A stretch of 63,755 nt of DNA from a virus, in IMG/VR virus record IMGVR_UViG_3300025132_000032, positions 1 to 63,755 of that record; one strand, written 5' to 3'. The position numbers and the translations under genes are program-made. Shown here piece after piece: positions 1-63,755 of the stretch (position 1 is its first letter; the number at the start of each line of letters is the position of its first letter). The notes under the pieces are model-generated. The model did no database searches, had not been told where the DNA came from, and was given only the letters and a program-made list of their open reading frames with translations.

Positions 1-1145
1 CCAGCATCAGCTAATACATCAGAACCAGCAGTAGCTGTTTTACCTAATTCAGCAATCCAAGTATCTTCATGTAATGCAGCTGAATCAACCATCTCTAAGA
101 TTTCCATATCGATTTCCATTGAGATGTATTCAGATAACATTGAAGTTAACTCAGCCTCTGCATCAATTGAATGATAAGCATTCAAGTCTTGAGCAAATTC
201 TGGAGTCCATACAACTTTTAACTTTCTAGTCTTAGCAACTAAAGCTTCTTGTCTTAAAGCAACATCGATTTGAGGAATACCTAAATCATTAGTTGTTGGC
301 TCAGCGTCATTAGCTTCGAAGTCACCTCTTGATAAGTTATCAGCTGGAGCTTTCGTAAAGAAGATCTTTCCGATTGCAGTTGGAGCAGCTCCACCAGCAG
401 AATCTTTTGAAGTGAATAAGTAAGAGTTAGTACCTTCAGTGTAGTTGTAAGCAGATAAGTTATCAGCTACATCATATTTACCACCATCTGAACAAGAGAT
501 AGCAGCAGACTTAACCATATCAGAATCGAAATCTGTTGGATAGTTAGTTGATGCTAAAGTTACTTTCATAATTGTACCTGCAGCAGCAGATGCAGAAAGT
601 GCACCGTCATATCCAACATCTTCCCAAGATGCAGTTGCGTGAGCAGCAGTTACAGCAGTAGCAGAACCTTGTCCAGCTGTATATCCAGCTTTACCTCTAC
701 CGTAAATACCACCTGTTGGTGTAGATGAAGATGAAGTATCACCTAAGATATCAGTTCCATCTGTAAATTTCTTACCATTAGCATCACCCTGGATATCAGA
801 TCCATATTTGAAATCTAACCAGAATACTAGTCCTGATGGTAAGTTCATTGGTTGTACGCTAACAAATTCTTTAGCGCTTAATTCACCGAAGATTCTTCTA
901 ACTAGTGGAAGAGCAACTCCGTTCCATTCTTCAGCTGAAGTAGTAGAAGTAGCATTTGCTTCGGAAATTAATTGTTTCGCTTGATTTTCTAAAAGGATTG
1001 CAGTATTATGCTTATCGTATTCTTTATCGATACCTTCAAGAAGACCAGTTGAGTTCCATTTACTAACTAAAGCTTTAGTCTCGTTTCTTTGTGCACGAAA
1101 CTGATTAGAGCTTTCATTTAGTAAGTTTGAAATTTGATTTGACAT
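1..1145 (-). CDS. 23: Major capsid protein (gp23-like), 3' end cut off by window
   Basis: Partial gene: the ATG is at 1145 and the frame stays open to the window edge (about 381 codons). It begins MSNQISNLLNESSNQF and contains LVRRIFGELSAKEFVSVQPM followed by LPSGLVFWLDFKYG, which matches the conserved N-terminal region of T4-type gp23 (VVRRVFPNLIAFDLVGVQPL and then a GLVFALRFRYG-like stretch). The product forms the hexamers of the head shell and is probably trimmed by the gp21-type protease at 4467-5099. A good SD (ATAGGAGACAAAAA) precedes the ATG. It follows the acidic scaffold gene, the usual 22-23 order. Confidence 0.93.
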   Translation of the reverse strand, partial: MSNQISNLLNESSNQFRAQRNETKALVSKWNSTGLLEGIDKEYDKHNTAILLENQAKQLISEANATSTTSAEEWNGVALPLVRRIFGELSAKEFVSVQPMNLPSGLVFWLDFKYGSDIQGDANGKKFTDGTDILGDTSSSSTPTGGIYGRGKAGYTAGQGSATAVTAAHATASWEDVGYDGALSASAAAGTIMKVTLASTNYPTDFDSDMVKSAAISCSDGGKYDVADNLSAYNYTEGTNSYLFTSKDSAGGAAPTAIGKIFFTKAPADNLSRGDFEANDAEPTTNDLGIPQIDVALRQEALVAKTRKLKVVWTPEFAQDLNAYHSIDAEAELTSMLSEYISMEIDMEILEMVDSAALHEDTWIAELGKTATAGSDVLADA

Positions 1146-1184
1146 TTTTTGTCTCCTATTAATTTCTAAAATTATTAAATCGTT

Positions 1185-2120
1185 TTACAATAAACCAGCT
1201 AATTTTTTCATTCTATTAGCAAAGTCATTACTTTCAACTATCATACCTTTCTTAGGTGCAGTTGATTTTGAAGTTTTTGAAGCAAAACCTTCTGTTACTC
1301 GAGTCTTTCTCTTTGGAGTGTATGCTGTTAAAGATTCAGCTAAAGTAGAATAAACTAATTTAACTTCTCTTACAGTACCAGCTCTATCGAAAGTTTCGAT
1401 AACTTTCATTTTTTGCGATTCGTTCAAATCGTTACTTCTGAATAATTTGTTAGAAAATAAAAGTTTTGCATTAAGTAAATTAACTTCGTTGATTGTAGCT
1501 TTCAAAGATCTAATAGTTTTGTAAGCTTCTTCAAGTTCGTTAGTTTCTTCAACTTCTTCTTCTTCCATTTCTTCTTCTTGTAAAGATCTAATTACTTCGT
1601 CAAGGTCTAGGCTTTCATCCATATCTTCATCTTCTTCTACTTCTTCAGCTTCTTCAACGTCTTCAGCTTCGTCTGTAGTTTCTTCTTCAGATACTTCGTC
1701 ATCCTCTTCCTCTAATTCTTTGATGATCTCTTCTAGTTCAGCATCTTCTTCAACGTCTTCAGTTTCTTCAACTTCTTCGTCTTCTTTGATACCTTCCTCA
1801 GTTTCTTCACCTTCTTCTACTTCTTCACCTTCACCATAAGCCATCTCTTCTGCAGGTTCTGCTGCTTCTTCTGTATCTTCGTTTTCAGCAGCTAAATCAG
1901 TTGTTTCATCAGCCATTGCCATTTCCTCTGCATTCGGTGCAGTATCTTCGTCAGCTAATTCAGTTTCCTCTAATTCTTCTTCTTCCTGTATCTTTGCAGA
2001 TAGCATAGATTGTAGTTTTGGAGTAAAAGCTTCTTCTAAAGCTAATTTTGCGTTTGCAATTGCAGTTTCTCTAACAGCCTTCGCGTCAGCAATAGCTTCT
2101 TTCAATAAGTCTTTTGACAT
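1185..2120 (-). CDS. 22: Prohead core scaffold protein (gp22-like), very acidic
   Basis: 311 aa. The N-terminus (KEAIADAKAVRETAIANAKL and then ALEEAFTPKLQSMLSAK) is a helix of the kind seen in prohead core proteins of marine T4-like phages. Residues ~45-195 are an extreme Glu/Asp-rich low-complexity stretch, followed by a helical domain and a C-terminus FANRMKKLAGLL. It lies immediately upstream of the capsid gene, as gene 22 does in T4. Likely role: assembly core inside the prohead, later degraded by the gp21-type protease. SD AAAGGAG. The assignment rests on position, composition and the N-terminal motif. Confidence 0.8.
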   Translation of the reverse strand: MSKDLLKEAIADAKAVRETAIANAKLALEEAFTPKLQSMLSAKIQEEEELEETELADEDTAPNAEEMAMADETTDLAAENEDTEEAAEPAEEMAYGEGEEVEEGEETEEGIKEDEEVEETEDVEEDAELEEIIKELEEEDDEVSEEETTDEAEDVEEAEEVEEDEDMDESLDLDEVIRSLQEEEMEEEEVEETNELEEAYKTIRSLKATINEVNLLNAKLLFSNKLFRSNDLNESQKMKVIETFDRAGTVREVKLVYSTLAESLTAYTPKRKTRVTEGFASKTSKSTAPKKGMIVESNDFANRMKKLAGLL

Positions 2121-2242
2121 TATTTCTCTCCTTTAATATGTAATTTTGGAAGTAAGGTTATTGGGAACCTTAATATCGATTGTTTTTCATATACTGCATT
2201 ATATTAGAATAGATAACGCATTTTTGTATATCTGTTTGTGAA

Positions 2243-2252
2243 TATAAATATA
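2243..2252 (-). promoter_or_regulatory. Late-type motif TATATTTATA upstream of scaffold/capsid genes
   Basis: Minus strand reads TATATTTATA, ~120 nt before the scaffold ATG at 2120 and downstream of the bS21 terminator hairpin. It is a variant of the GATATTTATA motif found before other late genes. Function inferred from position only. Confidence 0.4.
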
Positions 2253-2288
2253 TAGGAATATATGAAAAGACTAAAAAAACCACAACAA

Positions 2289-2318
2289 TTTAGGCAATAT
2301 TGTTATATATTACCTAAA
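2289..2318 (-). terminator. Stem-loop terminator after the bS21 gene
   Basis: Arms 2289-2300 and 2307-2318 pair over 12 bp with one mismatch around a 6-nt loop. On the minus strand the stem is followed by a T-rich stretch (GTTGTGGTTTTTTT). It lies 20 nt past the stop codon of the bS21 gene. Confidence 0.65.
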
Positions 2319-2338
2319 CCATTATTTCAAATAGGTTA

Positions 2339-2674
2339 TTATTGCGCTTTGCCGTCTATAATAGCAGTCCAGATGTGATTTTTATCATGTGCTTTTCTCC
2401 ATCTGTCGTGTTTCTGTTGAGCTCTTACTGCTTTTTCTTTCTTTATAACTCTCTTTTTAGACTCCTTAACGAAATATCTTCTATCTCTTAATTCTTCTAA
2501 TGTACCAGAATCTTTCATTTGTCTCTTAAATATTTTAAGAGCTTTTTCAACATCTCCAGATGATGTCCCTGGTACTTTGACACCAGATGGTACACCCGGC
2601 ATTATAAATTCATGTCTTTTGCGGTAATTTTTAATAGGCTTACCAGACCTGTCTTTAGGAATAAATTTACCCAT
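2339..2674 (-). CDS. rpsU-like: Ribosomal protein bS21 homologue with N-terminal extension
   Basis: 111 aa, basic. Residues ~41-95 align with bacterial bS21: VEKALKIFKRQMKDSGTLEE then LRDRRYFVKESKKR, matching the FKR...(A/S)G.L.E(L/V)R.R.(F/Y).K.S..R pattern of the E. coli protein. bS21 sits on the 30S platform next to the anti-SD end of 16S rRNA. A 40-residue N-terminal extension (MGKFIPKDRSGKPIKNYRKR...) is not found in E. coli bS21. The gene has its own early-type promoter (2711-2742) and its own terminator, so it is an independent unit amid head genes. No SD precedes the ATG. bS21 genes are known from other marine phages. Its role here, modifying host ribosomes, is inferred. Confidence 0.85.
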   Translation of the reverse strand: MGKFIPKDRSGKPIKNYRKRHEFIMPGVPSGVKVPGTSSGDVEKALKIFKRQMKDSGTLEELRDRRYFVKESKKRVIKKEKAVRAQQKHDRWRKAHDKNHIWTAIIDGKAQ

Positions 2675-2710
2675 AGTATTATAAGTTTTTGTTAATAATT
2701 TTATTTAGTA

Positions 2711-2742
2711 CTAATATAACAAAAAAAATTGACTTATCCAAA
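2711..2742 (-). promoter_or_regulatory. Early-type promoter P1 (bS21)
   Basis: Minus strand: TTTG (2742-2739), 20-nt spacer starting GATAAGTC, then TATATT (2718-2713). One of ten matching sites, all with exactly a 20-nt spacer. It overlaps the terminator hairpin of the upstream gene, with the TTTG lying partly in the hairpin loop. Confidence 0.75.
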
Positions 2743-2753
2743 GAATAAGCCAA
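2720..2753 (-). terminator. Terminator of the 2786-3742 gene, overlapping promoter P1
   Basis: Minus strand TTGGCTTAT (2753-2745) pairs with ATAAGTCAA (2737-2729) with one G-U pair. The 7-nt loop contains TTTGG, and eight T's follow (2728-2721). It is a good intrinsic terminator that shares its bases with the bS21 promoter. Confidence 0.6.
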
Positions 2754-2785
2754 CTTTTTCATTGAGAGCGATGATTATTTTATTT

Positions 2786-3742
2786 TTACCAACCAGCTTT
2801 AATTTTTGTAGGTTTAGCACCTTCTAATGCTTTCATTCTTTTGTTAAAGTCTTTGAATAGATCTTGCATTTCTTTTAATGTTCCAGCCATTCTATCTTTA
2901 TGATACCCAGAATCTCTTGGATCATCTTTATATTTCAAAGCCGATTTGTTTTGCTCTTGAAATCTTCTAAACTTTTCCATTATGTTACTATATAAATTTG
3001 ATGCATTACCATATTCATTATTCCATGTATCCATGTACATACCTTGAGATAACATTTTAGTGTGATTTTCAATTGCTTTTTGAAATAGTTCAGTTGCTCT
3101 TTTTACCATATCTCTTGCTGATTTCCAACCACCTTCTCCAGCTTTCATTTTTAATGCATCTTGATATCTTGATTTATTTTTTCTTAATACATCTCTTGCA
3201 CTCATTAAAGCAGTAGCTCCATCTTTTGCTTTTGATCTTTGAGCTTGAACATCAGCAGAGCTTGGTATATTAGAAATATCTATTCTATAAACTACATCTG
3301 CATAAGCATTAAATTGTTTGAAATTGTGAACGCCTTTCTTTTCATAACCAGCTCCAGCTCTATCACCTTTTCTATCAACTATGTTTCCATTAGCACCTAA
3401 AATTTTCTTTCCTAAAGTCATACCAAGTAAACCTGGTCTTATTGTATTATAGTAATAGCCTTTGTCTTGCATATTTTGTTTTGACTTAGTTACTACAAAT
3501 ACATTCATTATATTTGCTCCTGCATCACCTGATGTAGCTTTTACAACAGCTGAGTCTGGAGTGTTTGCCCAATCGAACTTTTTCCATCTAGCCATTTTAT
3601 CAAAGATACCTTTTCCACCAGACCATCTTTCAGATGCAAGCAATGAGTATAAATCTGTAAGCTTTTTAGATTGAAATTTTTCTGTTAGTAGAAGATTTTG
3701 TAATTCTTCTTTAATTATTTTTCTTATAGTTTTAGAATTCAT
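2786..3742 (-). CDS. Hypothetical head-cluster protein
   Basis: 318 aa, basic, no family recognised. The N-terminus MNSKTIRKIIKE|EL contains an (I/L)-x-E site about 12 residues in, like the capsid-targeting leader that gp21 removes from T4 internal head proteins. The body (e.g. LLGMTLGKKILGANGNIVDR) shows no catalytic motif I know. It has a strong SD (GGAGG) and sits 2 nt after the previous gene between protease and capsid genes. An internal head protein is a reasonable guess. Confidence 0.6.
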   Translation of the reverse strand: MNSKTIRKIIKEELQNLLLTEKFQSKKLTDLYSLLASERWSGGKGIFDKMARWKKFDWANTPDSAVVKATSGDAGANIMNVFVVTKSKQNMQDKGYYYNTIRPGLLGMTLGKKILGANGNIVDRKGDRAGAGYEKKGVHNFKQFNAYADVVYRIDISNIPSSADVQAQRSKAKDGATALMSARDVLRKNKSRYQDALKMKAGEGGWKSARDMVKRATELFQKAIENHTKMLSQGMYMDTWNNEYGNASNLYSNIMEKFRRFQEQNKSALKYKDDPRDSGYHKDRMAGTLKEMQDLFKDFNKRMKALEGAKPTKIKAGW

Positions 3743-3744
3743 TA

Positions 3745-4467
3745 TTATCCTCCTATTCTTGAGTATGTTAGCATTTTATCAATAGCCTTAAGAGCTTGTT
3801 TCTTTGCAGTTTCAAATTCTTTACCGTATCTTCCAGAGCCTCCAGCTTTTTTTGCTGCTCCTACCATTCCCTTTATCTTTTTAATATTTTCAGTTTCCCT
3901 AGATGTTCTCATCTTTGGAGCTGCTTCATTTTTTAATTTACTTAAAGATATACCTTCAGTTTTCTTTGCTACAACTCCTAGTTTGTGATGTAAGTACTCA
4001 TCTGAATCGTCTGTGTCTCCGTCGTTATCTATATCTTTATCTTCAAGATCTTCATAATCAGTTTCAGCTTCTTTATCATCTATCTTATCAAGTGCTTCAG
4101 CAATTTCGTAATATTTACCAAGCTTGTGACCTATATCTTCAAATACAGATTCTAATCTTTGTTGCAATGTTGAAATTTCATTTGCAGTTTTAGAAAATAA
4201 TTCTACAGAAGAATTAACTTCTTTCATATCTCTTTTTACAGATATACCATCAAACCAATCACCAGCTTCATTGACTGCTAATTCAGAAGCCTTTTTGGAA
4301 AGCTCCTTTAGAGTTTCAACTAATTCTTTAATATCTGATTCTCTGTAGACAGATTTACCATATTCATTGAATTTAGAAACAGAATCTATGATAGATCTTT
4401 TTTCTTCTCTAGTTAAAGCTTTAGCTTGAGACTCTTCGTTTTCTTTTAATAGTCTTTTTAATTTCAT
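3745..4467 (-). CDS. Prohead/virion protein with acidic calcium-loop-like motif
   Basis: 240 aa from the ATG at 4467, chosen because GAAGGAGAAAATA precedes it; a longer frame from 4512 would overlap the protease gene. The ATG overlaps the protease stop (TAATG). It begins MKLKRLLKENEES with an L-K-E site near the start. Residues ~140-160 read DKDIDNDGDTDDSDEYLHHK, an Asp-rich DxDxDG loop like EF-hand/dockerin calcium sites, which recurs in marine T4-like virion proteins. Middle residues are helical. Position just after gp21 suggests a prohead core component; function not established. Confidence 0.65.
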   Translation of the reverse strand: MKLKRLLKENEESQAKALTREEKRSIIDSVSKFNEYGKSVYRESDIKELVETLKELSKKASELAVNEAGDWFDGISVKRDMKEVNSSVELFSKTANEISTLQQRLESVFEDIGHKLGKYYEIAEALDKIDDKEAETDYEDLEDKDIDNDGDTDDSDEYLHHKLGVVAKKTEGISLSKLKNEAAPKMRTSRETENIKKIKGMVGAAKKAGGSGRYGKEFETAKKQALKAIDKMLTYSRIGG

Positions 4468-5099
4468 TATTTTCTCCTTCTCGGTAAAGAACATTTGCAT
4501 GTTAAGTCGCAAAGTATTTCATTTATTATAGAGTTTACTTTGTCGTATTTATTATTTACAATTGATTTTGTAACAGATTCGTTTACTGGGTGCATAAAAG
4601 CTCCATGAGTAGATGGGTTAGAAACGAAGTCCCAACAAACTAATTCAAAGTCGCCTTGTACTTCTAATGTTCCATCTTCTGATAATTGCTTGACAGAACC
4701 CATACCTCTTGATGATATACCTAGTTTTATATTAGCTTTCAATAATTCTTTTAGTATATTACCAGATGGTGTTCCAAGTACTTCTACTTGTCCCATTAAA
4801 TCGTTATCTTTCCACCATATCTTATTTATATTGTGTGAAGCATTTTGCAAATTAACAACAGAAGAATCTGGGTGGTCTAGTTCTCCTAAAGCTCTTCTTT
4901 CTGCTATTTCAGTCTTTGCATATTTTTCAGCTTCTCTAACTAAAATCTCTTTTGGATAAATTCTACCATTTTGATTTTTAGCTCCAGCTCTTTGTAATAC
5001 ACCAGTAACAATAACTCTTCCGTTATTTTTTTCTTCTGATTCTTTGATCAGTTCTGGGCTTACATTAAATGGTATAGTATCTATTAAAATATTTTTCAT
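4467..5099 (-). CDS. 21: Prohead maturation protease (gp21-like, S80 family)
   Basis: 210 aa from the ATG at 5099, preceded by TTGGAGCAAGCA; a TTG at 5111 is less likely. Serine protease that cleaves scaffold, capsid and internal proteins after (I/L)-x-E. Numbered from MKNILIDT, the motifs are GELDHP (His near 76), GISSRGMG (Ser near 129-130) and CWDFVSNPSTHGA with Asp near 157, matching herpesvirus-like prohead proteases. The start overlaps the upstream 45-aa gene (ATGA), and the stop overlaps the next start. Order portal-protease-scaffold-capsid is as in T4. Confidence 0.92.
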   Translation of the reverse strand: MKNILIDTIPFNVSPELIKESEEKNNGRVIVTGVLQRAGAKNQNGRIYPKEILVREAEKYAKTEIAERRALGELDHPDSSVVNLQNASHNINKIWWKDNDLMGQVEVLGTPSGNILKELLKANIKLGISSRGMGSVKQLSEDGTLEVQGDFELVCWDFVSNPSTHGAFMHPVNESVTKSIVNNKYDKVNSIINEILCDLTCKCSLPRRRK

Positions 5100-5233
5100 T
5101 GCTTGCTCCAAACGGTTCTTTTTCTATATAAATCAAAAAACAGTTCAGCAATTTCAGAACGAATTATTTTTCGTATTCTTGCTAGATCTTCTTTTTCTAG
5201 TTTTTCTTTTAATATAGTCTTTTTCTTTTTCAT
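5096..5233 (-). CDS. Small basic prohead-cluster protein (45 aa)
   Basis: 45 aa: MKKKKTILKEKLEKEDLARI then RKIIRSEIAELFFDLYR, ending SKQ. Both ends overlap neighbours (TAATG with the upstream stop, ATGA with the protease start), which supports translation. Highly charged and helical. T4 has the small core gene 67 in the same place between portal and protease, so a gp67-like role is possible, but similarity is positional only. Confidence 0.6.
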   Translation of the reverse strand: MKKKKTILKEKLEKEDLARIRKIIRSEIAELFFDLYRKRTVWSKQ

Positions 5234-5679
5234 TAAAATCTTCTTAACCTATTTGATATTCTATTCATTTTCTCTGATATCTTTGCAAGGTTACTTCTAG
5301 TAGATTTCCAATATTTAGATTCATCTACTCCCGATTCAGATTTTAATTTTATATTCTGATTGACTATACGTTCAATTTTATATAGCTTACTATTAATTTC
5401 TTTTATAGCTCTATTTACTTTTTGCTTTGCAGTTGCTGATTCGTCTTTCTTATATTCTTTATAAGATACTTCATTCATCAAAGTTGCTTTTGCTAAAGTC
5501 ATAAACTTAGATTCTTTCACTTTCTTATAACCACCAACTTCTAAGTCTTTCTTTTTCTTTTTACCAAAAGCATATTTTGTATTGTATTCACCTCCTGCAT
5601 CTGCAGTTGTATTTGCTTCTTCTATTTCTTCCTCTTTGAATTTATCTTCTAATTCTTTCAATTTTTTATTTAGAGACAT
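5233..5679 (-). CDS. Hypothetical prohead-cluster protein
   Basis: 148 aa, charged, with the motif GEYNTKYAFGKKKKK near residues 30-45 and a helical C-terminus. The conserved-looking YAFGK patch and the location between portal and protease suggest a structural or assembly protein. It overlaps its upstream neighbour by 14 nt and has SD AAAGGAG. No enzyme motif seen. Confidence 0.6.
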   Translation of the reverse strand: MSLNKKLKELEDKFKEEEIEEANTTADAGGEYNTKYAFGKKKKKDLEVGGYKKVKESKFMTLAKATLMNEVSYKEYKKDESATAKQKVNRAIKEINSKLYKIERIVNQNIKLKSESGVDESKYWKSTRSNLAKISEKMNRISNRLRRF

Positions 5680-6526
5680 TTTTCAACTCCTTTATTAAAT
5701 CATAAGAACGAAGCAAAGAAACTAGATGCAAATCTTTTAATTTCTTTTCGCCTTGTATTTTTAACAATTGCGTTTTTACTTCAGCTATTTTTATTTTTAC
5801 AATTTTATCATTAACTTTTGTTTCACATTTACTTAAGCTATTTGCAAGCTTTATAACTTCAGAGTCTGCATACTTCTTTAACCTCTCAGTATTTGAAACA
5901 TTATTAATATATTCTTTTAACAATCTTTTTTGCGAAATACTAAGTTTTCCATATTTAGCATTGAATTTTTCTAGCAATATATTATAAGACAATATTCTTA
6001 GATCTTTATCGCCTTGTGAAAATTCTTTTAAGACAGTTGCTTTTTGTTTTCCAACTTCTGAAGATTTACCAGTTATAGATTCTATGATAGTATATCTTGA
6101 TCTTACCTTATCTGCTGGGTTTACATAATCTTTATCTAAAGTTTTAGCAATAGATGCATTCATTTTATAATTTGAAATTTTAGTTTTGAAAAAAGCTTCT
6201 AGATTATAATTTTGCTTTATTTCTTTAATCAAATTATATTTCTCTTTTCTTAATGCTGTTCTATTAATTTTAGCATATTCTCTTATAACTGCATCTATAA
6301 ATCTATTAGCTTTATCTTCTGTATTAAACTTTTGATTTTGCAAAGTATGATACATTTGTATTTCTTTTCTAATATTAGTTTTAGAATTAAAATGCGTTTC
6401 TAATATTTTTATAGCAGGAGATTTCTTTACACCGTTCAAAGTGTCACTAGTAATTTGTCTTACCAGTAGTTCAAACAATACACCTGTATTTTTGAATTTA
6501 GAGTGTTTCAATTTTTTATATTTCAT
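5666..6526 (-). CDS. Hypothetical protein downstream of portal
   Basis: 286 aa, Lys-rich and mainly helical, starting MKYKKLKHSKFKNTGVLFEL. I know no function for it. It lies between portal and prohead genes, with a GATATTTATA motif just upstream (6544-6553) and a short leader. Probably an assembly or internal head protein by context. Confidence 0.6.
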   Translation of the reverse strand: MKYKKLKHSKFKNTGVLFELLVRQITSDTLNGVKKSPAIKILETHFNSKTNIRKEIQMYHTLQNQKFNTEDKANRFIDAVIREYAKINRTALRKEKYNLIKEIKQNYNLEAFFKTKISNYKMNASIAKTLDKDYVNPADKVRSRYTIIESITGKSSEVGKQKATVLKEFSQGDKDLRILSYNILLEKFNAKYGKLSISQKRLLKEYINNVSNTERLKKYADSEVIKLANSLSKCETKVNDKIVKIKIAEVKTQLLKIQGEKKLKDLHLVSLLRSYDLIKELKNVSK

Positions 6527-6543
6527 CTTCTCTGCCTATTTCT

Positions 6544-6553
6544 TATAAATATC
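6544..6553 (-). promoter_or_regulatory. Late-type motif GATATTTATA
   Basis: Located 18 nt before the ATG at 6526, in the short gap after the portal gene. Same decamer as before other late genes. Confidence 0.5.
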
Positions 6554-6562
6554 ATATAACTA

Positions 6563-8377
6563 TTAAATGTTATCATCTAATAGACTGTTTTCATTCAATA
6601 TAGAAGTGTTTTTGCTTTTATTAAATAAATTTTTTGCTATAGAAAGATTTGATTCTCTTTTCAAAGCGTTTGTTCTTTTTCTAACATTATTACTTAATTT
6701 ACCTTCTCTACTTCTAATTTCCTTACCAAGAGGATCTCTTCCTCTTGCAGAATCTTGTTGTCCTGATTTTGGGCCTTCATCTGGTCTGCCTACTTTACCT
6801 TTTATTTCAAAAGCATTTGCATCACCAGGTTCTCTTTCTTCTTCTTGATCTACCATTGCAAGAGCATGAGGTGTTCCAAGAGATTCTTTAGAAACTTTCG
6901 GATCATTTCCTTCTTGTTCTAATTGCATTTTTCTAAATCTTTCTTTAGCATCTGCAATTACTTTTTCTCTTTCAGATTCAATATCTTCATCAGATAATTC
7001 GAATACATTCTTATAAACCCAATCTTCTGAAAGTATTTGCGTATCTTTTATTTCTCTAGCTAGTTGTATTTTACTATTCCATAATTCAATTTGTTCTTGT
7101 TGATAAATTGTAGAAGGGTTTGTTAATTGCAAATCGAAATCTGCTAGATCTTCATCGTTATACCCTTGAGAATATAAATGTACAATTGCTATTTTTGTAA
7201 GCTCTGAAACTAAGATTCTTTGTATTCTTTCTATAGTTCTTGCAAATCTAACATCTTGTGCTGCTAGTGTTGCTTTTCCTTCAACTCCTTCCTCATAACC
7301 AATAAAAGCTTTAGGTATTTTCAATGCAGCAAACATTCTTTCTTTCAAATAATTTACATCATCGATACCAGTCCATTCCATCCCTGAAAGTGTATCTATT
7401 TCTGTACCGGATTGACCACCTCTTACTGGAAGATAAAAGTCTTCCATCATATTATTCATATTATATTTCAAATCATATTGACCAGTTTTAGTATCTACAT
7501 AAGGAGTTTTCTTTGATTTATTTATAACTCTTTGCATATATGTATCTACTTCTGCTGGAGGTATATTACCTATATCAACTTTGAATATTCTTTTTTCTGG
7601 TGCTCTCATAATTCTATGGATCATCATTGCATCTTCCATAAGAGTTAATTGTTTCCAACACTTTCTTGATGGCTCAATCATAGATTTACCATAAGGTAAA
7701 AAGTTTGTATCTGATAATAATCTAAAGTGAGCTATTTCATAATTATCATATTCTACTTTAGCAACTTTAGAATTGTAACCAGATTGTCCACCCATCGAAG
7801 CATCTTGTACAAATTGCACTAGCTCTGGATTGTTAGGGTCAAAATTTTCATGCCTATACATTTCATAACTAGATATAGGAGTTACACCAATTATACCCAT
7901 CTTTTCAGCAATATCTAACTTCAAATAGAAGTCTCCATATTTACACATGTTACGAACCCATGGCCATAAGTTAAATTCAATATTTATTATATCGTAAAAT
8001 AAATTGTGAAGAATTTTTTTAACTTCTTCATTTTTACTGTTGATAGTTAGTACATCACCAAACTCATCTCTTAAAGTAGATTCATCTGCATAGATATCTA
8101 ATGCTGCTGATATAATTGAATCTTCATCCATTATTTCATAATCACCATATAGTTGTAATTTTAACGTGTGAAAGTTTGGATCATTAGCAGGGTTAACTGC
8201 TCCCATTGTAGAATGCAGTTTACTAAATCTATCTATTAATCTGTTTGTTGAAAGTTTTTCTTTTGCTTGAGCTTTATTTACATCTATAACCTTTAGTTTA
8301 TTATTGCCAATTCTACGGACAATAGTATTAGTTGAAAATAACCCTCTTAATCTATTAAAAAATGTATTGTTTTCCAT
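6563..8377 (-). CDS. 20: Portal vertex protein (gp20-like)
   Basis: 604 aa, close to T4 gp20 (524 aa) and its relatives. Recognisable portal segments include DPNFHTLKLQLYGDYEIMDE, YADESTLRDEFGDVL, RAPEKRIFKVDIGNIPPAEV and LKIPKAFIGYEEGVEGKATL. The product forms the dodecameric ring at the head vertex through which DNA is packaged and to which neck and tail attach. The C-terminal ~100 residues are charged and disordered. It follows terminase by 15 nt, the T4 order. Confidence 0.93.
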   Translation of the reverse strand: MENNTFFNRLRGLFSTNTIVRRIGNNKLKVIDVNKAQAKEKLSTNRLIDRFSKLHSTMGAVNPANDPNFHTLKLQLYGDYEIMDEDSIISAALDIYADESTLRDEFGDVLTINSKNEEVKKILHNLFYDIINIEFNLWPWVRNMCKYGDFYLKLDIAEKMGIIGVTPISSYEMYRHENFDPNNPELVQFVQDASMGGQSGYNSKVAKVEYDNYEIAHFRLLSDTNFLPYGKSMIEPSRKCWKQLTLMEDAMMIHRIMRAPEKRIFKVDIGNIPPAEVDTYMQRVINKSKKTPYVDTKTGQYDLKYNMNNMMEDFYLPVRGGQSGTEIDTLSGMEWTGIDDVNYLKERMFAALKIPKAFIGYEEGVEGKATLAAQDVRFARTIERIQRILVSELTKIAIVHLYSQGYNDEDLADFDLQLTNPSTIYQQEQIELWNSKIQLAREIKDTQILSEDWVYKNVFELSDEDIESEREKVIADAKERFRKMQLEQEGNDPKVSKESLGTPHALAMVDQEEEREPGDANAFEIKGKVGRPDEGPKSGQQDSARGRDPLGKEIRSREGKLSNNVRKRTNALKRESNLSIAKNLFNKSKNTSILNENSLLDDNI

Positions 8378-8392
8378 TTTATTTCTAACCCT

Positions 8393-9961
8393 TTATAAAA
8401 GCCAAGTTAAGTCCTCTTCTTCGCGACCATTATTCATTGTCCATTCGCTTTGTTGAGGAGTATTATTATATATGCCACTAGTTCTATTAAAGTTATTTAG
8501 CGCCAATCTATTTAATTCTATTCCTTCATTTCTTAATTTCAATGCATGATCTCTAACAAATAAAGAAATTGCAAAAGCCATTACAAGGTCATCGTTATAA
8601 CCTCTTTGTGCTTCTGGCCTATTACCATTCCATACAAAAACAGATAATTCATCTACCAGTCTTTTGGACTTTACAGTACAGGACTTCTCTCTAAAATAAA
8701 TATCAAGTTTTGATACCAAAAGAGGTCTTGTCCTCGATGATGTTGTAAACCCAGGTGTCATTTGGGACCGGTCTTTCATATCATAACCTTTTGTTAATTG
8801 TGTTGCTGGATCTGTTACTCCATCGTGTTTATAGGTATAATATAAATTTCTATACCCTCTATCTATTGCAGGTTGTAATGCTGCCCAACCAACATTTGCA
8901 TTCTCTATAACTAATAAAGCTTCGTTGTACTCTGTAGCTACATTAACTAGCATATTACCAAATTCCTTAGTACCAGGTTGACCTTTATATTCTGCAACTT
9001 GTGTTACAGTCTCTACATCTATTATATGAAAAGTAGAAAAGTCTCCACCGTCACCACGAGCAACATCGGCTACTATCATATAGTCCCTGGAATAATCTGG
9101 GTATTCCCATATCCAAAATTCACCGTTTGGTCCTCTTTGTTCTATTGGATCTTGGCACATACTATCTTTATACCATTGTAGCAATTCACCAGATATTACT
9201 GAATTACCAGATGATAGGAAATCACAGTCGCATTCTTGTGCGGCCATTGCTGCACCTAGTAATTCGTTTTGATCGTCTCTCCAAGATTGATCTCTTTCTG
9301 GGTGTACTGTCCAGTGAAGCCTTATCGTTTGAAAAGCATTTTCACCATTCTCAGCTTTTACCCATTGTTTATGAAACCAATTACCCATACCATTTGGTGT
9401 TGATAAAGCAATGCATTTACCACCTGTTGCTAAGGTTTGTTGAGATGATGCCCATATTTCATCTATGTGATCTATGAATGCAGCTTCGTCCATTACTAAT
9501 AAAGATAGTGCTTCTGATCTACCAGCATCTGGAGAAGATGATATAGCTTTTATCTGTGAACCGTTTTGCAATCTCAAAGAAAGCTTGTTGTCTTCTGAAA
9601 CTTTACCTTTTAACCATGATGGTAAATACTGATGCATAACTCTAACTTTTGTTACAAGGTTTTTTGCTACGTCTTGTTTAGTTGCAATTACTAGAACATT
9701 AAAATCTTCATTAAATAACATACACCATAATGCATAACCAGCAGTTAATGTTGATATTCCAAGTTGCCTAGATTTCAATATAATACTATAATCATGTTTA
9801 GAAATTTGTTCTAAAGACTTTTCTTGAAAAGGGTATAAATCAAATAATATCTTTCCTCTAGTAGGATGTTGGATATACCCATACTTTCTCATAAAGTGCA
9901 TTGGATCAGAAGCGCACTTTTTATATTCAGAAGATATTATTTGTTTTAGATTTTGTGCCAT
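8393..9961 (-). CDS. 17: Terminase large subunit (gp17-like)
   Basis: 522 aa packaging motor. N-terminal ATPase: Walker A-like SRQLGIST (64-71), where T4 has SRQLGKTT; Walker B LLVMDEA (154-160) and coupling motif STPNG near 187. C-terminal RNase H-like nuclease: Asp in VADVARGDGGD (~295), IENAN (~340), YNDDLVMA near 465. It translocates DNA into the prohead through the portal and cuts the concatemer. The invariant Lys of Walker A appears as Ile; this family often uses a shifted basic residue (here Arg65). No small terminase is recognisable nearby. Confidence 0.93.
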   Translation of the reverse strand: MAQNLKQIISSEYKKCASDPMHFMRKYGYIQHPTRGKILFDLYPFQEKSLEQISKHDYSIILKSRQLGISTLTAGYALWCMLFNEDFNVLVIATKQDVAKNLVTKVRVMHQYLPSWLKGKVSEDNKLSLRLQNGSQIKAISSSPDAGRSEALSLLVMDEAAFIDHIDEIWASSQQTLATGGKCIALSTPNGMGNWFHKQWVKAENGENAFQTIRLHWTVHPERDQSWRDDQNELLGAAMAAQECDCDFLSSGNSVISGELLQWYKDSMCQDPIEQRGPNGEFWIWEYPDYSRDYMIVADVARGDGGDFSTFHIIDVETVTQVAEYKGQPGTKEFGNMLVNVATEYNEALLVIENANVGWAALQPAIDRGYRNLYYTYKHDGVTDPATQLTKGYDMKDRSQMTPGFTTSSRTRPLLVSKLDIYFREKSCTVKSKRLVDELSVFVWNGNRPEAQRGYNDDLVMAFAISLFVRDHALKLRNEGIELNRLALNNFNRTSGIYNNTPQQSEWTMNNGREEEDLTWLL

Positions 9962-9963
9962 AA

Positions 9964-10359
9964 TTATTTTTTACGTTTTTCGAATGAACGACCACCAAAA
10001 TAAGCACCAATTACTGTAATTAATACTAGTTGTAAAAGATCAGTCCATTTTTCTTCTACTGTAAATTTAATTGTTCCTGCATCAATAAAAATCATTAGCA
10101 TTGTGCATACTACTAAAAATATTAAAACTAATGGTCTTACATTTTTAGATAACCATGAATCAGAATTCATATCTGCTTGCCAACGATTAGTAATGTTTTC
10201 TTCCATCTTTGTTTCGTAATTAGCTATTAGCTCTTTCATTTTTCTTTTTGCTTCTAGCTTTTCTTCTTTGCTTGTCGTAAGATTATCAAGTACACCACCA
10301 ACTGATTCTACCAGTTCTCCGGCTCCACCTGAAAATAATTTTCCTAATCCTAGTCCCAT
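9964..10359 (-). CDS. Holin-like membrane protein (GTA 3TM holin type)
   Basis: 131 aa. Glycine-rich amphipathic N-terminus (MGLGLGKLFSGGAGELVESV), a basic helix, the block NRWQADMNSDSWLSKNVRPL, then two hydrophobic helices (~75-95 and ~105-122) and a basic tail. This layout matches the 'holin of 3TMs, for gene transfer release' family, whose members permeabilise the inner membrane for lysis. It sits 2 nt after the terminase gene with SD AAAAAGGAG. Direct holin activity is inferred from the family. Confidence 0.65.
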   Translation of the reverse strand: MGLGLGKLFSGGAGELVESVGGVLDNLTTSKEEKLEAKRKMKELIANYETKMEENITNRWQADMNSDSWLSKNVRPLVLIFLVVCTMLMIFIDAGTIKFTVEEKWTDLLQLVLITVIGAYFGGRSFEKRKK

Positions 10360-10374
10360 AACTTTTTCTCCTTT

Positions 10375-10737
10375 TTATTTATTAAACTTTTTATTCTTTT
10401 TACGGTCAGTATCAAATCTCATAATCTTGTCTTTTTTCTTATCGAAATAAAATACTAACTTTTCATCTAAATCTACAGGTTCATCTCTTAGAACTCTTTG
10501 AAATTCAGATTCAGCTTTTTGAACAACCTTGTGCATTTTTATTAATTGTTGTTTTAGCCTTTCTTTTGTTTTTGGATTCTTTTCAGCTACAAAAGCTTTT
10601 CTTAATTGTTGCTGTTTTAATTGCACATCTTGGTAAGCTTCTATGGCTTTTTGAAAACCTCTAGTTATTGAAGCTTCTTTGATTCTAATTAATTCTTCTT
10701 TTAAGATTTCTTTAATTTGTTTTTTACTTATTGCCAT
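10375..10737 (-). CDS. Hypothetical basic coiled-coil protein
   Basis: 120 aa, Lys/Gln-rich, predicted long helix (residues ~25-90). The N-terminus MAISKKQIKEILKEEL carries an L-K-E site like the leaders of internal head proteins. It overlaps the upstream zinc-ribbon gene by 14 nt. No known family recognised. Confidence 0.55.
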   Translation of the reverse strand: MAISKKQIKEILKEELIRIKEASITRGFQKAIEAYQDVQLKQQQLRKAFVAEKNPKTKERLKQQLIKMHKVVQKAESEFQRVLRDEPVDLDEKLVFYFDKKKDKIMRFDTDRKKNKKFNK

Positions 10738-11299
10738 TTCTTCTTTCCATTATTTCTTTAATTTCTTTATCAAACTTTTCTCTTAATTGTTTTTCACTTT
10801 GACCAGTTCCCCAATCTTCTATATCTCCAGCTTCACTAATCATAGACTTAGAAGTTCTATGCTTTAGAAAATCTTCATACTCACCAGAAACCTCTTTTAA
10901 CCAAGATTGAAAATTAGCATCTTGTACTTCTTTCTTATACTTAAACCAATTATCTCTTCCTTTTATTTTTATAGAAGTTTCAAATTCAGATAAGCAATTC
11001 ATGCAAAACTTAAAGTGACTATATGCAAATTTATCAGCTTCGTGCTTCATTCTCTTATTGCATTTAGGACAACACAAAGGAACTGTACTTTCTACTCTTA
11101 TCTTATCAAGTTTATTTACGGTTTGTTTAATTCCATTTTTTATAGTCCAAGTTTTTTTATTCTCTTCCCAAACATCCCCCTCTTTTCTTACGATTCTTTT
11201 TTTCGTATACCCACTTCTTATTTTAGTTTTAGATGTATAATCTCCAGATACTAAATTTCTCATTCTCTGAACTTTTGCATCGTCTATTGCTTTTCTCAT
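10724..11299 (-). CDS. Hypothetical zinc-ribbon protein
   Basis: 191 aa. Cysteines in CCPKCNKRMK (residues ~77-86) and FCMNC (~98-102) form a CxxC...CxxC zinc ribbon. The rest is charged, with N-terminus MRKAIDDAKVQRMRNLVSGD. The start overlaps the stop of the upstream kinase gene. It may bind nucleic acid; a role in packaging is possible from context but not shown. Confidence 0.6.
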   Translation of the reverse strand: MRKAIDDAKVQRMRNLVSGDYTSKTKIRSGYTKKRIVRKEGDVWEENKKTWTIKNGIKQTVNKLDKIRVESTVPLCCPKCNKRMKHEADKFAYSHFKFCMNCLSEFETSIKIKGRDNWFKYKKEVQDANFQSWLKEVSGEYEDFLKHRTSKSMISEAGDIEDWGTGQSEKQLREKFDKEIKEIMERRNGNK

Positions 11300-12468
11300 T
11301 ATAACAACTCCCTTGCATGTTTAAGCCATTTTTTAGCTACTTTATTTTTTGGAGGTTTTCTTAAAAACTTATTTATACCAGATTTAACTCCTGAAGGTAG
11401 TTTGTCTGTTTCTTTGCCTTCTGTTGATACTTCTACGAAGTTTGAACTAAACATAGACTTATAAGTTTTCAAATTATCCATAACCGCTTGCCAAGATCTT
11501 TCAACTACTTTATCTAGCAAGGTTCTTTCTTTTCTATTTCTATTTCTTTCTAAAGCAGTTTCTAAAGAAGTGGATACAAATATCATATAACAATCGTATC
11601 CTAAATCTTCTATTCTTGCTTTCTTTTTTCCAAGAGCATTTGATGATGCTCCAGTTCCATCTATTATAATACCAAGCTTTCCATCTAAATAATTTTCTAA
11701 TTGCTTCTTTGCAATTTTTACAGATTTAGCCATTAGCTTTCCACCCATTGATCTTTGAGCATCTGTCATATCGTTTTCAGAAGGGGGTATTTTATGTTTT
11801 GCTTTTAGATATTCATAAGCTGAATCTGAATTAACTATTTTTAATCCAGCTGTAGTTAGCCCAGATTGCACTTTATTCTTTGGTGGTATTCCAAACAATT
11901 TATTTATTACTGTTGATTTACCTGAACCTGGTCCTCCTGCTAAAAAGATAGCTTTGAATGCATACTCGTTCTTTACAGCCTCGGTTAGAGGATTCTTTGA
12001 AGGCGACGTTGGTTCATCTATCTTATCGTTACTTGGAGTTTTCGAAGGTATTTCTTTTTTCTCTAAATGGTCTAAAAATTCAAACCCAACTAGTAATGCT
12101 ATATCTTTTATCCTTTTTCTCCATAAAGAATAAGCTTTTGTAAATTTGTAATCTTTACCTCCTGCTGGAGTAGATTCTCCTGGTATACCAGCTGGAAAGT
12201 ATGTTGGCATATTAGAATTTGTATAACTATTGTCTAAAGGGTTTTCACCAATTACAAAGTTTATAACTTTCATTCCCATCTTTTCAGCTTGAGCTTTTGT
12301 ATATTTTTCATAGTCTTTATAAGACTTGTAAAATGTAGTTGGGCCATCGTCAACTTCAGAACTACCTACGCCATTTGCTTCTAGTAAAGATTTAACTTTA
12401 CCAGTTGAAACAAAATCTACTATTTCATCTTCTAGTATATTATCTGCTAACCATTCTGATAGTTTCAT
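11299..12468 (-). CDS. P-loop kinase, zeta-toxin/PNK-like, with N-terminal domain
   Basis: 389 aa. Residues ~1-165 form an unrecognised domain (MKLSEWLADNILEDEIVDFV...). The kinase domain has Walker A GGPGSGKST near 178-186, a NSDSAYEYL acid site, GKLGIIIDGTG (Walker B-like), and an arginine-rich lid RNRNRKERTLLDKVV. This is the AAA_33/zeta-toxin and polynucleotide-kinase superfamily; the substrate (nucleotide, RNA end, UDP-sugar or protein) cannot be told. It overlaps the upstream paralogue by 4 nt (ATGA), so the two are translationally coupled. Confidence 0.8.
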   Translation of the reverse strand: MKLSEWLADNILEDEIVDFVSTGKVKSLLEANGVGSSEVDDGPTTFYKSYKDYEKYTKAQAEKMGMKVINFVIGENPLDNSYTNSNMPTYFPAGIPGESTPAGGKDYKFTKAYSLWRKRIKDIALLVGFEFLDHLEKKEIPSKTPSNDKIDEPTSPSKNPLTEAVKNEYAFKAIFLAGGPGSGKSTVINKLFGIPPKNKVQSGLTTAGLKIVNSDSAYEYLKAKHKIPPSENDMTDAQRSMGGKLMAKSVKIAKKQLENYLDGKLGIIIDGTGASSNALGKKKARIEDLGYDCYMIFVSTSLETALERNRNRKERTLLDKVVERSWQAVMDNLKTYKSMFSSNFVEVSTEGKETDKLPSGVKSGINKFLRKPPKNKVAKKWLKHARELL

Positions 12469-13166
12469 GATTTTTTCAATTCTAATTCTTTTTTAATCCA
12501 TTTCTTAGCAACTTGATTTTTTATAGGTTTATTGACAAAACTTGCTGCTGCTTTTTTAACAACTGATGGAAATTCTTTATATTCTGAATTGTCTACTATT
12601 AACATATTGGATCTACCAAATAACCCTTGAAATCTACCAAGATTATTTTGTACATCTTTCCAAGATTTTTTCAGAATGTCTAAAGGTACTTTTCTTGGTC
12701 TTTTTTCATTTCTTTCTATTGCTACTTCTAAAGTAGTATTTACAAATATCATGTAACAATCGTAACCATGTAATTGCAGTTGATATTTCATATTTGCAAT
12801 TTTATCATAATTTTTTCCTGTTCCATCTATTAACATACCAAGCTTTCCATTTATATAGCTGTGCATCCTTTTTGCAGTTACACGCTTTGCTTGATTTCTT
12901 AATTCCATTGCTTTTGCATAGTCGTCCGCATTCAGGGATTTTATATCTTGAGATAAACCGGCTTTATCTAAATAAGTTTCAAATGCTGAATCTGAATTTA
13001 CACCCTTTAACCCTTTTGCCGAAACATATGGCATTTTTTCAGGCATACCAAATAATGTTGAAGCAGTATATGATTTTCCGCTACCAGGACCACCTGCAGT
13101 AAATACTGCTTTGAATATTCCTGGATCATAAACGCCCTCTGTTAATATTTCTTTTAGTTTTATCAT
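12465..13166 (-). CDS. P-loop kinase, zeta-toxin/PNK-like (paralogue)
   Basis: 233 aa, single kinase domain: GGPGSGKSYTASTLFG (~25-40), VNSDSAFETYL, GKLGMLIDGTGKNYDK, and lid RNEKRPRKVPLDILKKSW. It ends in NKPIKNQVAKKWIKKE, a tail shared with the neighbour (KPPKNKVAKKWLKHARE), so the pair arose by duplication. The first ten residues MIKLKEILTE resemble the T4 internal-protein capsid-targeting leader (MKTYQEFIAE), which gp21 cleaves after Glu10, so the enzyme may be packaged and injected. A GATATTTATA motif lies 5 nt before the ATG. Confidence 0.8.
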   Translation of the reverse strand: MIKLKEILTEGVYDPGIFKAVFTAGGPGSGKSYTASTLFGMPEKMPYVSAKGLKGVNSDSAFETYLDKAGLSQDIKSLNADDYAKAMELRNQAKRVTAKRMHSYINGKLGMLIDGTGKNYDKIANMKYQLQLHGYDCYMIFVNTTLEVAIERNEKRPRKVPLDILKKSWKDVQNNLGRFQGLFGRSNMLIVDNSEYKEFPSVVKKAAASFVNKPIKNQVAKKWIKKELELKKS

Positions 13167-13170
13167 ATAG

Positions 13171-13180
13171 TATAAATATC
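13171..13180 (-). promoter_or_regulatory. GATATTTATA motif before the kinase pair
   Basis: Motif ends only 4 nt before the ATG at 13166. If it is a -10 element, the transcript would be leaderless or nearly so. Confidence 0.4.
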
Positions 13181-13186
13181 AGTCTA

Positions 13187-16100
13187 TTAAGAGTAATTTA
13201 GTAGCAATCCTCTAAAGTTAGCTCCTGGTTGTAATATTACTCCTATCATCAAATAATTAGTTCTAGTGGATTCATGCTTTGGTTTCTTTACTGTTGATGT
13301 ATCTACTAGGTATTCTGCTCCTAGTAAAGTAAGCTCAGGAACAATTGCTTTTCCTTTATTAGCAAACTCTATTGGCTCTGAGTTCCAAGTTCCATCCATA
13401 TTAACCCCTCTTAACGATACATAATTTTTAGCAAGTTGATTTAATGGAGCAGTTGATCCATAAGGTATTACAGAATTAAGAGTTCTTCCAACTGGTATTT
13501 GAACAGTAGCATAAATAGTAACTGCTTCTTTTTCATTAATATTTTGTAGATATGTGAATTTAGTACCAAGCACCAATCTTACAAAATCGTTCTTTTGATA
13601 ATTGAATTCATTCATCGTAACTTTTTGAAGATTTGTTTGGCCCATATACTGATTAGTAGTTATATTTTTAGAGCCATCAAATGATACACCATCTATTGTT
13701 CTTGCTGTTGCAAATTTATCTGCTAATCTTGGAAGATTTGCTCTTGAAGCATCCATTGGTTGCATACCATTTGTTGCATCAAAGCTTACAAAACCAACTG
13801 GCGATTTAGTCCCAGGGTTTCTAAATTCAATAGTATTTTGTGAAGTTATTATATGATCAAAAGATCCTGTTCCTCCTCCACCAGCCATTACATTACCCGA
13901 TGCAGAGATATCACCTGAAGCTGTTATTGACCCAGACATAATTGTAAAGTCTGAACCTTTTACTTGTAATTTACCATGTACAATTAATTCTTGTTTTGTA
14001 TCAGTTGCTGATCCTAATTGTAATAGTTTATGCGATGCCGTAAAGCCTGGAGCTCTTAATCCATTACCTGCGTCTATTAAACCTTGAGAAGAAATGTTAC
14101 CTTTTACTTCAACTCCAGAAGTACCAATGTTTGCTCCAGGTGCTAGAATGGTACTACCAGATACGGTACCAGTTGTATGTATCTTGTCTGTGATTGTCGT
14201 TGTCCCAGTTCCGAATGAACCTGTCAGTCCTGCAATTGTTGCACTTGAACTTATATCTCCAGAAGCTGTAATAGATCCAGACATAATAGTTAGGTCTGAA
14301 CCTTTTTGCTGGATCTTACCATAAACTATTAATTCTTGTTTTGTGTTATCTGTTGCTCCTAATTGCAATAATTTAGCCGAAGCTGTAAACCCTGGTGCTC
14401 TTAAGCCAGTTTCAGCTGAAATCGTTTTTGTTGTAGTTATAGCATTAGTACTAGATAAAGCTCCATTAACATCCATTGTATTAAAAATGGCATTTGCACT
14501 TGCACTAATTATTCCCGATGCAGTCATAGGAGATTGCATATCAAATTCTGTAGAAGATATTCTAGTGTAATTTCCTATTGAATAGAATTCACTTAGAACT
14601 GATATATGCCCAGTTTTAGTTTTTCCATCTGTATCATCTGCTGCTTTAATTTGTAAACCATTTGTTGAATCGAATTTTAAGGATCCAAGTTTTGACTTAT
14701 CAGACGGGTTTCTAAATTCAATAGTGTTTCCGTCTGTAATAATATGATTGAAAGATCCTGTTTCTGTAATAATCTGTCTACCAGGTCCAGACATTGAAAT
14801 GTCAGCAGAAGCGGTTATCGACCCAGACATAATCGTTAAACCAGAACCTTTTTGTTGTATCTTTCCGTAAACTATTAATTCCTGTTTTGTATCAACTTCT
14901 GAGCCTAATTGCAATAATCTATGGGATGCTGTGAACCCTGGTGCTGCTATTGAATTGGCTGTTATTGCTCCACTAGATAAGATGTTTCCACTAGTTCTAA
15001 TTGTACCACTTGCACTAATATCACCAGATGCAGTTAGTGGCCCTGTAAACTCTGCATTACCCGTAGAAATTAAAGTTTCAGTTGCAGTTATAAATTTACT
15101 TTTTAATTTACCTTCTACATCATTTTCATCTTTTACTTGTAAACCATTTGTTGAATCGAATTTTAACGAACCTTCTTTTGCTCCAGTCCCTGCATTTCTA
15201 AATTCAATAGTATTTCCGTCTGTAATAATATGATTGAAAGATCCTGTCCTAGTTATAATACTACTGTCTCCAGACATTGAAATATCTGATGAAGCCGTTA
15301 TAGAACCAGACATAATAGTTAGGCCTGATCCTTTTTGTTCTATCTTTCCATAAACTACTAATTCTTGTTTTGTATCTACCGTTGATCCCAGTTGTAATAA
15401 TTTATGAGATGCAGTAAGTCCCGGAGCTTGAAGTCCAGTTGTTGTACTAATAAAGCCTGTAGTTTCTATTCTATCTGTTATAGTTGTTGTTCCTGTTCCA
15501 AATGATCCCGATAAAGCAACTATTCCAGCACTTGTACTTATATCGGCAGATGCCGTTAGGCTTCCCGACATTATAGTTAAGTCTGAACCTTTTTGTTGGA
15601 TCTTTCCATAAACTATTAATTCTTGACTTTCATCATCTGCTGAGCCTAATTGTAATAGTTTATGTGAAGCTGTAAAACCTGGAGCTTGAAGACCAGTAGT
15701 TGTACTAATATAACCAGTAGTTTCTATTCTATCTGTAATAGTTGTAGTATTAGTACCGAATGAACCCGTTAAAGCTTGTATAGCTGCAGAGGTTGATATA
15801 TTTGCAGAAGCTGTTATCGACCCAGACATAATCGTAAGTTCTGAACCAACAGATTTTATTTTACCATAAACAAGTAAATCACCGCCTAATATATTTGCAG
15901 CATGTCCAATATCACTTTGACTAATAACTGCTGAAGCGGTTATCGGGTGATAGGTTCTTAGTGGGTGTAATATTTCTACTCTATCAAAATCTGAACCGGC
16001 TGTAGTATCTCCTATATAAACTACATTTGTATTTTCAGTTAAAATTGAAACATCGTTTAGATAATACCCCTGAGCTTTAATAGCCCCACTTGAACTTATA

Positions 16101-17686
16101 GCACCTGAAGCTGTTATGTGACCATTATTACCATCAATGCTTACTTGGGCATTATTACTATTATCTGCAAATTCAACATAATTGTCTGCTTTAAGTCTTA
16201 TAGTATCATCGCCATCTATAATAATAGAATTATCTAAACCTTTAATAAATTGGTCATCAGTATCAGTATTATCAAATGATATTCTTCCTTGCCCAGGAAC
16301 ATGAAAATTAGCTGCAGAAATTAATCCACTTGAACTTATATTACCAGATGAAGTAATTGCTCCATTTACTGTAAGACCTCTATTAGCTGTAATTACAACT
16401 GCTTGTGAAGCATTGTTACCTTCAACTAATATTGTGTCTTGTGCTTCAGCTCCTCCTATTTCTATATTGTATCCTTCTGCATGTTGTAAATATAAAATTC
16501 TTGAAGAATTTACATTCAGATTACCTATACCACTGTGACCAGTGTTAGCTATAGTTCTTGAACCATGACCTAAATACAAATTACCACCTTTAAGATCTGC
16601 ACTTGTAGATATATCACCAGAAGCAGTTATAGAAGGCGTTTTAAGGTATGAGGTATTTTCAAAGGCTAACCCATTTCCAGATATACCAAGAAATTTGTTA
16701 GATCCACCAAAGCCTCCCCAATAAATTCTGCCAGCAGATAATATATTATTAGCTTCAATTAAACCGCTAGATGATACTGCTGATGAAGTAATAGCTCCCC
16801 CGACAGATAAATAACCTTCTACATCAACGTTAGTTCCTGATCCCAATTGCAGATTATCATTTGTTACTGATATAGCGTAACCAACACCTCCCCAAGTTAT
16901 TGCTCCTCCGTTTGGTAATCTTAGTCCACTTGAAGAAACAAGACCAGATGCGCTTATTGTAGTTGTTGATATTACATTACCAGGAGATTCTATTACAAAT
17001 GATCCAGCTTCGTCGGGAATGGAAGTAATCTTGTTTGAAGTAGGAGTCCATTTTATAGATTGAGAATACGTTCCAGCGCTATTGTATAAATTTAATTTAG
17101 GTAGCGTTAATGGCCCAGAAGATTTTATGTTTACTTTACCAGTTACTAAGTCTATTTCACCTGTACCAGCTGGGTTTATTTCTATGTTATTATTACTATT
17201 TGTAGTTATAATCTTTTCGGTATTTACTGCAGTACTTGCGCTTAAAGTACCTTTAACGTTTACACCTCCTACATGAGTTGCGCATATATCCTCGTCTTGT
17301 ATAGTAATATTTATATTGGTACCATCCCAATAGATTTTTTCAACATCTTGATTTGTTCCACCGAACCAAGCTATCTCTTGGTTTCCAGCATTAGTAGCAA
17401 ATAATGTAATATCTGGTGCAGTTACTCTACCACTTGCGCTTATATTGCTTGCTGTAAGTGGTCCTGTAACTTCAAAGCTATTTGCAAAACTTGCGGTTTC
17501 TGCATATGAAGAAGATAATTCTTTTAATATCTCAACAGAAGATGAAACAGCATATGAAGACGTTACTCTCAACAATGGCACTAAAGATCCTGTACCATCT
17601 GCTACTGCCCCGCTCGATGATAATTGCAAAACCCTTTGATAAGTGTCTTGAATATTTTGGCCTGTAAAGTCGTCTGATCCAGCCAT
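13187..17686 (-). CDS. Giant repetitive tail-fibre-like protein
   Basis: 1499 aa. Built from SGSITASGDISASG-type beta repeats. At least five long repeats carry the core KLLQLGS..DTKQELIVYGKI then QQKGSDLTIMSGSITAS, plus a degenerate copy (LLVYGKIKSVGSELTIMSGS). Another recurring block is IITDGNTIEFRNPG then KFDSTNGLQ. Such repeats form long trimeric beta fibres in tail appendages. The C-terminal ~170 residues are non-repetitive and end RGLLLNYS, perhaps a tip or chaperone-like domain. SD AGAGG. Likely host-recognition fibre; repeat number may vary by recombination. Confidence 0.75.
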   Translation of the reverse strand: MAGSDDFTGQNIQDTYQRVLQLSSSGAVADGTGSLVPLLRVTSSYAVSSSVEILKELSSSYAETASFANSFEVTGPLTASNISASGRVTAPDITLFATNAGNQEIAWFGGTNQDVEKIYWDGTNINITIQDEDICATHVGGVNVKGTLSASTAVNTEKIITTNSNNNIEINPAGTGEIDLVTGKVNIKSSGPLTLPKLNLYNSAGTYSQSIKWTPTSNKITSIPDEAGSFVIESPGNVISTTTISASGLVSSSGLRLPNGGAITWGGVGYAISVTNDNLQLGSGTNVDVEGYLSVGGAITSSAVSSSGLIEANNILSAGRIYWGGFGGSNKFLGISGNGLAFENTSYLKTPSITASGDISTSADLKGGNLYLGHGSRTIANTGHSGIGNLNVNSSRILYLQHAEGYNIEIGGAEAQDTILVEGNNASQAVVITANRGLTVNGAITSSGNISSSGLISAANFHVPGQGRISFDNTDTDDQFIKGLDNSIIIDGDDTIRLKADNYVEFADNSNNAQVSIDGNNGHITASGAISSSGAIKAQGYYLNDVSILTENTNVVYIGDTTAGSDFDRVEILHPLRTYHPITASAVISQSDIGHAANILGGDLLVYGKIKSVGSELTIMSGSITASANISTSAAIQALTGSFGTNTTTITDRIETTGYISTTTGLQAPGFTASHKLLQLGSADDESQELIVYGKIQQKGSDLTIMSGSLTASADISTSAGIVALSGSFGTGTTTITDRIETTGFISTTTGLQAPGLTASHKLLQLGSTVDTKQELVVYGKIEQKGSGLTIMSGSITASSDISMSGDSSIITRTGSFNHIITDGNTIEFRNAGTGAKEGSLKFDSTNGLQVKDENDVEGKLKSKFITATETLISTGNAEFTGPLTASGDISASGTIRTSGNILSSGAITANSIAAPGFTASHRLLQLGSEVDTKQELIVYGKIQQKGSGLTIMSGSITASADISMSGPGRQIITETGSFNHIITDGNTIEFRNPSDKSKLGSLKFDSTNGLQIKAADDTDGKTKTGHISVLSEFYSIGNYTRISSTEFDMQSPMTASGIISASANAIFNTMDVNGALSSTNAITTTKTISAETGLRAPGFTASAKLLQLGATDNTKQELIVYGKIQQKGSDLTIMSGSITASGDISSSATIAGLTGSFGTGTTTITDKIHTTGTVSGSTILAPGANIGTSGVEVKGNISSQGLIDAGNGLRAPGFTASHKLLQLGSATDTKQELIVHGKLQVKGSDFTIMSGSITASGDISASGNVMAGGGGTGSFDHIITSQNTIEFRNPGTKSPVGFVSFDATNGMQPMDASRANLPRLADKFATARTIDGVSFDGSKNITTNQYMGQTNLQKVTMNEFNYQKNDFVRLVLGTKFTYLQNINEKEAVTIYATVQIPVGRTLNSVIPYGSTAPLNQLAKNYVSLRGVNMDGTWNSEPIEFANKGKAIVPELTLLGAEYLVDTSTVKKPKHESTRTNYLMIGVILQPGANFRGLLLNYS
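13880..15850 (-). repeat. Tandem coding repeats in the fibre gene
   Basis: Recurring DNA units of roughly 300-600 bp encode TASHKLLQLGS...LTIMSGSITAS. Core phrases such as the minus-strand coding of QELIVYGKIQQKGS recur near 13980, 14310, 14870, 15350 and 15610, with a weaker copy near 15850. These are coding repeats, not CRISPR: units are long, diverged and in frame. Confidence 0.75.
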
Positions 17687-17695
17687 TTATAACCT

Positions 17696-18256
17696 CTATT
17701 TACGTTTTTCTAATATCTTTACTACTTTCTCTATAATTGGTGTTTTTTGATTATCATTTATAGGATTAGCTTGGATATATTCAGCTACTATAGTATTAAC
17801 CTCAGTTTTCTTTATAGAAAGATTCTTAATGTTTATATTTTCTTTTATTAGCATTTTTAACAAATTAATTACATGTTCTTTTTCTGTTAACGTTGGTTGT
17901 GATAATATTTCTACTTTTGATTTATTTTCGACTAAAGAAGGAGAAGATTGAGATTTAACTTCTACTGTAACTTTTTTACTTGCTTCTACTTTGAAAGTAG
18001 ATTCCCAAGGTGTAAAAAATGTATCTTCAGCAATTACTTCTAATTTAATAGAACCTTTGCTATTTTCATCTATTAAACCTTTTAATCTTTTAACGGGTAC
18101 ACTAACATTACCAGACTCAGAAATTTTACCATTAAACATTATATTAAAATCTTCTGCTTCAATTACCAACCTAGCTTTAGACTTTTTTAATGAAGCTCCT
18201 TGTAACTCAATTTTTGCTTCAAAGTTTTCTATTTTATCAGTGTATAATTTGTACAT
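17696..18256 (-). CDS. Hypothetical tail-region protein
   Basis: 186 aa. The first ~100 residues read as beta-rich (IELQGASLKKSKARLVIEAE, GKISESGNVSVPVKRLKGLI), and the C-terminus is helical and Lys-rich. No family recognised. It overlaps the upstream 97-aa gene by 20 nt and precedes the giant fibre gene, so a fibre-assembly or structural role is likely from context. SD GAGGAG. Confidence 0.6.
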   Translation of the reverse strand: MYKLYTDKIENFEAKIELQGASLKKSKARLVIEAEDFNIMFNGKISESGNVSVPVKRLKGLIDENSKGSIKLEVIAEDTFFTPWESTFKVEASKKVTVEVKSQSSPSLVENKSKVEILSQPTLTEKEHVINLLKMLIKENINIKNLSIKKTEVNTIVAEYIQANPINDNQKTPIIEKVVKILEKRK

Positions 18257-18530
18257 GTCTTTTTATCTCCTCGGCTATTATTTCTATGTCTTTTACTTTA
18301 AGATGTAAGCTTTTAACTTCTTTTTCTTCGTCATAGATTTTTGTACCGTTTTTGTGCATTATTAAACGGACTAGTTTCTTTTTTTTCTTCTTATCTAACT
18401 TTTTAACTAATTCTGGAGCTATTGCTCCTCCAGTGGTAGTAACCTCTTCTATTATCTGTACTAGATCCCATAGATGAGGGTTATCATTCCACTTAAAATT
18501 AGCTTCTTCCCATTTTACTTTTTGTGCCAT
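18237..18530 (-). CDS. Hypothetical small tail-region protein
   Basis: 97 aa: MAQKVKWEEANFKWNDNPHL..., central KKLDKKKKKKLVRLI basic patch. Typical of small conserved proteins in the tail cluster of T4-like marine phages, but I know no function. The GATATTTATA motif abuts the ATG (1-nt gap). Confidence 0.6.
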   Translation of the reverse strand: MAQKVKWEEANFKWNDNPHLWDLVQIIEEVTTTGGAIAPELVKKLDKKKKKKLVRLIMHKNGTKIYDEEKEVKSLHLKVKDIEIIAEEIKRHVQIIH

Positions 18531-18531
18531 A

Positions 18532-18541
18532 TATAAATATC
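18532..18541 (-). promoter_or_regulatory. GATATTTATA motif abutting an ATG
   Basis: Only 1 nt separates this decamer from the ATG at 18530. A normal -10 element here would start transcription inside the gene, so either it has another role or serves something further downstream. Confidence 0.3.
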
Positions 18542-18543
18542 AT

Positions 18544-18702
18544 CTAACCTTTCTTATAAGGGAATTTCTTATTCAATAGTTCCTGTCTTTCGTCGCAGCC
18601 ACAATCATTGCCAATAGTTTTTTTAACTATTTTTTGAATACCTGTAGCTTTTGTTATTTTTGCTATAGTATCACCTAACCCTTTAGATTTATTCTCTTTC
18701 AT
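18544..18702 (-). CDS. Small conserved protein with CGC motif (52 aa)
   Basis: 52 aa: MKENKSKGLGDTIAKITKAT, then GIQKIVKKTIGNDCGCDERQ, ending FPYKKG. The ATG overlaps the stop of the S74 gene (TAATG) and GAGG lies upstream. The pattern GLGD(T)I.K.TKATGI...DCGC.ER...LN..FP is one I associate with small tail-cluster proteins of marine T4-like phages; function unknown. The close Cys pair could bind metal or form a disulfide. Confidence 0.65.
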   Translation of the reverse strand: MKENKSKGLGDTIAKITKATGIQKIVKKTIGNDCGCDERQELLNKKFPYKKG

Positions 18703-19820
18703 TATTTAGCCTCTAATGCTATTATTCTAGCTTTCAAATCTTCAATGATTACTTGTTGTTCTTTAATTGCTTCTACAAAATGACCAGCTAAATGGCCGTA
18801 TTGCATAGATTTCATATTATCTACTAAAGGTTTTATTTTTTCGCCTTCAGAAGTTACATCTGCATTGGCTTCAGTATCAGGAGATGTATCTACAATTTCC
18901 GGTAATACTAATTCTACCTCTTGAGCAATCAAGCCAAAGTCCCTTTTACCAGCATCAAAAGATGAAGAAGCGTTCCAGTTATAAGAGACTCCCCTTAGTT
19001 TTTTAATTATATCTAAAGACCCAGTGATAGTTTGAATATTATCCTTTAATCTTTGATCAGATGTTACAGTTGTACCAGCAAAAACAGCTGTTCCACTTTG
19101 TGGAAATTTATATGCAGGCCAAGTGTTTGTATCAGATTTATACTGTTGAATAACAAACTCATTAGTACTAGCATCATATCCAATATAACACCTTTGATCT
19201 GTTTCATCGTCATCATCATAAAATTTGAAATAACCTCTATATTCTCCATCTATACCAATTTTCATTGCATCTCTATTAGTACTACTTGCAACATTTAGTA
19301 TTCTAATTTGTCCTGAATCATGACTATTTATTTCAATGTCATGATCTTGTTCAAAAGTCATATCTCCATTAATGTTTACGTTACCGTCACAATCAATACC
19401 ATCTAAATAGGTCATTCCATCAACAGATAGGTCTTGGTGAATAGTTACATCTTCACTTGTATCTATTGTTAATGCAACACTTGATCCTATAGCATAGCTA
19501 TTTCCAATTGAAAATCTATTGGATTGGTTATTATCTTGTCCTACATGCCAATATACACTATCTGTTCTAAAACAAATTCCTGCATCACCGGATCCAACAT
19601 TCCAGCACAGTATTTGAGGTCCATAACCTGTATTACCATTATTACCTTTAATTGTAAGAAATCCTGTAGATCCTGCAGAATATTCTATGTCTTCCATGTG
19701 AACGGCGTTGTGAAAATAATTTACATCTCCTACATTATCGGAAGATTCTATTAACACGGGTGTTCCAGCCGAAGCTGCAAATTTATACCTATGCCCATTT
19801 GTCATTGTTACTGTTGCCAT
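18702..19820 (-). CDS. Tail-fibre protein with S74 intramolecular chaperone
   Basis: 372 aa. N-terminal ~240 residues are beta-rich fibre sequence (NGNTGYGPQILCWNVGSGDA...). The C-terminus is a Peptidase_S74 self-cleaving chaperone: SDQRLKDNIQTITGSLDIIK, then YNWN, DFGLIAQEVELVLPEIV, and a helical end EQQVIIEDLKARIIALEAK. S74 domains trimerise and fold the beta fibre, then release themselves by cleavage before the SDxRLK motif. SD ATAGGAG. Likely the distal fibre tip. Confidence 0.85.
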   Translation of the reverse strand: MATVTMTNGHRYKFAASAGTPVLIESSDNVGDVNYFHNAVHMEDIEYSAGSTGFLTIKGNNGNTGYGPQILCWNVGSGDAGICFRTDSVYWHVGQDNNQSNRFSIGNSYAIGSSVALTIDTSEDVTIHQDLSVDGMTYLDGIDCDGNVNINGDMTFEQDHDIEINSHDSGQIRILNVASSTNRDAMKIGIDGEYRGYFKFYDDDDETDQRCYIGYDASTNEFVIQQYKSDTNTWPAYKFPQSGTAVFAGTTVTSDQRLKDNIQTITGSLDIIKKLRGVSYNWNASSSFDAGKRDFGLIAQEVELVLPEIVDTSPDTEANADVTSEGEKIKPLVDNMKSMQYGHLAGHFVEAIKEQQVIIEDLKARIIALEAK

Positions 19821-19832
19821 TGTTTTCTCCTA

Positions 19833-22800
19833 TTATCTAGCTGCGTTCATTGCCGCCATCGATGTATTAATACCATCGTCAAATCCTGTTACTGTTGTAG
19901 TTACATCTATTACAATCTGGGATTCAACTGATCCAGACATATTAACTAAATCAAACCCTTTAATTAATCCTGGATCTGTGTCTAAAATCATATGCATAAT
20001 TCTTTCTCCACCTTGAGATCCATCAAATACTAAATTGTAGCCTCCACCATTTGCTCTTCTATAAGAAGATAAATTTCCAGCATCTACAGTTACTACTTTA
20101 GTTGCAAAGTTTGTAGCTGTTGCTGATCCAGATAATAGCATAGATGAAGCTGTTATTTGCCCATTTGATTTTAATATCGTTGAACCACCATCAACTGAAG
20201 TTGTTGATGTTATCGATGAAGCCCCAATTGTCCAGCCTGCAACTTTACCGGCAGAAGCTGTTAGTGCTCCTGCTTGGTCTACTTGGAATGATGGAGATGA
20301 AGAACCACCAAGTCTAATTATTCCATTGTCTAAATCTAATTGAGAACCAGCTGATGCTGCCCAATTGTTAGAGTGTATCTTTCCAGTTGTTATTTTATCA
20401 CCAGATATAGTTGTCCCAGCAGAGTTAGGTCCGGCCGGTAAATTAAATAACGCTCTTGCATTATCTGCTGTTAGTTCTGTATTATATACACGGAACTCTG
20501 ACATCTTTCCTGTTAAATCGTTTGTTGGATCTCCTGCTGCAGAATCTAATTCTCCACCTAATAAAATTTCATCTACATCAGCTATTGCTGAAAGATCAGC
20601 ATTGGCGGTTGAATATGATCCCATTAGTTGACCATCTACATAGATTTTTGCTGCACCTCCGTTTGGGATAGTAAGTACTACGTGTCTCCAATTATCTGTA
20701 AATTCTAATGTTGAGGAAACAGTTCCAAGACTTGTACCATTAGTATGTAATTCAGTTAAATTGTTAGTACCTCCATCATCCATTGTCCAAATAAGGTCAT
20801 TGGCAGAACCATCATGAAAACCAAATGGTATAACATTTGCAACTGCAACATCATTGTATATCCAAAATGATAAAGATATATCCATGTTATTAGTTAAACC
20901 AGCTTTTAATGCATTTATATCTATTCTAGAATCTGTCCCATCAAATTCAGCTGCTCCTGGTAATGGTCCTGCCGATGTTCCAGTTACAAACGTTGTTCCT
21001 CCTGATATACCTCCTGCGTCATCTTCTCCGTGGTAATCGTTACCCGAATAATCTAATACTCTGTCATTACCATTGTTTGTTGTTACAGAATTATGCAAAG
21101 GGTAATACCCAATTAAATTTTCTTCAGAAGGGAAGTCCATTATAGAAGCTGTTAATTGTCCACCAGTTACTGTTATATCTCCAGATATATTAGCACCAGT
21201 TGCTGCTAATACTCCTGCTTTTGTTACACTGAATGGTGCTGACCCGGCAGTTGCGTTACCTGCCCATAGTCTATAAGTTCCATCTTGTGAATCTAGTTTT
21301 ACAATATCATTAGTTGTACCCAAAGTTAATGAACCAGCTGAATCTATCTCTGCATTGTTTTTAGATAATTTATCTGAGGCTATTGTCCAACCAGCTATTG
21401 TACCAGCAGAAGCTGTTAATGCTCCAGTTTCATCTACTGCAAAGTCTGGTGCAGATGAGCCTCCCAGTTTAATTGTTCCATTATCTAAGTCTAATTCAGA
21501 GCCAGCTGATGCTCCATAATTTGTTGATTGAACCTTTCCAGTTTTAATTCTGCCACCTTCTATAACTGTTGTTCCCCCTACAGTTCCGGCTGGAGATTGG
21601 TATAAAGCAGAAATTTCATTATCTGTTAGTTTATAATGACCAAAAACTCTAAGCTCATCAATAGATCCAGTATAACAATGTAGTCCATCGCCAGAAGCAA
21701 CCCCTGAAGTTTGTCTAAAGCTAGAAGTTATTATTGCACTATCATTATGAGTTGCTCCAATACCAGTATAACCAGAATAAACTATACCACCACTGTCTAT
21801 ATCTGGGTGGCCTGTTTCAGTTGCTTGATGTACTCCGTTTATATAAATACTTGCAGTACCATGATATCTTGATGCTGCAACGTGAGTCCAAACGTTAGAT
21901 TCTATAGATGCAGAAACTTTTAATGTGTCATAGCTATTTGAAGAGCCCTCCCAAGCTGTCCACCAGATATGGCTACCTGAAATATATAAAGCGTCTCCAT
22001 TTGATCCTCCTCCAGATTCCCATACTATTTGAGGTTGCTCATGAGAAACATCTTCAGGTTTTACCCAAACAGATATACTTGCAGAGTGTATCGGAGTCGT
22101 TGAACCACCAGGATAATACCATTCTCTATCTTCTATTTCTATACGAGTACCTTTACCAGCTTCAAAATTTATAGATGTACCACCAGTTATAAAATTTCCA
22201 CTTCCAGATACCCAACATTCATTTGCGTTTACAATAGAACCACTAATATCATTTAAGTCTTGTCCTACTGTGTTATATACTATTGTTCCTGCTCCTACGT
22301 TAAAATCGTAATGATAAGTTGGAGTGGTAGTAGGTAAAGCCGGTAAACTTGCTACCTCTATTTTACCAGAAAAATATCCGTTCTGTGTATATAAACCATA
22401 GCCACTTACGCCATCGCTAAATTTAGAATCGGTAACACCAGATAAATCTCCAAGCCTTGCTTTTAGATCTACATCATAAACATCAGAACCAGTTCTTTCT
22501 ACTATATCTATATATGGTGTATATGGATCATTAGGGTTTGCGTTTAATCTAATATACCCAGTTCCAAGTTTACCAGTAGAAACTATTACTTGTGAACCAG
22601 AATAACTTTGAGCAGATGAACCACTATCTCCAAGTGAACCAGATGTTCCTGTAAATGAAGTACCTAAACCTCTTTCTACATAGATAGCACCAGTTAAATC
22701 GTTTTCTGCATCTCCGTATCTAGAAGATGAAATTACTTTCATATATTCAGTTGCAAAACCTGTACTATTCATTTTCTTTGCTGATAGTATTTCACCATTT

Positions 22801-24557
22801 GCAAAACCAGTAACATTAACTACTGACATTGTTGTTTCATTAGGAGGATACTCTGAAGAAGTATACCCAGAAGGTTGTAATGTTGTTGGGAATACAGACC
22901 CAGTTAATGTTGTAGAATTTGCAACATATAATTGACCTCCTACTGCAGTAACTGCTTCTTTTTCAAATACAGCTGTTGAAAGTGTTCCTCTAATTCTTGC
23001 ATTCTCTACTTCAAGAAAACCTCCAGATGCAGCTGTTAATCTAAAACCCGTTCCTGGAACGTTAGATGCAAAACCATCTGATTCTATGGTTCCATCTTTT
23101 TTAATTATCATTACTCCACCTTGCAGTTTTTCATTGTCAAATTCCCAACCTGCAATTTGATTTGCCGATCCCAAAGTGAATGTAGTATTACCTGCTTGTG
23201 ATGCTGCAATACCGTAACTATATTGATTTGCATACCACATTTGAACAAGGTTATTTCCATCTTCTCTTATATCAATTGTTGGTGCAGATGAATTACCATC
23301 TAGTTTAATACCTTTACTAGCTGCTGAATAACCTAAACTCCTTAATTCGGTACCACTCATTTGCCAACCTGCTATTTTACCAGCTGAGGCTGTCATCCTT
23401 CCATCTGCACTAACTTTGAATTGAGATGAGCTTATAAAGCCAGTAGGATCAGAGGTTTCTGCTGATGAAGATATCATCCATTTGCTACCAGCAGATGAAG
23501 ATATATAACCATTTGTAGAATTTAATTCTAATGGTCCAGAATGCAATTTACCAGTTTCTATTGCCCATCCAGCTATCTCTCCTTCATTAGCAGTTATCTT
23601 TCCTTCAATGTTTGCAGCAGAAGCTGTCATCTGCCCAGAAGATCTTACCTTAAATAATGAACTTGAAATAAAGCCTGCTTCGTCAGCTGGGTCTGCTGAT
23701 GAGGATATTAACCAACCATCTCCAGCAGATGAAGATATATAAGCATTAGCAGAATTTATCATTAATGGACCAGACGTTAATTTTGCATTATCAAATGCCC
23801 AGCCTGCAATTGTATTTCCAGAGTTGTTAGGGTTACCTAATCCAAATACTCTATTACCATCTTCCTTACCTTCTATTCCCCAATTTGAATCAGCACTAAA
23901 AAATAGATTTATATAGTTATCAGATGGCGAGCTAGTACGATTTATTCTAATTCTTGGATGGGCATCTGCTTCTAAAAATATACCAGCTTCTGAAGATATA
24001 TTATCATTAGGTGCACTTAAAGTATTATCATTAATTATCCATCCACCAATTTTTCCAGCACTTGCGGTTATTGCTCCAGCAGTATCTACTTGAAAACCAG
24101 AAGATGAAATATGAAAAGGCCCATTAGAATCTAATTCAAATGTTCCTGCAGAAGCTGAAAGAATGTCTGTTCCTATTACCCATCCACCAAGTGTACCACC
24201 AGCTGTTGCTGTAATCGACCCTTGCATTGTTACTGCTCCAGTATTTGACAATTCGAAATTAGAAGATGATATAGCAATATTTCCATCTCCAGAACCAGAT
24301 AAGAAAGCATCGTTGCTTCCTAAGAAAAATGTATCTGTTCTAATATCTAAACCGGAACCAGCAGATGATGCAGAGTATCTAAAATAACTTTCTGAATGTA
24401 ATACTGCTTCTAAACCTATACCATCGTAATCCGTGTCTGGTGCACCTCCTGAACCTGTTAAAGTTTTGGAACCAGACCAGAACATCCAACCAGAAGTTCC
24501 TAAAGAAGAACTTGCAGCTTTGAATCCTTGATAATTTAATGTTCTTAAATTTGCCAT
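19833..24557 (-). CDS. Giant tail-fibre/adhesin with LamG-like domains
   Basis: 1574 aa. The N-terminal half has recurring units (ITASAGKIGGWIIND, GEIAGWAIETGKLHSGPLEL, YISSSAGSKWMISSSA). Two concanavalin/LamG-like domains follow, around residues 750-960 (SISVWVKPEDVSHEQPQIVW, WTHVAASRYHGTASIYINGV) and 1180-1370 (ISLSFWIYNDVAVANVIPFG, WRHVVLTIPNGGAAKIYVDG). LamG folds bind glycans, so host-surface recognition is likely. A repeated KITTGKIHSNNWAASAGSQ / RIKTGKVQSTNYGASAGSE module flanks the second domain. SD TAGGAG. Confidence 0.75.
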   Translation of the reverse strand: MANLRTLNYQGFKAASSSLGTSGWMFWSGSKTLTGSGGAPDTDYDGIGLEAVLHSESYFRYSASSAGSGLDIRTDTFFLGSNDAFLSGSGDGNIAISSSNFELSNTGAVTMQGSITATAGGTLGGWVIGTDILSASAGTFELDSNGPFHISSSGFQVDTAGAITASAGKIGGWIINDNTLSAPNDNISSEAGIFLEADAHPRIRINRTSSPSDNYINLFFSADSNWGIEGKEDGNRVFGLGNPNNSGNTIAGWAFDNAKLTSGPLMINSANAYISSSAGDGWLISSSADPADEAGFISSSLFKVRSSGQMTASAANIEGKITANEGEIAGWAIETGKLHSGPLELNSTNGYISSSAGSKWMISSSAETSDPTGFISSSQFKVSADGRMTASAGKIAGWQMSGTELRSLGYSAASKGIKLDGNSSAPTIDIREDGNNLVQMWYANQYSYGIAASQAGNTTFTLGSANQIAGWEFDNEKLQGGVMIIKKDGTIESDGFASNVPGTGFRLTAASGGFLEVENARIRGTLSTAVFEKEAVTAVGGQLYVANSTTLTGSVFPTTLQPSGYTSSEYPPNETTMSVVNVTGFANGEILSAKKMNSTGFATEYMKVISSSRYGDAENDLTGAIYVERGLGTSFTGTSGSLGDSGSSAQSYSGSQVIVSTGKLGTGYIRLNANPNDPYTPYIDIVERTGSDVYDVDLKARLGDLSGVTDSKFSDGVSGYGLYTQNGYFSGKIEVASLPALPTTTPTYHYDFNVGAGTIVYNTVGQDLNDISGSIVNANECWVSGSGNFITGGTSINFEAGKGTRIEIEDREWYYPGGSTTPIHSASISVWVKPEDVSHEQPQIVWESGGGSNGDALYISGSHIWWTAWEGSSNSYDTLKVSASIESNVWTHVAASRYHGTASIYINGVHQATETGHPDIDSGGIVYSGYTGIGATHNDSAIITSSFRQTSGVASGDGLHCYTGSIDELRVFGHYKLTDNEISALYQSPAGTVGGTTVIEGGRIKTGKVQSTNYGASAGSELDLDNGTIKLGGSSAPDFAVDETGALTASAGTIAGWTIASDKLSKNNAEIDSAGSLTLGTTNDIVKLDSQDGTYRLWAGNATAGSAPFSVTKAGVLAATGANISGDITVTGGQLTASIMDFPSEENLIGYYPLHNSVTTNNGNDRVLDYSGNDYHGEDDAGGISGGTTFVTGTSAGPLPGAAEFDGTDSRIDINALKAGLTNNMDISLSFWIYNDVAVANVIPFGFHDGSANDLIWTMDDGGTNNLTELHTNGTSLGTVSSTLEFTDNWRHVVLTIPNGGAAKIYVDGQLMGSYSTANADLSAIADVDEILLGGELDSAAGDPTNDLTGKMSEFRVYNTELTADNARALFNLPAGPNSAGTTISGDKITTGKIHSNNWAASAGSQLDLDNGIIRLGGSSSPSFQVDQAGALTASAGKVAGWTIGASSITSTTSVDGGSTILKSNGQITASSMLLSGSATATNFATKVVTVDAGNLSSYRRANGGGYNLVFDGSQGGERIMHMILDTDPGLIKGFDLVNMSGSVESQIVIDVTTTVTGFDDGINTSMAAMNAAR

Positions 24558-24560
24558 TTT

Positions 24561-26669
24561 TTATGCTCCTATCTGTCCATCGAATATTATACCTTCACCT
24601 AAAAACCCTTCACCATTTATATAAGTATTTCCACCTGCAAAATCTATACTTTCAGATACTAATATTAAATCTGCTCTTACTCCGTTATAATCGAAAAATT
24701 CAAATTTGAAATCTAATACATCGTCCTCTTGATATTCTGGTACTCTTGCTTCTATTATAGTATGATTCGGTGTAAAGCCATCTTCAGAAATAGCTTTAAC
24801 TGAAACTTCGCTTATTAACCATTTGCCAAAGTGAACTGCAAATACAGGAACTACAAAACCATCATGGTCTGCTACAAAAGTATAAACTACATTGTCACTA
24901 TCATAAGCTGGTGCAGAGTTATCTGTAAAATCTGGTATGTTACCTGTAGTTGTTGAAGTTGCGGTTGCAACAGTACTTGATCTTGGTATATTTGCAACTT
25001 GTGCCATAGGTATATTAGGTCCAGCCATATAGGGTCTACCTATTGGTGAAACTGGTGCTACATAAGGGGCTCTTAATTCGTTACTGTCCATTCTTCTACC
25101 CAAGTCTGGTGAACCTACGGGGTCATAATCAACTCCTGAACCAGACATAAATACTTTCATATATTCTCTTCCTACGTCTGAACCATCGTCTACTTCTGCA
25201 AATGCTCTTGCCTTAAAAGATAATTGATATTCGCAATTTCTAAAAACTTCAATTGGTCTTGTACATCTTACTCTAACATATTGATTATTACGATTAGATT
25301 CATTAGCTAAATCCTTAGACCCAGATATAATCATACCTTCCATTAAAACTTCAGAGTCTGCTTTTAATTCTGTTGCTCCTCCAGCTTTAGTAGATGTTGC
25401 TTCCCAATAATCATTTATTGTATTTTGATTTATAAATCTACCAGTTCTTTCTAATCTAAAAATGTTAGATGGGTTTGCAAGCAATTCTCTTTGTTCAACT
25501 ATCTCGTCTGATAGTAAGTCCCAGGTTTGCATACCATGAGATTTCATACTCGTTTTAACTCTGTATACATCCCCAGCCATTGGCGCTAAGTTACCCATAA
25601 CTATATTTGCATAAGAAACAAGATTGTAATTATTTTCTGTATAAAGAGTTGGTTCACCTTGCCAACTTGCAGAGTAAGCAGTAGCTGCCAGTTGTGTAGC
25701 TGTGTGTGTTGCATAAACCGTTTGCGGTAAAGTAGAGACAGCAGGTGTACCTCTTGAAGTTGTACCAGGTTGAACATAACTATATTCAAATGAATATGGC
25801 TTATCAACAATGCAAGTAGAGCTATTTACAACAGATACTATAGAACAAGTATAGTCAATAGTATTAGGTTGACCATTTTGTTTGAATGTTGGAATAGTAA
25901 TACCAGATGGTACTGAAGGTGTATTACCAGCAGATGGGTTTGGAAACATTAAAGTCCCCCCAATCATTGAAGCACTAAATTGAAAGTTACTAGATTGAAT
26001 AGTAGTTTGAGGTGGTGTACTATAAGAATATCCGCTATTTGCTGCTTGCCCTCCTCCACCTCTTGTTGCTCCAACGTTATTGTATGTTTGGGCTGGTGTA
26101 TGAGTATAGGTAAATGTAGAAGCTTCTTGTAAATCTGTTACGGTATTTATCCCAGAGTCTTGTGAAAAAGATTCGCTTAAATAAGGTTTTACATTTTCTG
26201 TTATTGTTATTCTTGGTTGATGACCAAATACTATAGGTGTAGTATTGGGTTTTGATGGGTCAACATATATTTCTCTTGACCACTTTACATTAGGTCTTCC
26301 TTGAAAAGATCCTTTTACTAATCTACCACCAGGTCTTCTAGTTGCTGTTCCTCTTATAGTAACAGTTGCAAGACCAGTTAAATCTTCTGGATAAACATAT
26401 ATAGATATTAATTTTCTATTGGAATTGTCTGTGTAATTGTTTACTTCGTGATATATAGGTTCTGTGCCATTTTCTGGCATAATTTCTATTTCTACTATAC
26501 TACCTCTTAATAGTAAATCAGAATTACCACTAAGTCTAAACATATTTTTACCAGCATGTAGTTGTGTTGGAAAATCGGAAACTTGAAAATACTGAGATTC
26601 ATACTTATTATCTACTATAAGTACAGGTGTCTCAGCCAAATATTTTCTTGAACTTCTTTTACGTCCCAT
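24561..26669 (-). CDS. Tail/baseplate structural protein
   Basis: 702 aa, beta-rich, rich in Thr, Pro and Asn. N-terminal segment (VLIVDNKYESQYFQVSDFPT, SGNSDLLLRGSIVEIEIMPE, ATVTIRGTATRRPGG) looks like immunoglobulin/fibronectin-type beta domains. No catalytic motif. It is first in a run with the giant fibre genes (3-nt gap to the next) and could anchor fibres to the baseplate; this is inference. SD CGGAG, with a late-type motif at 26714-26723. Confidence 0.6.
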   Translation of the reverse strand: MGRKRSSRKYLAETPVLIVDNKYESQYFQVSDFPTQLHAGKNMFRLSGNSDLLLRGSIVEIEIMPENGTEPIYHEVNNYTDNSNRKLISIYVYPEDLTGLATVTIRGTATRRPGGRLVKGSFQGRPNVKWSREIYVDPSKPNTTPIVFGHQPRITITENVKPYLSESFSQDSGINTVTDLQEASTFTYTHTPAQTYNNVGATRGGGGQAANSGYSYSTPPQTTIQSSNFQFSASMIGGTLMFPNPSAGNTPSVPSGITIPTFKQNGQPNTIDYTCSIVSVVNSSTCIVDKPYSFEYSYVQPGTTSRGTPAVSTLPQTVYATHTATQLAATAYSASWQGEPTLYTENNYNLVSYANIVMGNLAPMAGDVYRVKTSMKSHGMQTWDLLSDEIVEQRELLANPSNIFRLERTGRFINQNTINDYWEATSTKAGGATELKADSEVLMEGMIISGSKDLANESNRNNQYVRVRCTRPIEVFRNCEYQLSFKARAFAEVDDGSDVGREYMKVFMSGSGVDYDPVGSPDLGRRMDSNELRAPYVAPVSPIGRPYMAGPNIPMAQVANIPRSSTVATATSTTTGNIPDFTDNSAPAYDSDNVVYTFVADHDGFVVPVFAVHFGKWLISEVSVKAISEDGFTPNHTIIEARVPEYQEDDVLDFKFEFFDYNGVRADLILVSESIDFAGGNTYINGEGFLGEGIIFDGQIGA

Positions 26670-26713
26670 AGGTTTCTCCGATATATCAACAATAGTCTAT
26701 CTAATGTTTCATA

Positions 26714-26723
26714 TATAAATATA
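26714..26723 (-). promoter_or_regulatory. Late-type motif TATATTTATA before tail-fibre run
   Basis: 45 nt upstream of the ATG at 26669 in the 57-nt gap after the Mre11-Rad50 gene; likely starts a transcript for the fibre genes. Confidence 0.45.
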
Positions 26724-26726
26724 GAG

Positions 26727-29700
26727 CTAGTGAATAACGTTGGAGAATTCACCTTTCCTATTTATCTCTATTAAAGAATCTGTTACGTCTTTTAGAGATT
26801 CTATATGAGAAATAATTATTATGTAATCAAATTCTGATTTCAAATAACTAAACATACTTTCCATTGAACTTAAGTTTTCAGAATCTAATGTTCCAAAGCC
26901 TTCGTCTATTGCTAAAAAGTTTGGCCTTGGTAAATTTGAAACGTTTATTAGTGCAACCCGTATTGCTAAAGAAGATATAAACTTTTCCATTCCAGACGTT
27001 AATTCTAAAGACCACCTTTTATCTTCGTAAACAATATAGGTTAAAACTGATTTACCGTCTACTTCAAAGTTTATAGTAAAGTCAACCATCTGAGAAAGTA
27101 TTGTATTAACTTCGTCTTGTATATACGGAAGTACTTCTGAAATTATTTCGTATGGTATACCGTCTCTTTGAATTGCTTCTAAATAATATTCGTATGACTT
27201 TAGTTTTATTTCTAATTGATGAGCTTTTTCAATTGTATTATTTATATCTTCGATTTTAGTTTTCCATAAACTAACTGAAGAATGTTTTTCTACAAGATCT
27301 TCTTCTTTTAATTCTAAGTCTGCTTCCCATTTTGTTTTAGATAATTCTTTCTTTGCAATTTCCTTATTAACTTTTTCATTAAAAAGGATAACCTCTTCGT
27401 TTTCGTAATATTTCTTTATATCTTTATCTATAGCTCTTATTTCCGATTTGCAGCGTTTGATATTTGACTTCCTTGTTACCGTCTTAACTTTTATTTCAGA
27501 TTGATAAACTTGTATAGTTGAAAGCTTTTTTTCTAATTTTGCATACTCATCTATCAAATCTTCAAATTCTCCATAAGATTCTAATTTTTGATTGCACTGA
27601 GAAATATCTTTGGTTAGAGCTATGTATTCAATTTTGCATCGGTCTATTTGCAATTTTATTCTTTCTGCACTTTTTACAAAAGAATTATTTTTACAAAAGT
27701 CGCAGTTAGGGTCGAACGTACCTATTGCATCAAGTTTTTCTTTAGCATTTTTAACTTCAGACTTTAACAATTTTAATTTAGTATTTAACTTTTGCATTAT
27801 CTTTTCATCAGCTAAATAATTTTTTTGGTTTGCTTTTGCTTTTTCAATATCTATTTTAGAAAGTTCTAAACTAATGCTTTTATATTCAACTTTATTTTTT
27901 TCTGTATAGTCTTTGTATTTATTAAGTTTACTTAAGTCTAATACCGCTTCCTCTTCAAGTTCTTCTTTTCTCTTCTTTAATTCTACTATATCTAAATCTT
28001 TTTTAACTTTTCTCAAAGATTTGTACAATTCTTTAAGCTCTTCGTCTTTTTCTTTTATATTGGATTTTATTCTAGAAACAGTTTTACTAGATTGTTTATA
28101 TTCAGTTTTACTATCTCTTAGTTGGTCTTCTGCTTCTATTAACTCAGAATCATAATCAGTCTTATTAAAATCTTTTAATAATATTTGAACTTCTTTTATA
28201 TCTTCATTTGCTAATTGATATAATTCTTCAAATACAGTTATATCTAAAAATTGAGAAAGCAATTCTTTTCTTTCCGTTTGGGTTTTTTCTATAAAACCTG
28301 TATTATTACCTTGTACAGATAAAGCAGTTAAAATGAAGTCTTCATATTCTCCAACTATACCTCTGATATTTTTGTCTGTGTCTCTTCTTTGTTCACCGTT
28401 CAAATCAACTCTTTCTCCACCTTCATCTATATACCAAAAGTCAACGTCAACTCTAATCTTTGTATTATTCCTTCGTCTCTTAGCAGTTCTTTCGATATAA
28501 TAGTCTACCTCTTCTATCTTAAAATGCAACTTACAAGAAAAAGTTGATTTTTGAGTATTCATTATGTCATCAGCTTTTTTTCCTCTACTGCATCTATCAA
28601 ATAAACAAAAAGATAAAGAATCTAATAAAGCAGATTTACCTATGTGATTTTGTGCAAATATTCCAATTAAACCGTTTAACTTTTCAAAGTCTACAACGTT
28701 ACCAGGCCCATATGAAAACATATTTGAAAATTCAAATTTTACAGGTTTCCAATCTATACCTCTACCTATTTCTATATCTGATAAATTGTTATTTAAGTTT
28801 CTATTTATAGACTTTATTTCAGATAATATACTTGGTTCTATTTCGTGGTTTTTATTCAAGTATTCTTCTATCATTTCGTTTTGATACTCTACATTACGAA
28901 CATCTTTAGTTATTCTTCTAGAGGACTTATTTTCTGATGAGCCTTTTATTTTATCTTCTCGAATTATTATTACATCTTGAACTTTGCATTTTTTCCTTAT
29001 TTCTTTTACAACTTCTTTTATTTGCGCTTGAGTTGTATTTACAATCTTAAACCTTAATCTAGGATATTTAGGTATATCGCTTAGGTCTTGGTTTATAATA
29101 CCATCTTTTATATGAATTGTGTAATAACCATATTCATTTTTTATATTAAATTCTTCGTAACTTTTAGTTTTGACATCCCAAACTATATAGCCATGATTTT
29201 CATAAGCTTCACCAAAGTTTTGTTGTATCAAACTACCAGCATAGCAAATGGTTTTTTCTTTATTTAGAAATTGTCTTTTGTGTATATCACCAAGCAAAAC
29301 TAAATCGTAATCTTCAAATAAATCTATTTTATGTTCTTCATTTGCTACCTTAAAGCCAGCGTCAGTTGCTGATGAATCTATAGCTCCGTGAAATAATGCT
29401 ATTTTGTTTTTTCCATCTATATCTTTTGCTTTAATATAATTGCTTACATCATCTGCAATTTCAAATACAGAAAAGTTGCAATCTGCAATTCTGTATACTT
29501 CTGTCTTATCTAGGTAAAACAAATTTTTATGATTTAAGTTTTTAACTATAGGAGACAGCGTATCTAGTCTCGTATCGTTGTTTAGATTAGTGTCATGATT
29601 ACCTTTGATAAGTATAGTAGGTTTTATGTCTGCTAGTTTCTTTAGAAATTCTGAGGTTATTTCTATTAGCTCTGGTGATATATCAGTTTTGTTATGTACT

Positions 29701-29870
29701 ATATCTCCAGCAATATAAATCAAAGAATTGTTTGGTAAAGCCTTTGCAGCTTTATATAACTCTTTGAATATTGACCTATATTCTTTGTGACGTTGGTAAT
29801 TTCTTATATGAACGTCTGCAATGTGTAAAATTTTATTTACATTTTCAAAATCTACTTTAACATGCTGCAT
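26727..29870 (-). CDS. Fused Mre11-Rad50 recombination nuclease (gp47-gp46 fusion)
   Basis: 1047 aa in one frame. N-terminal Mre11/SbcD phosphoesterase: HIADVH (16-21), AGDIVHN (54-60), KGNHD (89-93), FHGAID (160-165), GDIHKRQ (194-200). Rad50/SbcC part: Walker A GIFAQNHIGKSA (403-414), long coiled coils, zinc hook CDFC (723-726), a signature-like SGMEKF, Walker B NFLAIDEGFGTLD and a distal ISHIESL. In T4 the two subunits are separate genes 47 and 46 and process DNA ends for recombination-dependent replication. Here they are made 1:1 as one chain. The start overlaps the primase stop. Confidence 0.9.
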   Translation of the reverse strand: MQHVKVDFENVNKILHIADVHIRNYQRHKEYRSIFKELYKAAKALPNNSLIYIAGDIVHNKTDISPELIEITSEFLKKLADIKPTILIKGNHDTNLNNDTRLDTLSPIVKNLNHKNLFYLDKTEVYRIADCNFSVFEIADDVSNYIKAKDIDGKNKIALFHGAIDSSATDAGFKVANEEHKIDLFEDYDLVLLGDIHKRQFLNKEKTICYAGSLIQQNFGEAYENHGYIVWDVKTKSYEEFNIKNEYGYYTIHIKDGIINQDLSDIPKYPRLRFKIVNTTQAQIKEVVKEIRKKCKVQDVIIIREDKIKGSSENKSSRRITKDVRNVEYQNEMIEEYLNKNHEIEPSILSEIKSINRNLNNNLSDIEIGRGIDWKPVKFEFSNMFSYGPGNVVDFEKLNGLIGIFAQNHIGKSALLDSLSFCLFDRCSRGKKADDIMNTQKSTFSCKLHFKIEEVDYYIERTAKRRRNNTKIRVDVDFWYIDEGGERVDLNGEQRRDTDKNIRGIVGEYEDFILTALSVQGNNTGFIEKTQTERKELLSQFLDITVFEELYQLANEDIKEVQILLKDFNKTDYDSELIEAEDQLRDSKTEYKQSSKTVSRIKSNIKEKDEELKELYKSLRKVKKDLDIVELKKRKEELEEEAVLDLSKLNKYKDYTEKNKVEYKSISLELSKIDIEKAKANQKNYLADEKIMQKLNTKLKLLKSEVKNAKEKLDAIGTFDPNCDFCKNNSFVKSAERIKLQIDRCKIEYIALTKDISQCNQKLESYGEFEDLIDEYAKLEKKLSTIQVYQSEIKVKTVTRKSNIKRCKSEIRAIDKDIKKYYENEEVILFNEKVNKEIAKKELSKTKWEADLELKEEDLVEKHSSVSLWKTKIEDINNTIEKAHQLEIKLKSYEYYLEAIQRDGIPYEIISEVLPYIQDEVNTILSQMVDFTINFEVDGKSVLTYIVYEDKRWSLELTSGMEKFISSLAIRVALINVSNLPRPNFLAIDEGFGTLDSENLSSMESMFSYLKSEFDYIIIISHIESLKDVTDSLIEINRKGEFSNVIH

Positions 29871-30777
29871 TAATTTTATACTCCATTATCTTACCGAAAG
29901 TTAATTTCTTTGATTCATTGATCAATTTATTAACTACGTCTTTTCCTAATTCACTTGGATCTTTTCCTGGTAAATCTATTAGATGTACATCTATACCATT
30001 ACCCATAAAATATTCTGAATGTTTTATAGCTGCTTTCTTTGCATCAGAATCTAATATTATATTAATTCTTTTAACCTTATTTTCTATTATCTTTTTACTT
30101 AGATTATCTGGTAATATTTTACCAAATAGAGGTATTGTATTATCACCAGTTGCTATTGCATCAAAAGCCCCTTCGACTAAATTTATATCTTTTTTCCAAT
30201 CTATTAGCATATCAAAACCTACTACGTCTTTAGAAACATTAGGGTTCTTGTGTTTATAATCTGTTTCGTAAAAAGCTCTACTTACAAAATAATTAACTAC
30301 TCCATCGGCATCATAACTTGGTATTATTATCATACCATTATATTCTCCGTTTTCTGCGTAGCCTATGTTATGCCGAAGTATATCTATTTTATTTAATCCT
30401 CTACCCTTCAAATAATGTATTGCATTTTTATAATGGGGAGAATTTATATTGCCATTTAATAGGGGAATAAATTCTAATGGCAAAGAAACATAATCGTCTC
30501 TTTTTTTATTTACAATTGCAAAAGATCTTTCACCCAGTATATCATTTAACTCTTCTATTTGTTTTGAATTGGCATTTAACTTTTTAAGCAATACAAACAA
30601 TTTTCTACCCTTAGCATTACAATGCCAGCAGTGCCATTTTTCACTTATTAAGTTTACGCTAAGTTTATTTTTTGGGTGTTTACAAAAAGGACATTTGTGC
30701 CAAACATCACCCTTATTCTTTTCAGAGCCTCTACCTAGTAGAGCTGCTAGTAACCTCTTTAATCTTGATTTTTTCAT
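29857..30777 (-). CDS. 61: DNA primase, DnaG type (gp61-like)
   Basis: 306 aa. CHC2-type zinc-binding domain: H27, C29, C32 (WHKCPFCKHP) and C50, C53 (WHCWHCNAKGRK). A TOPRIM domain follows: LVEGAFDAIATGD (motif E) and IILDSDAKKAAIKH (DxD), then IDLPGKDPSELG. It makes RNA primers for lagging-strand synthesis; no replicative helicase is seen in this window. Promoter P2 places the -10 hexamer only 7 nt before the ATG, so the mRNA is predicted leaderless. The stop overlaps the Mre11-Rad50 start by 14 nt. Confidence 0.88.
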   Translation of the reverse strand: MKKSRLKRLLAALLGRGSEKNKGDVWHKCPFCKHPKNKLSVNLISEKWHCWHCNAKGRKLFVLLKKLNANSKQIEELNDILGERSFAIVNKKRDDYVSLPLEFIPLLNGNINSPHYKNAIHYLKGRGLNKIDILRHNIGYAENGEYNGMIIIPSYDADGVVNYFVSRAFYETDYKHKNPNVSKDVVGFDMLIDWKKDINLVEGAFDAIATGDNTIPLFGKILPDNLSKKIIENKVKRINIILDSDAKKAAIKHSEYFMGNGIDVHLIDLPGKDPSELGKDVVNKLINESKKLTFGKIMEYKINAAC

Positions 30778-30784
30778 TTACTAC

Positions 30785-30814
30785 AATATAATAAATTTTT
30801 TGGACTTATCCAAA
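30785..30814 (-). promoter_or_regulatory. Early-type promoter P2 (primase/Mre11-Rad50)
   Basis: TTTG (30814-30811), 20-nt spacer, TATATT (30790-30785). The upstream part reads TTTGGATAAGTCCAAA, an exact 6-bp inverted repeat around TAAG, also present in P3 and a possible operator. Confidence 0.78.
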
Positions 30815-31252
30815 TTATAACGTAATTTTATTTATAACATTTATAATTTCTTTATCTAAATTTACTCTTGCAAATCTTCTTGGTCCTATGCAATCATTGT
30901 AGAACTTGCTTGAGTTTGCTACATGAAATCTATGATGTAAATTTTCTTCTATATAATTAACTTGACCTTTAGTTTTACCAAAAGCTAATATTTTGAAATT
31001 AAATTGTTTTTTGTTTTTTTGAATGCTTTCTTGTAAAGTTTTTGAACTGCCTATATAAGTTCTCCAATCTGAATCTTTTCTTATAACTTTTCTTCTTTTA
31101 CTTCCTTTCTTTTTAACTCTTCTTGTTTTGCCAAAGTATTTTCTACCAATATACATTTTACCAGTTTTATCGTTTGTAATTAAATAAACAAAACCAAATG
31201 CACCTTCAGGCGCTTCTTCTAGAATTTTATTTTTATATAACCAATGACTCAT
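30815..31252 (-). CDS. GIY-YIG-like endonuclease
   Basis: 145 aa from the ATG at 31252 (1 nt after the upstream stop; an in-frame ATG at 31270 would overlap). The N-terminal motif GFVYLI (20-25) ... MYIGRK (33-38) is the GIY-YIG signature, followed by a basic insert (TRRVKKKGSKRRKV), WRTYIGSS, and EENLHH near residue 110 where the family has its catalytic Glu. Could be a homing endonuclease or a phage nuclease. It is coupled to the tail gene upstream rather than sitting in an intron. The substrate is unknown. Confidence 0.7.
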   Translation of the reverse strand: MSHWLYKNKILEEAPEGAFGFVYLITNDKTGKMYIGRKYFGKTRRVKKKGSKRRKVIRKDSDWRTYIGSSKTLQESIQKNKKQFNFKILAFGKTKGQVNYIEENLHHRFHVANSSKFYNDCIGPRRFARVNLDKEIINVINKITL

Positions 31253-31253
31253 T

Positions 31254-33101
31254 TTATATTGTTGTATCAAATCTTATTTGAAAAGTGTTATCATAATCAT
31301 CTTGATTTTTTATAGGTTGAGCTAATTTTCCAACTGCTACTAATTCGTGACTATCATTATACAAACCTATGGTTGTGATATAAGGGTTAAATTCTGAATG
31401 AGTAGTATAGGCTTGTAAGTTGTCGTTTCTTTCGTCAAACTTTTCCCTTGCAGTTGGATTATACGTTGCATTGAATTCACCATCTAATATATTGCAAATA
31501 TAAAGATGTTCTTTTATTTTATGTGTACCCTTGAATCGTAAAGTTGTAGAATTTGCTCCCCAGTTTGAAGTATAAAGTTGACCATCTGAACCTTGGGGTA
31601 TATTACCAGTTACAATGCCATGCTCATAAAAGATATTTCCAACGTAATTGTCTTGGGTAAAACTAGAACTAACACAATTTATTAAATGTGTATTACTTGG
31701 GTTTATAAATTCATCATATAATCTCAAGCAAGCTATTGAACCAGAAAAGGGGTCTATATAATTTTTTTGATCTTTTTGATTGAACCACTTTTGATGTTCA
31801 GTATTTCTATAGCGTTGTTTATAATTATACGGTCTTGCTCCTAGATGCATATCTACTGGCCATCTTGTATTAAGGTGAGAAGGTATATAATCTCCACTGT
31901 CTTCTGTAGTTCCATCTACAATTAGATAACAAGTGCCTCCTCCAACAGTTATTAATACGTGATGCCATTCTCCATCATTAAATGTATTAGTTGAAGTTAG
32001 ATCATTAATCCATCCTTCAGTTTTAGATTTATAAGTAACTCTGAATTTTCCCTTGTCTGCAGATAGGCTATTTATTATTTCTAAAGATATAGGACAATTA
32101 TTTCCCCACCATTCTCTAGTTGTTAATATAGTGTTTCTTTGTCTACCAGTTCTTAGTGTTCTTGTAATTCTAGAATTAGTCCCATTTTCATAATCCCAAG
32201 GACCAGAATAACTTTCTGAAACCGATTGAGATTCCGGACACTTGACCCATAAAGAAATTGCAAAGTCAGATTCTAAATCTAAATCTTTTGTTCCTTTTAT
32301 TTGAATAAAAGAATTATCAGAAGGGTTGTCTATAGAATTACTTTCTTGCAAACTATGAGAGCCGTGGAAAATAATTTCTCCCCTACTGTCTTTTCCAATT
32401 GTTGCTGCCATTCCAACGTAGTTAACGTTATATGCACAAGCTTCATAATCTCCAGCTGCTTCTATAAACGTAGAACTAGTTGCTACAAAAGTTCCATCAT
32501 TACCAGTGAAGGTAGCCCATTCTCCAGTGTGTCTCCAGTAATCAGTAAATGGTGCGTATAATAAAGAAGAAGATAAAGTTGTGGCAGCTACAGAACTGGA
32601 GTGATCATTTAGATCTCTTAAATTACCATGGCCATCGTCTGTAAGTTCCCAGTTATTCGACCCACCATCAGATTTACTTAAAGTTAAACTTCCAGGTTTT
32701 ATTTTTTCACCATATATAGAAGAAGGTATAGATATAACGTTAACAATACCATCCAGCTCCTTTACCATTTTATGAGGTGCATCATTACAAAAAGAATTAT
32801 AAGGGTTATCGTTTAACCCGTAATACAAATGATCTATGCTTTTATGCATCAAATGGTGATAGTATACTCTACCACTACCATTATTAGTTATTGGTAAACT
32901 AACTGATCCACCAAAATGAGAGTCTGAGATATTAAATTGATAACTACCAGTTTTTGCTGCTTTATGATCATATGCAAAACCAAATAAATATTCTACACCT
33001 AAACTTGCTGAGTTTTCACTTGTTACTTCCCAGTCTTTGTGAGTAACGGTTGGTGTAATCTTTTTTTCACCACCTTTGAATGTTTTGAAAATCTCTGACA
33101 T
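31254..33101 (-). CDS. Tail protein with LamG-like domain
   Basis: 615 aa. Residues ~265-470 are a LamG/concanavalin-like domain (DFAISLWVKCPESQSVSESY, GEWHHVLITVGGGTCYLIVD, DPFSGSIACLRLYDEFI). The final ~60 residues (PYITTIGLYNDSHELVAVGK LAQPIK...) match the C-terminus of the next tail gene upstream, so the two share a baseplate- or fibre-attachment module. Likely an adhesin at the tail tip. It lies 17 nt after the 369-aa gene. Confidence 0.68.
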   Translation of the reverse strand: MSEIFKTFKGGEKKITPTVTHKDWEVTSENSASLGVEYLFGFAYDHKAAKTGSYQFNISDSHFGGSVSLPITNNGSGRVYYHHLMHKSIDHLYYGLNDNPYNSFCNDAPHKMVKELDGIVNVISIPSSIYGEKIKPGSLTLSKSDGGSNNWELTDDGHGNLRDLNDHSSSVAATTLSSSLLYAPFTDYWRHTGEWATFTGNDGTFVATSSTFIEAAGDYEACAYNVNYVGMAATIGKDSRGEIIFHGSHSLQESNSIDNPSDNSFIQIKGTKDLDLESDFAISLWVKCPESQSVSESYSGPWDYENGTNSRITRTLRTGRQRNTILTTREWWGNNCPISLEIINSLSADKGKFRVTYKSKTEGWINDLTSTNTFNDGEWHHVLITVGGGTCYLIVDGTTEDSGDYIPSHLNTRWPVDMHLGARPYNYKQRYRNTEHQKWFNQKDQKNYIDPFSGSIACLRLYDEFINPSNTHLINCVSSSFTQDNYVGNIFYEHGIVTGNIPQGSDGQLYTSNWGANSTTLRFKGTHKIKEHLYICNILDGEFNATYNPTAREKFDERNDNLQAYTTHSEFNPYITTIGLYNDSHELVAVGKLAQPIKNQDDYDNTFQIRFDTTI

Positions 33102-33118
33102 ATCATAGCTTGTACTTA

Positions 33119-34228
33119 TTAATAATCAAGTTTAACCCTAATTGTTGCTTCTCTTGCAAAAGTTTTCTTTAATGGTTTGCTAAGTTTTGCAGTTGCAACT
33201 AATTCATTTTCGTCGTTATATAAACCAACTGTTGTAATGTAAACAGATGGATCACCTACCATACTTGCATTTTGCAATGTTCCAACAGTAGTTGCGAACG
33301 TAGGATTGTTTGAAAAGTTATATTCTGAATTTTTAACTCTTACAAAATAATGCGTTGAAGAAATATCTTCTTCTGCTCTTCCTTGGAAATAAGCACCATC
33401 TGATCCAGAAATTGCTGTAAACATAGCTTTTACTGGGTCAACAAAAGGTTCTACTGGTGCTACCGAGTAATTACTTTGTGTAATTGTAGAAGCAATATCA
33501 AACCCAGATACAGCATTAATATTTTGATGCGATATAGCTAAGATACCAAGATCAGGATAAAATAATCCCATATTAGTTGTAGTTGCAGATTGTCCTGAAG
33601 CTAGTGTACCAGAAATTATATTATATACTCTGTTTCCGTTTGTAGAAGAATTAGCATTATATCTACTATCATCTATTAAATGGCAAGTTGCAGAACCAAC
33701 GTCTAATCTTAATTCCCATCCATTAGGATTCATCTTTTCTTTGAAACGATTTCTAGCTACTGTAATAAAATACATGTAATCGTTATCAGTAGAATCTATT
33801 GTAAATTTGTCATCTCCTGCTGCAAGTAATTGATTTGCAAAAGAAGTATAAACCGCTTTTGAAGGAGTATTACCTTGATCAGAAGCTCCTGAAGAAGTAA
33901 TAGACCCAGAGCCAGCATAGTGTCCCCAAGCAATATTAAATTGTACAGATGATGATGTATTTGTTGCAGGATCTACTGAGTATATCTCTGCTTGATACGA
34001 TTGAGATGTTGATGGATGTGGTGACTGAGTCGACGACGTATGAAACGTAGTAAGTGTACTAACGTTGTCAGACCATAAAGCCGAAGTAATCGATTTAGCT
34101 ACATCTGATTCTATAATATCTTCATCATCGAATCTATTATAGGTTTTTGTAGTAATACCTCTAAATCTTCTACGACTTCTTGCTTCTAGTAAAGCTCTTT
34201 TATTTAGTCTTGATCTTCTTTGTGCCAT
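33119..34228 (-). CDS. Tail protein sharing C-terminal domain with downstream LamG protein
   Basis: 369 aa. Starts with a basic segment (MAQRRSRLNKRALLEARSRR); the middle is beta-rich, and the C-terminus PSVYITTVGLYNDENELVAT then AKLSKPLK parallels the adjacent 615-aa protein. No enzyme motif. It lies 12 nt after the 215-aa gene in a clear tail operon. SD AGAGGAATAG. Virion component by context. Confidence 0.65.
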   Translation of the reverse strand: MAQRRSRLNKRALLEARSRRRFRGITTKTYNRFDDEDIIESDVAKSITSALWSDNVSTLTTFHTSSTQSPHPSTSQSYQAEIYSVDPATNTSSSVQFNIAWGHYAGSGSITSSGASDQGNTPSKAVYTSFANQLLAAGDDKFTIDSTDNDYMYFITVARNRFKEKMNPNGWELRLDVGSATCHLIDDSRYNANSSTNGNRVYNIISGTLASGQSATTTNMGLFYPDLGILAISHQNINAVSGFDIASTITQSNYSVAPVEPFVDPVKAMFTAISGSDGAYFQGRAEEDISSTHYFVRVKNSEYNFSNNPTFATTVGTLQNASMVGDPSVYITTVGLYNDENELVATAKLSKPLKKTFAREATIRVKLDY

Positions 34229-34240
34229 TTTCTATTCCTC

Positions 34241-34888
34241 TTATACGCTAGTTACTATATCCAACTCAGGATCTTTCTTAACAGTGTAAGGTATTGTTAA
34301 AGAACCTCCTGTTTCATTTCCTACAATTGTAATAGTAGTTGAAGTATCTACAGTAACTACTTTAGATGTAATTAAAAATCTAGTTCCAACTACAGATACA
34401 GATGTTGCAGCATCATCACCAATTGCAGAGAATGTAGATTCTTGTTCTACGTTTCCACCTGGAGCAACTGTAAGTGTTGCAATTGCAGAATTTGATAATA
34501 TACATGTATATCCAGATGTTCTGTTTCCATTTGCTATATTAGCTGTTGTTGGAATAATTGTTGTTTGTACACCAGGTCTTACATGAGATATAGACGTTTG
34601 ACCAGCTTGTACTAATGGTAGTTTAGTAGTATTTTTTGGTAAACTAATTAACTTATACCTCATCATTTGATTTTCATTTGCAAATGCTTCTAATAACGGC
34701 ATATTTTCTATTGCTTGTCCATAGTAATTCGTACCCAATGAATGAGCAGAATCCCATAATCTATAATCTATTTCATCATCAGCTAAGGCAAATTTTGTAA
34801 TTTCTAATGCGCCCTCTGATAACAGCTGTCTTCCTTTCTTAGTAAGGATTGCATCAACTGTTAAACTTGTATTGTCTAAGTATCCCAT
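34241..34888 (-). CDS. Conserved virion-type protein
   Basis: 215 aa. MGYLDNTSLTVDAILTKKGR, then QLLSEGALEITKFALADDEI, is a pattern I recognise from structural proteins of T4-like marine phages. The C-terminal half (~110-215) looks like an Ig-like beta domain (VVTVDTSTTITIVGNETGGS). Function unproven. SD AGAGG, with a late-type motif at 34915-34924. Confidence 0.65.
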   Translation of the reverse strand: MGYLDNTSLTVDAILTKKGRQLLSEGALEITKFALADDEIDYRLWDSAHSLGTNYYGQAIENMPLLEAFANENQMMRYKLISLPKNTTKLPLVQAGQTSISHVRPGVQTTIIPTTANIANGNRTSGYTCILSNSAIATLTVAPGGNVEQESTFSAIGDDAATSVSVVGTRFLITSKVVTVDTSTTITIVGNETGGSLTIPYTVKKDPELDIVTSV

Positions 34889-34914
34889 TGTATTTCCTCT
34901 ATTCTTTTTATACT

Positions 34915-34924
34915 AATAAATATC
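34915..34924 (-). promoter_or_regulatory. Late-type motif GATATTTATT
   Basis: 27 nt before the ATG at 34888, in the 50-nt gap after the 1264-aa gene. One mismatch from GATATTTATA. Confidence 0.45.
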
Positions 34925-34938
34925 TATGTTCTTTAATT

Positions 34939-37900
34939 TTATCTAACTAATAGGTCACCAGATAAGCCTGGATCTTTACTAATTAATGTATTCGGGTTTC
35001 CTTCTATGTATTCTACTACTGGACCACCATCTATTGTATCATCGCTTGCTGCATTAAAGTCTGGTGATGTCATCTTACAACCTGCTACAAACGAATTATT
35101 AAAACCTAAAAATACGTCTTGTTGAACTATTTGCGTAGGTTCATAAGAAGATGAATACCATTTTTTTAATGAAGAGCTAAGAGAAGAGCTATAATAATAT
35201 CTAATCTGATAATACTTATTATCAGTTGGTTGATCATATGCTTGTGGCATTACTCCTGCAACTGACATTGTTAATTGTGATCCATCTAAGTTTTTATCTC
35301 TACCAGTACCATCTTGATTTATTGTTGCTATGTTAAATGTATAATGGTTTGGCTCATAACCAGCTTCAGTTTTTACAGTATCAGTTAAAGTAGAAAACCA
35401 TTGTGCAGCACCAGACCCGTCTTCAAATTCATAATACATTGCATCATAATCATCACTTTCTTCCATATACCTATCTGGCATTACATCTATACTTTGAGTA
35501 TAGTGTTCTAGATTTTGATCAGACCTTGCGGTTTTACCTAAGTAATGATTTTCTTGAAAAGAAAAAGAAGGTTCAAGTGAAACTTTTGATCTTTCTAATA
35601 AAGTAGGCTTTACCATTAAACCAACAACGTTAGTTCCTCTTGCTGGAAGCATAGCGTCTATTTGTTGGAATAATGCATTGTTTATATAAGATAGCGTTTT
35701 TATATAAGCTTGTATTTTTTGAACAGATGTAAATTTCTTAAAGTAATCTGCTCTTAATTTTCTTAGCTGAGAATAATCTGTTGCATGCTTTTCTCTTGGA
35801 TCACCTACATAGTTATCCATATTTATATCGCCATATTGTAATCCAATGTCTAAATCTAAATCATCTTGTGGAGATACTGATACATATAGATCAGCTAAGT
35901 CTATAGGGTTTGTATCTGATGAACTTGATTCTTGAGATTCAAATGGGTCTAGCGTTCCATTTACAGTATTGTCTTCTATTCTAATCTTATTAGATACTGG
36001 TCTTAAACCAAAAGAGTTTGGAGTAGTAACATAATAAGTTTCATTTTCATCTTCCCATTCAAAAGATCCACTTAAAGAAGCAACGTGTTGTGTATCTACA
36101 GGAGAATAGGGTACACTCTGGTTTGGATGTGTAGAAGTAAATGTATTTACAGAAGCTGTATTATGATCTATGTTATTATCTGTTCCAAATGGTAATCTAT
36201 AAATTAAATTATCATATGATCCAGAATAAGAATTACCATATATAGATGTTGCTGCTCTAGTGTGTAAGTCTATAGAATAATCGTCAAGTTCTGCATTCCA
36301 AAATCTATATTCTTGTATACTTCCAGAAAAATAATCTAAATTAGAAGCAGAATTATTAAAGTGCGAATTTGTAATTTGCTTTGAAAGTCCTAGGTGCCAA
36401 TAATAAGTGTTATGGTAACCCCAACCATGAGACTGATCTGTAGTAGTTGTATAAGCTATTTCTATAGAATCTTTATGAGTTATATTACCATTTGCATGAT
36501 CTGGAGCTTTTTGGCATACTACTTTTATTTTCTTTCCTTCGTTATCATTTACAAGTGCAATGTTCCACCAATCGTTATCTAATATTGGAAGTTTTCCTAA
36601 TGAGCCAGATGCAAACACTGTACTTTCATCTGCAAAGCAGTATTTAACAAAACCGTATTTTGTATCAGGATCATCTGCTGATTTTGACGGTATAATAAAT
36701 AATTGTTGTCTAGGGGCAGTAGATGGTACATGGGAATGTTGGACTGAAAATAATGATTGTGAATTTTGATAATTCGTTTTGAATCTAAATTCTACAGTTT
36801 GTATTGGTCCATCTGGATCCCAACTTCCAGTTATATATGAACACTTAGTTGATTGACCATATAGTCCACCTTGAAATTGTAAAGAGTGATTTGAAACTTC
36901 TATAGCTCTAGTGTGTGAAGAGGTTGTAGCTGCGTGTCTTGTTGGATCTGGTCCTCCGAATTCTTGAATCTTAAAGAATGAACTTGGTATACCATAACAA
37001 GCTAATAGAGCTTTAAGACCTCTCTTACTACCTTTAGTTTTTAATAAATAAGGTAAGTTATTAATAACTCTTGAAATAGGTTCTAATTCTAAATCTCTTT
37101 TTGGTGTTGGTTCTGTAGACCAAGCACTTGATGTAGTAGCAGTAGATGTATAGGTAGATGAATTATCAGAATCCCAAGCAGTTGTTCCAGGTCCAGCGTA
37201 ACCACCCGTTCTACTTGTTCCTAACCAATATTCCCAAATCTTTTCTAAATCTAAACCAGACTTTGGCTTCCAACCAAAAGATTTTAATGTTTCAAATAAT
37301 AAATCTTTAGATATACCAGTATTAAGGTCTTCATCTCTTGTTCTCTGATGCTTCAGGCTGTCAATATAATTGTATAATATATCAAAGTGTTGAGCAATCA
37401 TATCTACAAATAAAACAAACCCAGAATTATTTTGATCTGCTCTTTGAACTGCTGGTATTGTTTTTCTTAATATATTCATATTACTTTCGTCGTAATTTGA
37501 AGCAGATAAGAAAGAACCAGTTAACCAAGATTGAGCTTCAGAAGAAGAGTAAGAGTGGTTAATATATTTTGGATATCCATTTGCAACTGGGTTATCATAT
37601 TTTGGCCAAGTTGTAGAATAATAAACTATGCCATCTTCTGTATGACCACTACCAGATTGCTCATAAAGATATTGTTCAAAGTGATCAAAGCTTCCTATTA
37701 TATGTTGCTTTTCTGTGCTGTAGTTTGCTGATTCAGAAATATATATTGCTGAAGCAGTAACTGATGAAGAAGCTTGACCAGTTAAACTTGTTGAGTGACC
37801 TAAAGATTTAGACTCGTAGTATTCTACTAATCTAACCTTGTATTCAAAGTTTACCAACCTTTCCTTTGCAGAACTGAAGTGTATAAAATTATCAAATTTT

Positions 37901-38733
37901 CTATAGTCTATATTTAATTCGTATCCAGAACCAGATAATATCTTTGTTGACAAGTTTTGATTTACTTCTGCTGATCCTGTTAGTATAGATTCCCACGATT
38001 GCAATTCTGTTGGTTTTCCAACTTCTGTGTTAACGTCTAAGGTTACTTGTGGTCCTCTAAGTTCTATGTATGGTTCTAGCCCAGTTGGTAGTGATACTTC
38101 TAAAATTAAATCTATTTTTCTTACACTTGAAATTTCATCCCATAATTCTATTTCATCTCCAACTTTAATTTTCCTAGGAATTTTATCGCTTAGCTTTATA
38201 ATTAAAGTTTCATCTTCAAAGTGTTCATCGTAAACCCAAGAAACAGCTTTTACAAAACCTTCTCTTTCGTGAAATATATCTAGTGGTGCATAATATTTAC
38301 CTTGTATCAAGGGTTTTCTTATATTTGTAAGAGCATCTTCGTGTATTGCATCAACTCTAATTTCCATTTTATTTTTGGAAATTTCATTTACTCTAACAAA
38401 TTCGTTTGGCCAACAAGCCATTCTTTTTACGCAATAGTCGATAGAATAATTACCAGGCGAATAACTTAATTCATCTAATAGAAGATCATACCAATCTACA
38501 GATAATTCTCTTTCATTAGGAATAGTTATACAATCATATTGAGAGATTTTAAGCCAATGAGTATTTAATAATGTTTCACCGTTAAAAACTTTTAAGTATA
38601 AAAAGTCTCCATCTCTTGGGCTACGTTTTTCTAATACTTTTTCGACAGATTTTAATTGGTCATGTCTATCTCCATCAAATTCTCTTATTAATGGTGCTAT
38701 TTCGTTTATCGGAGTTTTATCTTCTGTTGCCAT
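34939..38733 (-). CDS. Large baseplate/tail protein
   Basis: 1264 aa. The middle contains a LamG-like fold (QTVEFRFKTNYQNSQSLFSV, DNDWWNIALVNDNEGKKIKV, YFSGSIQEYRFWNAEL, ~residues 640-860). C-terminal ~250 residues include YIKTLSYINNALFQQIDAML and RYMEESDDYDAMYYEFEDGS. Size and place next to gp6/gp25 suit a wedge component such as T4 gp7, but I see no clear sequence match. The start overlaps the stop of the upstream gene by 1 nt. SD GGAGGAGG. Confidence 0.65.
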   Translation of the reverse strand: MATEDKTPINEIAPLIREFDGDRHDQLKSVEKVLEKRSPRDGDFLYLKVFNGETLLNTHWLKISQYDCITIPNERELSVDWYDLLLDELSYSPGNYSIDYCVKRMACWPNEFVRVNEISKNKMEIRVDAIHEDALTNIRKPLIQGKYYAPLDIFHEREGFVKAVSWVYDEHFEDETLIIKLSDKIPRKIKVGDEIELWDEISSVRKIDLILEVSLPTGLEPYIELRGPQVTLDVNTEVGKPTELQSWESILTGSAEVNQNLSTKILSGSGYELNIDYRKFDNFIHFSSAKERLVNFEYKVRLVEYYESKSLGHSTSLTGQASSSVTASAIYISESANYSTEKQHIIGSFDHFEQYLYEQSGSGHTEDGIVYYSTTWPKYDNPVANGYPKYINHSYSSSEAQSWLTGSFLSASNYDESNMNILRKTIPAVQRADQNNSGFVLFVDMIAQHFDILYNYIDSLKHQRTRDEDLNTGISKDLLFETLKSFGWKPKSGLDLEKIWEYWLGTSRTGGYAGPGTTAWDSDNSSTYTSTATTSSAWSTEPTPKRDLELEPISRVINNLPYLLKTKGSKRGLKALLACYGIPSSFFKIQEFGGPDPTRHAATTSSHTRAIEVSNHSLQFQGGLYGQSTKCSYITGSWDPDGPIQTVEFRFKTNYQNSQSLFSVQHSHVPSTAPRQQLFIIPSKSADDPDTKYGFVKYCFADESTVFASGSLGKLPILDNDWWNIALVNDNEGKKIKVVCQKAPDHANGNITHKDSIEIAYTTTTDQSHGWGYHNTYYWHLGLSKQITNSHFNNSASNLDYFSGSIQEYRFWNAELDDYSIDLHTRAATSIYGNSYSGSYDNLIYRLPFGTDNNIDHNTASVNTFTSTHPNQSVPYSPVDTQHVASLSGSFEWEDENETYYVTTPNSFGLRPVSNKIRIEDNTVNGTLDPFESQESSSSDTNPIDLADLYVSVSPQDDLDLDIGLQYGDINMDNYVGDPREKHATDYSQLRKLRADYFKKFTSVQKIQAYIKTLSYINNALFQQIDAMLPARGTNVVGLMVKPTLLERSKVSLEPSFSFQENHYLGKTARSDQNLEHYTQSIDVMPDRYMEESDDYDAMYYEFEDGSGAAQWFSTLTDTVKTEAGYEPNHYTFNIATINQDGTGRDKNLDGSQLTMSVAGVMPQAYDQPTDNKYYQIRYYYSSSLSSSLKKWYSSSYEPTQIVQQDVFLGFNNSFVAGCKMTSPDFNAASDDTIDGGPVVEYIEGNPNTLISKDPGLSGDLLVR

Positions 38734-40379
38734 TAGTAGCCTCCTCCTCCACGATTCATATTTCTACGATTACTAGTAGTTGTCCTTTTTTCATTTCTAC
38801 TTGTTGCAGTTGACTTAGTAAATTCACCGTCAGTTTGTTCCTCGCCATCTGGCATTTCATAATCATAAACGTCTTTGTCGTATTTTATAATATCAGTTTT
38901 TAATTTTACGTTTAACCAAACTTTTTCACCATCTTCTTCTTTTACAGTGTGAGTTTTATAACCTGTAAAAATTACATATTCTAATTCCCCTTTGTTTGCA
39001 GAAGATTTTTTGAACCCATACTTAAAAGCAAAAGTAACCTTCTCACCAATTGGAGCTGTTACAAATATTTGCTTATTAATTTTTTGCATTAAAGTAGTTC
39101 CAACTTTATCACCATCTTTTGTGTTAGAACGTACAAAAGCAGGCTTTCCATCTTCGTCTAGTCTCATAAAGTTTTTTGCGTCATACTTATCTTTTAATGC
39201 TGCTTCACTTTCATACCCAGACCAAATTTTTGGAAAAGTAACCCATTCACCATTTATATAGACTTCACCTATAAAGGAATGCTTATTACGGTTCCAAGGA
39301 TTGAATCTACTTGAATGGAATATTGACATATGTTCTTTTCTCCACTTAGACCAATTCCTAGAATGATGAGCATAATCTGAATCTCTTCTTTCAGGTTTTT
39401 TCATATCTGGTAATAATTGCTTAGATATACCCTTACTATTATTCCAAGGTTTCGCTGCAAACTTTGAAGCTTTGGTATAAGACAATTGATCAAAATCATC
39501 TAGCGTTATTTTGCTAAGATAAACTTTTCTTGGTTTATATCTTGTGTCAAGTTGATAATCAGTGTAAACTTTCCAACCTCCTTTCCAAAATTCTTCTTCT
39601 CTAAAATATCTTGTACCTTTCCACTTCCATCTTGGTTTTGGTTTTCCATCGTCTTCTAAATGATTATCATCTCCTATACTGCTTGCACATCTCATTTTCA
39701 TCTTTGCAGTCTTTTCACCAGACTCATTCCAAACTCTTACTTCTATTATAATATCTGGAGCCTTTCTCCAAGCATTGTCTTCTGGCTTTTGATCTGTTGC
39801 ATTAAACATATGAAAATATGGAGCTTCTGAAACCACTTTACCGTCTACTTTCCATTCGAAATTAAAAGTCCTTCTTGCATCAGCAGGTTCACATCTTCTT
39901 AAAAAGAAAAGAGGATGATCATTTGGTATTACTAATGCACCACCATCTGGGTTGTTACCTAATGGGTGATGATTGTGATGCCAAGCTGGTTTATCTTTTT
40001 CAGTTCTTCCTTTACCTCCATCTAATGTCCAATGGTGATTTGTACATCTAACTTGAACGACCGTTGGAGCAGGTGGTGGTTTCGGGTCTGGATCTGGTTC
40101 CACTGGTGGAGCTCCAGTTTTTAATTGTGCAATCTCTGTATCAAATGTGCTTTCAAAAGATTTTCTATCATAATATTCTCTATCGGCAGATACATTAAAA
40201 TCTGTTACAATTTCTTCTTTGTTGCTTATTAAAACTACATTGTTAGAATTAGCAGTTGGCCCAGTTGTATTTTCTTGATTTCTACTTTTTTCATACTCAG
40301 ACAATTGGCGTTTTTTATTAACGCGTTCTTTATTGTATATCTCCTGTATGTCTTCTATTGAAAATATTTTTCTTGGCAT
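38733..40379 (-). CDS. Hypothetical tail-cluster protein
   Basis: 548 aa. A charged N-terminus (SIEDIQEIYNKERVNKKRQL), a Pro-rich linker (VEPDPDPKPPPAPTVVQVRC), then a Trp/His-rich region (CTNHHWTLDGGKGRTEKDKP) and a basic, Trp-rich core. The C-terminus is Arg/Asn/Gly-rich. No family recognised. Its place between gp6-side genes and the 1264-aa protein makes it a likely virion component. Confidence 0.58.
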   Translation of the reverse strand: MPRKIFSIEDIQEIYNKERVNKKRQLSEYEKSRNQENTTGPTANSNNVVLISNKEEIVTDFNVSADREYYDRKSFESTFDTEIAQLKTGAPPVEPDPDPKPPPAPTVVQVRCTNHHWTLDGGKGRTEKDKPAWHHNHHPLGNNPDGGALVIPNDHPLFFLRRCEPADARRTFNFEWKVDGKVVSEAPYFHMFNATDQKPEDNAWRKAPDIIIEVRVWNESGEKTAKMKMRCASSIGDDNHLEDDGKPKPRWKWKGTRYFREEEFWKGGWKVYTDYQLDTRYKPRKVYLSKITLDDFDQLSYTKASKFAAKPWNNSKGISKQLLPDMKKPERRDSDYAHHSRNWSKWRKEHMSIFHSSRFNPWNRNKHSFIGEVYINGEWVTFPKIWSGYESEAALKDKYDAKNFMRLDEDGKPAFVRSNTKDGDKVGTTLMQKINKQIFVTAPIGEKVTFAFKYGFKKSSANKGELEYVIFTGYKTHTVKEEDGEKVWLNVKLKTDIIKYDKDVYDYEMPDGEEQTDGEFTKSTATSRNEKRTTTSNRRNMNRGGGGY

Positions 40380-40384
40380 ATCTT

Positions 40385-41464
40385 TTACCTAACTACTTTG
40401 AATACATGATTAGAGTCGAAGTATTCTACTTGACCATTGTAATTTCTATTGTCTACTTTTAATATTATCTTATATAATCTTTCTGATGGTAGAGCATTCA
40501 TTGCTAAATTGAAATAATGCCCAGAACCAGAACAACTTAATTTTGTATATGAACTATCGAAGTCAATTACAGCTTCTTCAGTTTCTGCGTCTTTTATAGA
40601 ATAGAAAGAACCAGTTGGTAAATAATAATCTTTTAATGCTGCTGAAGATGTTCCATATGTTTGTGTAGGATAAATATCTCTAGCTCTAACTTCTACTCTT
40701 ATTACTTCTTTTTCTTTATATTCATATTTATTATTTTTTATATAAACTAATATTTCATCAGTTTCTGCTTTCTCCATCGACCCTGTGTAATATACAGAAT
40801 CGTCCCAGCCAATTTGCAGCTTTGGAGAATAGATTGTGTTAGTATCTTTTGAAAAGAATTTTAATTTACCATATTCTAATGTATCAGCTTCTTGACTAGA
40901 AGTAATTCTTAGCATTATACCATTATTGTGATTCTTATTCAAATGCCAACCAGCTAAAGATTCAGATACGTCTATTTTTATATCAGTAGATTCAAATTCA
41001 AAAGATTGAGTCATTATGTTTGTGATTCCTATATCAGAGCTTTCTCTTCCTCCAGTAGGATTCCAAGGAGTTGAACCAGAAACATCGGTAAACCCCCAAG
41101 AGCATCCCTTTTCAGTTACAGGCGTATGAGTTCTTTTACCTATACCCATTTCCCATGGAAGACCCAAAGGTATTGCTTCTATCTTATAAGAGTAAGGTAT
41201 ATTTTCAGCTTCTGTAGAATGTAAAATTAAGTGACTTGAAAAGGCTGCATCATCAAAAGCCGTAGCAAAATTACCAGGCAAAGCTTGAAGTTCTGCGTAT
41301 CCCTTTTCCCAATCTACTTGTAAAAAGGATCTTGCTATATTTGCCGTAGCACCTTGTATTGGTATAGTTTTTTCTATTTCCAATATTGGATCAAGACCTG
41401 TATTCATACTCGCAGAGTAATTATAAACAGTAGTATCTTTTGTTGGGTATATATTATAAATCAT
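40385..41464 (-). CDS. Tail protein with DNRLRE-like N-terminal beta domain
   Basis: 359 aa. N-terminus IYPTKDTTVYNYSASMNTGL with a downstream ARSFLQVDW resembles DNRLRE-type carbohydrate-binding beta domains (tentative). The middle has SLAGWHLNKNHNNGIMLRIT, and the end KIILKVDNRNYNGQVEYFDS is beta-rich. It follows the gp6 gene closely and has SD AGAGG. Probably a baseplate-attached structural or adhesion protein. Confidence 0.58.
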   Translation of the reverse strand: MIYNIYPTKDTTVYNYSASMNTGLDPILEIEKTIPIQGATANIARSFLQVDWEKGYAELQALPGNFATAFDDAAFSSHLILHSTEAENIPYSYKIEAIPLGLPWEMGIGKRTHTPVTEKGCSWGFTDVSGSTPWNPTGGRESSDIGITNIMTQSFEFESTDIKIDVSESLAGWHLNKNHNNGIMLRITSSQEADTLEYGKLKFFSKDTNTIYSPKLQIGWDDSVYYTGSMEKAETDEILVYIKNNKYEYKEKEVIRVEVRARDIYPTQTYGTSSAALKDYYLPTGSFYSIKDAETEEAVIDFDSSYTKLSCSGSGHYFNLAMNALPSERLYKIILKVDNRNYNGQVEYFDSNHVFKVVR

Positions 41465-41475
41465 AAGTTATTCCT

Positions 41476-43359
41476 CTAATATGTAGTTGCTCTTCCTTGG
41501 ATATCTATGTTTGGAAATTTTATTTCAAATATAGACGGATCCTTTGAAGGATATATTATTCCACCTTTATTAGCATCTTCTAAGTTGTATTTAACCCCAG
41601 AATAACCTAAGCTTTCTCTCCACTTATTTCTTATTTCAAATTTCATAACAGACTGAACACCGTCTAGTTTTGAAAGTTCTAATTGTAAATCTTTTATAAT
41701 AATTGGTTGCATAAATTGCATATTATCTATATGCATCAATTCTTTTAACTTATCTATACATGTTAAGACAACTGTTCTAGAGTTAAAGCCTGCTAGTACT
41801 ACAATTTCAAAATCTATTCCTAGATTTATTATGTACCCATTTTTAATATTTATAGAATCAGTCATCATTCTGTATTGTGATAAGTAATTTTTCAAATTCT
41901 TTTTAGAAGCTTCGTTGCAATTAGCTAAGTTTTTATTTTGATCATACCCTAAAACGTACATATTCAAAGCAAGAGGATTGTTAACTTCTTCTCTAGTTTT
42001 CATATCTATTTGTGTATCTTGCGTTATAAATACTTTTGGAATAGATCCAAATTTAGGTGGCATTGAATATGCTCTTATTATATAATCTTCCTTAGTTACA
42101 GCTCTTTGTTGAGTAGCAAAATGAGCAAGAGCATTTTCTCTAACGTCTTCTATTGTCTCTTGCGATTTTCCACCACTTGCTGGTTCAGGATTGTTAACTG
42201 CTATTGATGCATCTACTATACTTCTTAGAGCATCTGATATGTCATCAGAGTTTTGTGTAATAGTTTTAGATTCAACGGTAGTTATAGTCCCAGTTGATAC
42301 ATTACCAGCTAACCCATATCCAACTGTATATTTTATAGTAAGAGCTTCAGTTGGAGCTTGACCATAAGTTTTAGTTTTCATAAAATTAGAAGGATCAAAA
42401 GCTCTATTCAAATTGTCAGATGATCCTGGTAAGTTTGTACCTACATTATTCGGGTTTGGTAATATTAAAGAATCTGCTATTGTAGAAATACCAGAACCAA
42501 ATTGTAAAACTAATTTATTATCACCATTGATTCTTGTTACAAATCTTCTTGGTGTTTTCTTTAACGTTAAAATATATGGAGTCTTAGAATGTTCTCCACT
42601 TGTTGTTGGATCAAAAGCTGCACTATTAACATTTTCACCAAAGACTGTATCTTGAGCTAGGTATGGAACTTCATACCATCTATTGCTATCTCCATCTGTT
42701 ACTTCGTTTATACCTATTACATTATCATCGTTTATAGTAAACTTTTGAGATTTTGTACCAGTTCCTCCGTAAGAGGTAGTTCTTATATCTCCACTAGATA
42801 CTAAGACTGATTTCTTTAACAGATAGTATTCTGGGTTTGACGTTGTTGAATTAATTGTGTGAACTGTTACATCAGTAGGATCTGCTGAAGAAGAAGCTTG
42901 GAAATTTATAGAATCCATTGTATAGAACTTTATACCACCATCTGTAGTTACTACCATTCCTTGTTCTATAACTGGAGCATAGTCCCAATCTGGTGCAGAT
43001 GCTGCTCCTCCGAATGCATTATCCTCTGTAGAGGTTTGTAATGCCGGTATCTTTATATATACGTCTAACTTGCATGTAGATGCTACAGAAATTTTTGGTT
43101 TATATCCAAAACCCTGTGCTAGATCATATAAATTCTTTCTCTCAGTTGCTCTGTGCAACATACTTTCTTTTAATGCATAATCTGTGTAAAAAGAAAGTAC
43201 ATCTCCTACGTAAGATGCCATCTCAATAAACATTGTACCAGGAGATGATGTATCAAAGTCATTATAGGTATTAGGGAAATAGTTTTTAGCAAACTCTATT
43301 AAGTTAGTCTTAAAACCATCGAAATCTCTACCTACATATTTAATATCTTTACTTGCCAT
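41476..43359 (-). CDS. 6: Baseplate wedge protein gp6
   Basis: 627 aa (T4 gp6 is 660). The N-terminus carries the family signature: YVGRDFDGFKTNLIEFAKNY, DTSSPGTMFIEMASYVGDVL, SFYTDYALKESMLHRATERK and LYDLAQGFGYKP. A central segment AVTKEDYIIRAYSMPPKFGS also fits the family (gp6/gpJ-like baseplate proteins). It forms the dimeric wedge ring that controls baseplate opening. Follows gp25 by 2 nt, as in T4-like phages. SD GAGG. Confidence 0.92.
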   Translation of the reverse strand: MASKDIKYVGRDFDGFKTNLIEFAKNYFPNTYNDFDTSSPGTMFIEMASYVGDVLSFYTDYALKESMLHRATERKNLYDLAQGFGYKPKISVASTCKLDVYIKIPALQTSTEDNAFGGAASAPDWDYAPVIEQGMVVTTDGGIKFYTMDSINFQASSSADPTDVTVHTINSTTSNPEYYLLKKSVLVSSGDIRTTSYGGTGTKSQKFTINDDNVIGINEVTDGDSNRWYEVPYLAQDTVFGENVNSAAFDPTTSGEHSKTPYILTLKKTPRRFVTRINGDNKLVLQFGSGISTIADSLILPNPNNVGTNLPGSSDNLNRAFDPSNFMKTKTYGQAPTEALTIKYTVGYGLAGNVSTGTITTVESKTITQNSDDISDALRSIVDASIAVNNPEPASGGKSQETIEDVRENALAHFATQQRAVTKEDYIIRAYSMPPKFGSIPKVFITQDTQIDMKTREEVNNPLALNMYVLGYDQNKNLANCNEASKKNLKNYLSQYRMMTDSINIKNGYIINLGIDFEIVVLAGFNSRTVVLTCIDKLKELMHIDNMQFMQPIIIKDLQLELSKLDGVQSVMKFEIRNKWRESLGYSGVKYNLEDANKGGIIYPSKDPSIFEIKFPNIDIQGRATTY

Positions 43360-43361
43360 AA

Positions 43362-43781
43362 TTATTGTGCCTCTAAAGTTAATTCATCTTCTAAGTTATA
43401 CTGTGGTATACTATATTTCAATTTGATTAATATTTTTCTTTCATCTATAACTTCAGGAAATGATACTTCATTTACAATTACTTCTGGTATCCATTGTTGT
43501 ATGGCCCTATCTACTTCATTTCTTATTTGCTTTTCTTTCAAATCAGTATTAACTTGTTCAAATAATAAATTAAATAAGTATGTGCCAAAAGTTGGTTGCA
43601 TAACCCTTTCCCCAATCATAGTTGAAAACAAACTTCTAATGTTTGCTTTTATTTGATCTTTAGTATAAAAGGTGCTTTGAAGTGCAGCCCCGTTTGATGC
43701 ATCCATAGGTAAGTTAATACCAATGGCAACATCTGGTTCAAGATCAATAGGGTTTATTAATATTGGGTTATTCTCTGGCAT
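43362..43781 (-). CDS. 25: Baseplate wedge protein gp25
   Basis: 139 aa (T4 gp25 is 132). GPW/gp25 lysozyme-like fold: IKANIRSLFSTMIGERVMQP, TFGTYLFNLLFEQ, and RNEVDRAIQQWIPEVIVNEV, with the conserved EPR-like position present as QPTFGT. It nucleates sheath and wedge assembly at the inner baseplate. Adjacent to gp6 (2-nt gap). Confidence 0.9.
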   Translation of the reverse strand: MPENNPILINPIDLEPDVAIGINLPMDASNGAALQSTFYTKDQIKANIRSLFSTMIGERVMQPTFGTYLFNLLFEQVNTDLKEKQIRNEVDRAIQQWIPEVIVNEVSFPEVIDERKILIKLKYSIPQYNLEDELTLEAQ

Positions 43782-43789
43782 AATCTATT

Positions 43790-44131
43790 TTACTTATTAA
43801 ATCTTTTTACTAATTCTGAATAATCTCTTGTTAATGCTTTATCTAATCCACCTTCCAATTGACTAACGTCTACTGGCTTACCTTGTAAATCTGTCTGTTG
43901 AGGTGGGGTATTATAACCGGTTTGCATTGCAGCAAAACCAGCTCTTGCATCTGCAGCTGTAAATGTTTTCATCGTTGGAAAGTCTGTTGCAGCTGTTTGC
44001 TCTATAGCTTCATTAATACTCAATTTTTTAGATTGTTTAGTTTCCATCTCAGTTAATACATTATTAACTTGATTCTTTACTTCTCGTTTTACTACTTCTC
44101 TAATTAAGCGTACTAAATCTTTCTTTGTCAT
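43790..44131 (-). CDS. Hypothetical protein with internal-head-type leader
   Basis: 113 aa. MTKKDLVRLIREVVKREVKN begins with a charged helix containing I-R-E. The middle reads FTAADARAGFAAMQTGYNTP and the C-terminus LDKALTRDYSELVKRF. No known family. Good SD (ATAGGAG) and a late-type motif 34 nt upstream. Virion role inferred. Confidence 0.58.
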   Translation of the reverse strand: MTKKDLVRLIREVVKREVKNQVNNVLTEMETKQSKKLSINEAIEQTAATDFPTMKTFTAADARAGFAAMQTGYNTPPQQTDLQGKPVDVSQLEGGLDKALTRDYSELVKRFNK

Positions 44132-44164
44132 TTTATTCTCCTATTATATAAACCTTTTTCTATA

Positions 44165-44174
44165 TATAAATATC
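44165..44174 (-). promoter_or_regulatory. Late-type motif GATATTTATA
   Basis: 34 nt before the ATG at 44131, in the gap after the 178-aa gene, at a normal promoter distance with an SD between. Confidence 0.5.
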
Positions 44175-44182
44175 ACTAAAGG

Positions 44183-44719
44183 TTATTTTATTCCCGTCCA
44201 TGGAACGTTTAATGGTGTTGATGCTGTTGGTGGTATAAGACCTATGTACATACCAGCTATTGATGCAGCATGATTTTTATAACCAGTAACTAATTCCTTT
44301 GCAGTTTTTGCAGCATCTTCTTGACTAAAAGCTTTGTCTATTGCTGCTGCAATTCCTGGTGATCCTGGCATAATAACATTGTTTGAAATTGGAGTGACAG
44401 TACCAGGATGCGGTGGTGCTGGTGAAAATGCACAAGCAGTCCAAAATAAAATTATAGCACCTTCAACAGATACCCACCCAGCAGGTCCTAATTTATTATC
44501 TACCGCTTTCTGTGCTGCAAATGCAGAAGACCAAGCTTGTTCTATTCCAGCTTCTTTACCTGGTGGTATTACAGCATTTCCATTAGGGTCAGCTGCTGCC
44601 GATACTGCTTGGCCATATGAATCTGCTAAAAATTTTGCAGTGTCATCTTCTGTCTTTTCCCCTACGTCTTCAAACCAAGATTTAATATCCGATTCTAAAC
44701 CTGACCAGTTAATTGCCAT
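44183..44719 (-). CDS. Hypothetical baseplate-region protein
   Basis: 178 aa, Ala/Pro/Gly-rich: MAINWSGLESDIKSWFEDVG, then GAIILFWTACAFSPAPPHPG and IPPTASTPLNVPWTGIK. Unlike its AT-rich, Lys-rich neighbours in composition. The ATG overlaps the stop of the gp5-like gene by 1 nt, implying co-translation, so it may be a hub or spike partner. Function unknown. SD GGAG. Confidence 0.6.
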   Translation of the reverse strand: MAINWSGLESDIKSWFEDVGEKTEDDTAKFLADSYGQAVSAAADPNGNAVIPPGKEAGIEQAWSSAFAAQKAVDNKLGPAGWVSVEGAIILFWTACAFSPAPPHPGTVTPISNNVIMPGSPGIAAAIDKAFSQEDAAKTAKELVTGYKNHAASIAGMYIGLIPPTASTPLNVPWTGIK

Positions 44720-45753
44720 TATTGCTCCATCCCAGATATTTCAGCAGTGATAGCTGCACAGTCTCCAGCGTTAGTGGCAGGACCAGTTGGGCCTACACCA
44801 GTTGTGAAAGTTGCAGATCCTGCAGTTAAAGCTTCGACTTGTTCTGCTAGTGCTTTTACTTGATCCATTAAAACGTCTACATCTACTGCCCACTTTGCAG
44901 TTGCTATACTAACTAATCCTGCAGAAGATATTGAAATATCATCGGCTTTAGATAATAGAGTTAATCTATCTGCTCCAATTATAACTTGGCCTCCAACATA
45001 AGCATCCATAGTATCACCAAGATTTCCACTCTCAGGAGAGAAAGCTATATCCCCAAAATCAAAAGATTGATCTGATAATAAGTATATAAAGGAATTATCT
45101 GTTGTTGGATCTTCGTATCTTTCTAAGCCGTTTCTAATGGCTATTACTGGTTGTCCATCTTCTCCATCTATACTCCATGGTGTTTCATTTAATTCGTTTT
45201 TTGAAGTAAGCTTTATAGAATTTCCAAATCTACCTTGTATTAATGTATCACCTTCATGAACGTTTCTACTTAATATAGCATCAGTTGCAGTTTTTACTTC
45301 TTCAGTAAAAGTCTCGCCATATATTTCTTTATCAGCTTCATCATTTGCAGATACTAATTCGAAAGAATGAACGTTTATTTTTACATCTTCTTCTTCACCT
45401 TCTAACTCAGTATCGCTATCTGAATCAAGTGTTATTTGATCATAGAAATTATGAGGAGGTATTGAAAAATAAAAATATCTACCAGCTTCTGTTTTTGTAA
45501 CTAATACAGATTCATTAATAAGTGGCATGGTATAATTGTATATATCTAAAGGAAATGCAAATACTTCTTCAAGCTCGTTGTCTTCCTCATTATCTTTATC
45601 TGCTACTCTTAATTCTACTCTACCTACAGACTCTTTAGTCTCAGGATTCAATAGAACATTGATAACTCTCCCCATGTATAGAGGTATATGATTTCCTCTA
45701 TTTTCGTTTCCATCTGCTGTGGAAAATGATGACTGTATTATTTCGTCTTGCAT
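44719..45753 (-). CDS. Baseplate hub/spike protein with gp5-like OB fold, no lysozyme domain
   Basis: 344 aa. Residues ~20-110 resemble the gp5/VgrG OB domain (LYMGRVINVLLNPETKESVG, RVELRVADKD, FPLDIYNYTMPLINESVLVT). A later part has short beta repeats (GGQVIIGADRLTLLSKADDI) consistent with a spike helix, then a coiled coil (VLMDQVKALAEQVEALTAG). T4 gp5 (575 aa) carries a lysozyme domain between OB and spike; none is visible here. Assignment by fold logic and position. Confidence 0.62.
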   Translation of the reverse strand: MQDEIIQSSFSTADGNENRGNHIPLYMGRVINVLLNPETKESVGRVELRVADKDNEEDNELEEVFAFPLDIYNYTMPLINESVLVTKTEAGRYFYFSIPPHNFYDQITLDSDSDTELEGEEEDVKINVHSFELVSANDEADKEIYGETFTEEVKTATDAILSRNVHEGDTLIQGRFGNSIKLTSKNELNETPWSIDGEDGQPVIAIRNGLERYEDPTTDNSFIYLLSDQSFDFGDIAFSPESGNLGDTMDAYVGGQVIIGADRLTLLSKADDISISSAGLVSIATAKWAVDVDVLMDQVKALAEQVEALTAGSATFTTGVGPTGPATNAGDCAAITAEISGMEQ

Positions 45754-46091
45754 TATTTTTTATCTTCTGAATTTAATTCTTCAACAGTTTCTAATAAATG
45801 TCTTTTTTCCTCTTCAGTTAATAACATTCCACCAGACTCAGTAGATTCTGATCTTGCTTGAGCCCTTTGAACTATAGCTGCCATCTTTATTAGATGTTCG
45901 TCATTTTTTACACCAACTTCTAAATACTCTTTTATTATTGGTACAATAACTGTTGCGTCACCAATCGACTTAATCATTGGTTGTAAATCTTTTATCAAAG
46001 CGGAAATTTGCTTTTCTTTCTTTACAGAATTTGTATATATGTCTTCACATAAATCAGAAAAGGTTTTTCCCTTAAATATTTCTTTATCCAT
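45753..46091 (-). CDS. Conserved hypothetical tail-cluster protein
   Basis: 112 aa. FSDLCEDIYTNSVKKEKQIS, then LIKDLQPMIKSIGDATVIVP and IIKEYLEVGVKNDEHLIKMA, look like a small helical protein I have seen described in marine T4-like tail clusters. The stop shares a base with the start of the gp5-like gene. First gene after the terminator at 46127-46160 and behind a late-type motif. Function unknown. Confidence 0.62.
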   Translation of the reverse strand: MDKEIFKGKTFSDLCEDIYTNSVKKEKQISALIKDLQPMIKSIGDATVIVPIIKEYLEVGVKNDEHLIKMAAIVQRAQARSESTESGGMLLTEEEKRHLLETVEELNSEDKK

Positions 46092-46107
46092 ATATCATTC
46101 CCTTTAT

Positions 46108-46117
46108 TATAAATATC
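46108..46117 (-). promoter_or_regulatory. Late-type motif GATATTTATA (baseplate operon)
   Basis: 17 nt before the ATG at 46091 and just after a terminator, so it is well placed to start the baseplate/tail transcript. The clearest positional case for this motif being a promoter. Confidence 0.6.
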
Positions 46118-46126
46118 TTAAACGCG

Positions 46127-46160
46127 CAAAAAAGCCCCCGAATTAACGAGGGCCCTTTTT
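46127..46160 (-). terminator. Intrinsic terminator between membrane-protein gene and baseplate operon
   Basis: GCCCCCG (46134-46140), 6-nt loop, CGAGGGC (46147-46153), one mismatch. Flanked by A6 and T5, so it works in either direction; on the minus strand the hairpin is followed by TTTTTTG. Much more GC-rich than its surroundings. Confidence 0.8.
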
Positions 46161-46170
46161 ATTTATATAA

Positions 46171-46395
46171 CTATTTCTTCATAAAGAATGAAGCAACAAT
46201 TACCAATACTACCAATCCTACAAAGCCACCATTACCTAGTGAAGTTACAAGAGCTGATAAGTTAGCAATTACATCCATTCCAAATACAGTAGTACCCGTA
46301 AGTACTTGCCATAGAATCGTTACTGGTAAGATAGCTAACATAATAGTACCTAAACCACCAAAGAAACCATTTACGTATTTAATTACTGAATCCAT
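46171..46395 (-). CDS. Small two-helix membrane protein
   Basis: 74 aa. Two hydrophobic segments (~15-35 TIMLAILPVTILWQVLTG; ~50-70 GFVGLVVLVIVASFFMKK). SD ATAGGAG; followed by a strong terminator. Size and topology suit a holin or antiholin, but no family match is claimed. It lies next to a secreted barrel-like protein and near a lytic transglycosylase, so a lysis or envelope role is plausible. Confidence 0.6.
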   Translation of the reverse strand: MDSVIKYVNGFFGGLGTIMLAILPVTILWQVLTGTTVFGMDVIANLSALVTSLGNGGFVGLVVLVIVASFFMKK

Positions 46396-46471
46396 TGTTT
46401 TCTCCTATTGTTTTAATAAGTATTCTGTTGCAAAATTGCATCGAAAGCATGTTGACCCATTATTGGGTTCC

Positions 46472-46879
46472 TTAGAATCTAAACCCGAAACCTAATGTAA
46501 GGTTCGTAGTTTTCTCTCCAGTGTTGTAAACCACTTTAGGGTCAACGTAAATATTATTACGTAAGGTAAACATCTTACCTGCCCCAATAGACATACCATC
46601 CGTAGATAGCCCGTCTGTTGCTAAATAAGCAAAATATCCTTTTACAAAATATCTTGCATGAAAATCAATATCCATATCAGCAGTTGAATCTGCTTGAGAT
46701 ACTGAGCAACCAACCATTAGGTTGTCCATAACACCATATCCAATTGTCGGTGACAAAGACCATTCAGTCCATGCTGTATTTGCTACATCACCAGTACCTA
46801 CGTACCAGTCACCACTTGTTTGTGCATTCGCTGCGAACATGCCGCATACTAGCATCATTGTTAAAATCATATTTTTCAT
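46472..46879 (-). CDS. Secreted outer-membrane-barrel-like protein
   Basis: 135 aa. N-terminal signal peptide MKNMILTMMLVCGMFAANAQ with likely cleavage before or after the Gln; the NAQ end is typical of Bacteroidota. The mature part alternates polar and hydrophobic residues (PTIGYGVMDNLMVGCSVSQA, DIDFHARYFVKGYFAYLATD) and ends LGFGFRF, an aromatic C-terminus like the outer-membrane beta-signal. It looks like a small 6-8-strand barrel. Possible role: masking or altering the host surface against superinfection (inference). SD AAGGAG. Confidence 0.68.
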   Translation of the reverse strand: MKNMILTMMLVCGMFAANAQTSGDWYVGTGDVANTAWTEWSLSPTIGYGVMDNLMVGCSVSQADSTADMDIDFHARYFVKGYFAYLATDGLSTDGMSIGAGKMFTLRNNIYVDPKVVYNTGEKTTNLTLGFGFRF

Positions 46880-46984
46880 ATTATTCTCCTTGTTATTTTC
46901 TTAATAAAATTAACATGCTTTCGGAGTTCTATACCATAACCTTTTTTAGAAACCTTTTATATAACCTTTTTTGCTTTAATATAA

Positions 46985-47731
46985 TTATCTGGTTTGGTAT
47001 TTTAAGTAGAGAGTTTCATACTCTTTTTTTATCTGTTTTACTACCTTGGTTATATACTGCGTTTTAGCTCCAGTCATTTCTCTAATTAGAATATAAAGAG
47101 CTTTTTTGTTATAAGTTTCTATATTATCTCTTTTCTTAAATAATTCCATTACTGCATAAGCAATAGCTTTATCTCTTTCAAGTCTAAATTTTTTGTCTAT
47201 TTTTTCTTCATACCATTCTATAAACTGAGTCATAAAATCTAAAATGCCATCATGCGTTTTGGTTAAATGCATTTCATTTCCAATGTTTCTTTGCCAATCT
47301 ATATGATTTACTCCAGCTTTATTTATTAACCGCTTATAATTTTTATTGTTATTTTGTATCAAATAGTTTTTTGCTACTATTGAAAAGTAAGAAAAAGCTT
47401 TACCCTTATCAGAAGTATATTTAGGCAGCTTAGTTAATAGGAAAGAAACAACTTCAGATTTAACTTCTACAATACCACCATCCATGTACATAAACTTAAA
47501 CCGGTTAATTATATTTTCTGCTAGTTTGAATATTGCACCATTAATATGATCATTCCAAACTTTGTTTCTTTTTCTAACATCAGATTCTTGGTTGTATGCT
47601 ATTATAGCATCTTCTGTTACCTGTGTAAAATACATCTTGGTTTTTCTAGGTCTACCTCTTTTAGTTAATTTAACTTCTTTTGGTTTTTCTAGTTCTTTGT
47701 AGAATAAATCTACTGGGCTTAAATTATCCAT
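46985..47731 (-). CDS. 55: Late transcription sigma factor (gp55-like)
   Basis: 248 aa. Divergent sigma70-type region 2: NKVWNDHINGAIFKLAENII, VVSFLLTKLPKYTSDKGKAF, SYFSIVAKNYLIQNNNKNYK, the pattern of gp55 in T4-like cyanophages. A basic N-terminus (KRGRPRKTKMYF) and a C-terminal helical part (ALYILIREMTGAKTQYITKV) follow. It directs host RNA polymerase to late promoters, here perhaps the GATATTTATA sites, with the sliding clamp as coactivator in T4. Overlaps the next upstream gene by 8 nt. Confidence 0.85.
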   Translation of the reverse strand: MDNLSPVDLFYKELEKPKEVKLTKRGRPRKTKMYFTQVTEDAIIAYNQESDVRKRNKVWNDHINGAIFKLAENIINRFKFMYMDGGIVEVKSEVVSFLLTKLPKYTSDKGKAFSYFSIVAKNYLIQNNNKNYKRLINKAGVNHIDWQRNIGNEMHLTKTHDGILDFMTQFIEWYEEKIDKKFRLERDKAIAYAVMELFKKRDNIETYNKKALYILIREMTGAKTQYITKVVKQIKKEYETLYLKYQTR

Positions 47732-47990
47732 TTACTTCTTTCTCTAAATCTTCTATGACTTCTTTAATGTTAGTAAATACTTGGCCTACTTCGTCGTCAC
47801 TTTCAAAGCCGCCCTTTTGATCTATTTCTTTCATACGTGTAAAAGAACTTTTAATAGTTTCAAAGTTATTAATCAACTTTGTCTCTATAGAATCTATATA
47901 GTCTATTTGCTTTTTTATAGTTTGATCTTGTCTATAAACCATAAAGATAAACACAGCTAATAAACTAATTAATATAATTTCTAATATCAT
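47724..47990 (-). CDS. Single-pass membrane protein
   Basis: 88 aa. One N-terminal helix (MILEIILISLLAVFIFMVYR) followed by a charged coiled-coil-like tail (QIDYIDSIETKLINNFETIK). Resembles a membrane-anchored accessory protein; no family. Lies between the HD hydrolase and sigma factor genes. Confidence 0.55.
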   Translation of the reverse strand: MILEIILISLLAVFIFMVYRQDQTIKKQIDYIDSIETKLINNFETIKSSFTRMKEIDQKGGFESDDEVGQVFTNIKEVIEDLEKEVNG

Positions 47991-47993
47991 TTA

Positions 47994-48740
47994 TTACTCC
48001 TTAAAAAAATCTTTGAATAAATCGTTTGCTGAATCTGATGCACCATTTAATTTAGGAGAAGTTTTTCTTCTCTTCGGTTGAGGCTTAAGATTATTACCAG
48101 CAGACTTTACATAATTATCATGTTCAATCCTAGAAGCCATATGATCTGCATGATGAAGTATAGTTGGGAGATTACTTTTAATTTCTTTGTCTGTATTAAA
48201 TGTTTTTAGATATTGAACATTGGAATCATCATATAAACCGTCATGTAATCTAATACCCATTGCTTCATTGTATGTGTATGAAATTCCATTCTGTGCTAAT
48301 AAAAATAAGGATCTGTCTGGTACTGACATGTAATCTAGGTCGGGGTTAAATTTGTAAAGCTTGCCTTGATTCTTTCTGTGCCATTCGCTTGGGTTAGGGA
48401 TATAATAATCTTTTTCCATATCTCCAACTTTACCTAAGTCGTGATTCAATGCAGAAAATATTAACTCTTCGTCTGTATAATTTTTGTCTGCTCCCATTTC
48501 ATCCCATTGCTTAGACAGTCTTTTTGCACACTCTATAACTCTTAGAACATGATCAACGTATCCACCAGCAAAACAATTGTGATAGTGTATAATACCAGAA
48601 GCAGGAGCTAACATCATTCTTTCAGCTAACTTATTGTACATTGCTTTAAGATTATTTTTTCTTTCACCATCAAAATTATCATTAATAACTTTTAATAAAT
48701 CATTCCAATTTTCTAATATTTTTCTTTCATCTAAATTCAT
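47994..48740 (-). CDS. HD-domain phosphohydrolase
   Basis: 248 aa. HD metal-binding pattern: HNCFAGGYVDHVLRVIECAK (His54 and His64 region), FSALNHDLGKVGD with H100-D101, IRLHDGLYDD, and ILHHADHMASRIEHD near 195-210. HD proteins hydrolyse phosphate esters such as (d)NTPs or cyclic nucleotides; the substrate cannot be inferred. The C-terminal ~35 residues are basic and disordered. The start overlaps the transglycosylase-like stop (ATGA). SD GGAG. Confidence 0.75.
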   Translation of the reverse strand: MNLDERKILENWNDLLKVINDNFDGERKNNLKAMYNKLAERMMLAPASGIIHYHNCFAGGYVDHVLRVIECAKRLSKQWDEMGADKNYTDEELIFSALNHDLGKVGDMEKDYYIPNPSEWHRKNQGKLYKFNPDLDYMSVPDRSLFLLAQNGISYTYNEAMGIRLHDGLYDDSNVQYLKTFNTDKEIKSNLPTILHHADHMASRIEHDNYVKSAGNNLKPQPKRRKTSPKLNGASDSANDLFKDFFKE

Positions 48741-49321
48741 GAGTTCATCTCCATTTGTACTTTATCCCAGTAACCTAATGTTGCTGGATTATCAATTCCT
48801 CTTGGTCCACCGTTCCAGCACCTTGCCATTTCTTCTGCAGTAGTTAAACCATAGTAATTACAAAAGATATCAAACATCTCTATAGATTTTTTTCTATCCC
48901 ATCTATCATTGTATGAATATCTTTTATCATAACCATTTCTTCTTAAGATTCGGTTAACGTCGTCTACCATAGTTTGTCTAATTTGTAAACATCCAACTGC
49001 ATCTTCTTTTACATTGTATGCTGAATCATTGTTGCTAGACTCTACTCTAATTATGGCATTTAAGATTTCATCTATAGTTTCACCAATAGTTTTTGGTTCA
49101 TAAAAAATAAGCTCTTTTTCTAAAGAATCTATTTTAAGCATTAGCTCCTGAACATGCAATTGGCATTGTTCCTTTTGAAATTTTAATGCATAATCTAAAG
49201 AGCCATTTTCATTTTGTAAATCTTCTATTTGCTTTTCATAAGATACCATTGTAATAATAACGAATATACTCGATAAAAATATAACAGCTATCCATAGAAA
49301 AAATTTAATTGAATTTTTCAT
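48737..49321 (-). CDS. Membrane-anchored lytic transglycosylase-like endolysin
   Basis: 194 aa. N-terminal anchor helix (~7-27), coiled coil (~28-72), then an SLT/lysozyme-like domain: AIIRVESSNNDSAYN with catalytic-type Glu94, EDAVGCLQIRQTMVDDVNRI, and WNGGPRGIDNPATLGYW near the end. This layout fits a signal-anchored peptidoglycan enzyme for lysis. A muramidase versus transglycosylase mechanism cannot be distinguished. Confidence 0.75.
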   Translation of the reverse strand: MKNSIKFFLWIAVIFLSSIFVIITMVSYEKQIEDLQNENGSLDYALKFQKEQCQLHVQELMLKIDSLEKELIFYEPKTIGETIDEILNAIIRVESSNNDSAYNVKEDAVGCLQIRQTMVDDVNRILRRNGYDKRYSYNDRWDRKKSIEMFDIFCNYYGLTTAEEMARCWNGGPRGIDNPATLGYWDKVQMEMNS

Positions 49322-49323
49322 AT

Positions 49324-49545
49324 TTAGTCAAATAATAATTTTAATTGTTTTTTATTTCCAACTTCTTTATCTCTTCCAAATTCATTAGCTACTGATTCAG
49401 GTGCATAACCCAAAGAAGAAGCTAATCTTCTACATACAATCTTAAACTCTGCTATTGTTAAATTCGGAGGAATTTCCATTTCTATCTTTTTTGCTTCTCT
49501 ACTAAATTCGCTTCTATAGTAAATAAGTTTGTCGTGCGTTGCCAT
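49324..49545 (-). CDS. Hypothetical small protein
   Basis: 73 aa, MATHDKLIYYRSEFSREAKK then IEMEIPPNLTIAEFKIVCRR. No family recognised; mixed alpha/beta. First gene behind promoter P3 and the only early-promoter gene with a clear SD (TTAGGAG). 2 nt before the transglycosylase-like gene, so both share the transcript. Confidence 0.6.
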   Translation of the reverse strand: MATHDKLIYYRSEFSREAKKIEMEIPPNLTIAEFKIVCRRLASSLGYAPESVANEFGRDKEVGNKKQLKLLFD

Positions 49546-49583
49546 TGTAATCTCCTAATAAGTTTTGTTTTCTATTAGTATAC

Positions 49584-49613
49584 AATATAATAAATTTTTT
49601 GGACTTATCCAAA
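49584..49613 (-). promoter_or_regulatory. Early-type promoter P3 (lysis/HD/sigma genes)
   Basis: TTTG (49613-49610), 20-nt spacer, TATATT (49589-49584). Contains the same TTTGGATAAGTCCAAA inverted repeat as P2. Drives 49545 leftward, probably through the HD hydrolase and late sigma gene. Confidence 0.78.
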
Positions 49614-49617
49614 TAAA

Positions 49618-50157
49618 TTACTTAAATCTTTTTGATCTTGGTATTTTACCTCTTGCAATTTTAGATAATCTGGCTATTTCTCTTGTGAGACTTTTTATTT
49701 CTTTCTTAAGCTTTGCGTTCTTAAGTTCTTTCTTTAACTTGTGAATTTTAGTATTGGCTTCTCTAATCATAGTATTCTTTTCTGTCTTAGAGATCTTTTG
49801 TTTTTTCACAATTACAGTAGGTTCTAATTTACCTTTTAATTTAGGCTGTTCTTTACCTTTGTGAAATACGTTACCATCCTTGTCTACATACTCAGCCATA
49901 AAATGCCAACCAGCTGGGCGGCCTGAGCTTATTCTTCTTGAAGTTATTTGTGGGCCTTCTACCATTTCATTAACGCAATGGTGACAAGTAACTGCTGTAG
50001 TGTCTTCACCTACTACTGTCATATGACCGCATAATTTACAAGACATATATCTGTAAGTACAATCAGGTCTTTGATTCCATTTTGTACCTTTTCTATATTC
50101 AACGATATAATCTTGTTCTCTATTTACAACCTTTATTTTTTTATTTCTTTTTGCCAT
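49618..50157 (-). CDS. Hypothetical zinc-finger protein
   Basis: 179 aa, basic. Zinc ribbon CKLCGHMTV...CHHC (~40-60); C-terminal half is a Lys-rich coiled coil (NTKIHKLKKELKNAKLKKEI). Also GRPAGWHFMAEYVDKDGNVF. Possibly nucleic-acid binding. Overlaps the upstream membrane-protein gene by 17 nt; ends just before P3. Confidence 0.58.
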   Translation of the reverse strand: MAKRNKKIKVVNREQDYIVEYRKGTKWNQRPDCTYRYMSCKLCGHMTVVGEDTTAVTCHHCVNEMVEGPQITSRRISSGRPAGWHFMAEYVDKDGNVFHKGKEQPKLKGKLEPTVIVKKQKISKTEKNTMIREANTKIHKLKKELKNAKLKKEIKSLTREIARLSKIARGKIPRSKRFK

Positions 50158-51220
50158 GTTTATAGTATTTATTAATTAGTTTTTCAAATTCAGCATTAGG
50201 TATAGTTGCTTGTTTTCTATACTGTGCTTTTAGTTTTGCAAAGTCTTCTAATATATCTTCACCATAGACTTTGTATAAAGTTGGTTCTTCTTGCCATTTT
50301 TCTTTTATTTCATCTAGAGTATAAGGTGTGTCATATTCTAGACCAGGTGGTACTGAGCATGTGACTTCACCTGTAAACATCGTTGGTTCAACTTCTATTA
50401 CTTCACTAGTAGATTTATTAGATTTAATTTGAGCAAAAGCAAAGTTAGCAGCTATTACTAATGCAATTGCTAATGGATCAAATACAAATATAATTAATAA
50501 CAAGAACCAATTAACCACTTGTCCCATATCCTTACCAGTTTGTTCAGATAGATATTTAAGCGGTCCCAGTTCTCTTTGTTCTTCATTGCCTATTTCTAAA
50601 TCTAATAGTTCTGTGTCTAATCTCATTATAGAATCTTGCACAGCTTCTACTTTCAAGCTTATATCATTTCTATCTTCTATAGTAGTTGCTAGCTCTGATT
50701 GTAATGCTCGTCTTGTAGAACTAGATGTTGTTGTAATAACTTGTCCAGCTTCTTCAGAGTAATATGATACTGATGCGGGATTAGATAACGATGTTCTTAA
50801 GTCGGATATAGTTTTATTCAGTTGATCTTTTTCTAAAACTAAATCTACCTTTTGTTCTTCGAATCGATTTTGTTTTGTTTGTAATACTAATAGGGATTTG
50901 TCTAAGAATTCCGACTTTGTTGCAGTTTCTTGATAAGCTCCAGATAAGAAGCCGTATATACCACCAGAAGTAATTACCATAAGAACGAATACGGCAATAG
51001 ATAAATAAAATCTCATCCATTTGTTTATAGTATCCCAATATTGATATAGTAATGATGCTGTAACTAATTTAGCAAATTCTAATGAACCAGCCATTATGAT
51101 TACTTGTGTACTAGCTCCAGCAAATAGTTTACTCAATCCAAACACAGAATAGAATGCAGCACTACCAGAAACTGATAGAGCTGATAAACCTATTAAGAAA
51201 GGAAAGAGTCTTTTCTTCAT
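50141..51220 (-). CDS. Multi-pass membrane protein with large coiled coil
   Basis: 359 aa. About four transmembrane helices: three in the first ~115 residues (FPFLIGLSALSVSGSAAFYS; IIMAGSLEFAKLVTASLLYQ; FYLSIAVFVLMVITSGGIYG) and one near 235-260 (VVNWFLLLIIFVFDPLAIAL). A ~100-residue charged coiled coil separates helices 3 and 4. Conserved-looking in T4-like marine phages but of unknown role. The start overlaps the upstream small gene (TAATG). Confidence 0.65.
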   Translation of the reverse strand: MKKRLFPFLIGLSALSVSGSAAFYSVFGLSKLFAGASTQVIIMAGSLEFAKLVTASLLYQYWDTINKWMRFYLSIAVFVLMVITSGGIYGFLSGAYQETATKSEFLDKSLLVLQTKQNRFEEQKVDLVLEKDQLNKTISDLRTSLSNPASVSYYSEEAGQVITTTSSSTRRALQSELATTIEDRNDISLKVEAVQDSIMRLDTELLDLEIGNEEQRELGPLKYLSEQTGKDMGQVVNWFLLLIIFVFDPLAIALVIAANFAFAQIKSNKSTSEVIEVEPTMFTGEVTCSVPPGLEYDTPYTLDEIKEKWQEEPTLYKVYGEDILEDFAKLKAQYRKQATIPNAEFEKLINKYYKHGKKK

Positions 51221-51396
51221 TATACTATATGTATTAGACTTTTTACTTCTTCTATTTCTTTTTCAATTGTACGTAAAGTACTTCTTACATCATTGATAAC
51301 ATCGCCTCTTTTTAGAATAACGTCGTCTTGTTTCTTTGCCATTGCAATTACTCTTTCAAGCTTTGTTTCAATTTTTTCTTTCAGTAGTTGATTCAT
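51220..51396 (-). CDS. Small helical protein (58 aa)
   Basis: 58 aa: MNQLLKEKIETKLERVIAMA, then KKQDDVILKRGDVINDVRST, ending HIV. Strong SD (TTAGGAGTTATATT), and the stop overlaps the next ATG (TAATG). Fully helical; no family. Confidence 0.6.
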   Translation of the reverse strand: MNQLLKEKIETKLERVIAMAKKQDDVILKRGDVINDVRSTLRTIEKEIEEVKSLIHIV

Positions 51397-51406
51397 AATA
51401 TAACTC

Positions 51407-51790
51407 CTAATTTTTGTTAAAATTATTTTTTAATAATTCGTCGATTAAAGATTGAATAATAATATCTTGTTCTTCAGTCAAGAAATGTTCATCTGTTAAA
51501 TATATCCTATCAGATAAATCTAGCGTACCCTTTTCGACTTGTATTTTCATCTTCAATAGTTTTGCACATTTTTCATATTCTTCTGTTGTAACAAAATAAT
51601 CTATCAAGTCTTGTAATAACCAAACCTGATCAATTTCTCCTATTGCAAATGGGTCGTAACTTAATATAACTTCTTCGTCAGTATTAACTAATTCAGATAA
51701 AGCAACCTTTTTAGTTACTATATCATATGTTAAATCTAACATGTAACCTTCCATGAATTCTTCTACTTTGCCGTATTCTTCTGGTGTCAT
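51407..51790 (-). CDS. Hypothetical protein, paralogue of 53184-53444
   Basis: 127 aa, acidic. LIDYFVTTEEYEKCAKLLKM (~65-85) parallels LIEHYIETEEYEKCSILLQV in the 86-aa protein at 53184, so the two share a small helical domain. No known function. SD AAAGGAG. Directly downstream of the tmRNA coding piece. Confidence 0.6.
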   Translation of the reverse strand: MTPEEYGKVEEFMEGYMLDLTYDIVTKKVALSELVNTDEEVILSYDPFAIGEIDQVWLLQDLIDYFVTTEEYEKCAKLLKMKIQVEKGTLDLSDRIYLTDEHFLTEEQDIIIQSLIDELLKNNFNKN

Positions 51791-51821
51791 ATTGTTACTC
51801 CTTTTATTTAATTAACCTCTC

Positions 51822-52044
51822 TCCTCCGAAGCTTAGACGGTATGCTTCTTCAACCGTTGGGTCAGGGGGCCTATCTAGGCAGCCATCGCCATTTCAACTT
51901 GTGTGCCAGTTGTTGCAGTGAATCTTCCTTATACCCTTATCATTCTGTCAAAGCCAGTCATCCCCATATCGTGTAAATTTTTTAGTGGAGATGCCGGGAA
52001 TCGAACCCGGGTCCATAAATGCAGCTAATATAAGTAATAGCGAT
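51822..52044 (-). ncRNA. ssrA: Circularly permuted (two-piece) tmRNA
   Basis: Order on the minus strand: acceptor piece first (52044 to ~51986) with T-arm CCCGGGTTCGATTCCCGG and 3' acceptor strand CATCTCCA; then a ~20-nt spacer; then the coding piece starting GGGGATGACTGGCTTTGACA (51965). GGGGATG pairs with CATCTCC (7 bp, one G-U). GGTATAAG (coding) can pair with CTTATATT (acceptor, 52034-52027) as helix P2. A tag frame follows (51916-51875). Downstream is a textbook H-type pseudoknot: ACGGT (51857-51853)/ACCGT (51841-51837) interlocked with GAAGC (51848-51844)/GCTTC (51832-51828). CCA is not encoded (ACTA). tmRNA rescues stalled ribosomes and tags the product for proteolysis. Ends are approximate. 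Confidence 0.88.
51875..51916 (-). other. tmRNA tag-peptide reading frame
   Basis: From resume codon GCA to TAG: A-T-T-G-T-Q-V-E-M-A-M-A-A. The -AMAA end fits ClpXP-type degrons (usually -LAA, -VAA). The stop codon lies in a small CCTA/TAGG hairpin, as in many tmRNAs. The resume codon is chosen because this frame ends in a degron-like sequence; another GCA frame gives no such end. Confidence 0.78.
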
Positions 52045-52049
52045 TCAAT

Positions 52050-52059
52050 TATAAATATC
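52050..52059 (-). promoter_or_regulatory. GATATTTATA motif, probable tmRNA promoter
   Basis: Ends about 6 nt before the predicted 5' end of the acceptor piece and overlaps the stop of the 113-aa gene; no other promoter-like element lies closer. Confidence 0.5.
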
Positions 52060-52399
52060 AAATAGCAAGTAAGATTTTTGTTAAATTTTTATGTTTCTGA
52101 TAAAACAAATTTAACGAGGTTATATCTTCTTTACTAATATTTCCAGTTGTTGAATATTTCATCTTATAATTAAAAACTGTAGACTTGTCTATTCTAAATT
52201 CATTCTGATCAAAGTTTCTATTACCAGCGGACATTTTAATGTTTGCTGAAATTAAGGAAAGTATCTTATCAAACTTTTCAACAGTTACTTTAGAAATATC
52301 TTTAGGATCTACATTGTCAACAGTATTTAATATATCTAAAACAGTTTTCTGAATATCAGTATTAAGATTTTGTACTTGTTGTTTTTTTCTTTTTGCCAT
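52058..52399 (-). CDS. Hypothetical small protein
   Basis: 113 aa from MAKRKKQQVQNLNTDIQK at 52399; a longer frame to 52450 would overlap the upstream gene more and has no better start. Helical, with TVEKFDKILSLISANIKMSA. No family. Ends at the tmRNA promoter motif. Confidence 0.55.
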   Translation of the reverse strand: MAKRKKQQVQNLNTDIQKTVLDILNTVDNVDPKDISKVTVEKFDKILSLISANIKMSAGNRNFDQNEFRIDKSTVFNYKMKYSTTGNISKEDITSLNLFYQKHKNLTKILLAI

Positions 52400-52601
52400 T
52401 GTAATATCTTTTCTTAGACTTATTGTTCCAAGATTTATTAGGTCTACCATTACTAGTAATTTGATCTTTCAATAATTTATTAGTAATCATTTTATCAGCT
52501 AATAATTCTTTCAAACCTTTACCTTGTCTCCAAAGATAGATGAACATTAATATACCACCTAATAATAAACCTAATGCAAATGTTAATAATTCTACTGTCA
52601 T
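52362..52601 (-). CDS. Single-pass membrane protein
   Basis: 79 aa. One helix (VELLTFALGLLLGGILMFIY) followed by a basic tail ending NGKKKKTTSTKS. SD GAAAGGAG. Overlaps the next gene by 38 nt. No family. Confidence 0.58.
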   Translation of the reverse strand: MTVELLTFALGLLLGGILMFIYLWRQGKGLKELLADKMITNKLLKDQITSNGRPNKSWNNKSKKRYYNGKKKKTTSTKS

Positions 52602-52619
52602 TTTTATAACTCCTTTCTT

Positions 52620-52982
52620 TTAATAGCTTCTAGAGCTTTGGGTTAATCTAATTGAATCAGGCGTACCAGACTTTGCATCTAACATACCCAATCTATTTGC
52701 AACGTTGTATCTATTCTTTGCATCGTGAAGCTCTTCTATAATTCTATTAGCTTCAGAGAAAGTAATATCTACTTGCATATTACCTATACATAGTGTACCT
52801 ATAATAGGTTGAGTTGCAGGAGCTATAGGGTTAATTGCTTTATTACCCTTAGCTAGTTCTACTTTAATTGATCCCCAATTTTTACCATATCTACCTGGCT
52901 CGAATGGTTTCTTTTGATTGTGTTTAATTGGAAGTTGATTACCAGGACCTCCTCTACGAAATTTTCTATTATGCTTTTGCAT
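52620..52982 (-). CDS. Hypothetical protein
   Basis: 120 aa. Basic Gly/Arg/Lys/Asn-rich N-terminus (NRKFRRGGPGNQLPIKHNQK), then a beta segment (TLCIGNMQVDITFSEANRII) and a short helix. No family. First gene after promoter P4, with a ~155-nt leader and no SD. Confidence 0.58.
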   Translation of the reverse strand: MQKHNRKFRRGGPGNQLPIKHNQKKPFEPGRYGKNWGSIKVELAKGNKAINPIAPATQPIIGTLCIGNMQVDITFSEANRIIEELHDAKNRYNVANRLGMLDAKSGTPDSIRLTQSSRSY

Positions 52983-53031
52983 GTTAATATAATTTAATGT
53001 TGCCTACTATTTAGGGTTTCGGCTTATCCCT

Positions 53032-53058
53032 TTTAATACACCTTGTGGGTGTGTAATT
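53032..53058 (-). other. Leader hairpin in the 5' region of the 120-aa gene
   Basis: TACACC/GGTGTGTA-type inverted repeat within the ~155-nt leader after P4. No T-run follows, so it is not an obvious terminator; it may be a regulatory leader structure. The rest of the 53.0-53.14 kb gap is very AT-rich with nothing else seen. Confidence 0.3.
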
Positions 53059-53142
53059 CTTTGAATTATATAATAATAAATAAATTTGTTTTATTTAATT
53101 ATGTTAGTGTATGAGTTATTATTAAATAATAAATTATATGCT

Positions 53143-53172
53143 AATATAATTAAAATTTTCGACATATCCAAA
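53143..53172 (-). promoter_or_regulatory. Early-type promoter P4
   Basis: TTTG (53172-53169), 20-nt spacer beginning GATATGTC, TATATT (53148-53143). Drives the 120-aa gene and probably the genes beyond. Confidence 0.75.
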
Positions 53173-53183
53173 TTTTTGGAGAA

Positions 53184-53444
53184 CTATTTTGAAAAAACCT
53201 TTTCTACCTCTGGATCTATATAGCCATGATCTTTTTTAACTTGTAGTAGTATAGAGCATTTTTCATATTCTTCTGTTTCTATATAATGCTCTATCAAATG
53301 ATCTATCATCTTAAAAAACTTTTCCTTTGAGCTAAAAAACTGTAAAGGGTCAATTTCATTCACAATCATTTTGAATCCTTCATCAAGTGCTATCTTATTG
53401 AAGATTTCAATCATACGTGATATGTCTATATTGTCTCTGTGCAT
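53184..53444 (-). CDS. Hypothetical protein with TEEYEKC domain
   Basis: 86 aa, acidic. LIEHYIETEEYEKCSILLQV is shared with the 127-aa protein at 51407. No function known. A GATATTTATT motif lies 6 nt before the ATG. Overlaps the SANT-like gene by 19 nt. Confidence 0.55.
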   Translation of the reverse strand: MHRDNIDISRMIEIFNKIALDEGFKMIVNEIDPLQFFSSKEKFFKMIDHLIEHYIETEEYEKCSILLQVKKDHGYIDPEVEKVFSK

Positions 53445-53965
53445 TTATAATAAATATCTTTTACTAAGTCCAAATGGAACCTTATTGGATAATCCTTTTC
53501 ATCTTCTATAGCATAAAAAGATTTACCAGAAACTAAGCCAACTGTAATAACCTTGTCAGCATAATCGAATGCACCATCCGTTTCAAACTCTGTCATACCC
53601 TTAATATGTTCTATAGTTCTTAGCAATACTTTATCACCAGGCTTGAGCTTCTTCTTACGCATTTTAAGAACGTCATTAAAGATAACCGGTGGTATATAAC
53701 TATGGTCTATATCTTTGGGAAAGTCTGAGGTTTCATTATAAGTCAATTGCTCATTTCTTCTTAATACAGTAACCAATCGACTAGATGGAATGATATTAGC
53801 AATCTCTAGAATCTTCTTTCTAGTTGCTTGATATGATCTTCCAATTAACTTACCAAGCTCATGAATATCTTCAGTCGTTAAGTGATTCTTAACAGCTTGA
53901 TCTAATAATAGTATTTCTTCTGTAGTCCAAGATCTAAACATTAGGTAAAAGGAATTTAAGGACAT
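53426..53965 (-). CDS. Myb/SANT-like DNA-binding protein
   Basis: 179 aa (or 171 from the ATG at 53941). RSWTTEEILLLDQAVKNHLT followed by LGKLIGRSYQATRKKI has the W...EE..L......L....I....GRS..A...K pattern of a Myb/SANT three-helix domain. The C-terminal ~100 residues look beta-rich (LKPGDKVLLRTIEHIKGMTE). Possible regulator of phage or host transcription. Overlaps the nucleotidase gene by 32 nt; the shorter start would reduce this to 8 nt. Confidence 0.6.
   Translation of the reverse strand: MSLNSFYLMFRSWTTEEILLLDQAVKNHLTTEDIHELGKLIGRSYQATRKKILEIANIIPSSRLVTVLRRNEQLTYNETSDFPKDIDHSYIPPVIFNDVLKMRKKKLKPGDKVLLRTIEHIKGMTEFETDGAFDYADKVITVGLVSGKSFYAIEDEKDYPIRFHLDLVKDIYYKCTETI
53450..53459 (-). promoter_or_regulatory. 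GATATTTATT motif
   Basis: Within the 3' end of the SANT-like gene, 6 nt before the ATG at 53444; if active, the transcript would be nearly leaderless. Confidence 0.3.
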
Positions 53966-54413
53966 CGTCCCAGTTCATAAATTGAGGATCAGTTCCAAAG
54001 TGTATGTGGTGACCTTTGAAGTCTTCAACCCCGTTCCAAACATTGTCATCGATTAGAATATAAGGAAACCCTTCATCATCAGTACCTTTAAGTAAACCTT
54101 TGTTACTTGTTAGGATAAGCTTTTTGTAAGCATCTTGTCCAAGATACTGTTGAACCCAAAGTCTCTTATCTATCCAGCATGAAGGGTTACTCCAACTTGG
54201 TGTTGAAGCAATATAAACATCATAGTGTTTGCTTAATTTTTTGAAAGCGTCAATGGCTCCTGGCAGAGGTTTGAGATCTCTATAGAACCCAGGAACTCGG
54301 TGAAGATTGTCACCATATTTGTCTTTGACATGTTTAGGGGTCATAGCCGCCTTACTATCGAAGTCACAAAGGACTCCATCCATATCAATGTATAAAATTT
54401 TCTTATTTGTCAT
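53934..54413 (-). CDS. 5'(3')-deoxyribonucleotidase (HAD family)
   Basis: 159 aa. HAD motif I LYIDMDGVLCDFD with catalytic D10 and D12; motif II region ASTPSWSNP; IDDNVWNG near 128 supplies the metal-binding Asp pair. Matches the NT5C type that removes phosphate from dNMPs, common in phages for nucleotide-pool adjustment. No SD; ACTACTACTAA precedes the ATG. First gene behind P5. Confidence 0.82.
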   Translation of the reverse strand: MTNKKILYIDMDGVLCDFDSKAAMTPKHVKDKYGDNLHRVPGFYRDLKPLPGAIDAFKKLSKHYDVYIASTPSWSNPSCWIDKRLWVQQYLGQDAYKKLILTSNKGLLKGTDDEGFPYILIDDNVWNGVEDFKGHHIHFGTDPQFMNWDDVLKFLLPNV

Positions 54414-54440
54414 TTAGTAGTAGTTAATTAATTATATATA

Positions 54441-54470
54441 AATATAAGAAAAAAAATCGACTTATCGAAA
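54441..54470 (-). promoter_or_regulatory. Early-type promoter P5 (nucleotidase)
   Basis: TTTC (54470-54467; T-to-C variant of TTTG), 20-nt spacer beginning GATAAGTC, TATATT (54446-54441). Confidence 0.72.
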
Positions 54471-54494
54471 TTTTTTGGGAACTATTTTGAAAAA

Positions 54495-54504
54495 GTTATT
54501 AACA
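54495..54504 (-). promoter_or_regulatory. GTTATTAACA box upstream of P5
   Basis: Plus-strand GTTATTAACA starting 25 nt from the edge of the -33 element, overlapping the ligase stop codon. Related boxes lie before P6, P7 and P8. Confidence 0.4.
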
Positions 54505-55836
54505 ATTTCTTCCGTTGCTGTATATGTGTTTTACAACTGGGAATCTTAAAGAGTATAGTCCATCCTCGTTTAAGGTTTCTTCGAAGTACTGAATAGTAGC
54601 AGTCTTTCCTGTAAGCTCATTGAAGTTCTTAGTGTAGTATCGTCTTTGCTCTTTAGAGAAGCCAGATCCAACTCCAACCTTGTTTCCTTTATGCTCAATG
54701 TATATTTGAGATAGCATTCTTTCTTTTACTTCTTTACCATTTTCAATAACTCTATGGTCAGCAAAATCGAAACCAACTATTTCATATTCTTCATCGTGCA
54801 TTTTCTTTACTTTAAGAATATCATTGGAACGCTTACCTTTGTATTCACAATCTTTACGAATCATAATACCTTCGTGACCTAATGAATCAGCTTCATCAGC
54901 CATAGATTGTATTTGTTCAAAGCTATCTACTTTAGTCATTTCCAAAGCTTGTAAAGTGTCGTAACCTTCAATAGAATTATGCATTGGTTGTAAATCTTTT
55001 ATTATCCTTTCTGATAGCTTCCTAGTACTAGTACCAGAATTAAATTCTTCTAGAGTTAAACAATCAAAAACTAAGAATGTTGGGTTAGGAATTGTATGGT
55101 CCTTTCTACGTATCTCTTTCATAATTCCTTGGAAAGATTCATTACCATCTTCGTCTAAAATACAAATCTCTCCATCCCATACAGTATTAGGTTTCATTGC
55201 ATAAATCAAATCTTCTTTAACTTTATCTAAAGTATCAAATTCCTTACCAGCTCTAGAGTGTAACTTTACGTTACCTAGATTGTCGCAGATAGCAATACAT
55301 CTAACACCATCTAATTTTCTAGAAGCCAACCAAGTTTCAGATTCCAAGTTTACATGTTTAGGATCATAAGAATTAGCAAGAGCTAACTCGAATGTAGGAA
55401 TCAAACCAGGAATTACTTTGTTTATCAATTTAGCGTTAGCTCTGATTTGAAGATTCTTGTCGACGATTGAATGAACTAACTCTTTAACGAAACCGCTCTT
55501 ACCTTCACAATAAGAATTAATCTCGGATATTGCTTTGTGGCCAGTAATAACTCTTTTATCTAAATCGTCTAATAGATCGAATATATTTTCATAAGCTTCA
55601 GCTGAACGATAATTCTCTCCTAGCTTTTTAATATTTTTACTAGTAACATAATACATCTTGAAAGGGTCAAGAGTATACCTAAGACACTTAAGTACAAACT
55701 CATTTTCAGAGTACCTTTCAATTATTTCTTTTTTCTTTAATGTAGAAGTTGTACCTTTCATATCATCTACAAAGTGCTGGAGGAATCTCCATGGATGACC
55801 GTTTATCATTTTACCGTTTTTATTAAATTTATTCAT
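54499..55836 (-). CDS. 30: ATP-dependent DNA ligase (gp30-like)
   Basis: 445 aa (T4 ligase 487). Motif I ASRKLDGVRC with nucleotidyl-accepting Lys174; motif III-like NPTFLVFDCL; motif IV GHEGIMIRKD; motif V DILKVKKMHDEEYEIVG. OB-fold C-terminus includes VKERMLSQIYIEHKGNKVGV. Seals nicks in replication, recombination and repair. No SD; ATTACTACTATG at the start. It follows tRNA-Arg and ends at P5. Confidence 0.92.
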   Translation of the reverse strand: MNKFNKNGKMINGHPWRFLQHFVDDMKGTTSTLKKKEIIERYSENEFVLKCLRYTLDPFKMYYVTSKNIKKLGENYRSAEAYENIFDLLDDLDKRVITGHKAISEINSYCEGKSGFVKELVHSIVDKNLQIRANAKLINKVIPGLIPTFELALANSYDPKHVNLESETWLASRKLDGVRCIAICDNLGNVKLHSRAGKEFDTLDKVKEDLIYAMKPNTVWDGEICILDEDGNESFQGIMKEIRRKDHTIPNPTFLVFDCLTLEEFNSGTSTRKLSERIIKDLQPMHNSIEGYDTLQALEMTKVDSFEQIQSMADEADSLGHEGIMIRKDCEYKGKRSNDILKVKKMHDEEYEIVGFDFADHRVIENGKEVKERMLSQIYIEHKGNKVGVGSGFSKEQRRYYTKNFNELTGKTATIQYFEETLNEDGLYSLRFPVVKHIYSNGRNC

Positions 55837-55860
55837 AGTAGTAATTTTATTTTAAGTTAG

Positions 55861-55934
55861 TGAACCAGGAAGGATTCGAACCTTCGACCGTTAGCTTAGA
55901 AGGCTAATGCTCTATCCAGCTGAGCTACTGGTCC
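55861..55934 (-). tRNA. tRNA-Arg (UCU)
   Basis: Full cloverleaf on the minus strand: acceptor GGACCAG/CTGGTTC (7 bp, one G-U), D-arm GCTC/GAGC, anticodon stem TTAGC/GCTAA with loop CTTCTAA, T-arm GAAGG TTCGAATC CTTC. Anticodon TCT reads AGA, the main Arg codon in an AT-rich phage. CCA is not encoded. 4 nt from the 35-aa gene stop. Confidence 0.93.
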
Positions 55935-55937
55935 AGA

Positions 55938-56045
55938 TTAATCGCAATCGCAAATTGAGTACAACCAAAGGCATATAAGAAACAAAAGCCATTGGCCAGT
56001 ACCAATAAGTAAACCGAATAGTAATATAGTTAAGCAACCTTTCAT
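55938..56045 (-). CDS. Very small membrane peptide (35 aa)
   Basis: 35 aa: MKGCLTILLFGLLIGTGQWL, then LFLICLWLYSICDCD. Two short hydrophobic stretches or one long helix, Cys-rich C-terminus. SD AAAAGGATAAT; 1 nt after the zinc-finger gene and ends just before the tRNA. Too short to classify. Confidence 0.5.
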   Translation of the reverse strand: MKGCLTILLFGLLIGTGQWLLFLICLWLYSICDCD

Positions 56046-56046
56046 A

Positions 56047-56271
56047 TTATCCTTTTAAGCCAGCCATAATTCCATATCCCTTACGTTCGGTTGCTTTACG
56101 AAAAGCATCTGCTGTTTCCTGAGAAACGATTTGTATATTATTACCAGTCTTATGATTGGTGATTGCAATACAACTGTAGGATTGAGTAGTAGAGCAGTTT
56201 ACGCAAACCTTGTAACCCAAATCTAATCGTCCCTGGGGTACTGGTCCTAAACATTTTAAGCATTGTGCCAT
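56047..56271 (-). CDS. Small zinc-finger protein
   Basis: 74 aa. CxxC pairs CLKC (4-7) and CVNC (23-26) form a zinc ribbon. C-terminal half NIQIVSQETADAFRKATERK. Could act as an early regulator. No SD; ATCACTACTATG. First gene behind P6. Confidence 0.62.
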   Translation of the reverse strand: MAQCLKCLGPVPQGRLDLGYKVCVNCSTTQSYSCIAITNHKTGNNIQIVSQETADAFRKATERKGYGIMAGLKG

Positions 56272-56296
56272 AGTAGTGATTTTTTAATTATAGTTA

Positions 56297-56326
56297 AATA
56301 TAAGAAATTTATTTGACATATCCAAA
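56297..56326 (-). promoter_or_regulatory. Early-type promoter P6
   Basis: TTTG (56326-56323), 20-nt spacer beginning GATATGTC, TATATT (56302-56297). Likely transcribes the zinc-finger gene, 35-aa peptide, tRNA and ligase. Confidence 0.76.
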
Positions 56327-56340
56327 TAAAAAGAGAGAAA

Positions 56341-56361
56341 CTTATTAACAAGTTATTAACA
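56341..56361 (-). promoter_or_regulatory. Two (G/C)TTATTAACA boxes upstream of P6
   Basis: Plus-strand CTTATTAACA (56341-56350) and GTTATTAACA (56352-56361), starting 15 and 26 nt from the -33 element: one helical turn apart. They overlap the 3' end of the 136-aa gene. Confidence 0.4.
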
Positions 56362-56766
56362 GGTAACATAGGACATTGTTTGAGAATCCCATTTGTAAAC
56401 TGTATCGTCTATGTAATAAGGTAAGTCAATATCTTTGAATATCATATCGGGAATAGTAACAGACCAGATCTGTCTTAGCTGACCTGGGTAACCATCGTCA
56501 TCTTCGTAAAGATCAACCTGAGCTGGAATACCTTGGTCAATTAGCGATTGACAAACTAATTCTGAATTACCTTGTGTATAGGTTTTAATAGTAGGATACT
56601 TCCAACGATTGCCTTCTGAATCAGAAGCAGAAACAAATTTTAATGTAGCTGAAGACTTCATAGTTTCAGCAGCATCGTTTACTATCATTAGTAGATAGTC
56701 TTCAATGAATACCCAACCATCGAGTTCATTGGAATAGATTAAATCGTCTTTAATTTCGAATATCAT
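56356..56766 (-). CDS. Hypothetical acidic protein
   Basis: 136 aa. IYSNELDGWVFIEDYLLMIV, SLIDQGIPAQVDLYEDDDGY, YIDDTVYKWDSQTMSY. Mixed alpha/beta, no family recognised. 3 nt after the 113-aa gene, so in the P7 transcript. Confidence 0.55.
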   Translation of the reverse strand: MIFEIKDDLIYSNELDGWVFIEDYLLMIVNDAAETMKSSATLKFVSASDSEGNRWKYPTIKTYTQGNSELVCQSLIDQGIPAQVDLYEDDDGYPGQLRQIWSVTIPDMIFKDIDLPYYIDDTVYKWDSQTMSYVTC

Positions 56767-56769
56767 ATT

Positions 56770-57111
56770 TTATTTATTTAAGATTGAATTTTTAATTTGA
56801 GTAAGGAAAGCATCTGCTTGCTTTTCCATTTCAATAGCATCAGGATGAGCATCTGAGTCTGACATCCAAGTACCTAAAACAGAAGGATCAGAGTTAGCTC
56901 CGAAGTAACCTTTATTGAATTGAATATATTGATCGTTAGCAAAACCATTAGTTTCTGCTAAATCGATGTTAGGGTTTTCAAATAAAAGACCTCTACCCTC
57001 ATCGTCGATTTCAGTCCAACCATTTGATTCCATGAATTCAATAATTAATTCTGTAATTTTAGAAGCTTGATCTTTAACAGTAAGAGTAGGTAAATTTTGT
57101 AAATAAGTCAT
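56770..57111 (-). CDS. Hypothetical acidic protein
   Basis: 113 aa. LIIEFMESNGWTEIDDEGRG, LFENPNIDLAETNGFANDQY, IQFNKGYFGANSDPSVLG. No family recognised. No SD; AACTACTACGTATG at the start. First gene behind P7. Confidence 0.58.
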   Translation of the reverse strand: MTYLQNLPTLTVKDQASKITELIIEFMESNGWTEIDDEGRGLLFENPNIDLAETNGFANDQYIQFNKGYFGANSDPSVLGTWMSDSDAHPDAIEMEKQADAFLTQIKNSILNK

Positions 57112-57155
57112 ACGTAGTAGTTTTTAAGTTTTGATTAGTTAATTATTTATATATA

Positions 57156-57185
57156 AATATAATCAAAAAATACGACTTATCCAAA
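57156..57185 (-). promoter_or_regulatory. Early-type promoter P7
   Basis: TTTG (57185-57182), 20-nt spacer beginning GATAAGTC, TATATT (57161-57156). Within a 328-nt gap. Confidence 0.77.
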
Positions 57186-57194
57186 TAAAACAGG

Positions 57195-57249
57195 TGACAA
57201 TTTGTCCACTTTTGCAAAAGTTATTAACAATTGCATATGACAATTTGTC
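57195..57249 (-). promoter_or_regulatory. Regulatory boxes upstream of P7
   Basis: Two near-palindromic TGACAATTTGTC boxes (57195-57206, 57238-57249) flank one GTTATTAACA box (57220-57229, 35 nt from the -33 element). The same first TGACAATTTG box lies 10 nt from the -33 element of P9. Confidence 0.45.
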
Positions 57250-57251
57250 TA

Positions 57252-57332
57252 CTATAAAATACCTAATGCAAATACAATAGCCATAATAGCTATGTATAGA
57301 ACAGGTGTAACGTCTATTGGTTCTTGTTTCAT
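57252..57332 (-). CDS. Possible 26-aa membrane peptide
   Basis: MKQEPIDVTPVLYIAIMAIV then FALGIL: a short soluble part and one hydrophobic helix. No SD. It fills part of the gap between 57112 and 57439; the rest holds P7, its boxes and a terminator. Confidence 0.35.
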   Translation of the reverse strand: MKQEPIDVTPVLYIAIMAIVFALGIL

Positions 57333-57400
57333 ATTAATAAATATATTATCTTTCATACGGGTATGTTATCTTAATATTAATCTTGTGTTAAATGTATATC

Positions 57401-57440
57401 AAAAAACCCCCGCGCATTATTATAAAACTTGGTACGCGGT
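57401..57440 (-). terminator. Terminator after the 57.4-57.6 kb gene; inverted copy at 61.16 kb
   Basis: Minus strand CCGCGTACCAAG...ATGCGCGGGGGTTTTTT: GC-rich arms (CGCG/CGCG) and a six-T tail right after the stop of the 57440 gene. It shares CGCGTACCAAGT and CGCGGGGG with an opposite-facing copy at 61162-61195. Confidence 0.6.
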
Positions 57441-57637
57441 TAAGGTATAGGGTCATGGTCTATGTCATCAACGTTCTCGCAAATGTAAAGCTGGCCATCA
57501 CGCTTAAATATTACATCGGCATGATATAAGGTTCGAAGAACATCGGCCCAACCATCAATCATCTTGATTCTAGTTTCAGGCAACACTCTTTTAACCTTGT
57601 ATAGCTTACCGTGTATAGCAATAACCTTGTAATGCAT
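57440..57637 (-). CDS. Hypothetical small protein
   Basis: 65 aa from MHYKVIAIHGKLYKVKRVLP (ATG at 57637, just past the upstream stop); an in-frame ATG at 57685 would add 16 residues and overlap 47 nt. Contains GWADVLRTLYHADVIFKRDG. Beta-rich, SH3-like by eye; no family. Confidence 0.52.
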   Translation of the reverse strand: MHYKVIAIHGKLYKVKRVLPETRIKMIDGWADVLRTLYHADVIFKRDGQLYICENVDDIDHDPIP

Positions 57638-57638
57638 C

Positions 57639-57905
57639 TTACTTGCTAAACATAGGATGTACCTTGAATTCTTTCCATAGATCATTAGCTTTAATCATTT
57701 GATCAGCTAGATTACCATGAGAGGCTGAATCATATTCTGAATGCCATGCATCACGTATTTGTGCCATAGTATCTAAATACGTATATCTTTCAAGTACAGT
57801 TATTACATTGTTTAACCAATCAGGGTTTGATTTTTCCTGTGCGCTTAAGGCTGTTACTAATTTTTGAAACTTTCCTAATAGGATATCTGCTTGTGTTTTT
57901 TTCAT
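57639..57905 (-). CDS. Hypothetical small helical protein
   Basis: 88 aa. MKKTQADILLGKFQKLVTAL, ERYTYLDTMAQIRDAWHSEY, NDLWKEFKVHPMFSK. All-helical, no family. Part of a short run of small genes (57.4-58.2 kb). Confidence 0.55.
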   Translation of the reverse strand: MKKTQADILLGKFQKLVTALSAQEKSNPDWLNNVITVLERYTYLDTMAQIRDAWHSEYDSASHGNLADQMIKANDLWKEFKVHPMFSK

Positions 57906-57915
57906 ATTGAATTTA

Positions 57916-58170
57916 TTATCTGTTTATATCTGAATTGCAATAATCGTCTACCATGCTTTCTAGTATAGTATGTTCGTCATAGACCCTGCTAATCGCAGGA
58001 GGCTTTTTAGCTAGGTTCCACATAGGATGTTCCATAGCTTTTTGCTTTGCTTGGCGTTTGTTGTAAGCTTGAACCTGAAAATCGTCGTAATCGAAATCTC
58101 TATAGGATGGAACCCAAAATATTCCTTCTATTCTATAGGTTCTTTTCTCGTGTAATTTAGTATTTAGCAT
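57916..58170 (-). CDS. Hypothetical small protein
   Basis: 84 aa. YRIEGIFWVPSYRDFDYDDF then QVQAYNKRQAKQKAMEHPMW. No family recognised. Follows the structured intergenic stretch at 58255-58345. Confidence 0.55.
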   Translation of the reverse strand: MLNTKLHEKRTYRIEGIFWVPSYRDFDYDDFQVQAYNKRQAKQKAMEHPMWNLAKKPPAISRVYDEHTILESMVDDYCNSDINR

Positions 58171-58254
58171 GTGTATATTATTTAGTATATTATTTAATTA
58201 AATTTAATTTATAGTAGGGTAAAAGAAAAACCCCCGGTAAAAAAATTGAGCTCG

Positions 58255-58345
58255 GCATATAAACGGCCTAACCCCCCTCCCGAAGGAGTCCAAACTCGCT
58301 GCTTACAATAAACTATTGGTGGGCATTTTTAGCGAGTTTGGACCT
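58255..58345 (-). ncRNA. Strongly structured RNA-like element after the AAA+ gene
   Basis: Minus strand: exact 13-bp arms GTCCAAACTCGCT (58342-58330) and AGCGAGTTTGGAC (58299-58287), with an inner CAATA/TATTG hairpin; then CTCC-TTCG-GGAG (58287-58276), a stable UUCG tetraloop; then GGC...GCC and a T7 run near 58240. It begins 26 nt past the stop of the AAA+ gene. Could be a small RNA, a complex terminator or an origin-related cruciform. The rest of the 58171-58370 gap is AT-rich. Confidence 0.45.
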
Positions 58346-58370
58346 TAATCACCACTACATGATTTTGTCG

Positions 58371-59567
58371 TTATGAAGCACTGTTAACATCTTCTTCAGT
58401 GAATAATTCATCATTTTCTGTGTTAAATAGGTTTTCATCAGTGTTAGCTGGTATAAACTTCTGAACTAGCTGTTTTATGAACGTTCTTTCAGAATCTAAG
58501 CCTCCAGCTTCATCGTATAAAGGATATACTGTAACCTCAGCAGCTTCTTCGAGTGAAAAGCCGTCGTGAGCAAGAGAAGCAAACTCTATTGAGGTTCTTG
58601 TTGAAACTGATGTACTAATACGAGGTACTTCTGTTTTCATTTCATCTCTGGTAGCAGAAACTATTGCTGAAATATTTTTCATTAGTTGAATATCAGCTTC
58701 TGGGTATAGCATACAAAGTAATGCTTCCTCTTTTTCTTGTGAGAGAAGTCCCATTTCAATAATAGTGAATCTATCTAGTAATGCTCTGTCCATTACTCTT
58801 GTAGATGTGTATTCATTACCTATATTAGCAGTAGCTATAAATGTAACTCCCTTGGCAACCTTTATGGTTGGTGAGTTATCTGCTTCATCCAGTCTTAAGT
58901 ATCTTTGACCTGGGTCTAAGACAGTCATTAGGATATTCCAAGCTTCAGGGTGAGCTCTTGATAATTCGTCTAGTAGAATGATTGCATCTTCGGTTTGAAT
59001 AGCTTTAACGAATGAGCTCTCTGAGAAGAAAGTCCCTGAATCCTTGGCAAAGTGAGTATTACCAACTAATGTACTTCTAGGATCTTGAGTAGCACCTAGA
59101 TTGAAATAGAACTCTGGTCTATCTAGTGCATTAGCGACAGCCTTAGCAGCCATTGTTTTACCTGAACCAGCTGGTCCGGTCATCATAATATTTTTACCTC
59201 TAATAACAGACCTTACTAGATACTTCCATTGTAGATCTGGTAGCATAAGCATTTCAGGTCTTAGCTTGATAGAGTCTTTGTGTATAAAAGACATCATCTC
59301 TGCATGTTCCTTATTAACAGGAGGAACGTATTCATTCCAGTAAGATTGTAATTCCTCTGGAACATTTTTAATATTAGGCTTAGCAGATGAGGTACCAAAG
59401 CTAAGCATCTCACCGTCTATAGTGATAGCTAAATTGGTTCCTTTCCTCATAGCAGCTTTAGCTTTTTTCAAAGCTTCTGGAGAAGCAGGTATAGAAAAGG
59501 TATTAGAACCTGATTCCAGATTGATTTCTGTTTTAGTAACAGATGAAATTTTTAAGATGTACTTCAT
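58371..59567 (-). CDS. cobS-like: CobS/MoxR-like AAA+ ATPase
   Basis: 398 aa. N-terminal ~75 residues unrecognised. AAA_5 core: Walker A GPAGSGKT (131-138), NLGATQDPRSTLVG, Walker B IILLDE (196-201), sensor FIATANIG (~243), arginine finger DRALLDRF. Such genes are annotated cobS in T4-like cyanophages, but the sequence fits the wider MoxR/CbbQ chaperone-like class and its target is unknown. No SD; ACACTACACTACATG. First gene behind P8. Confidence 0.82.
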   Translation of the reverse strand: MKYILKISSVTKTEINLESGSNTFSIPASPEALKKAKAAMRKGTNLAITIDGEMLSFGTSSAKPNIKNVPEELQSYWNEYVPPVNKEHAEMMSFIHKDSIKLRPEMLMLPDLQWKYLVRSVIRGKNIMMTGPAGSGKTMAAKAVANALDRPEFYFNLGATQDPRSTLVGNTHFAKDSGTFFSESSFVKAIQTEDAIILLDELSRAHPEAWNILMTVLDPGQRYLRLDEADNSPTIKVAKGVTFIATANIGNEYTSTRVMDRALLDRFTIIEMGLLSQEKEEALLCMLYPEADIQLMKNISAIVSATRDEMKTEVPRISTSVSTRTSIEFASLAHDGFSLEEAAEVTVYPLYDEAGGLDSERTFIKQLVQKFIPANTDENLFNTENDELFTEEDVNSAS

Positions 59568-59598
59568 GTAGTGTAGTGTTAGTTATTAATTATATATA

Positions 59599-59628
59599 AA
59601 TATAAGACATTTTTGCGACTTATCCAAA
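59599..59628 (-). promoter_or_regulatory. Early-type promoter P8 (AAA+ ATPase)
   Basis: TTTG (59628-59625), 20-nt spacer beginning GATAAGTC, TATATT (59604-59599). Confidence 0.77.
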
Positions 59629-59642
59629 TATTTTAGCGTGAA

Positions 59643-59673
59643 GTTATTAACAATATTAGTAAAGTTATTAACA
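59643..59673 (-). promoter_or_regulatory. Two GTTATTAACA boxes upstream of P8
   Basis: Plus-strand copies at 59643-59652 and 59664-59673, starting 15 and 36 nt from the -33 element (two helical turns apart). The distal copy overlaps the stop of the 58-aa gene. Confidence 0.42.
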
Positions 59674-59844
59674 TTTTCTAGTGCACATTAAGAAACCTGA
59701 GCCTGACATAATCATCAGAATAAAGAATCCCATTTCATTTAATGGATCAGCAAAGGGAACATAGTTTAATATCTCTCCTGTACCTGTTATATAAGCTAGG
59801 TAATAAGAGACAATAGCACCGAGATAAAATTTAAGATTGTTCAT
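59668..59844 (-). CDS. Small two-helix membrane protein (58 aa)
   Basis: 58 aa: MNNLKFYLGAIVSYYLAYIT, a short loop GTGEILNYVPFADPLNEM, second helix GFFILMIMSGSGFLMCT. Own promoter P9 30 nt upstream; no SD. Function unknown. Confidence 0.55.
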   Translation of the reverse strand: MNNLKFYLGAIVSYYLAYITGTGEILNYVPFADPLNEMGFFILMIMSGSGFLMCTRKC

Positions 59845-59873
59845 AGATCTTGAGTTTGAATTTGTTATATATA

Positions 59874-59903
59874 AATATAAGAAAAAAAATCGACATATCC
59901 AAA
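59874..59903 (-). promoter_or_regulatory. Early-type promoter P9
   Basis: TTTG (59903-59900), 20-nt spacer beginning GATATGTC, TATATT (59879-59874). Confidence 0.76.
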
Positions 59904-59912
59904 TTTTTTAGG

Positions 59913-59945
59913 TGACAATTTGGCAAAAATCTATGACAATTTGTC
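59913..59945 (-). promoter_or_regulatory. Two TGACAATTTG(T/G)C boxes upstream of P9
   Basis: Plus-strand copies at 59913-59924 and 59934-59945, the first starting 10 nt from the -33 element, the same distance as at P7. Confidence 0.42.
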
Positions 59946-60176
59946 ATGCGGTTTTAAGGCCGTTTAAGCCTGTGCTATTGCAGTAATGTGGTAGGTGAGA
60001 CGTACCTAAGGGCCCAGTGTAAAAGTTCATTAGCCGGCAAAAAAAGTACATTCTCGGGACAAACGGGCCAGCATTATTTTATTATTTAGCAAATTATTTT
60101 AGCTATTTGAATATTCATATATAGGTATACTCTTATATAGTAAGCCTGTATACTTATAGCCTGTGTGTATTAGCAA
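59946..60176. other. GC-richer non-coding stretch
   Basis: About 230 nt without a convincing gene (the longest minus ORF is ~35 codons with no SD). It holds several short inverted repeats (GGTA...TACC; AAGGC...GCCT) and GGGCCC, and is richer in GC than its flanks up to ~60075, then AT-rich. Possible leader, small RNA or old gene remnant; no firm call. Confidence 0.3.
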
Positions 60177-60371
60177 TTAATCCTTATTCGGTGCGATAAA
60201 GTCCTTGCGTAGATACTCATAGATACGTGATTTGCTTAAATTCAGCATTGTGCTTATGCCTTGCACTGATATGCCTTCAGCACGTAATGATTGTGCGAGC
60301 ATAGCTTTGTTTCTAGTCTTTGTGCTTTGAATGGGTGTGTATTCCCTGTCTGTTGATTTCCAGTTTACCAT
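60177..60371 (-). CDS. Helix-turn-helix protein
   Basis: 64 aa from MVNWKSTDREYTPIQST at 60371 (ATGGTAA overlap with the SET gene stop). LAQSLRAEGISVQGISTMLN then LSKSRIYEYLR fits an HTH of the resolvase/Hin type. No catalytic domain. Probably a small DNA-binding regulator. Confidence 0.65.
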   Translation of the reverse strand: MVNWKSTDREYTPIQSTKTRNKAMLAQSLRAEGISVQGISTMLNLSKSRIYEYLRKDFIAPNKD

Positions 60372-60679
60372 ATTGGTTTCTCTAAATTGATTATGTTTAA
60401 TATACTGTATGCATTGTAATTGCATGTTATTTCTTCTTGCGGTTGTATATCGTGTATCGCTGTAAAATGTATTTCATTTCTTTTAATAATAGGTTTGGCA
60501 TTAGGTGTAAGACAATGATTGTGATATGTTCCTAATGTATGCGAGTTACCGATTATATAACCTTGCGGAGTCTTGCCTATGATATCATATGCTTTGCCTA
60601 TTATACTGCCTTTGCTTATTACTGATGTTGCTATAATTCCTTTTCCTTCAATGCTTGAAGGCCCTATTTTATATTTCAT
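60365..60679 (-). CDS. SET-domain protein (lysine methyltransferase-like)
   Basis: 104 aa. SET-domain signatures: GKGIIATSVISKGSIIG (12-28), HNHCLTPNAKPIIKRNEIHF with N54-H55 and P59-N60 (~53-72), and EEITCNY with Tyr88 (82-88). About the size of the 119-aa chlorella-virus vSET. SET enzymes transfer methyl groups to Lys side chains using S-adenosylmethionine. The target is unknown. The start overlaps the upstream stop (ATGA). Confidence 0.75.
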   Translation of the reverse strand: MKYKIGPSSIEGKGIIATSVISKGSIIGKAYDIIGKTPQGYIIGNSHTLGTYHNHCLTPNAKPIIKRNEIHFTAIHDIQPQEEITCNYNAYSILNIINLEKPIW

Positions 60680-60864
60680 GATAATTTCTCCACTGTAAAA
60701 TATTGCAAGCCTTTGTATTTCATATCACTCATTGCATTACACAATAAATATTGCACGTTTCTTTCCAATGAATTGTGTCCATCTCCTGTTACTATAACTT
60801 CACTCACGGCAGGATCCGTGTTTAATTTAATTGGCTTGGAAAAAACTATACGTACACTTTTCAT
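60676..60864 (-). CDS. Hypothetical small protein
   Basis: 62 aa. MKSVRIVFSKPIKLNTDPAV then SEVIVTGDGHNSLERNVQYL. Beta-beta-alpha by eye; no family. Overlaps the SET gene by 4 nt, so co-translated with it. Confidence 0.55.
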   Translation of the reverse strand: MKSVRIVFSKPIKLNTDPAVSEVIVTGDGHNSLERNVQYLLCNAMSDMKYKGLQYFTVEKLS

Positions 60865-60878
60865 AATGGAAAAAAATT

Positions 60879-61118
60879 TTACAAATAAGCTAATTCTTCT
60901 GCAACACTCATGGTATAAGAACGATCATCTGGTTGTACTTCATAACCCGGTGCATTAGTATGTACTATTTCTCCTTGCAATTCTATTGTGCGCATTACTT
61001 TTAGAATCTGTCCTTTTCTGTCTGTCTTGCCTTGCGGATGATCTATCATTTGATTTTTTTGCATCCATTTTATGCGTTGTCCTACTGAAAATCTTTTTTC
61101 TTTGTGATTTAATATCAT
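60879..61118 (-). CDS. Hypothetical small protein, SH3/KOW-like by eye
   Basis: 79 aa. FSVGQRIKWMQKNQMIDHPQ, GKTDRKGQILKVMRTIELQG, TNAPGYEVQPDDRSYTMSVA. The VGQRI...G.I..V......YEV pattern suggests a small beta-barrel. Function unknown. Confidence 0.52.
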   Translation of the reverse strand: MILNHKEKRFSVGQRIKWMQKNQMIDHPQGKTDRKGQILKVMRTIELQGEIVHTNAPGYEVQPDDRSYTMSVAEELAYL

Positions 61119-61144
61119 ATCTTACTTTCTAATTTGTTTATAAC

Positions 61145-61156
61145 GGTGCTTGCACC
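61145..61156. repeat. Short perfect inverted repeat
   Basis: GGTGC-TT-GCACC beside the larger hairpin copy at 61162; the two together make this 55-nt gap densely palindromic. Confidence 0.45.
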
Positions 61157-61161
61157 ATAAT

Positions 61162-61195
61162 CGCGTACCAAGTAATATTATATACGCGGGGGGTT
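61162..61195 (+). repeat. Inverted copy of the 57.4 kb hairpin
   Basis: Plus strand CGCGTACCAAGT - 11 nt - CGCGGGGGG, matching the minus-strand sequence at 57401-57439 (12 nt between blocks). CGCGTA/TACGCG also forms a 6-bp hairpin. It overlaps the stop of the 77-aa gene but lacks a T-run in that gene's direction. Confidence 0.5.
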
Positions 61196-61427
61196 AATTA
61201 CAAGATTCCATTGCTGTTATTAATATAGTAAAGATCATTCCTAACATTCCATAGAAACACATCTTTGATGCAAATTGATATCTCTGTTGTTCTTTTGTTA
61301 AAGGTGGTATGTATTCTGTACCATCTTCTCTTTCTTTCATTGTAGGTGTTGACATTACTTCCAATACTAATACAAGTATAAAGAATAGTGCCATTCCTAT
61401 TACTGCTAATATAGTTGATGTTTGCAT
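61194..61427 (-). CDS. Two-helix membrane protein
   Basis: 77 aa. Helices ~5-25 (TILAVIGMALFFILVLVLEV) and ~52-72 (MCFYGMLGMIFTILITAMES) with a charged loop (MKEREDGTEYIPPLTKEQQR). No family. Adjacent to another membrane-protein gene (abutting). Confidence 0.58.
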   Translation of the reverse strand: MQTSTILAVIGMALFFILVLVLEVMSTPTMKEREDGTEYIPPLTKEQQRYQFASKMCFYGMLGMIFTILITAMESCN

Positions 61428-61820
61428 TTATTGTCCTCTTTCTAAATAACTTTGCCAGTACCCTGCAAATAGAAATATTGCAGTAAATGTACCAAACATA
61501 TATAATATGAACCACGGAGTATAAGTCAAGTCTTGGTGAATTAAAACTGGAATTGCCATAACAGCCATCCATGCTAGAAAGAATAGTAAAGGGTTTCTTT
61601 CTAATTTCTTTTCTATCTTTTCAGTTCTTTCTTGATGTAATAATCTAGTGATTGCGTCTTGCATATCTTTCCCGTAGACAGGGTGCTTTGTAATAGTTCC
61701 ATCCAATTCACCAACTGTTACTTCGTATCTGAAATATTCAGGGTTTGAATTACTTTTTCTTACCATCTTGCAGACTAGTGCTCTGCGTCTTTTGAATTTT
61801 TTGATTTCTTTTGTTTTCAT
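61428..61820 (-). CDS. Two-helix membrane protein
   Basis: 130 aa (112 if started at the ATG at 61766). Soluble N-terminus (YEVTVGELDGTITKHPVYGK), then helices near 85-105 (PLLFFLAWMAVMAIPVLIHQ) and 105-122 (FILYMFGTFTAIFLFAGY). No family. Overlaps the 79-aa gene; the shorter start reduces the overlap to 17 nt and is slightly preferred. Confidence 0.55.
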   Translation of the reverse strand: MKTKEIKKFKRRRALVCKMVRKSNSNPEYFRYEVTVGELDGTITKHPVYGKDMQDAITRLLHQERTEKIEKKLERNPLLFFLAWMAVMAIPVLIHQDLTYTPWFILYMFGTFTAIFLFAGYWQSYLERGQ

Positions 61821-61989
61821 AGTTTTTTATAACTTTGTGATAGGCATAATCCCATCTTGTTCTTGTGTCTTTATAACGATGTTTATCTTGACCGCTCATC
61901 TTTTCTAGTTGAGCATCAAATTCTTTTTTTAATCCTAATTCATTTATTGATTGGGTTGTTTCCCACCAAAAATCTTCATAGCTTCCCAT
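61750..61989 (-). CDS. Hypothetical small charged protein
   Basis: 79 aa. MGSYEDFWWETTQSINELGL then KKEFDAQLEKMSGQDKHRYK. Helical, no family. Overlaps both neighbours. Confidence 0.5.
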   Translation of the reverse strand: MGSYEDFWWETTQSINELGLKKEFDAQLEKMSGQDKHRYKDTRTRWDYAYHKVIKNYENKRNQKIQKTQSTSLQDGKKK

Positions 61990-62107
61990 CTTTTTTAGCC
62001 CTTGATAATTTATCTAACCTCTGTTGTAATTTTTGGATGTATAGCTGTGGTTTTCTTTCCACTTTAGCTTTTAATATTTCCAATCTTACTTTATCAATTT
62101 CTCTCAT
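61976..62107 (-). CDS. Small helical protein (43 aa)
   Basis: 43 aa: MREIDKVRLEILKAKVERKP, then QLYIQKLQQRLDKLSRAKKD, ending GKL. Overlaps both neighbouring genes by 14 nt, which supports a coupled reading. No family. Confidence 0.48.
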   Translation of the reverse strand: MREIDKVRLEILKAKVERKPQLYIQKLQQRLDKLSRAKKDGKL

Positions 62108-62267
62108 TATTGTCTTCAAATCTTTTATAAAGTGCGTGTAGCATAATCAGAATAGCAATTGGCCATAGAGTTATGATCAATGATCTTTCAAACAGTGTCC
62201 AATGATATGGAGACCCCCATTCAATTAACCACATTGTCATTATTCCTATGAAAAAGTATTCTAACAT
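62094..62267 (-). CDS. Small membrane protein (57 aa)
   Basis: 57 aa: MLEYFFIGIMTMWLIEWGSP, YHWTLFERSLIITLWPIAIL, then IMLHALYKRFEDNNERN. Two hydrophobic helices. First gene behind promoter P10; no SD. Confidence 0.52.
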   Translation of the reverse strand: MLEYFFIGIMTMWLIEWGSPYHWTLFERSLIITLWPIAILIMLHALYKRFEDNNERN

Positions 62268-62289
62268 AATTTGTTTTTCTTTATGTATA

Positions 62290-62319
62290 AATATAACAAA
62301 AAATTACGACTTATCCAAA
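62290..62319 (-). promoter_or_regulatory. Early-type promoter P10
   Basis: TTTG (62319-62316), 20-nt spacer beginning GATAAGTC, TATATT (62295-62290). Just past the stop of the deaminase gene. Confidence 0.77.
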
Positions 62320-62322
62320 TTT

Positions 62323-62736
62323 TTATGGAGAAACCTTTGAAATATCTATACCTGTCTTTTGTAAAAATTCTATACCTTCTTTGTCTCTGTATTCGTCTTT
62401 GTAAACTAAACGAGAAATGCCCGATTGAAAAATTAGTTTAGCACAATTTTTGCATGGAGACATAGTTAAGTATAAAGTTCCACCCTTTAATGATGTACCA
62501 TGTTTAGCAGCTTTCAATATAGCATTTGCTTCAGCGTGTAAAACTTCCCATTTAGTTTTGCCATCAATTTCACAGCAATTATCGAACCCGTTTGGTGTTC
62601 CATTATAGCCATCAGAAATAATCATCTGATCCTTTACTATTAATGCACCTACCTTAGCTCTTTTACTATGAGATAGTTGTGCCCAGCATTCAGCCATTTG
62701 AATGTAAGTATTATCTAATCTTTTCTGCTTATTCAT
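62323..62736 (-). CDS. cd: dCMP deaminase
   Basis: 137 aa. Zinc-dependent deaminase motifs HAEANA (H67, E69) and SPCKNC (C95, C98), plus NGTPNGFDNC of the dCMP deaminase family. Converts dCMP to dUMP for dTTP synthesis, useful for an AT-rich genome. Shorter than T4 Cd (193 aa) but complete in the catalytic core. Overlaps the 30-aa gene by 8 nt. Confidence 0.9.
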   Translation of the reverse strand: MNKQKRLDNTYIQMAECWAQLSHSKRAKVGALIVKDQMIISDGYNGTPNGFDNCCEIDGKTKWEVLHAEANAILKAAKHGTSLKGGTLYLTMSPCKNCAKLIFQSGISRLVYKDEYRDKEGIEFLQKTGIDISKVSP

Positions 62737-62821
62737 TTAGTTTTGCCTTTACTAATTCGTAACCAATCATTATTATTACAATGCAAATTGTAAATACTAT
62801 TACTTTTGCTTCTATTCCCAT
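62729..62821 (-). CDS. Tiny membrane peptide (30 aa)
   Basis: 30 aa: MGIEAKVIVFTICIVIIMIG then YELVKAKLNE, one hydrophobic helix. SD AAGGAGATACGAT and overlap with genes on both sides (10 and 8 nt). No family. Confidence 0.5.
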   Translation of the reverse strand: MGIEAKVIVFTICIVIIMIGYELVKAKLNE

Positions 62822-63072
62822 ATCGTATCTCCTTCCCCTGTTATCCACATTTGATACTCGTCTGATTCTATGTAATGCATTTCATTCCAATCTTCTACTG
62901 TATCTTCTGGTACCCAGTAATTGTATAATGGACCAGGAGGTCTTGGGTCATTGGGATCAAGTTTATCTCCTCTGATAACGGAATTGATAATAATTACTAA
63001 AATGAATGCACTAACCACTATCAGCGATATTTTTAGTATTCCCCAAATAATTGTATTCAATAAATTTTTCAT
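62812..63072 (-). CDS. Single-pass membrane protein
   Basis: 86 aa. One helix (IWGILKISLIVVSAFILVII), then a polar acidic part with DPNDPRPPGPLYNYWVPEDT. No family. The short box 63095-63109 lies 23 nt upstream. Confidence 0.55.
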   Translation of the reverse strand: MKNLLNTIIWGILKISLIVVSAFILVIIINSVIRGDKLDPNDPRPPGPLYNYWVPEDTVEDWNEMHYIESDEYQMWITGEGDTIWE

Positions 63073-63094
63073 AATTTTTAATTTTATATAACTA

Positions 63095-63109
63095 ATACCG
63101 GATGGGTAT
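63095..63109 (-). promoter_or_regulatory. ATACC-GGATG-GGTAT box between hsp20 and the 86-aa gene
   Basis: Imperfect palindrome; its reverse complement recurs with one mismatch at 63570-63584 upstream of hsp20. Possible operator for both genes, or a hairpin. Confidence 0.38.
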
Positions 63110-63121
63110 TCGGATAAACTG

Positions 63122-63538
63122 TTATCCTATTTTAATTGCTTTTGGTTTAGCTTCATCAGCAATTGGAATGAAGATTGAAAGTAACCCATTTTCCATTTTG
63201 GCATCAACTCTATTTAAGTTGAACTTTGGAGAAATCTTCCACCCTAAGTTAAAAGATCTTCTTGCAATACCTCTGTGGATATAGTCAACTGATTTTTCAT
63301 CATCAGTCTTTTCGTAAATAACCTTTATTTGATTTTCAGCAGTTTCGATTTTGATATCTTTTTTATCTAAACCTACTGCTGCAATCTCAATACCCAATCC
63401 TTCATCATTTGTGAATAAATCACAAGGATAGTTAGGTTTGATATCTGCGTGAGATTGAAAATTTGAATCTGTTTCAAAGAAATTTTTGAACAGAAGGTCG
63501 GTTGGAAACAACCGCTCGTGAAATCTTAATGTTGTCAT
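63122..63538 (-). CDS. hsp20: Small heat-shock protein Hsp20
   Basis: 138 aa. Alpha-crystallin domain ~38-129: YPCDLFTNDEGLGIEIAAVG, LDKKDIKIETAENQIKVIYE, RGIARRSFNLGWKISPKF, AKMENGLLSIFIPIADEAKP. C-terminal I-x-I (IKIG). ATP-independent holdase; similar genes occur in T4-like cyanophages, where a role in capsid assembly or stress is proposed. It has its own upstream box and late-type motif. Confidence 0.9.
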   Translation of the reverse strand: MTTLRFHERLFPTDLLFKNFFETDSNFQSHADIKPNYPCDLFTNDEGLGIEIAAVGLDKKDIKIETAENQIKVIYEKTDDEKSVDYIHRGIARRSFNLGWKISPKFNLNRVDAKMENGLLSIFIPIADEAKPKAIKIG

Positions 63539-63569
63539 AATAAACTCCTAAAATGTTTGTTAAAATTAA

Positions 63570-63584
63570 ATACCCATCCAGTAT
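63570..63584 (-). promoter_or_regulatory. ATACC-type box upstream of hsp20
   Basis: Plus-strand ATACCCATCCAGTAT, 32 nt before the hsp20 ATG; 14 of 15 bases match the reverse complement of 63095-63109. Confidence 0.38.
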
Positions 63585-63632
63585 ACTTAATTTAAGGTCG
63601 CGTAAGTATTATCTTTTCCCCGGATCCTCGTA

Positions 63633-63642
63633 GATAAATATC
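63633..63642 (-). promoter_or_regulatory. GATATTTATC motif upstream of hsp20
   Basis: One mismatch from GATATTTATA, ~95 nt upstream of the hsp20 ATG and 8 nt after the stop of the partial gene to the right. Confidence 0.42.
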
Positions 63643-63649
63643 AGTCAAG

Positions 63650-63755
63650 TTAAGCTTTATGCTCAAATACTTCAATTATTTTTGATTGTTGTACACCTTT
63701 TATTTCATAGTCATCAACTGAATCTTTTAGATTTTCAACTATTCTTGCTTCAGCT
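63650..63755 (-). CDS. C-terminal fragment of an unknown protein (window edge)
   Basis: The last ~34 codons are visible: AEARIVENLKDSVDDYEIKG, then VQQSKIIEVFEHKA and stop. Helical, acidic; not recognised. Start lies beyond the window. Confidence 0.5.
   Translation of the reverse strand, partial: AEARIVENLKDSVDDYEIKGVQQSKIIEVFEHKA

Follow-up and report, generated by a model that had tools for sequence, protein, structure and literature searches.

A circularly permuted (two-piece) tmRNA gene is predicted on the minus strand of a T4-like phage sequence, at positions 52034-51828, and its sequence places it in a lineage carried by phages. The window, by which we mean the whole stretch of DNA analysed, is an IMG/VR virus record of class linear with 63,755 bases and a G+C content of 32.6%. 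Its packaging, head and baseplate genes matched phage families, and its terminase was nearest to those of the Microcystis phage Mel-JY01 (57%) and the Flavobacterium phages Immuto (55%), in whose records T4-like capsid annotations are present. The two-piece phage tmRNA is a known kind of gene; less expected is a large phage subtype that is missing from bacterial genomes in the same search.

Architecture of the permuted gene

ARAGORN reported a permuted tmRNA (tmRNA*) at 51784-52078 with the tag GTQVEMAMAA, and the Rfam model RF04321 (tmRNA_permuted) matched 51875-52035 with 63.9 bits against a cut-off of 47 (E 5e-10 over the whole window). Both results bear out the first-pass annotation, which had proposed that a T4-like phage encodes a permuted tmRNA. 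On the minus strand the 3' tRNA-like half comes first, followed by the 5' half and the mRNA-like part. The predicted 3' (acceptor) piece (51983..52034, delimited by the Rfam match and the alignment) reads, from 5' to 3', the P2 5' strands (52034-52029, 52021-52017), the T-arm CCGGG-UUCGAUU-CCCGG (52010-51994), the acceptor 3' strand CAUCUCC (51993-51987), the discriminator A (51986) and CUA at the CCA site (51985-51983). Next comes a 17-nt intervening sequence (51966..51982), presumed to be excised in view of its poor conservation and its length range in relatives. The start of the coding piece (51928..51965), delimited on the same grounds, includes the D-loop-like region, the acceptor 5' strand GGGGAUG (51965-51959) and the P2 3' strands (51945-51941, 51933-51928). 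Downstream lie the tag frame GGC...UAG (51875..51907), read as GTQVEMAMAA by ARAGORN and codon analysis, a hairpin over the stop codon (51869..51880) and an H-type pseudoknot (51828..51857; S1 51857-51853/51841-51837, S2 51848-51844/51832-51828). The layout described earlier, with the 3' half first, a short spacer, a 7-bp acceptor stem, an AMAA-stop frame and a pseudoknot, was thus recovered on the minus strand, except that the spacer, put at about 20 nt, is 17 nt long and begins after the CUA.

In a scan of 51200-53200, promoter-like sites numbered 8, fewer than the 11.4 of the shuffles, and the one terminator-like site (0.7 in shuffles) lay on the strand opposite the tmRNA. A single tRNA-Arg(TCT) lies at 55860-55934, 3.8 kb upstream of the tmRNA, as it does in three other loci (L025-L027).

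Pairing and tag constraint among relatives

To collect relatives we used a sequence pattern. It requires set bases in parts of the T-arm, of the acceptor stem and of the D-loop-like region (UUGACA), while other positions may vary. It matched 103 stretches in viral contigs; the script worked on 104 matches, including one genomic locus (L222), of which 84 were distinct over their first 150 bases. With the window and phage MA9V-3 added, and the beta-like gene of phage Marzo left out as a misfit to the script, 86 distinct sequences were tabulated. Among these, acceptor pair 5 was G-C in 41, A-U in 41, C-G in three and G-U in one, and the CCA site read CUA in 51, CAA in 19, CCA in 14, CUC in one and CAG in one; in the pattern matches, the first C of this site is prescribed by the pattern. 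The spacer measured 12-20 nt in 81 of the 86.

We aligned the window with 62 of the 84 distinct matches. Of the other 22, seven carry ANDN-like tags, six carry long tags, five are divergent and three truncated, and the last is L222. The 63 rows were chosen by eye within one tag group, after the tags had been seen. When the structure drawn on the window was laid over the alignment, 92.4% of cells were paired and 18 of the 37 pairs had two-sided changes. The covariation score was 0.320, compared with a shuffled mean of 0.157 and with at most 0.094 when the structure was slid along the alignment, although a structure derived from one row tends to beat its slid versions for that reason alone. Over the 84 distinct matches, at pairs left free by the pattern, T-stem pair 1 was Watson-Crick in all 84 (46% expected if the two sides were independent), T-stem pair 2 in 83 (38% expected), and acceptor pair 5 in 83, with one G-U (47% expected). 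Acceptor pair 3 is a G-U prescribed by the pattern, so its invariance among the matches adds no independent evidence. The strong covariation confirms the predicted acceptor stem, T-arm and P2 as helices kept by compensatory change. The spacer columns averaged an identity of 0.57, against 0.90 in the 30 columns before them and 0.75 in the 30 after.

Support was uneven in the mRNA-like part. The hairpin over the stop codon was paired in 99.1% of cells, with two-sided changes in one of its four pairs, and in the pseudoknot S1 was paired in 97.7% and S2 in 65.1%. In an unaligned test of the pseudoknot, all 63 sequences scored above their own shuffle mean, 30 above the 95th percentile and 26 above all 20 shuffles; the window itself scored 16 against 15 for its best shuffle. 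The minimum free energy of the tmRNA stretch was no better than shuffled (z +0.75), and the evidence for the predicted structure is accordingly covariation, not folding energy.

Each of the 63 frames is ten codons long and closes with Ala-Met-Ala-Ala-stop, in agreement with the AMAA-stop ending noted earlier; since the rows were picked within one tag group, this constancy holds for that group. Behind the constant peptide the codons vary: the first Ala is GCG, GCA or GCU (36, 26 and 1), the second GCU, GCG or GCA (48, 13 and 2) and the third GCC, GCU or GCG (32, 28 and 3), and the stop is UAA in 38, UAG in 22 and UGA in three. Such synonymous variation shows a translated sequence under constraint at the protein level. 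The start of the frame was placed differently in the first-pass annotation, whose tag ATTGTQVEMAMAA begins three codons early, with an ATT prefix that is not conserved. GGC is kept in all 63 rows, preceded by AAC and then U (57 rows) or A (6), and the codon three places upstream encodes Ala in only nine (as GCA). On these grounds GGC is the predicted resume codon and GTQVEMAMAA the predicted tag.

Some relatives carry tag frames of 36-37 codons instead of ten (L125, L127, L143, L150, L170, L186 and L197; also L199, which is cut at its end). These long tags start with GKQV and end in AMAA or LMAA, with pseudoknot-like sequence downstream, and by eye they hold two different inserts. They constitute a natural test of the maximum length of a tmRNA tag.

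Distribution, hosts and origin

We asked where else the subtype occurs. In bacterial and archaeal genome contigs (84,980 species, 257 billion bases), an exact-match scan of contigs of at least 3,000 bases, which would miss divergent copies, returned one match, L222. It lies on a 15.4-kb contig (CALBOT010000027.1) of an archaeal Nitrosopelagicus metagenome bin; one protein there is 63% identical to the AAA ATPase of the window, and further ORFs have counterparts in the window or in the related phage G002, which identifies the contig as phage DNA. A subtype numerous in phages and absent from bacterial genomes by the same exact search suggests a phage-carried lineage, in which the viruses maintain and evolve a ribosome-rescue RNA of their own. 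UCGACA is the usual form of the motif fixed as UUGACA in the pattern; the UCGACA variant of the pattern, run on viral contigs only, matched 29 stretches.

Among close relatives the same genes flank the tmRNA. Across 109 loci, homologues of the downstream gene were found at 18 and of the upstream gene at 34; of the 14 downstream homologues whose position was measured, 13 are 316-378 bases away from the tmRNA, that of L222 being the exception. A nucleotide search of INPHARED with the tmRNA region gave no match at 1e-5; with E up to 10 it gave 187 records, and among the 20 listed the query coverage was at most 29%.

Permuted tmRNA is known in three main bacterial lineages and in organelles. One rival reading is that a phage recently took the gene from a bacterium whose tmRNA is two-piece (of the alpha, beta or cyanobacterial lineage) and kept it as a passenger. 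This has some precedent in the phage Melnitz, whose tmRNA is described as alphaproteobacterial-like (PMC9004378). The Rfam check named in the first-pass annotation divided on this point: the permuted model passed, but none of the three older lineage models, alpha, beta and cyano (RF01849, RF01850, RF01851), exceeded its cut-off in the window. At E up to 1, beta_tmRNA was the only lineage model reported (from a score listing that omits four lower-scoring overlapping clan matches), and its weak match of 45.5 bits falls far below the cut-off of 84, which the Stenotrophomonas phage Marzo, run as a control, passed with 94.6 bits. The pattern is also missing from the genome collection save for one phage contig, and the retention of pairing despite wide divergence suggests that these genes have long resided in phages. 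We therefore regard recent acquisition as improbable, and favour the reading of the gene as part of a phage-carried lineage.

The host of the window phage was approached through its translation and promoter signals. SD-like sites precede 24 of 54 ORFs in the window, 46% of 120 in G002 and 37% of 41 in Mel-JY01. By contrast, Immuto has them at one of 51 ORFs and L037/L039 at none of 45. In the window these sites are uneven, at 19 of the 35 ORFs starting in 1-46 kb and five of the 19 beyond. Over loci of the GxxVxxAMAA group the frequency was 26% against a background of 11%, and in some near relatives it was low around the tmRNA (L146, 11% of 9 ORFs; L120, 18% of 11; L131, none of 9; L216, none of 11). 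Because of this unevenness, the frequency in the window is moderate, not decisive, evidence against a Bacteroidota host. The Bacteroidota promoter motif occurs at nine sites in the window against 4.2 expected, a count reached in one of 100 shuffles, and at two against 0.8 in L041. This enrichment speaks somewhat for a Bacteroidota host, although eight of the nine sites are on the plus strand and the long ORFs on the minus strand. Taken with the contrast to Immuto, the Bacteroidota host raised by the first-pass annotation is not supported for this phage, on evidence that is uneven. Elsewhere, MA9V-3, a phage whose isolation host is Chryseobacterium, and Crassvirales phages of the gut were found to carry permuted tmRNA, and the Cellulophaga phages Calle_1 and phi40:1 the one-piece form.

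The permuted form may have arisen within phages. RF04321 exceeded its cut-off in 10 of 50 phage records and in four of 21 further ones, the latter including Marzo and MA9V-3, two records taken in for their tmRNA similarity; it stayed below cut-off in Immuto, Mel-JY01 and the Rhodothermus phage RM378. The one-piece model RF00023 likewise passed in 10 of 50 records; these overlap largely with the first 50 and are mostly fragments, in which absence means little. Related phages thus carry one-piece tmRNA genes, and ARAGORN called one of seven one-piece stretches picked by their RF00023 match. Two such genes of T4-like phages, L237 and L238, differ from the window in their standard gene order and score 106.3 and 89.6 bits with RF00023 (ARAGORN calls L237, not L238). 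Their first 18 bases, GGGGGTGACTGGAATTGA, equal the start of the coding piece in the permuted L100 and L101, an identity that is only suggestive at this length.

A ligase tree from a quick search held 63 rows, of which 13 were labelled permuted, 11 one-piece and 39 left unlabelled, not all of the last having been searched with both models; it implied at least two changes of form. Of the one-piece labels, those of L062 and L087 rest on identity with L063, and that of L061 on ARAGORN, its RF00023 matches being below cut-off. A single origin of the permuted form would be compatible with this tree. Similarity of the short pieces is not decisive: among 3' pieces, the one most similar to the permuted set came from the beta-like Marzo gene, for which the 5' piece had been cut one base early. 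That permutation arose inside phages from a T4-like one-piece tmRNA, independently of the three bacterial lineages, and then spread among phages of several hosts is a tentative proposal, which we consider rather doubtful. If it were true, related phages would preserve both states of a tmRNA gene permutation, the one-piece gene showing the state before it and the permuted gene the state after. The co-occurrence of the two forms in related phages makes it testable how a gene comes to be circularly permuted.

Proposed function and comparison with known systems

The architecture, the covariation and the constraint on the tag are evident in the sequences themselves; from them we infer that, during infection, the gene is transcribed, its RNA is cleaved and charged, and ribosomes are rescued and peptides tagged. 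We consider it very probable that the phage encodes a working permuted tmRNA which, once its spacer is cut and CCA added, is charged with alanine, rescues ribosomes together with host SmpB and tags peptides with GTQVEMAMAA. On established tmRNA biology, the precursor would be cleaved at either end of the 17-nt spacer, its 3' end trimmed and CCA added by host enzymes (the gene having CUA there), and the two pieces held together through the acceptor stem and P2. Alanine charging would be directed by the G-U pair at acceptor position 3, which is a known alanine identity element. Host SmpB and the charged RNA would then enter stalled ribosomes, translation would resume at GGC and append Ala-GTQVEMAMAA, the ribosome would be freed and the tagged peptide marked for host proteases. 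The most likely benefit to the phage would be that ribosomes stay available while host messages are destroyed.

An SmpB gene was not found in any of 15 phage records (the window and 14 others, many of them fragments and two of 134 and 138 kb) by a search that was positive in 10 of 14 control genomes, and host SmpB is presumably used. The same result would suit an RNA that acts as a decoy or inhibitor, binding host SmpB or entering ribosomes to block host trans-translation. There is precedent for such an effect: it is reported for the CDS-less tmRNA of phage DS6A, and a phage tmRNA form that inhibited the endogenous tmRNA in E. coli has been described (PMC11915505). A decoy would not need a tag, however, and the frame here is intact and constrained at the protein level in all 63 rows, which makes this reading quite unlikely. 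Chance resemblance or a decayed gene would fit the unremarkable folding energy but can be set aside almost entirely, given the covariance-model score, the covariation and the synonymous variation in the tag. A functional, tag-encoding tmRNA thus remains the preferred reading.

To our knowledge, the permuted copies so far described in phages are linked to bacterial lineages. The first-pass annotation had taken a two-piece tmRNA in a phage to be new, but such genes are already published. One survey lists tmRNA in 402 phages with 133 unique structures, among which ARAGORN suggested 53 two-piece forms, 50 of them marine or aquatic (PMC9004378). Another count, in the paper that introduced RF04321, gives 79 phage tmRNA sequences (PMC11915505). 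The present lineage was not found described in the open-licence literature, including the available portions of PMC11590407, PMC8776804 and PMC12656738.

A close published parallel is Melnitz, likewise a T4-like myophage with a permuted tmRNA; its gene differs in that it is reported to be alphaproteobacterial-like and to have its expression under a glutamine riboswitch (PMC9004378). A search of the window for riboswitches gave no match at Rfam cut-offs. The RF04321 family shares the tRNA-like architecture of the window, which scores above its curated cut-off. So do MA9V-3 (PV245944) and the Crassvirales phages cr114_1, cr50_1 and cr53_1, which are permuted as well; the three with an ARAGORN tag call have tags starting with Gly, as in the window, but MA9V-3 and the Crassvirales phages differ from it in their tags and in a longer intervening sequence (57 nt in MA9V-3). 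In cr114_1 (L232 764-1206, NC_055897.1) a tRNA-His (865-937) lies within the permuted gene, between the T-arm and the coding part. In two Crassvirales phages the permuted tmRNA is preceded, at a distance of a few hundred bases, by RAGATH-9 and RAGATH-22 RNAs (L232 341-508 and L233 157-323). The paper on MA9V-3 names the gene only as tmRNA (PMC13120357). Besides its permuted tmRNA, this phage (L108; PV245944.1) has, according to the paper, a ClpX homologue, so that parts for tagging and for unfolding occur together in one phage (PMC13120357).
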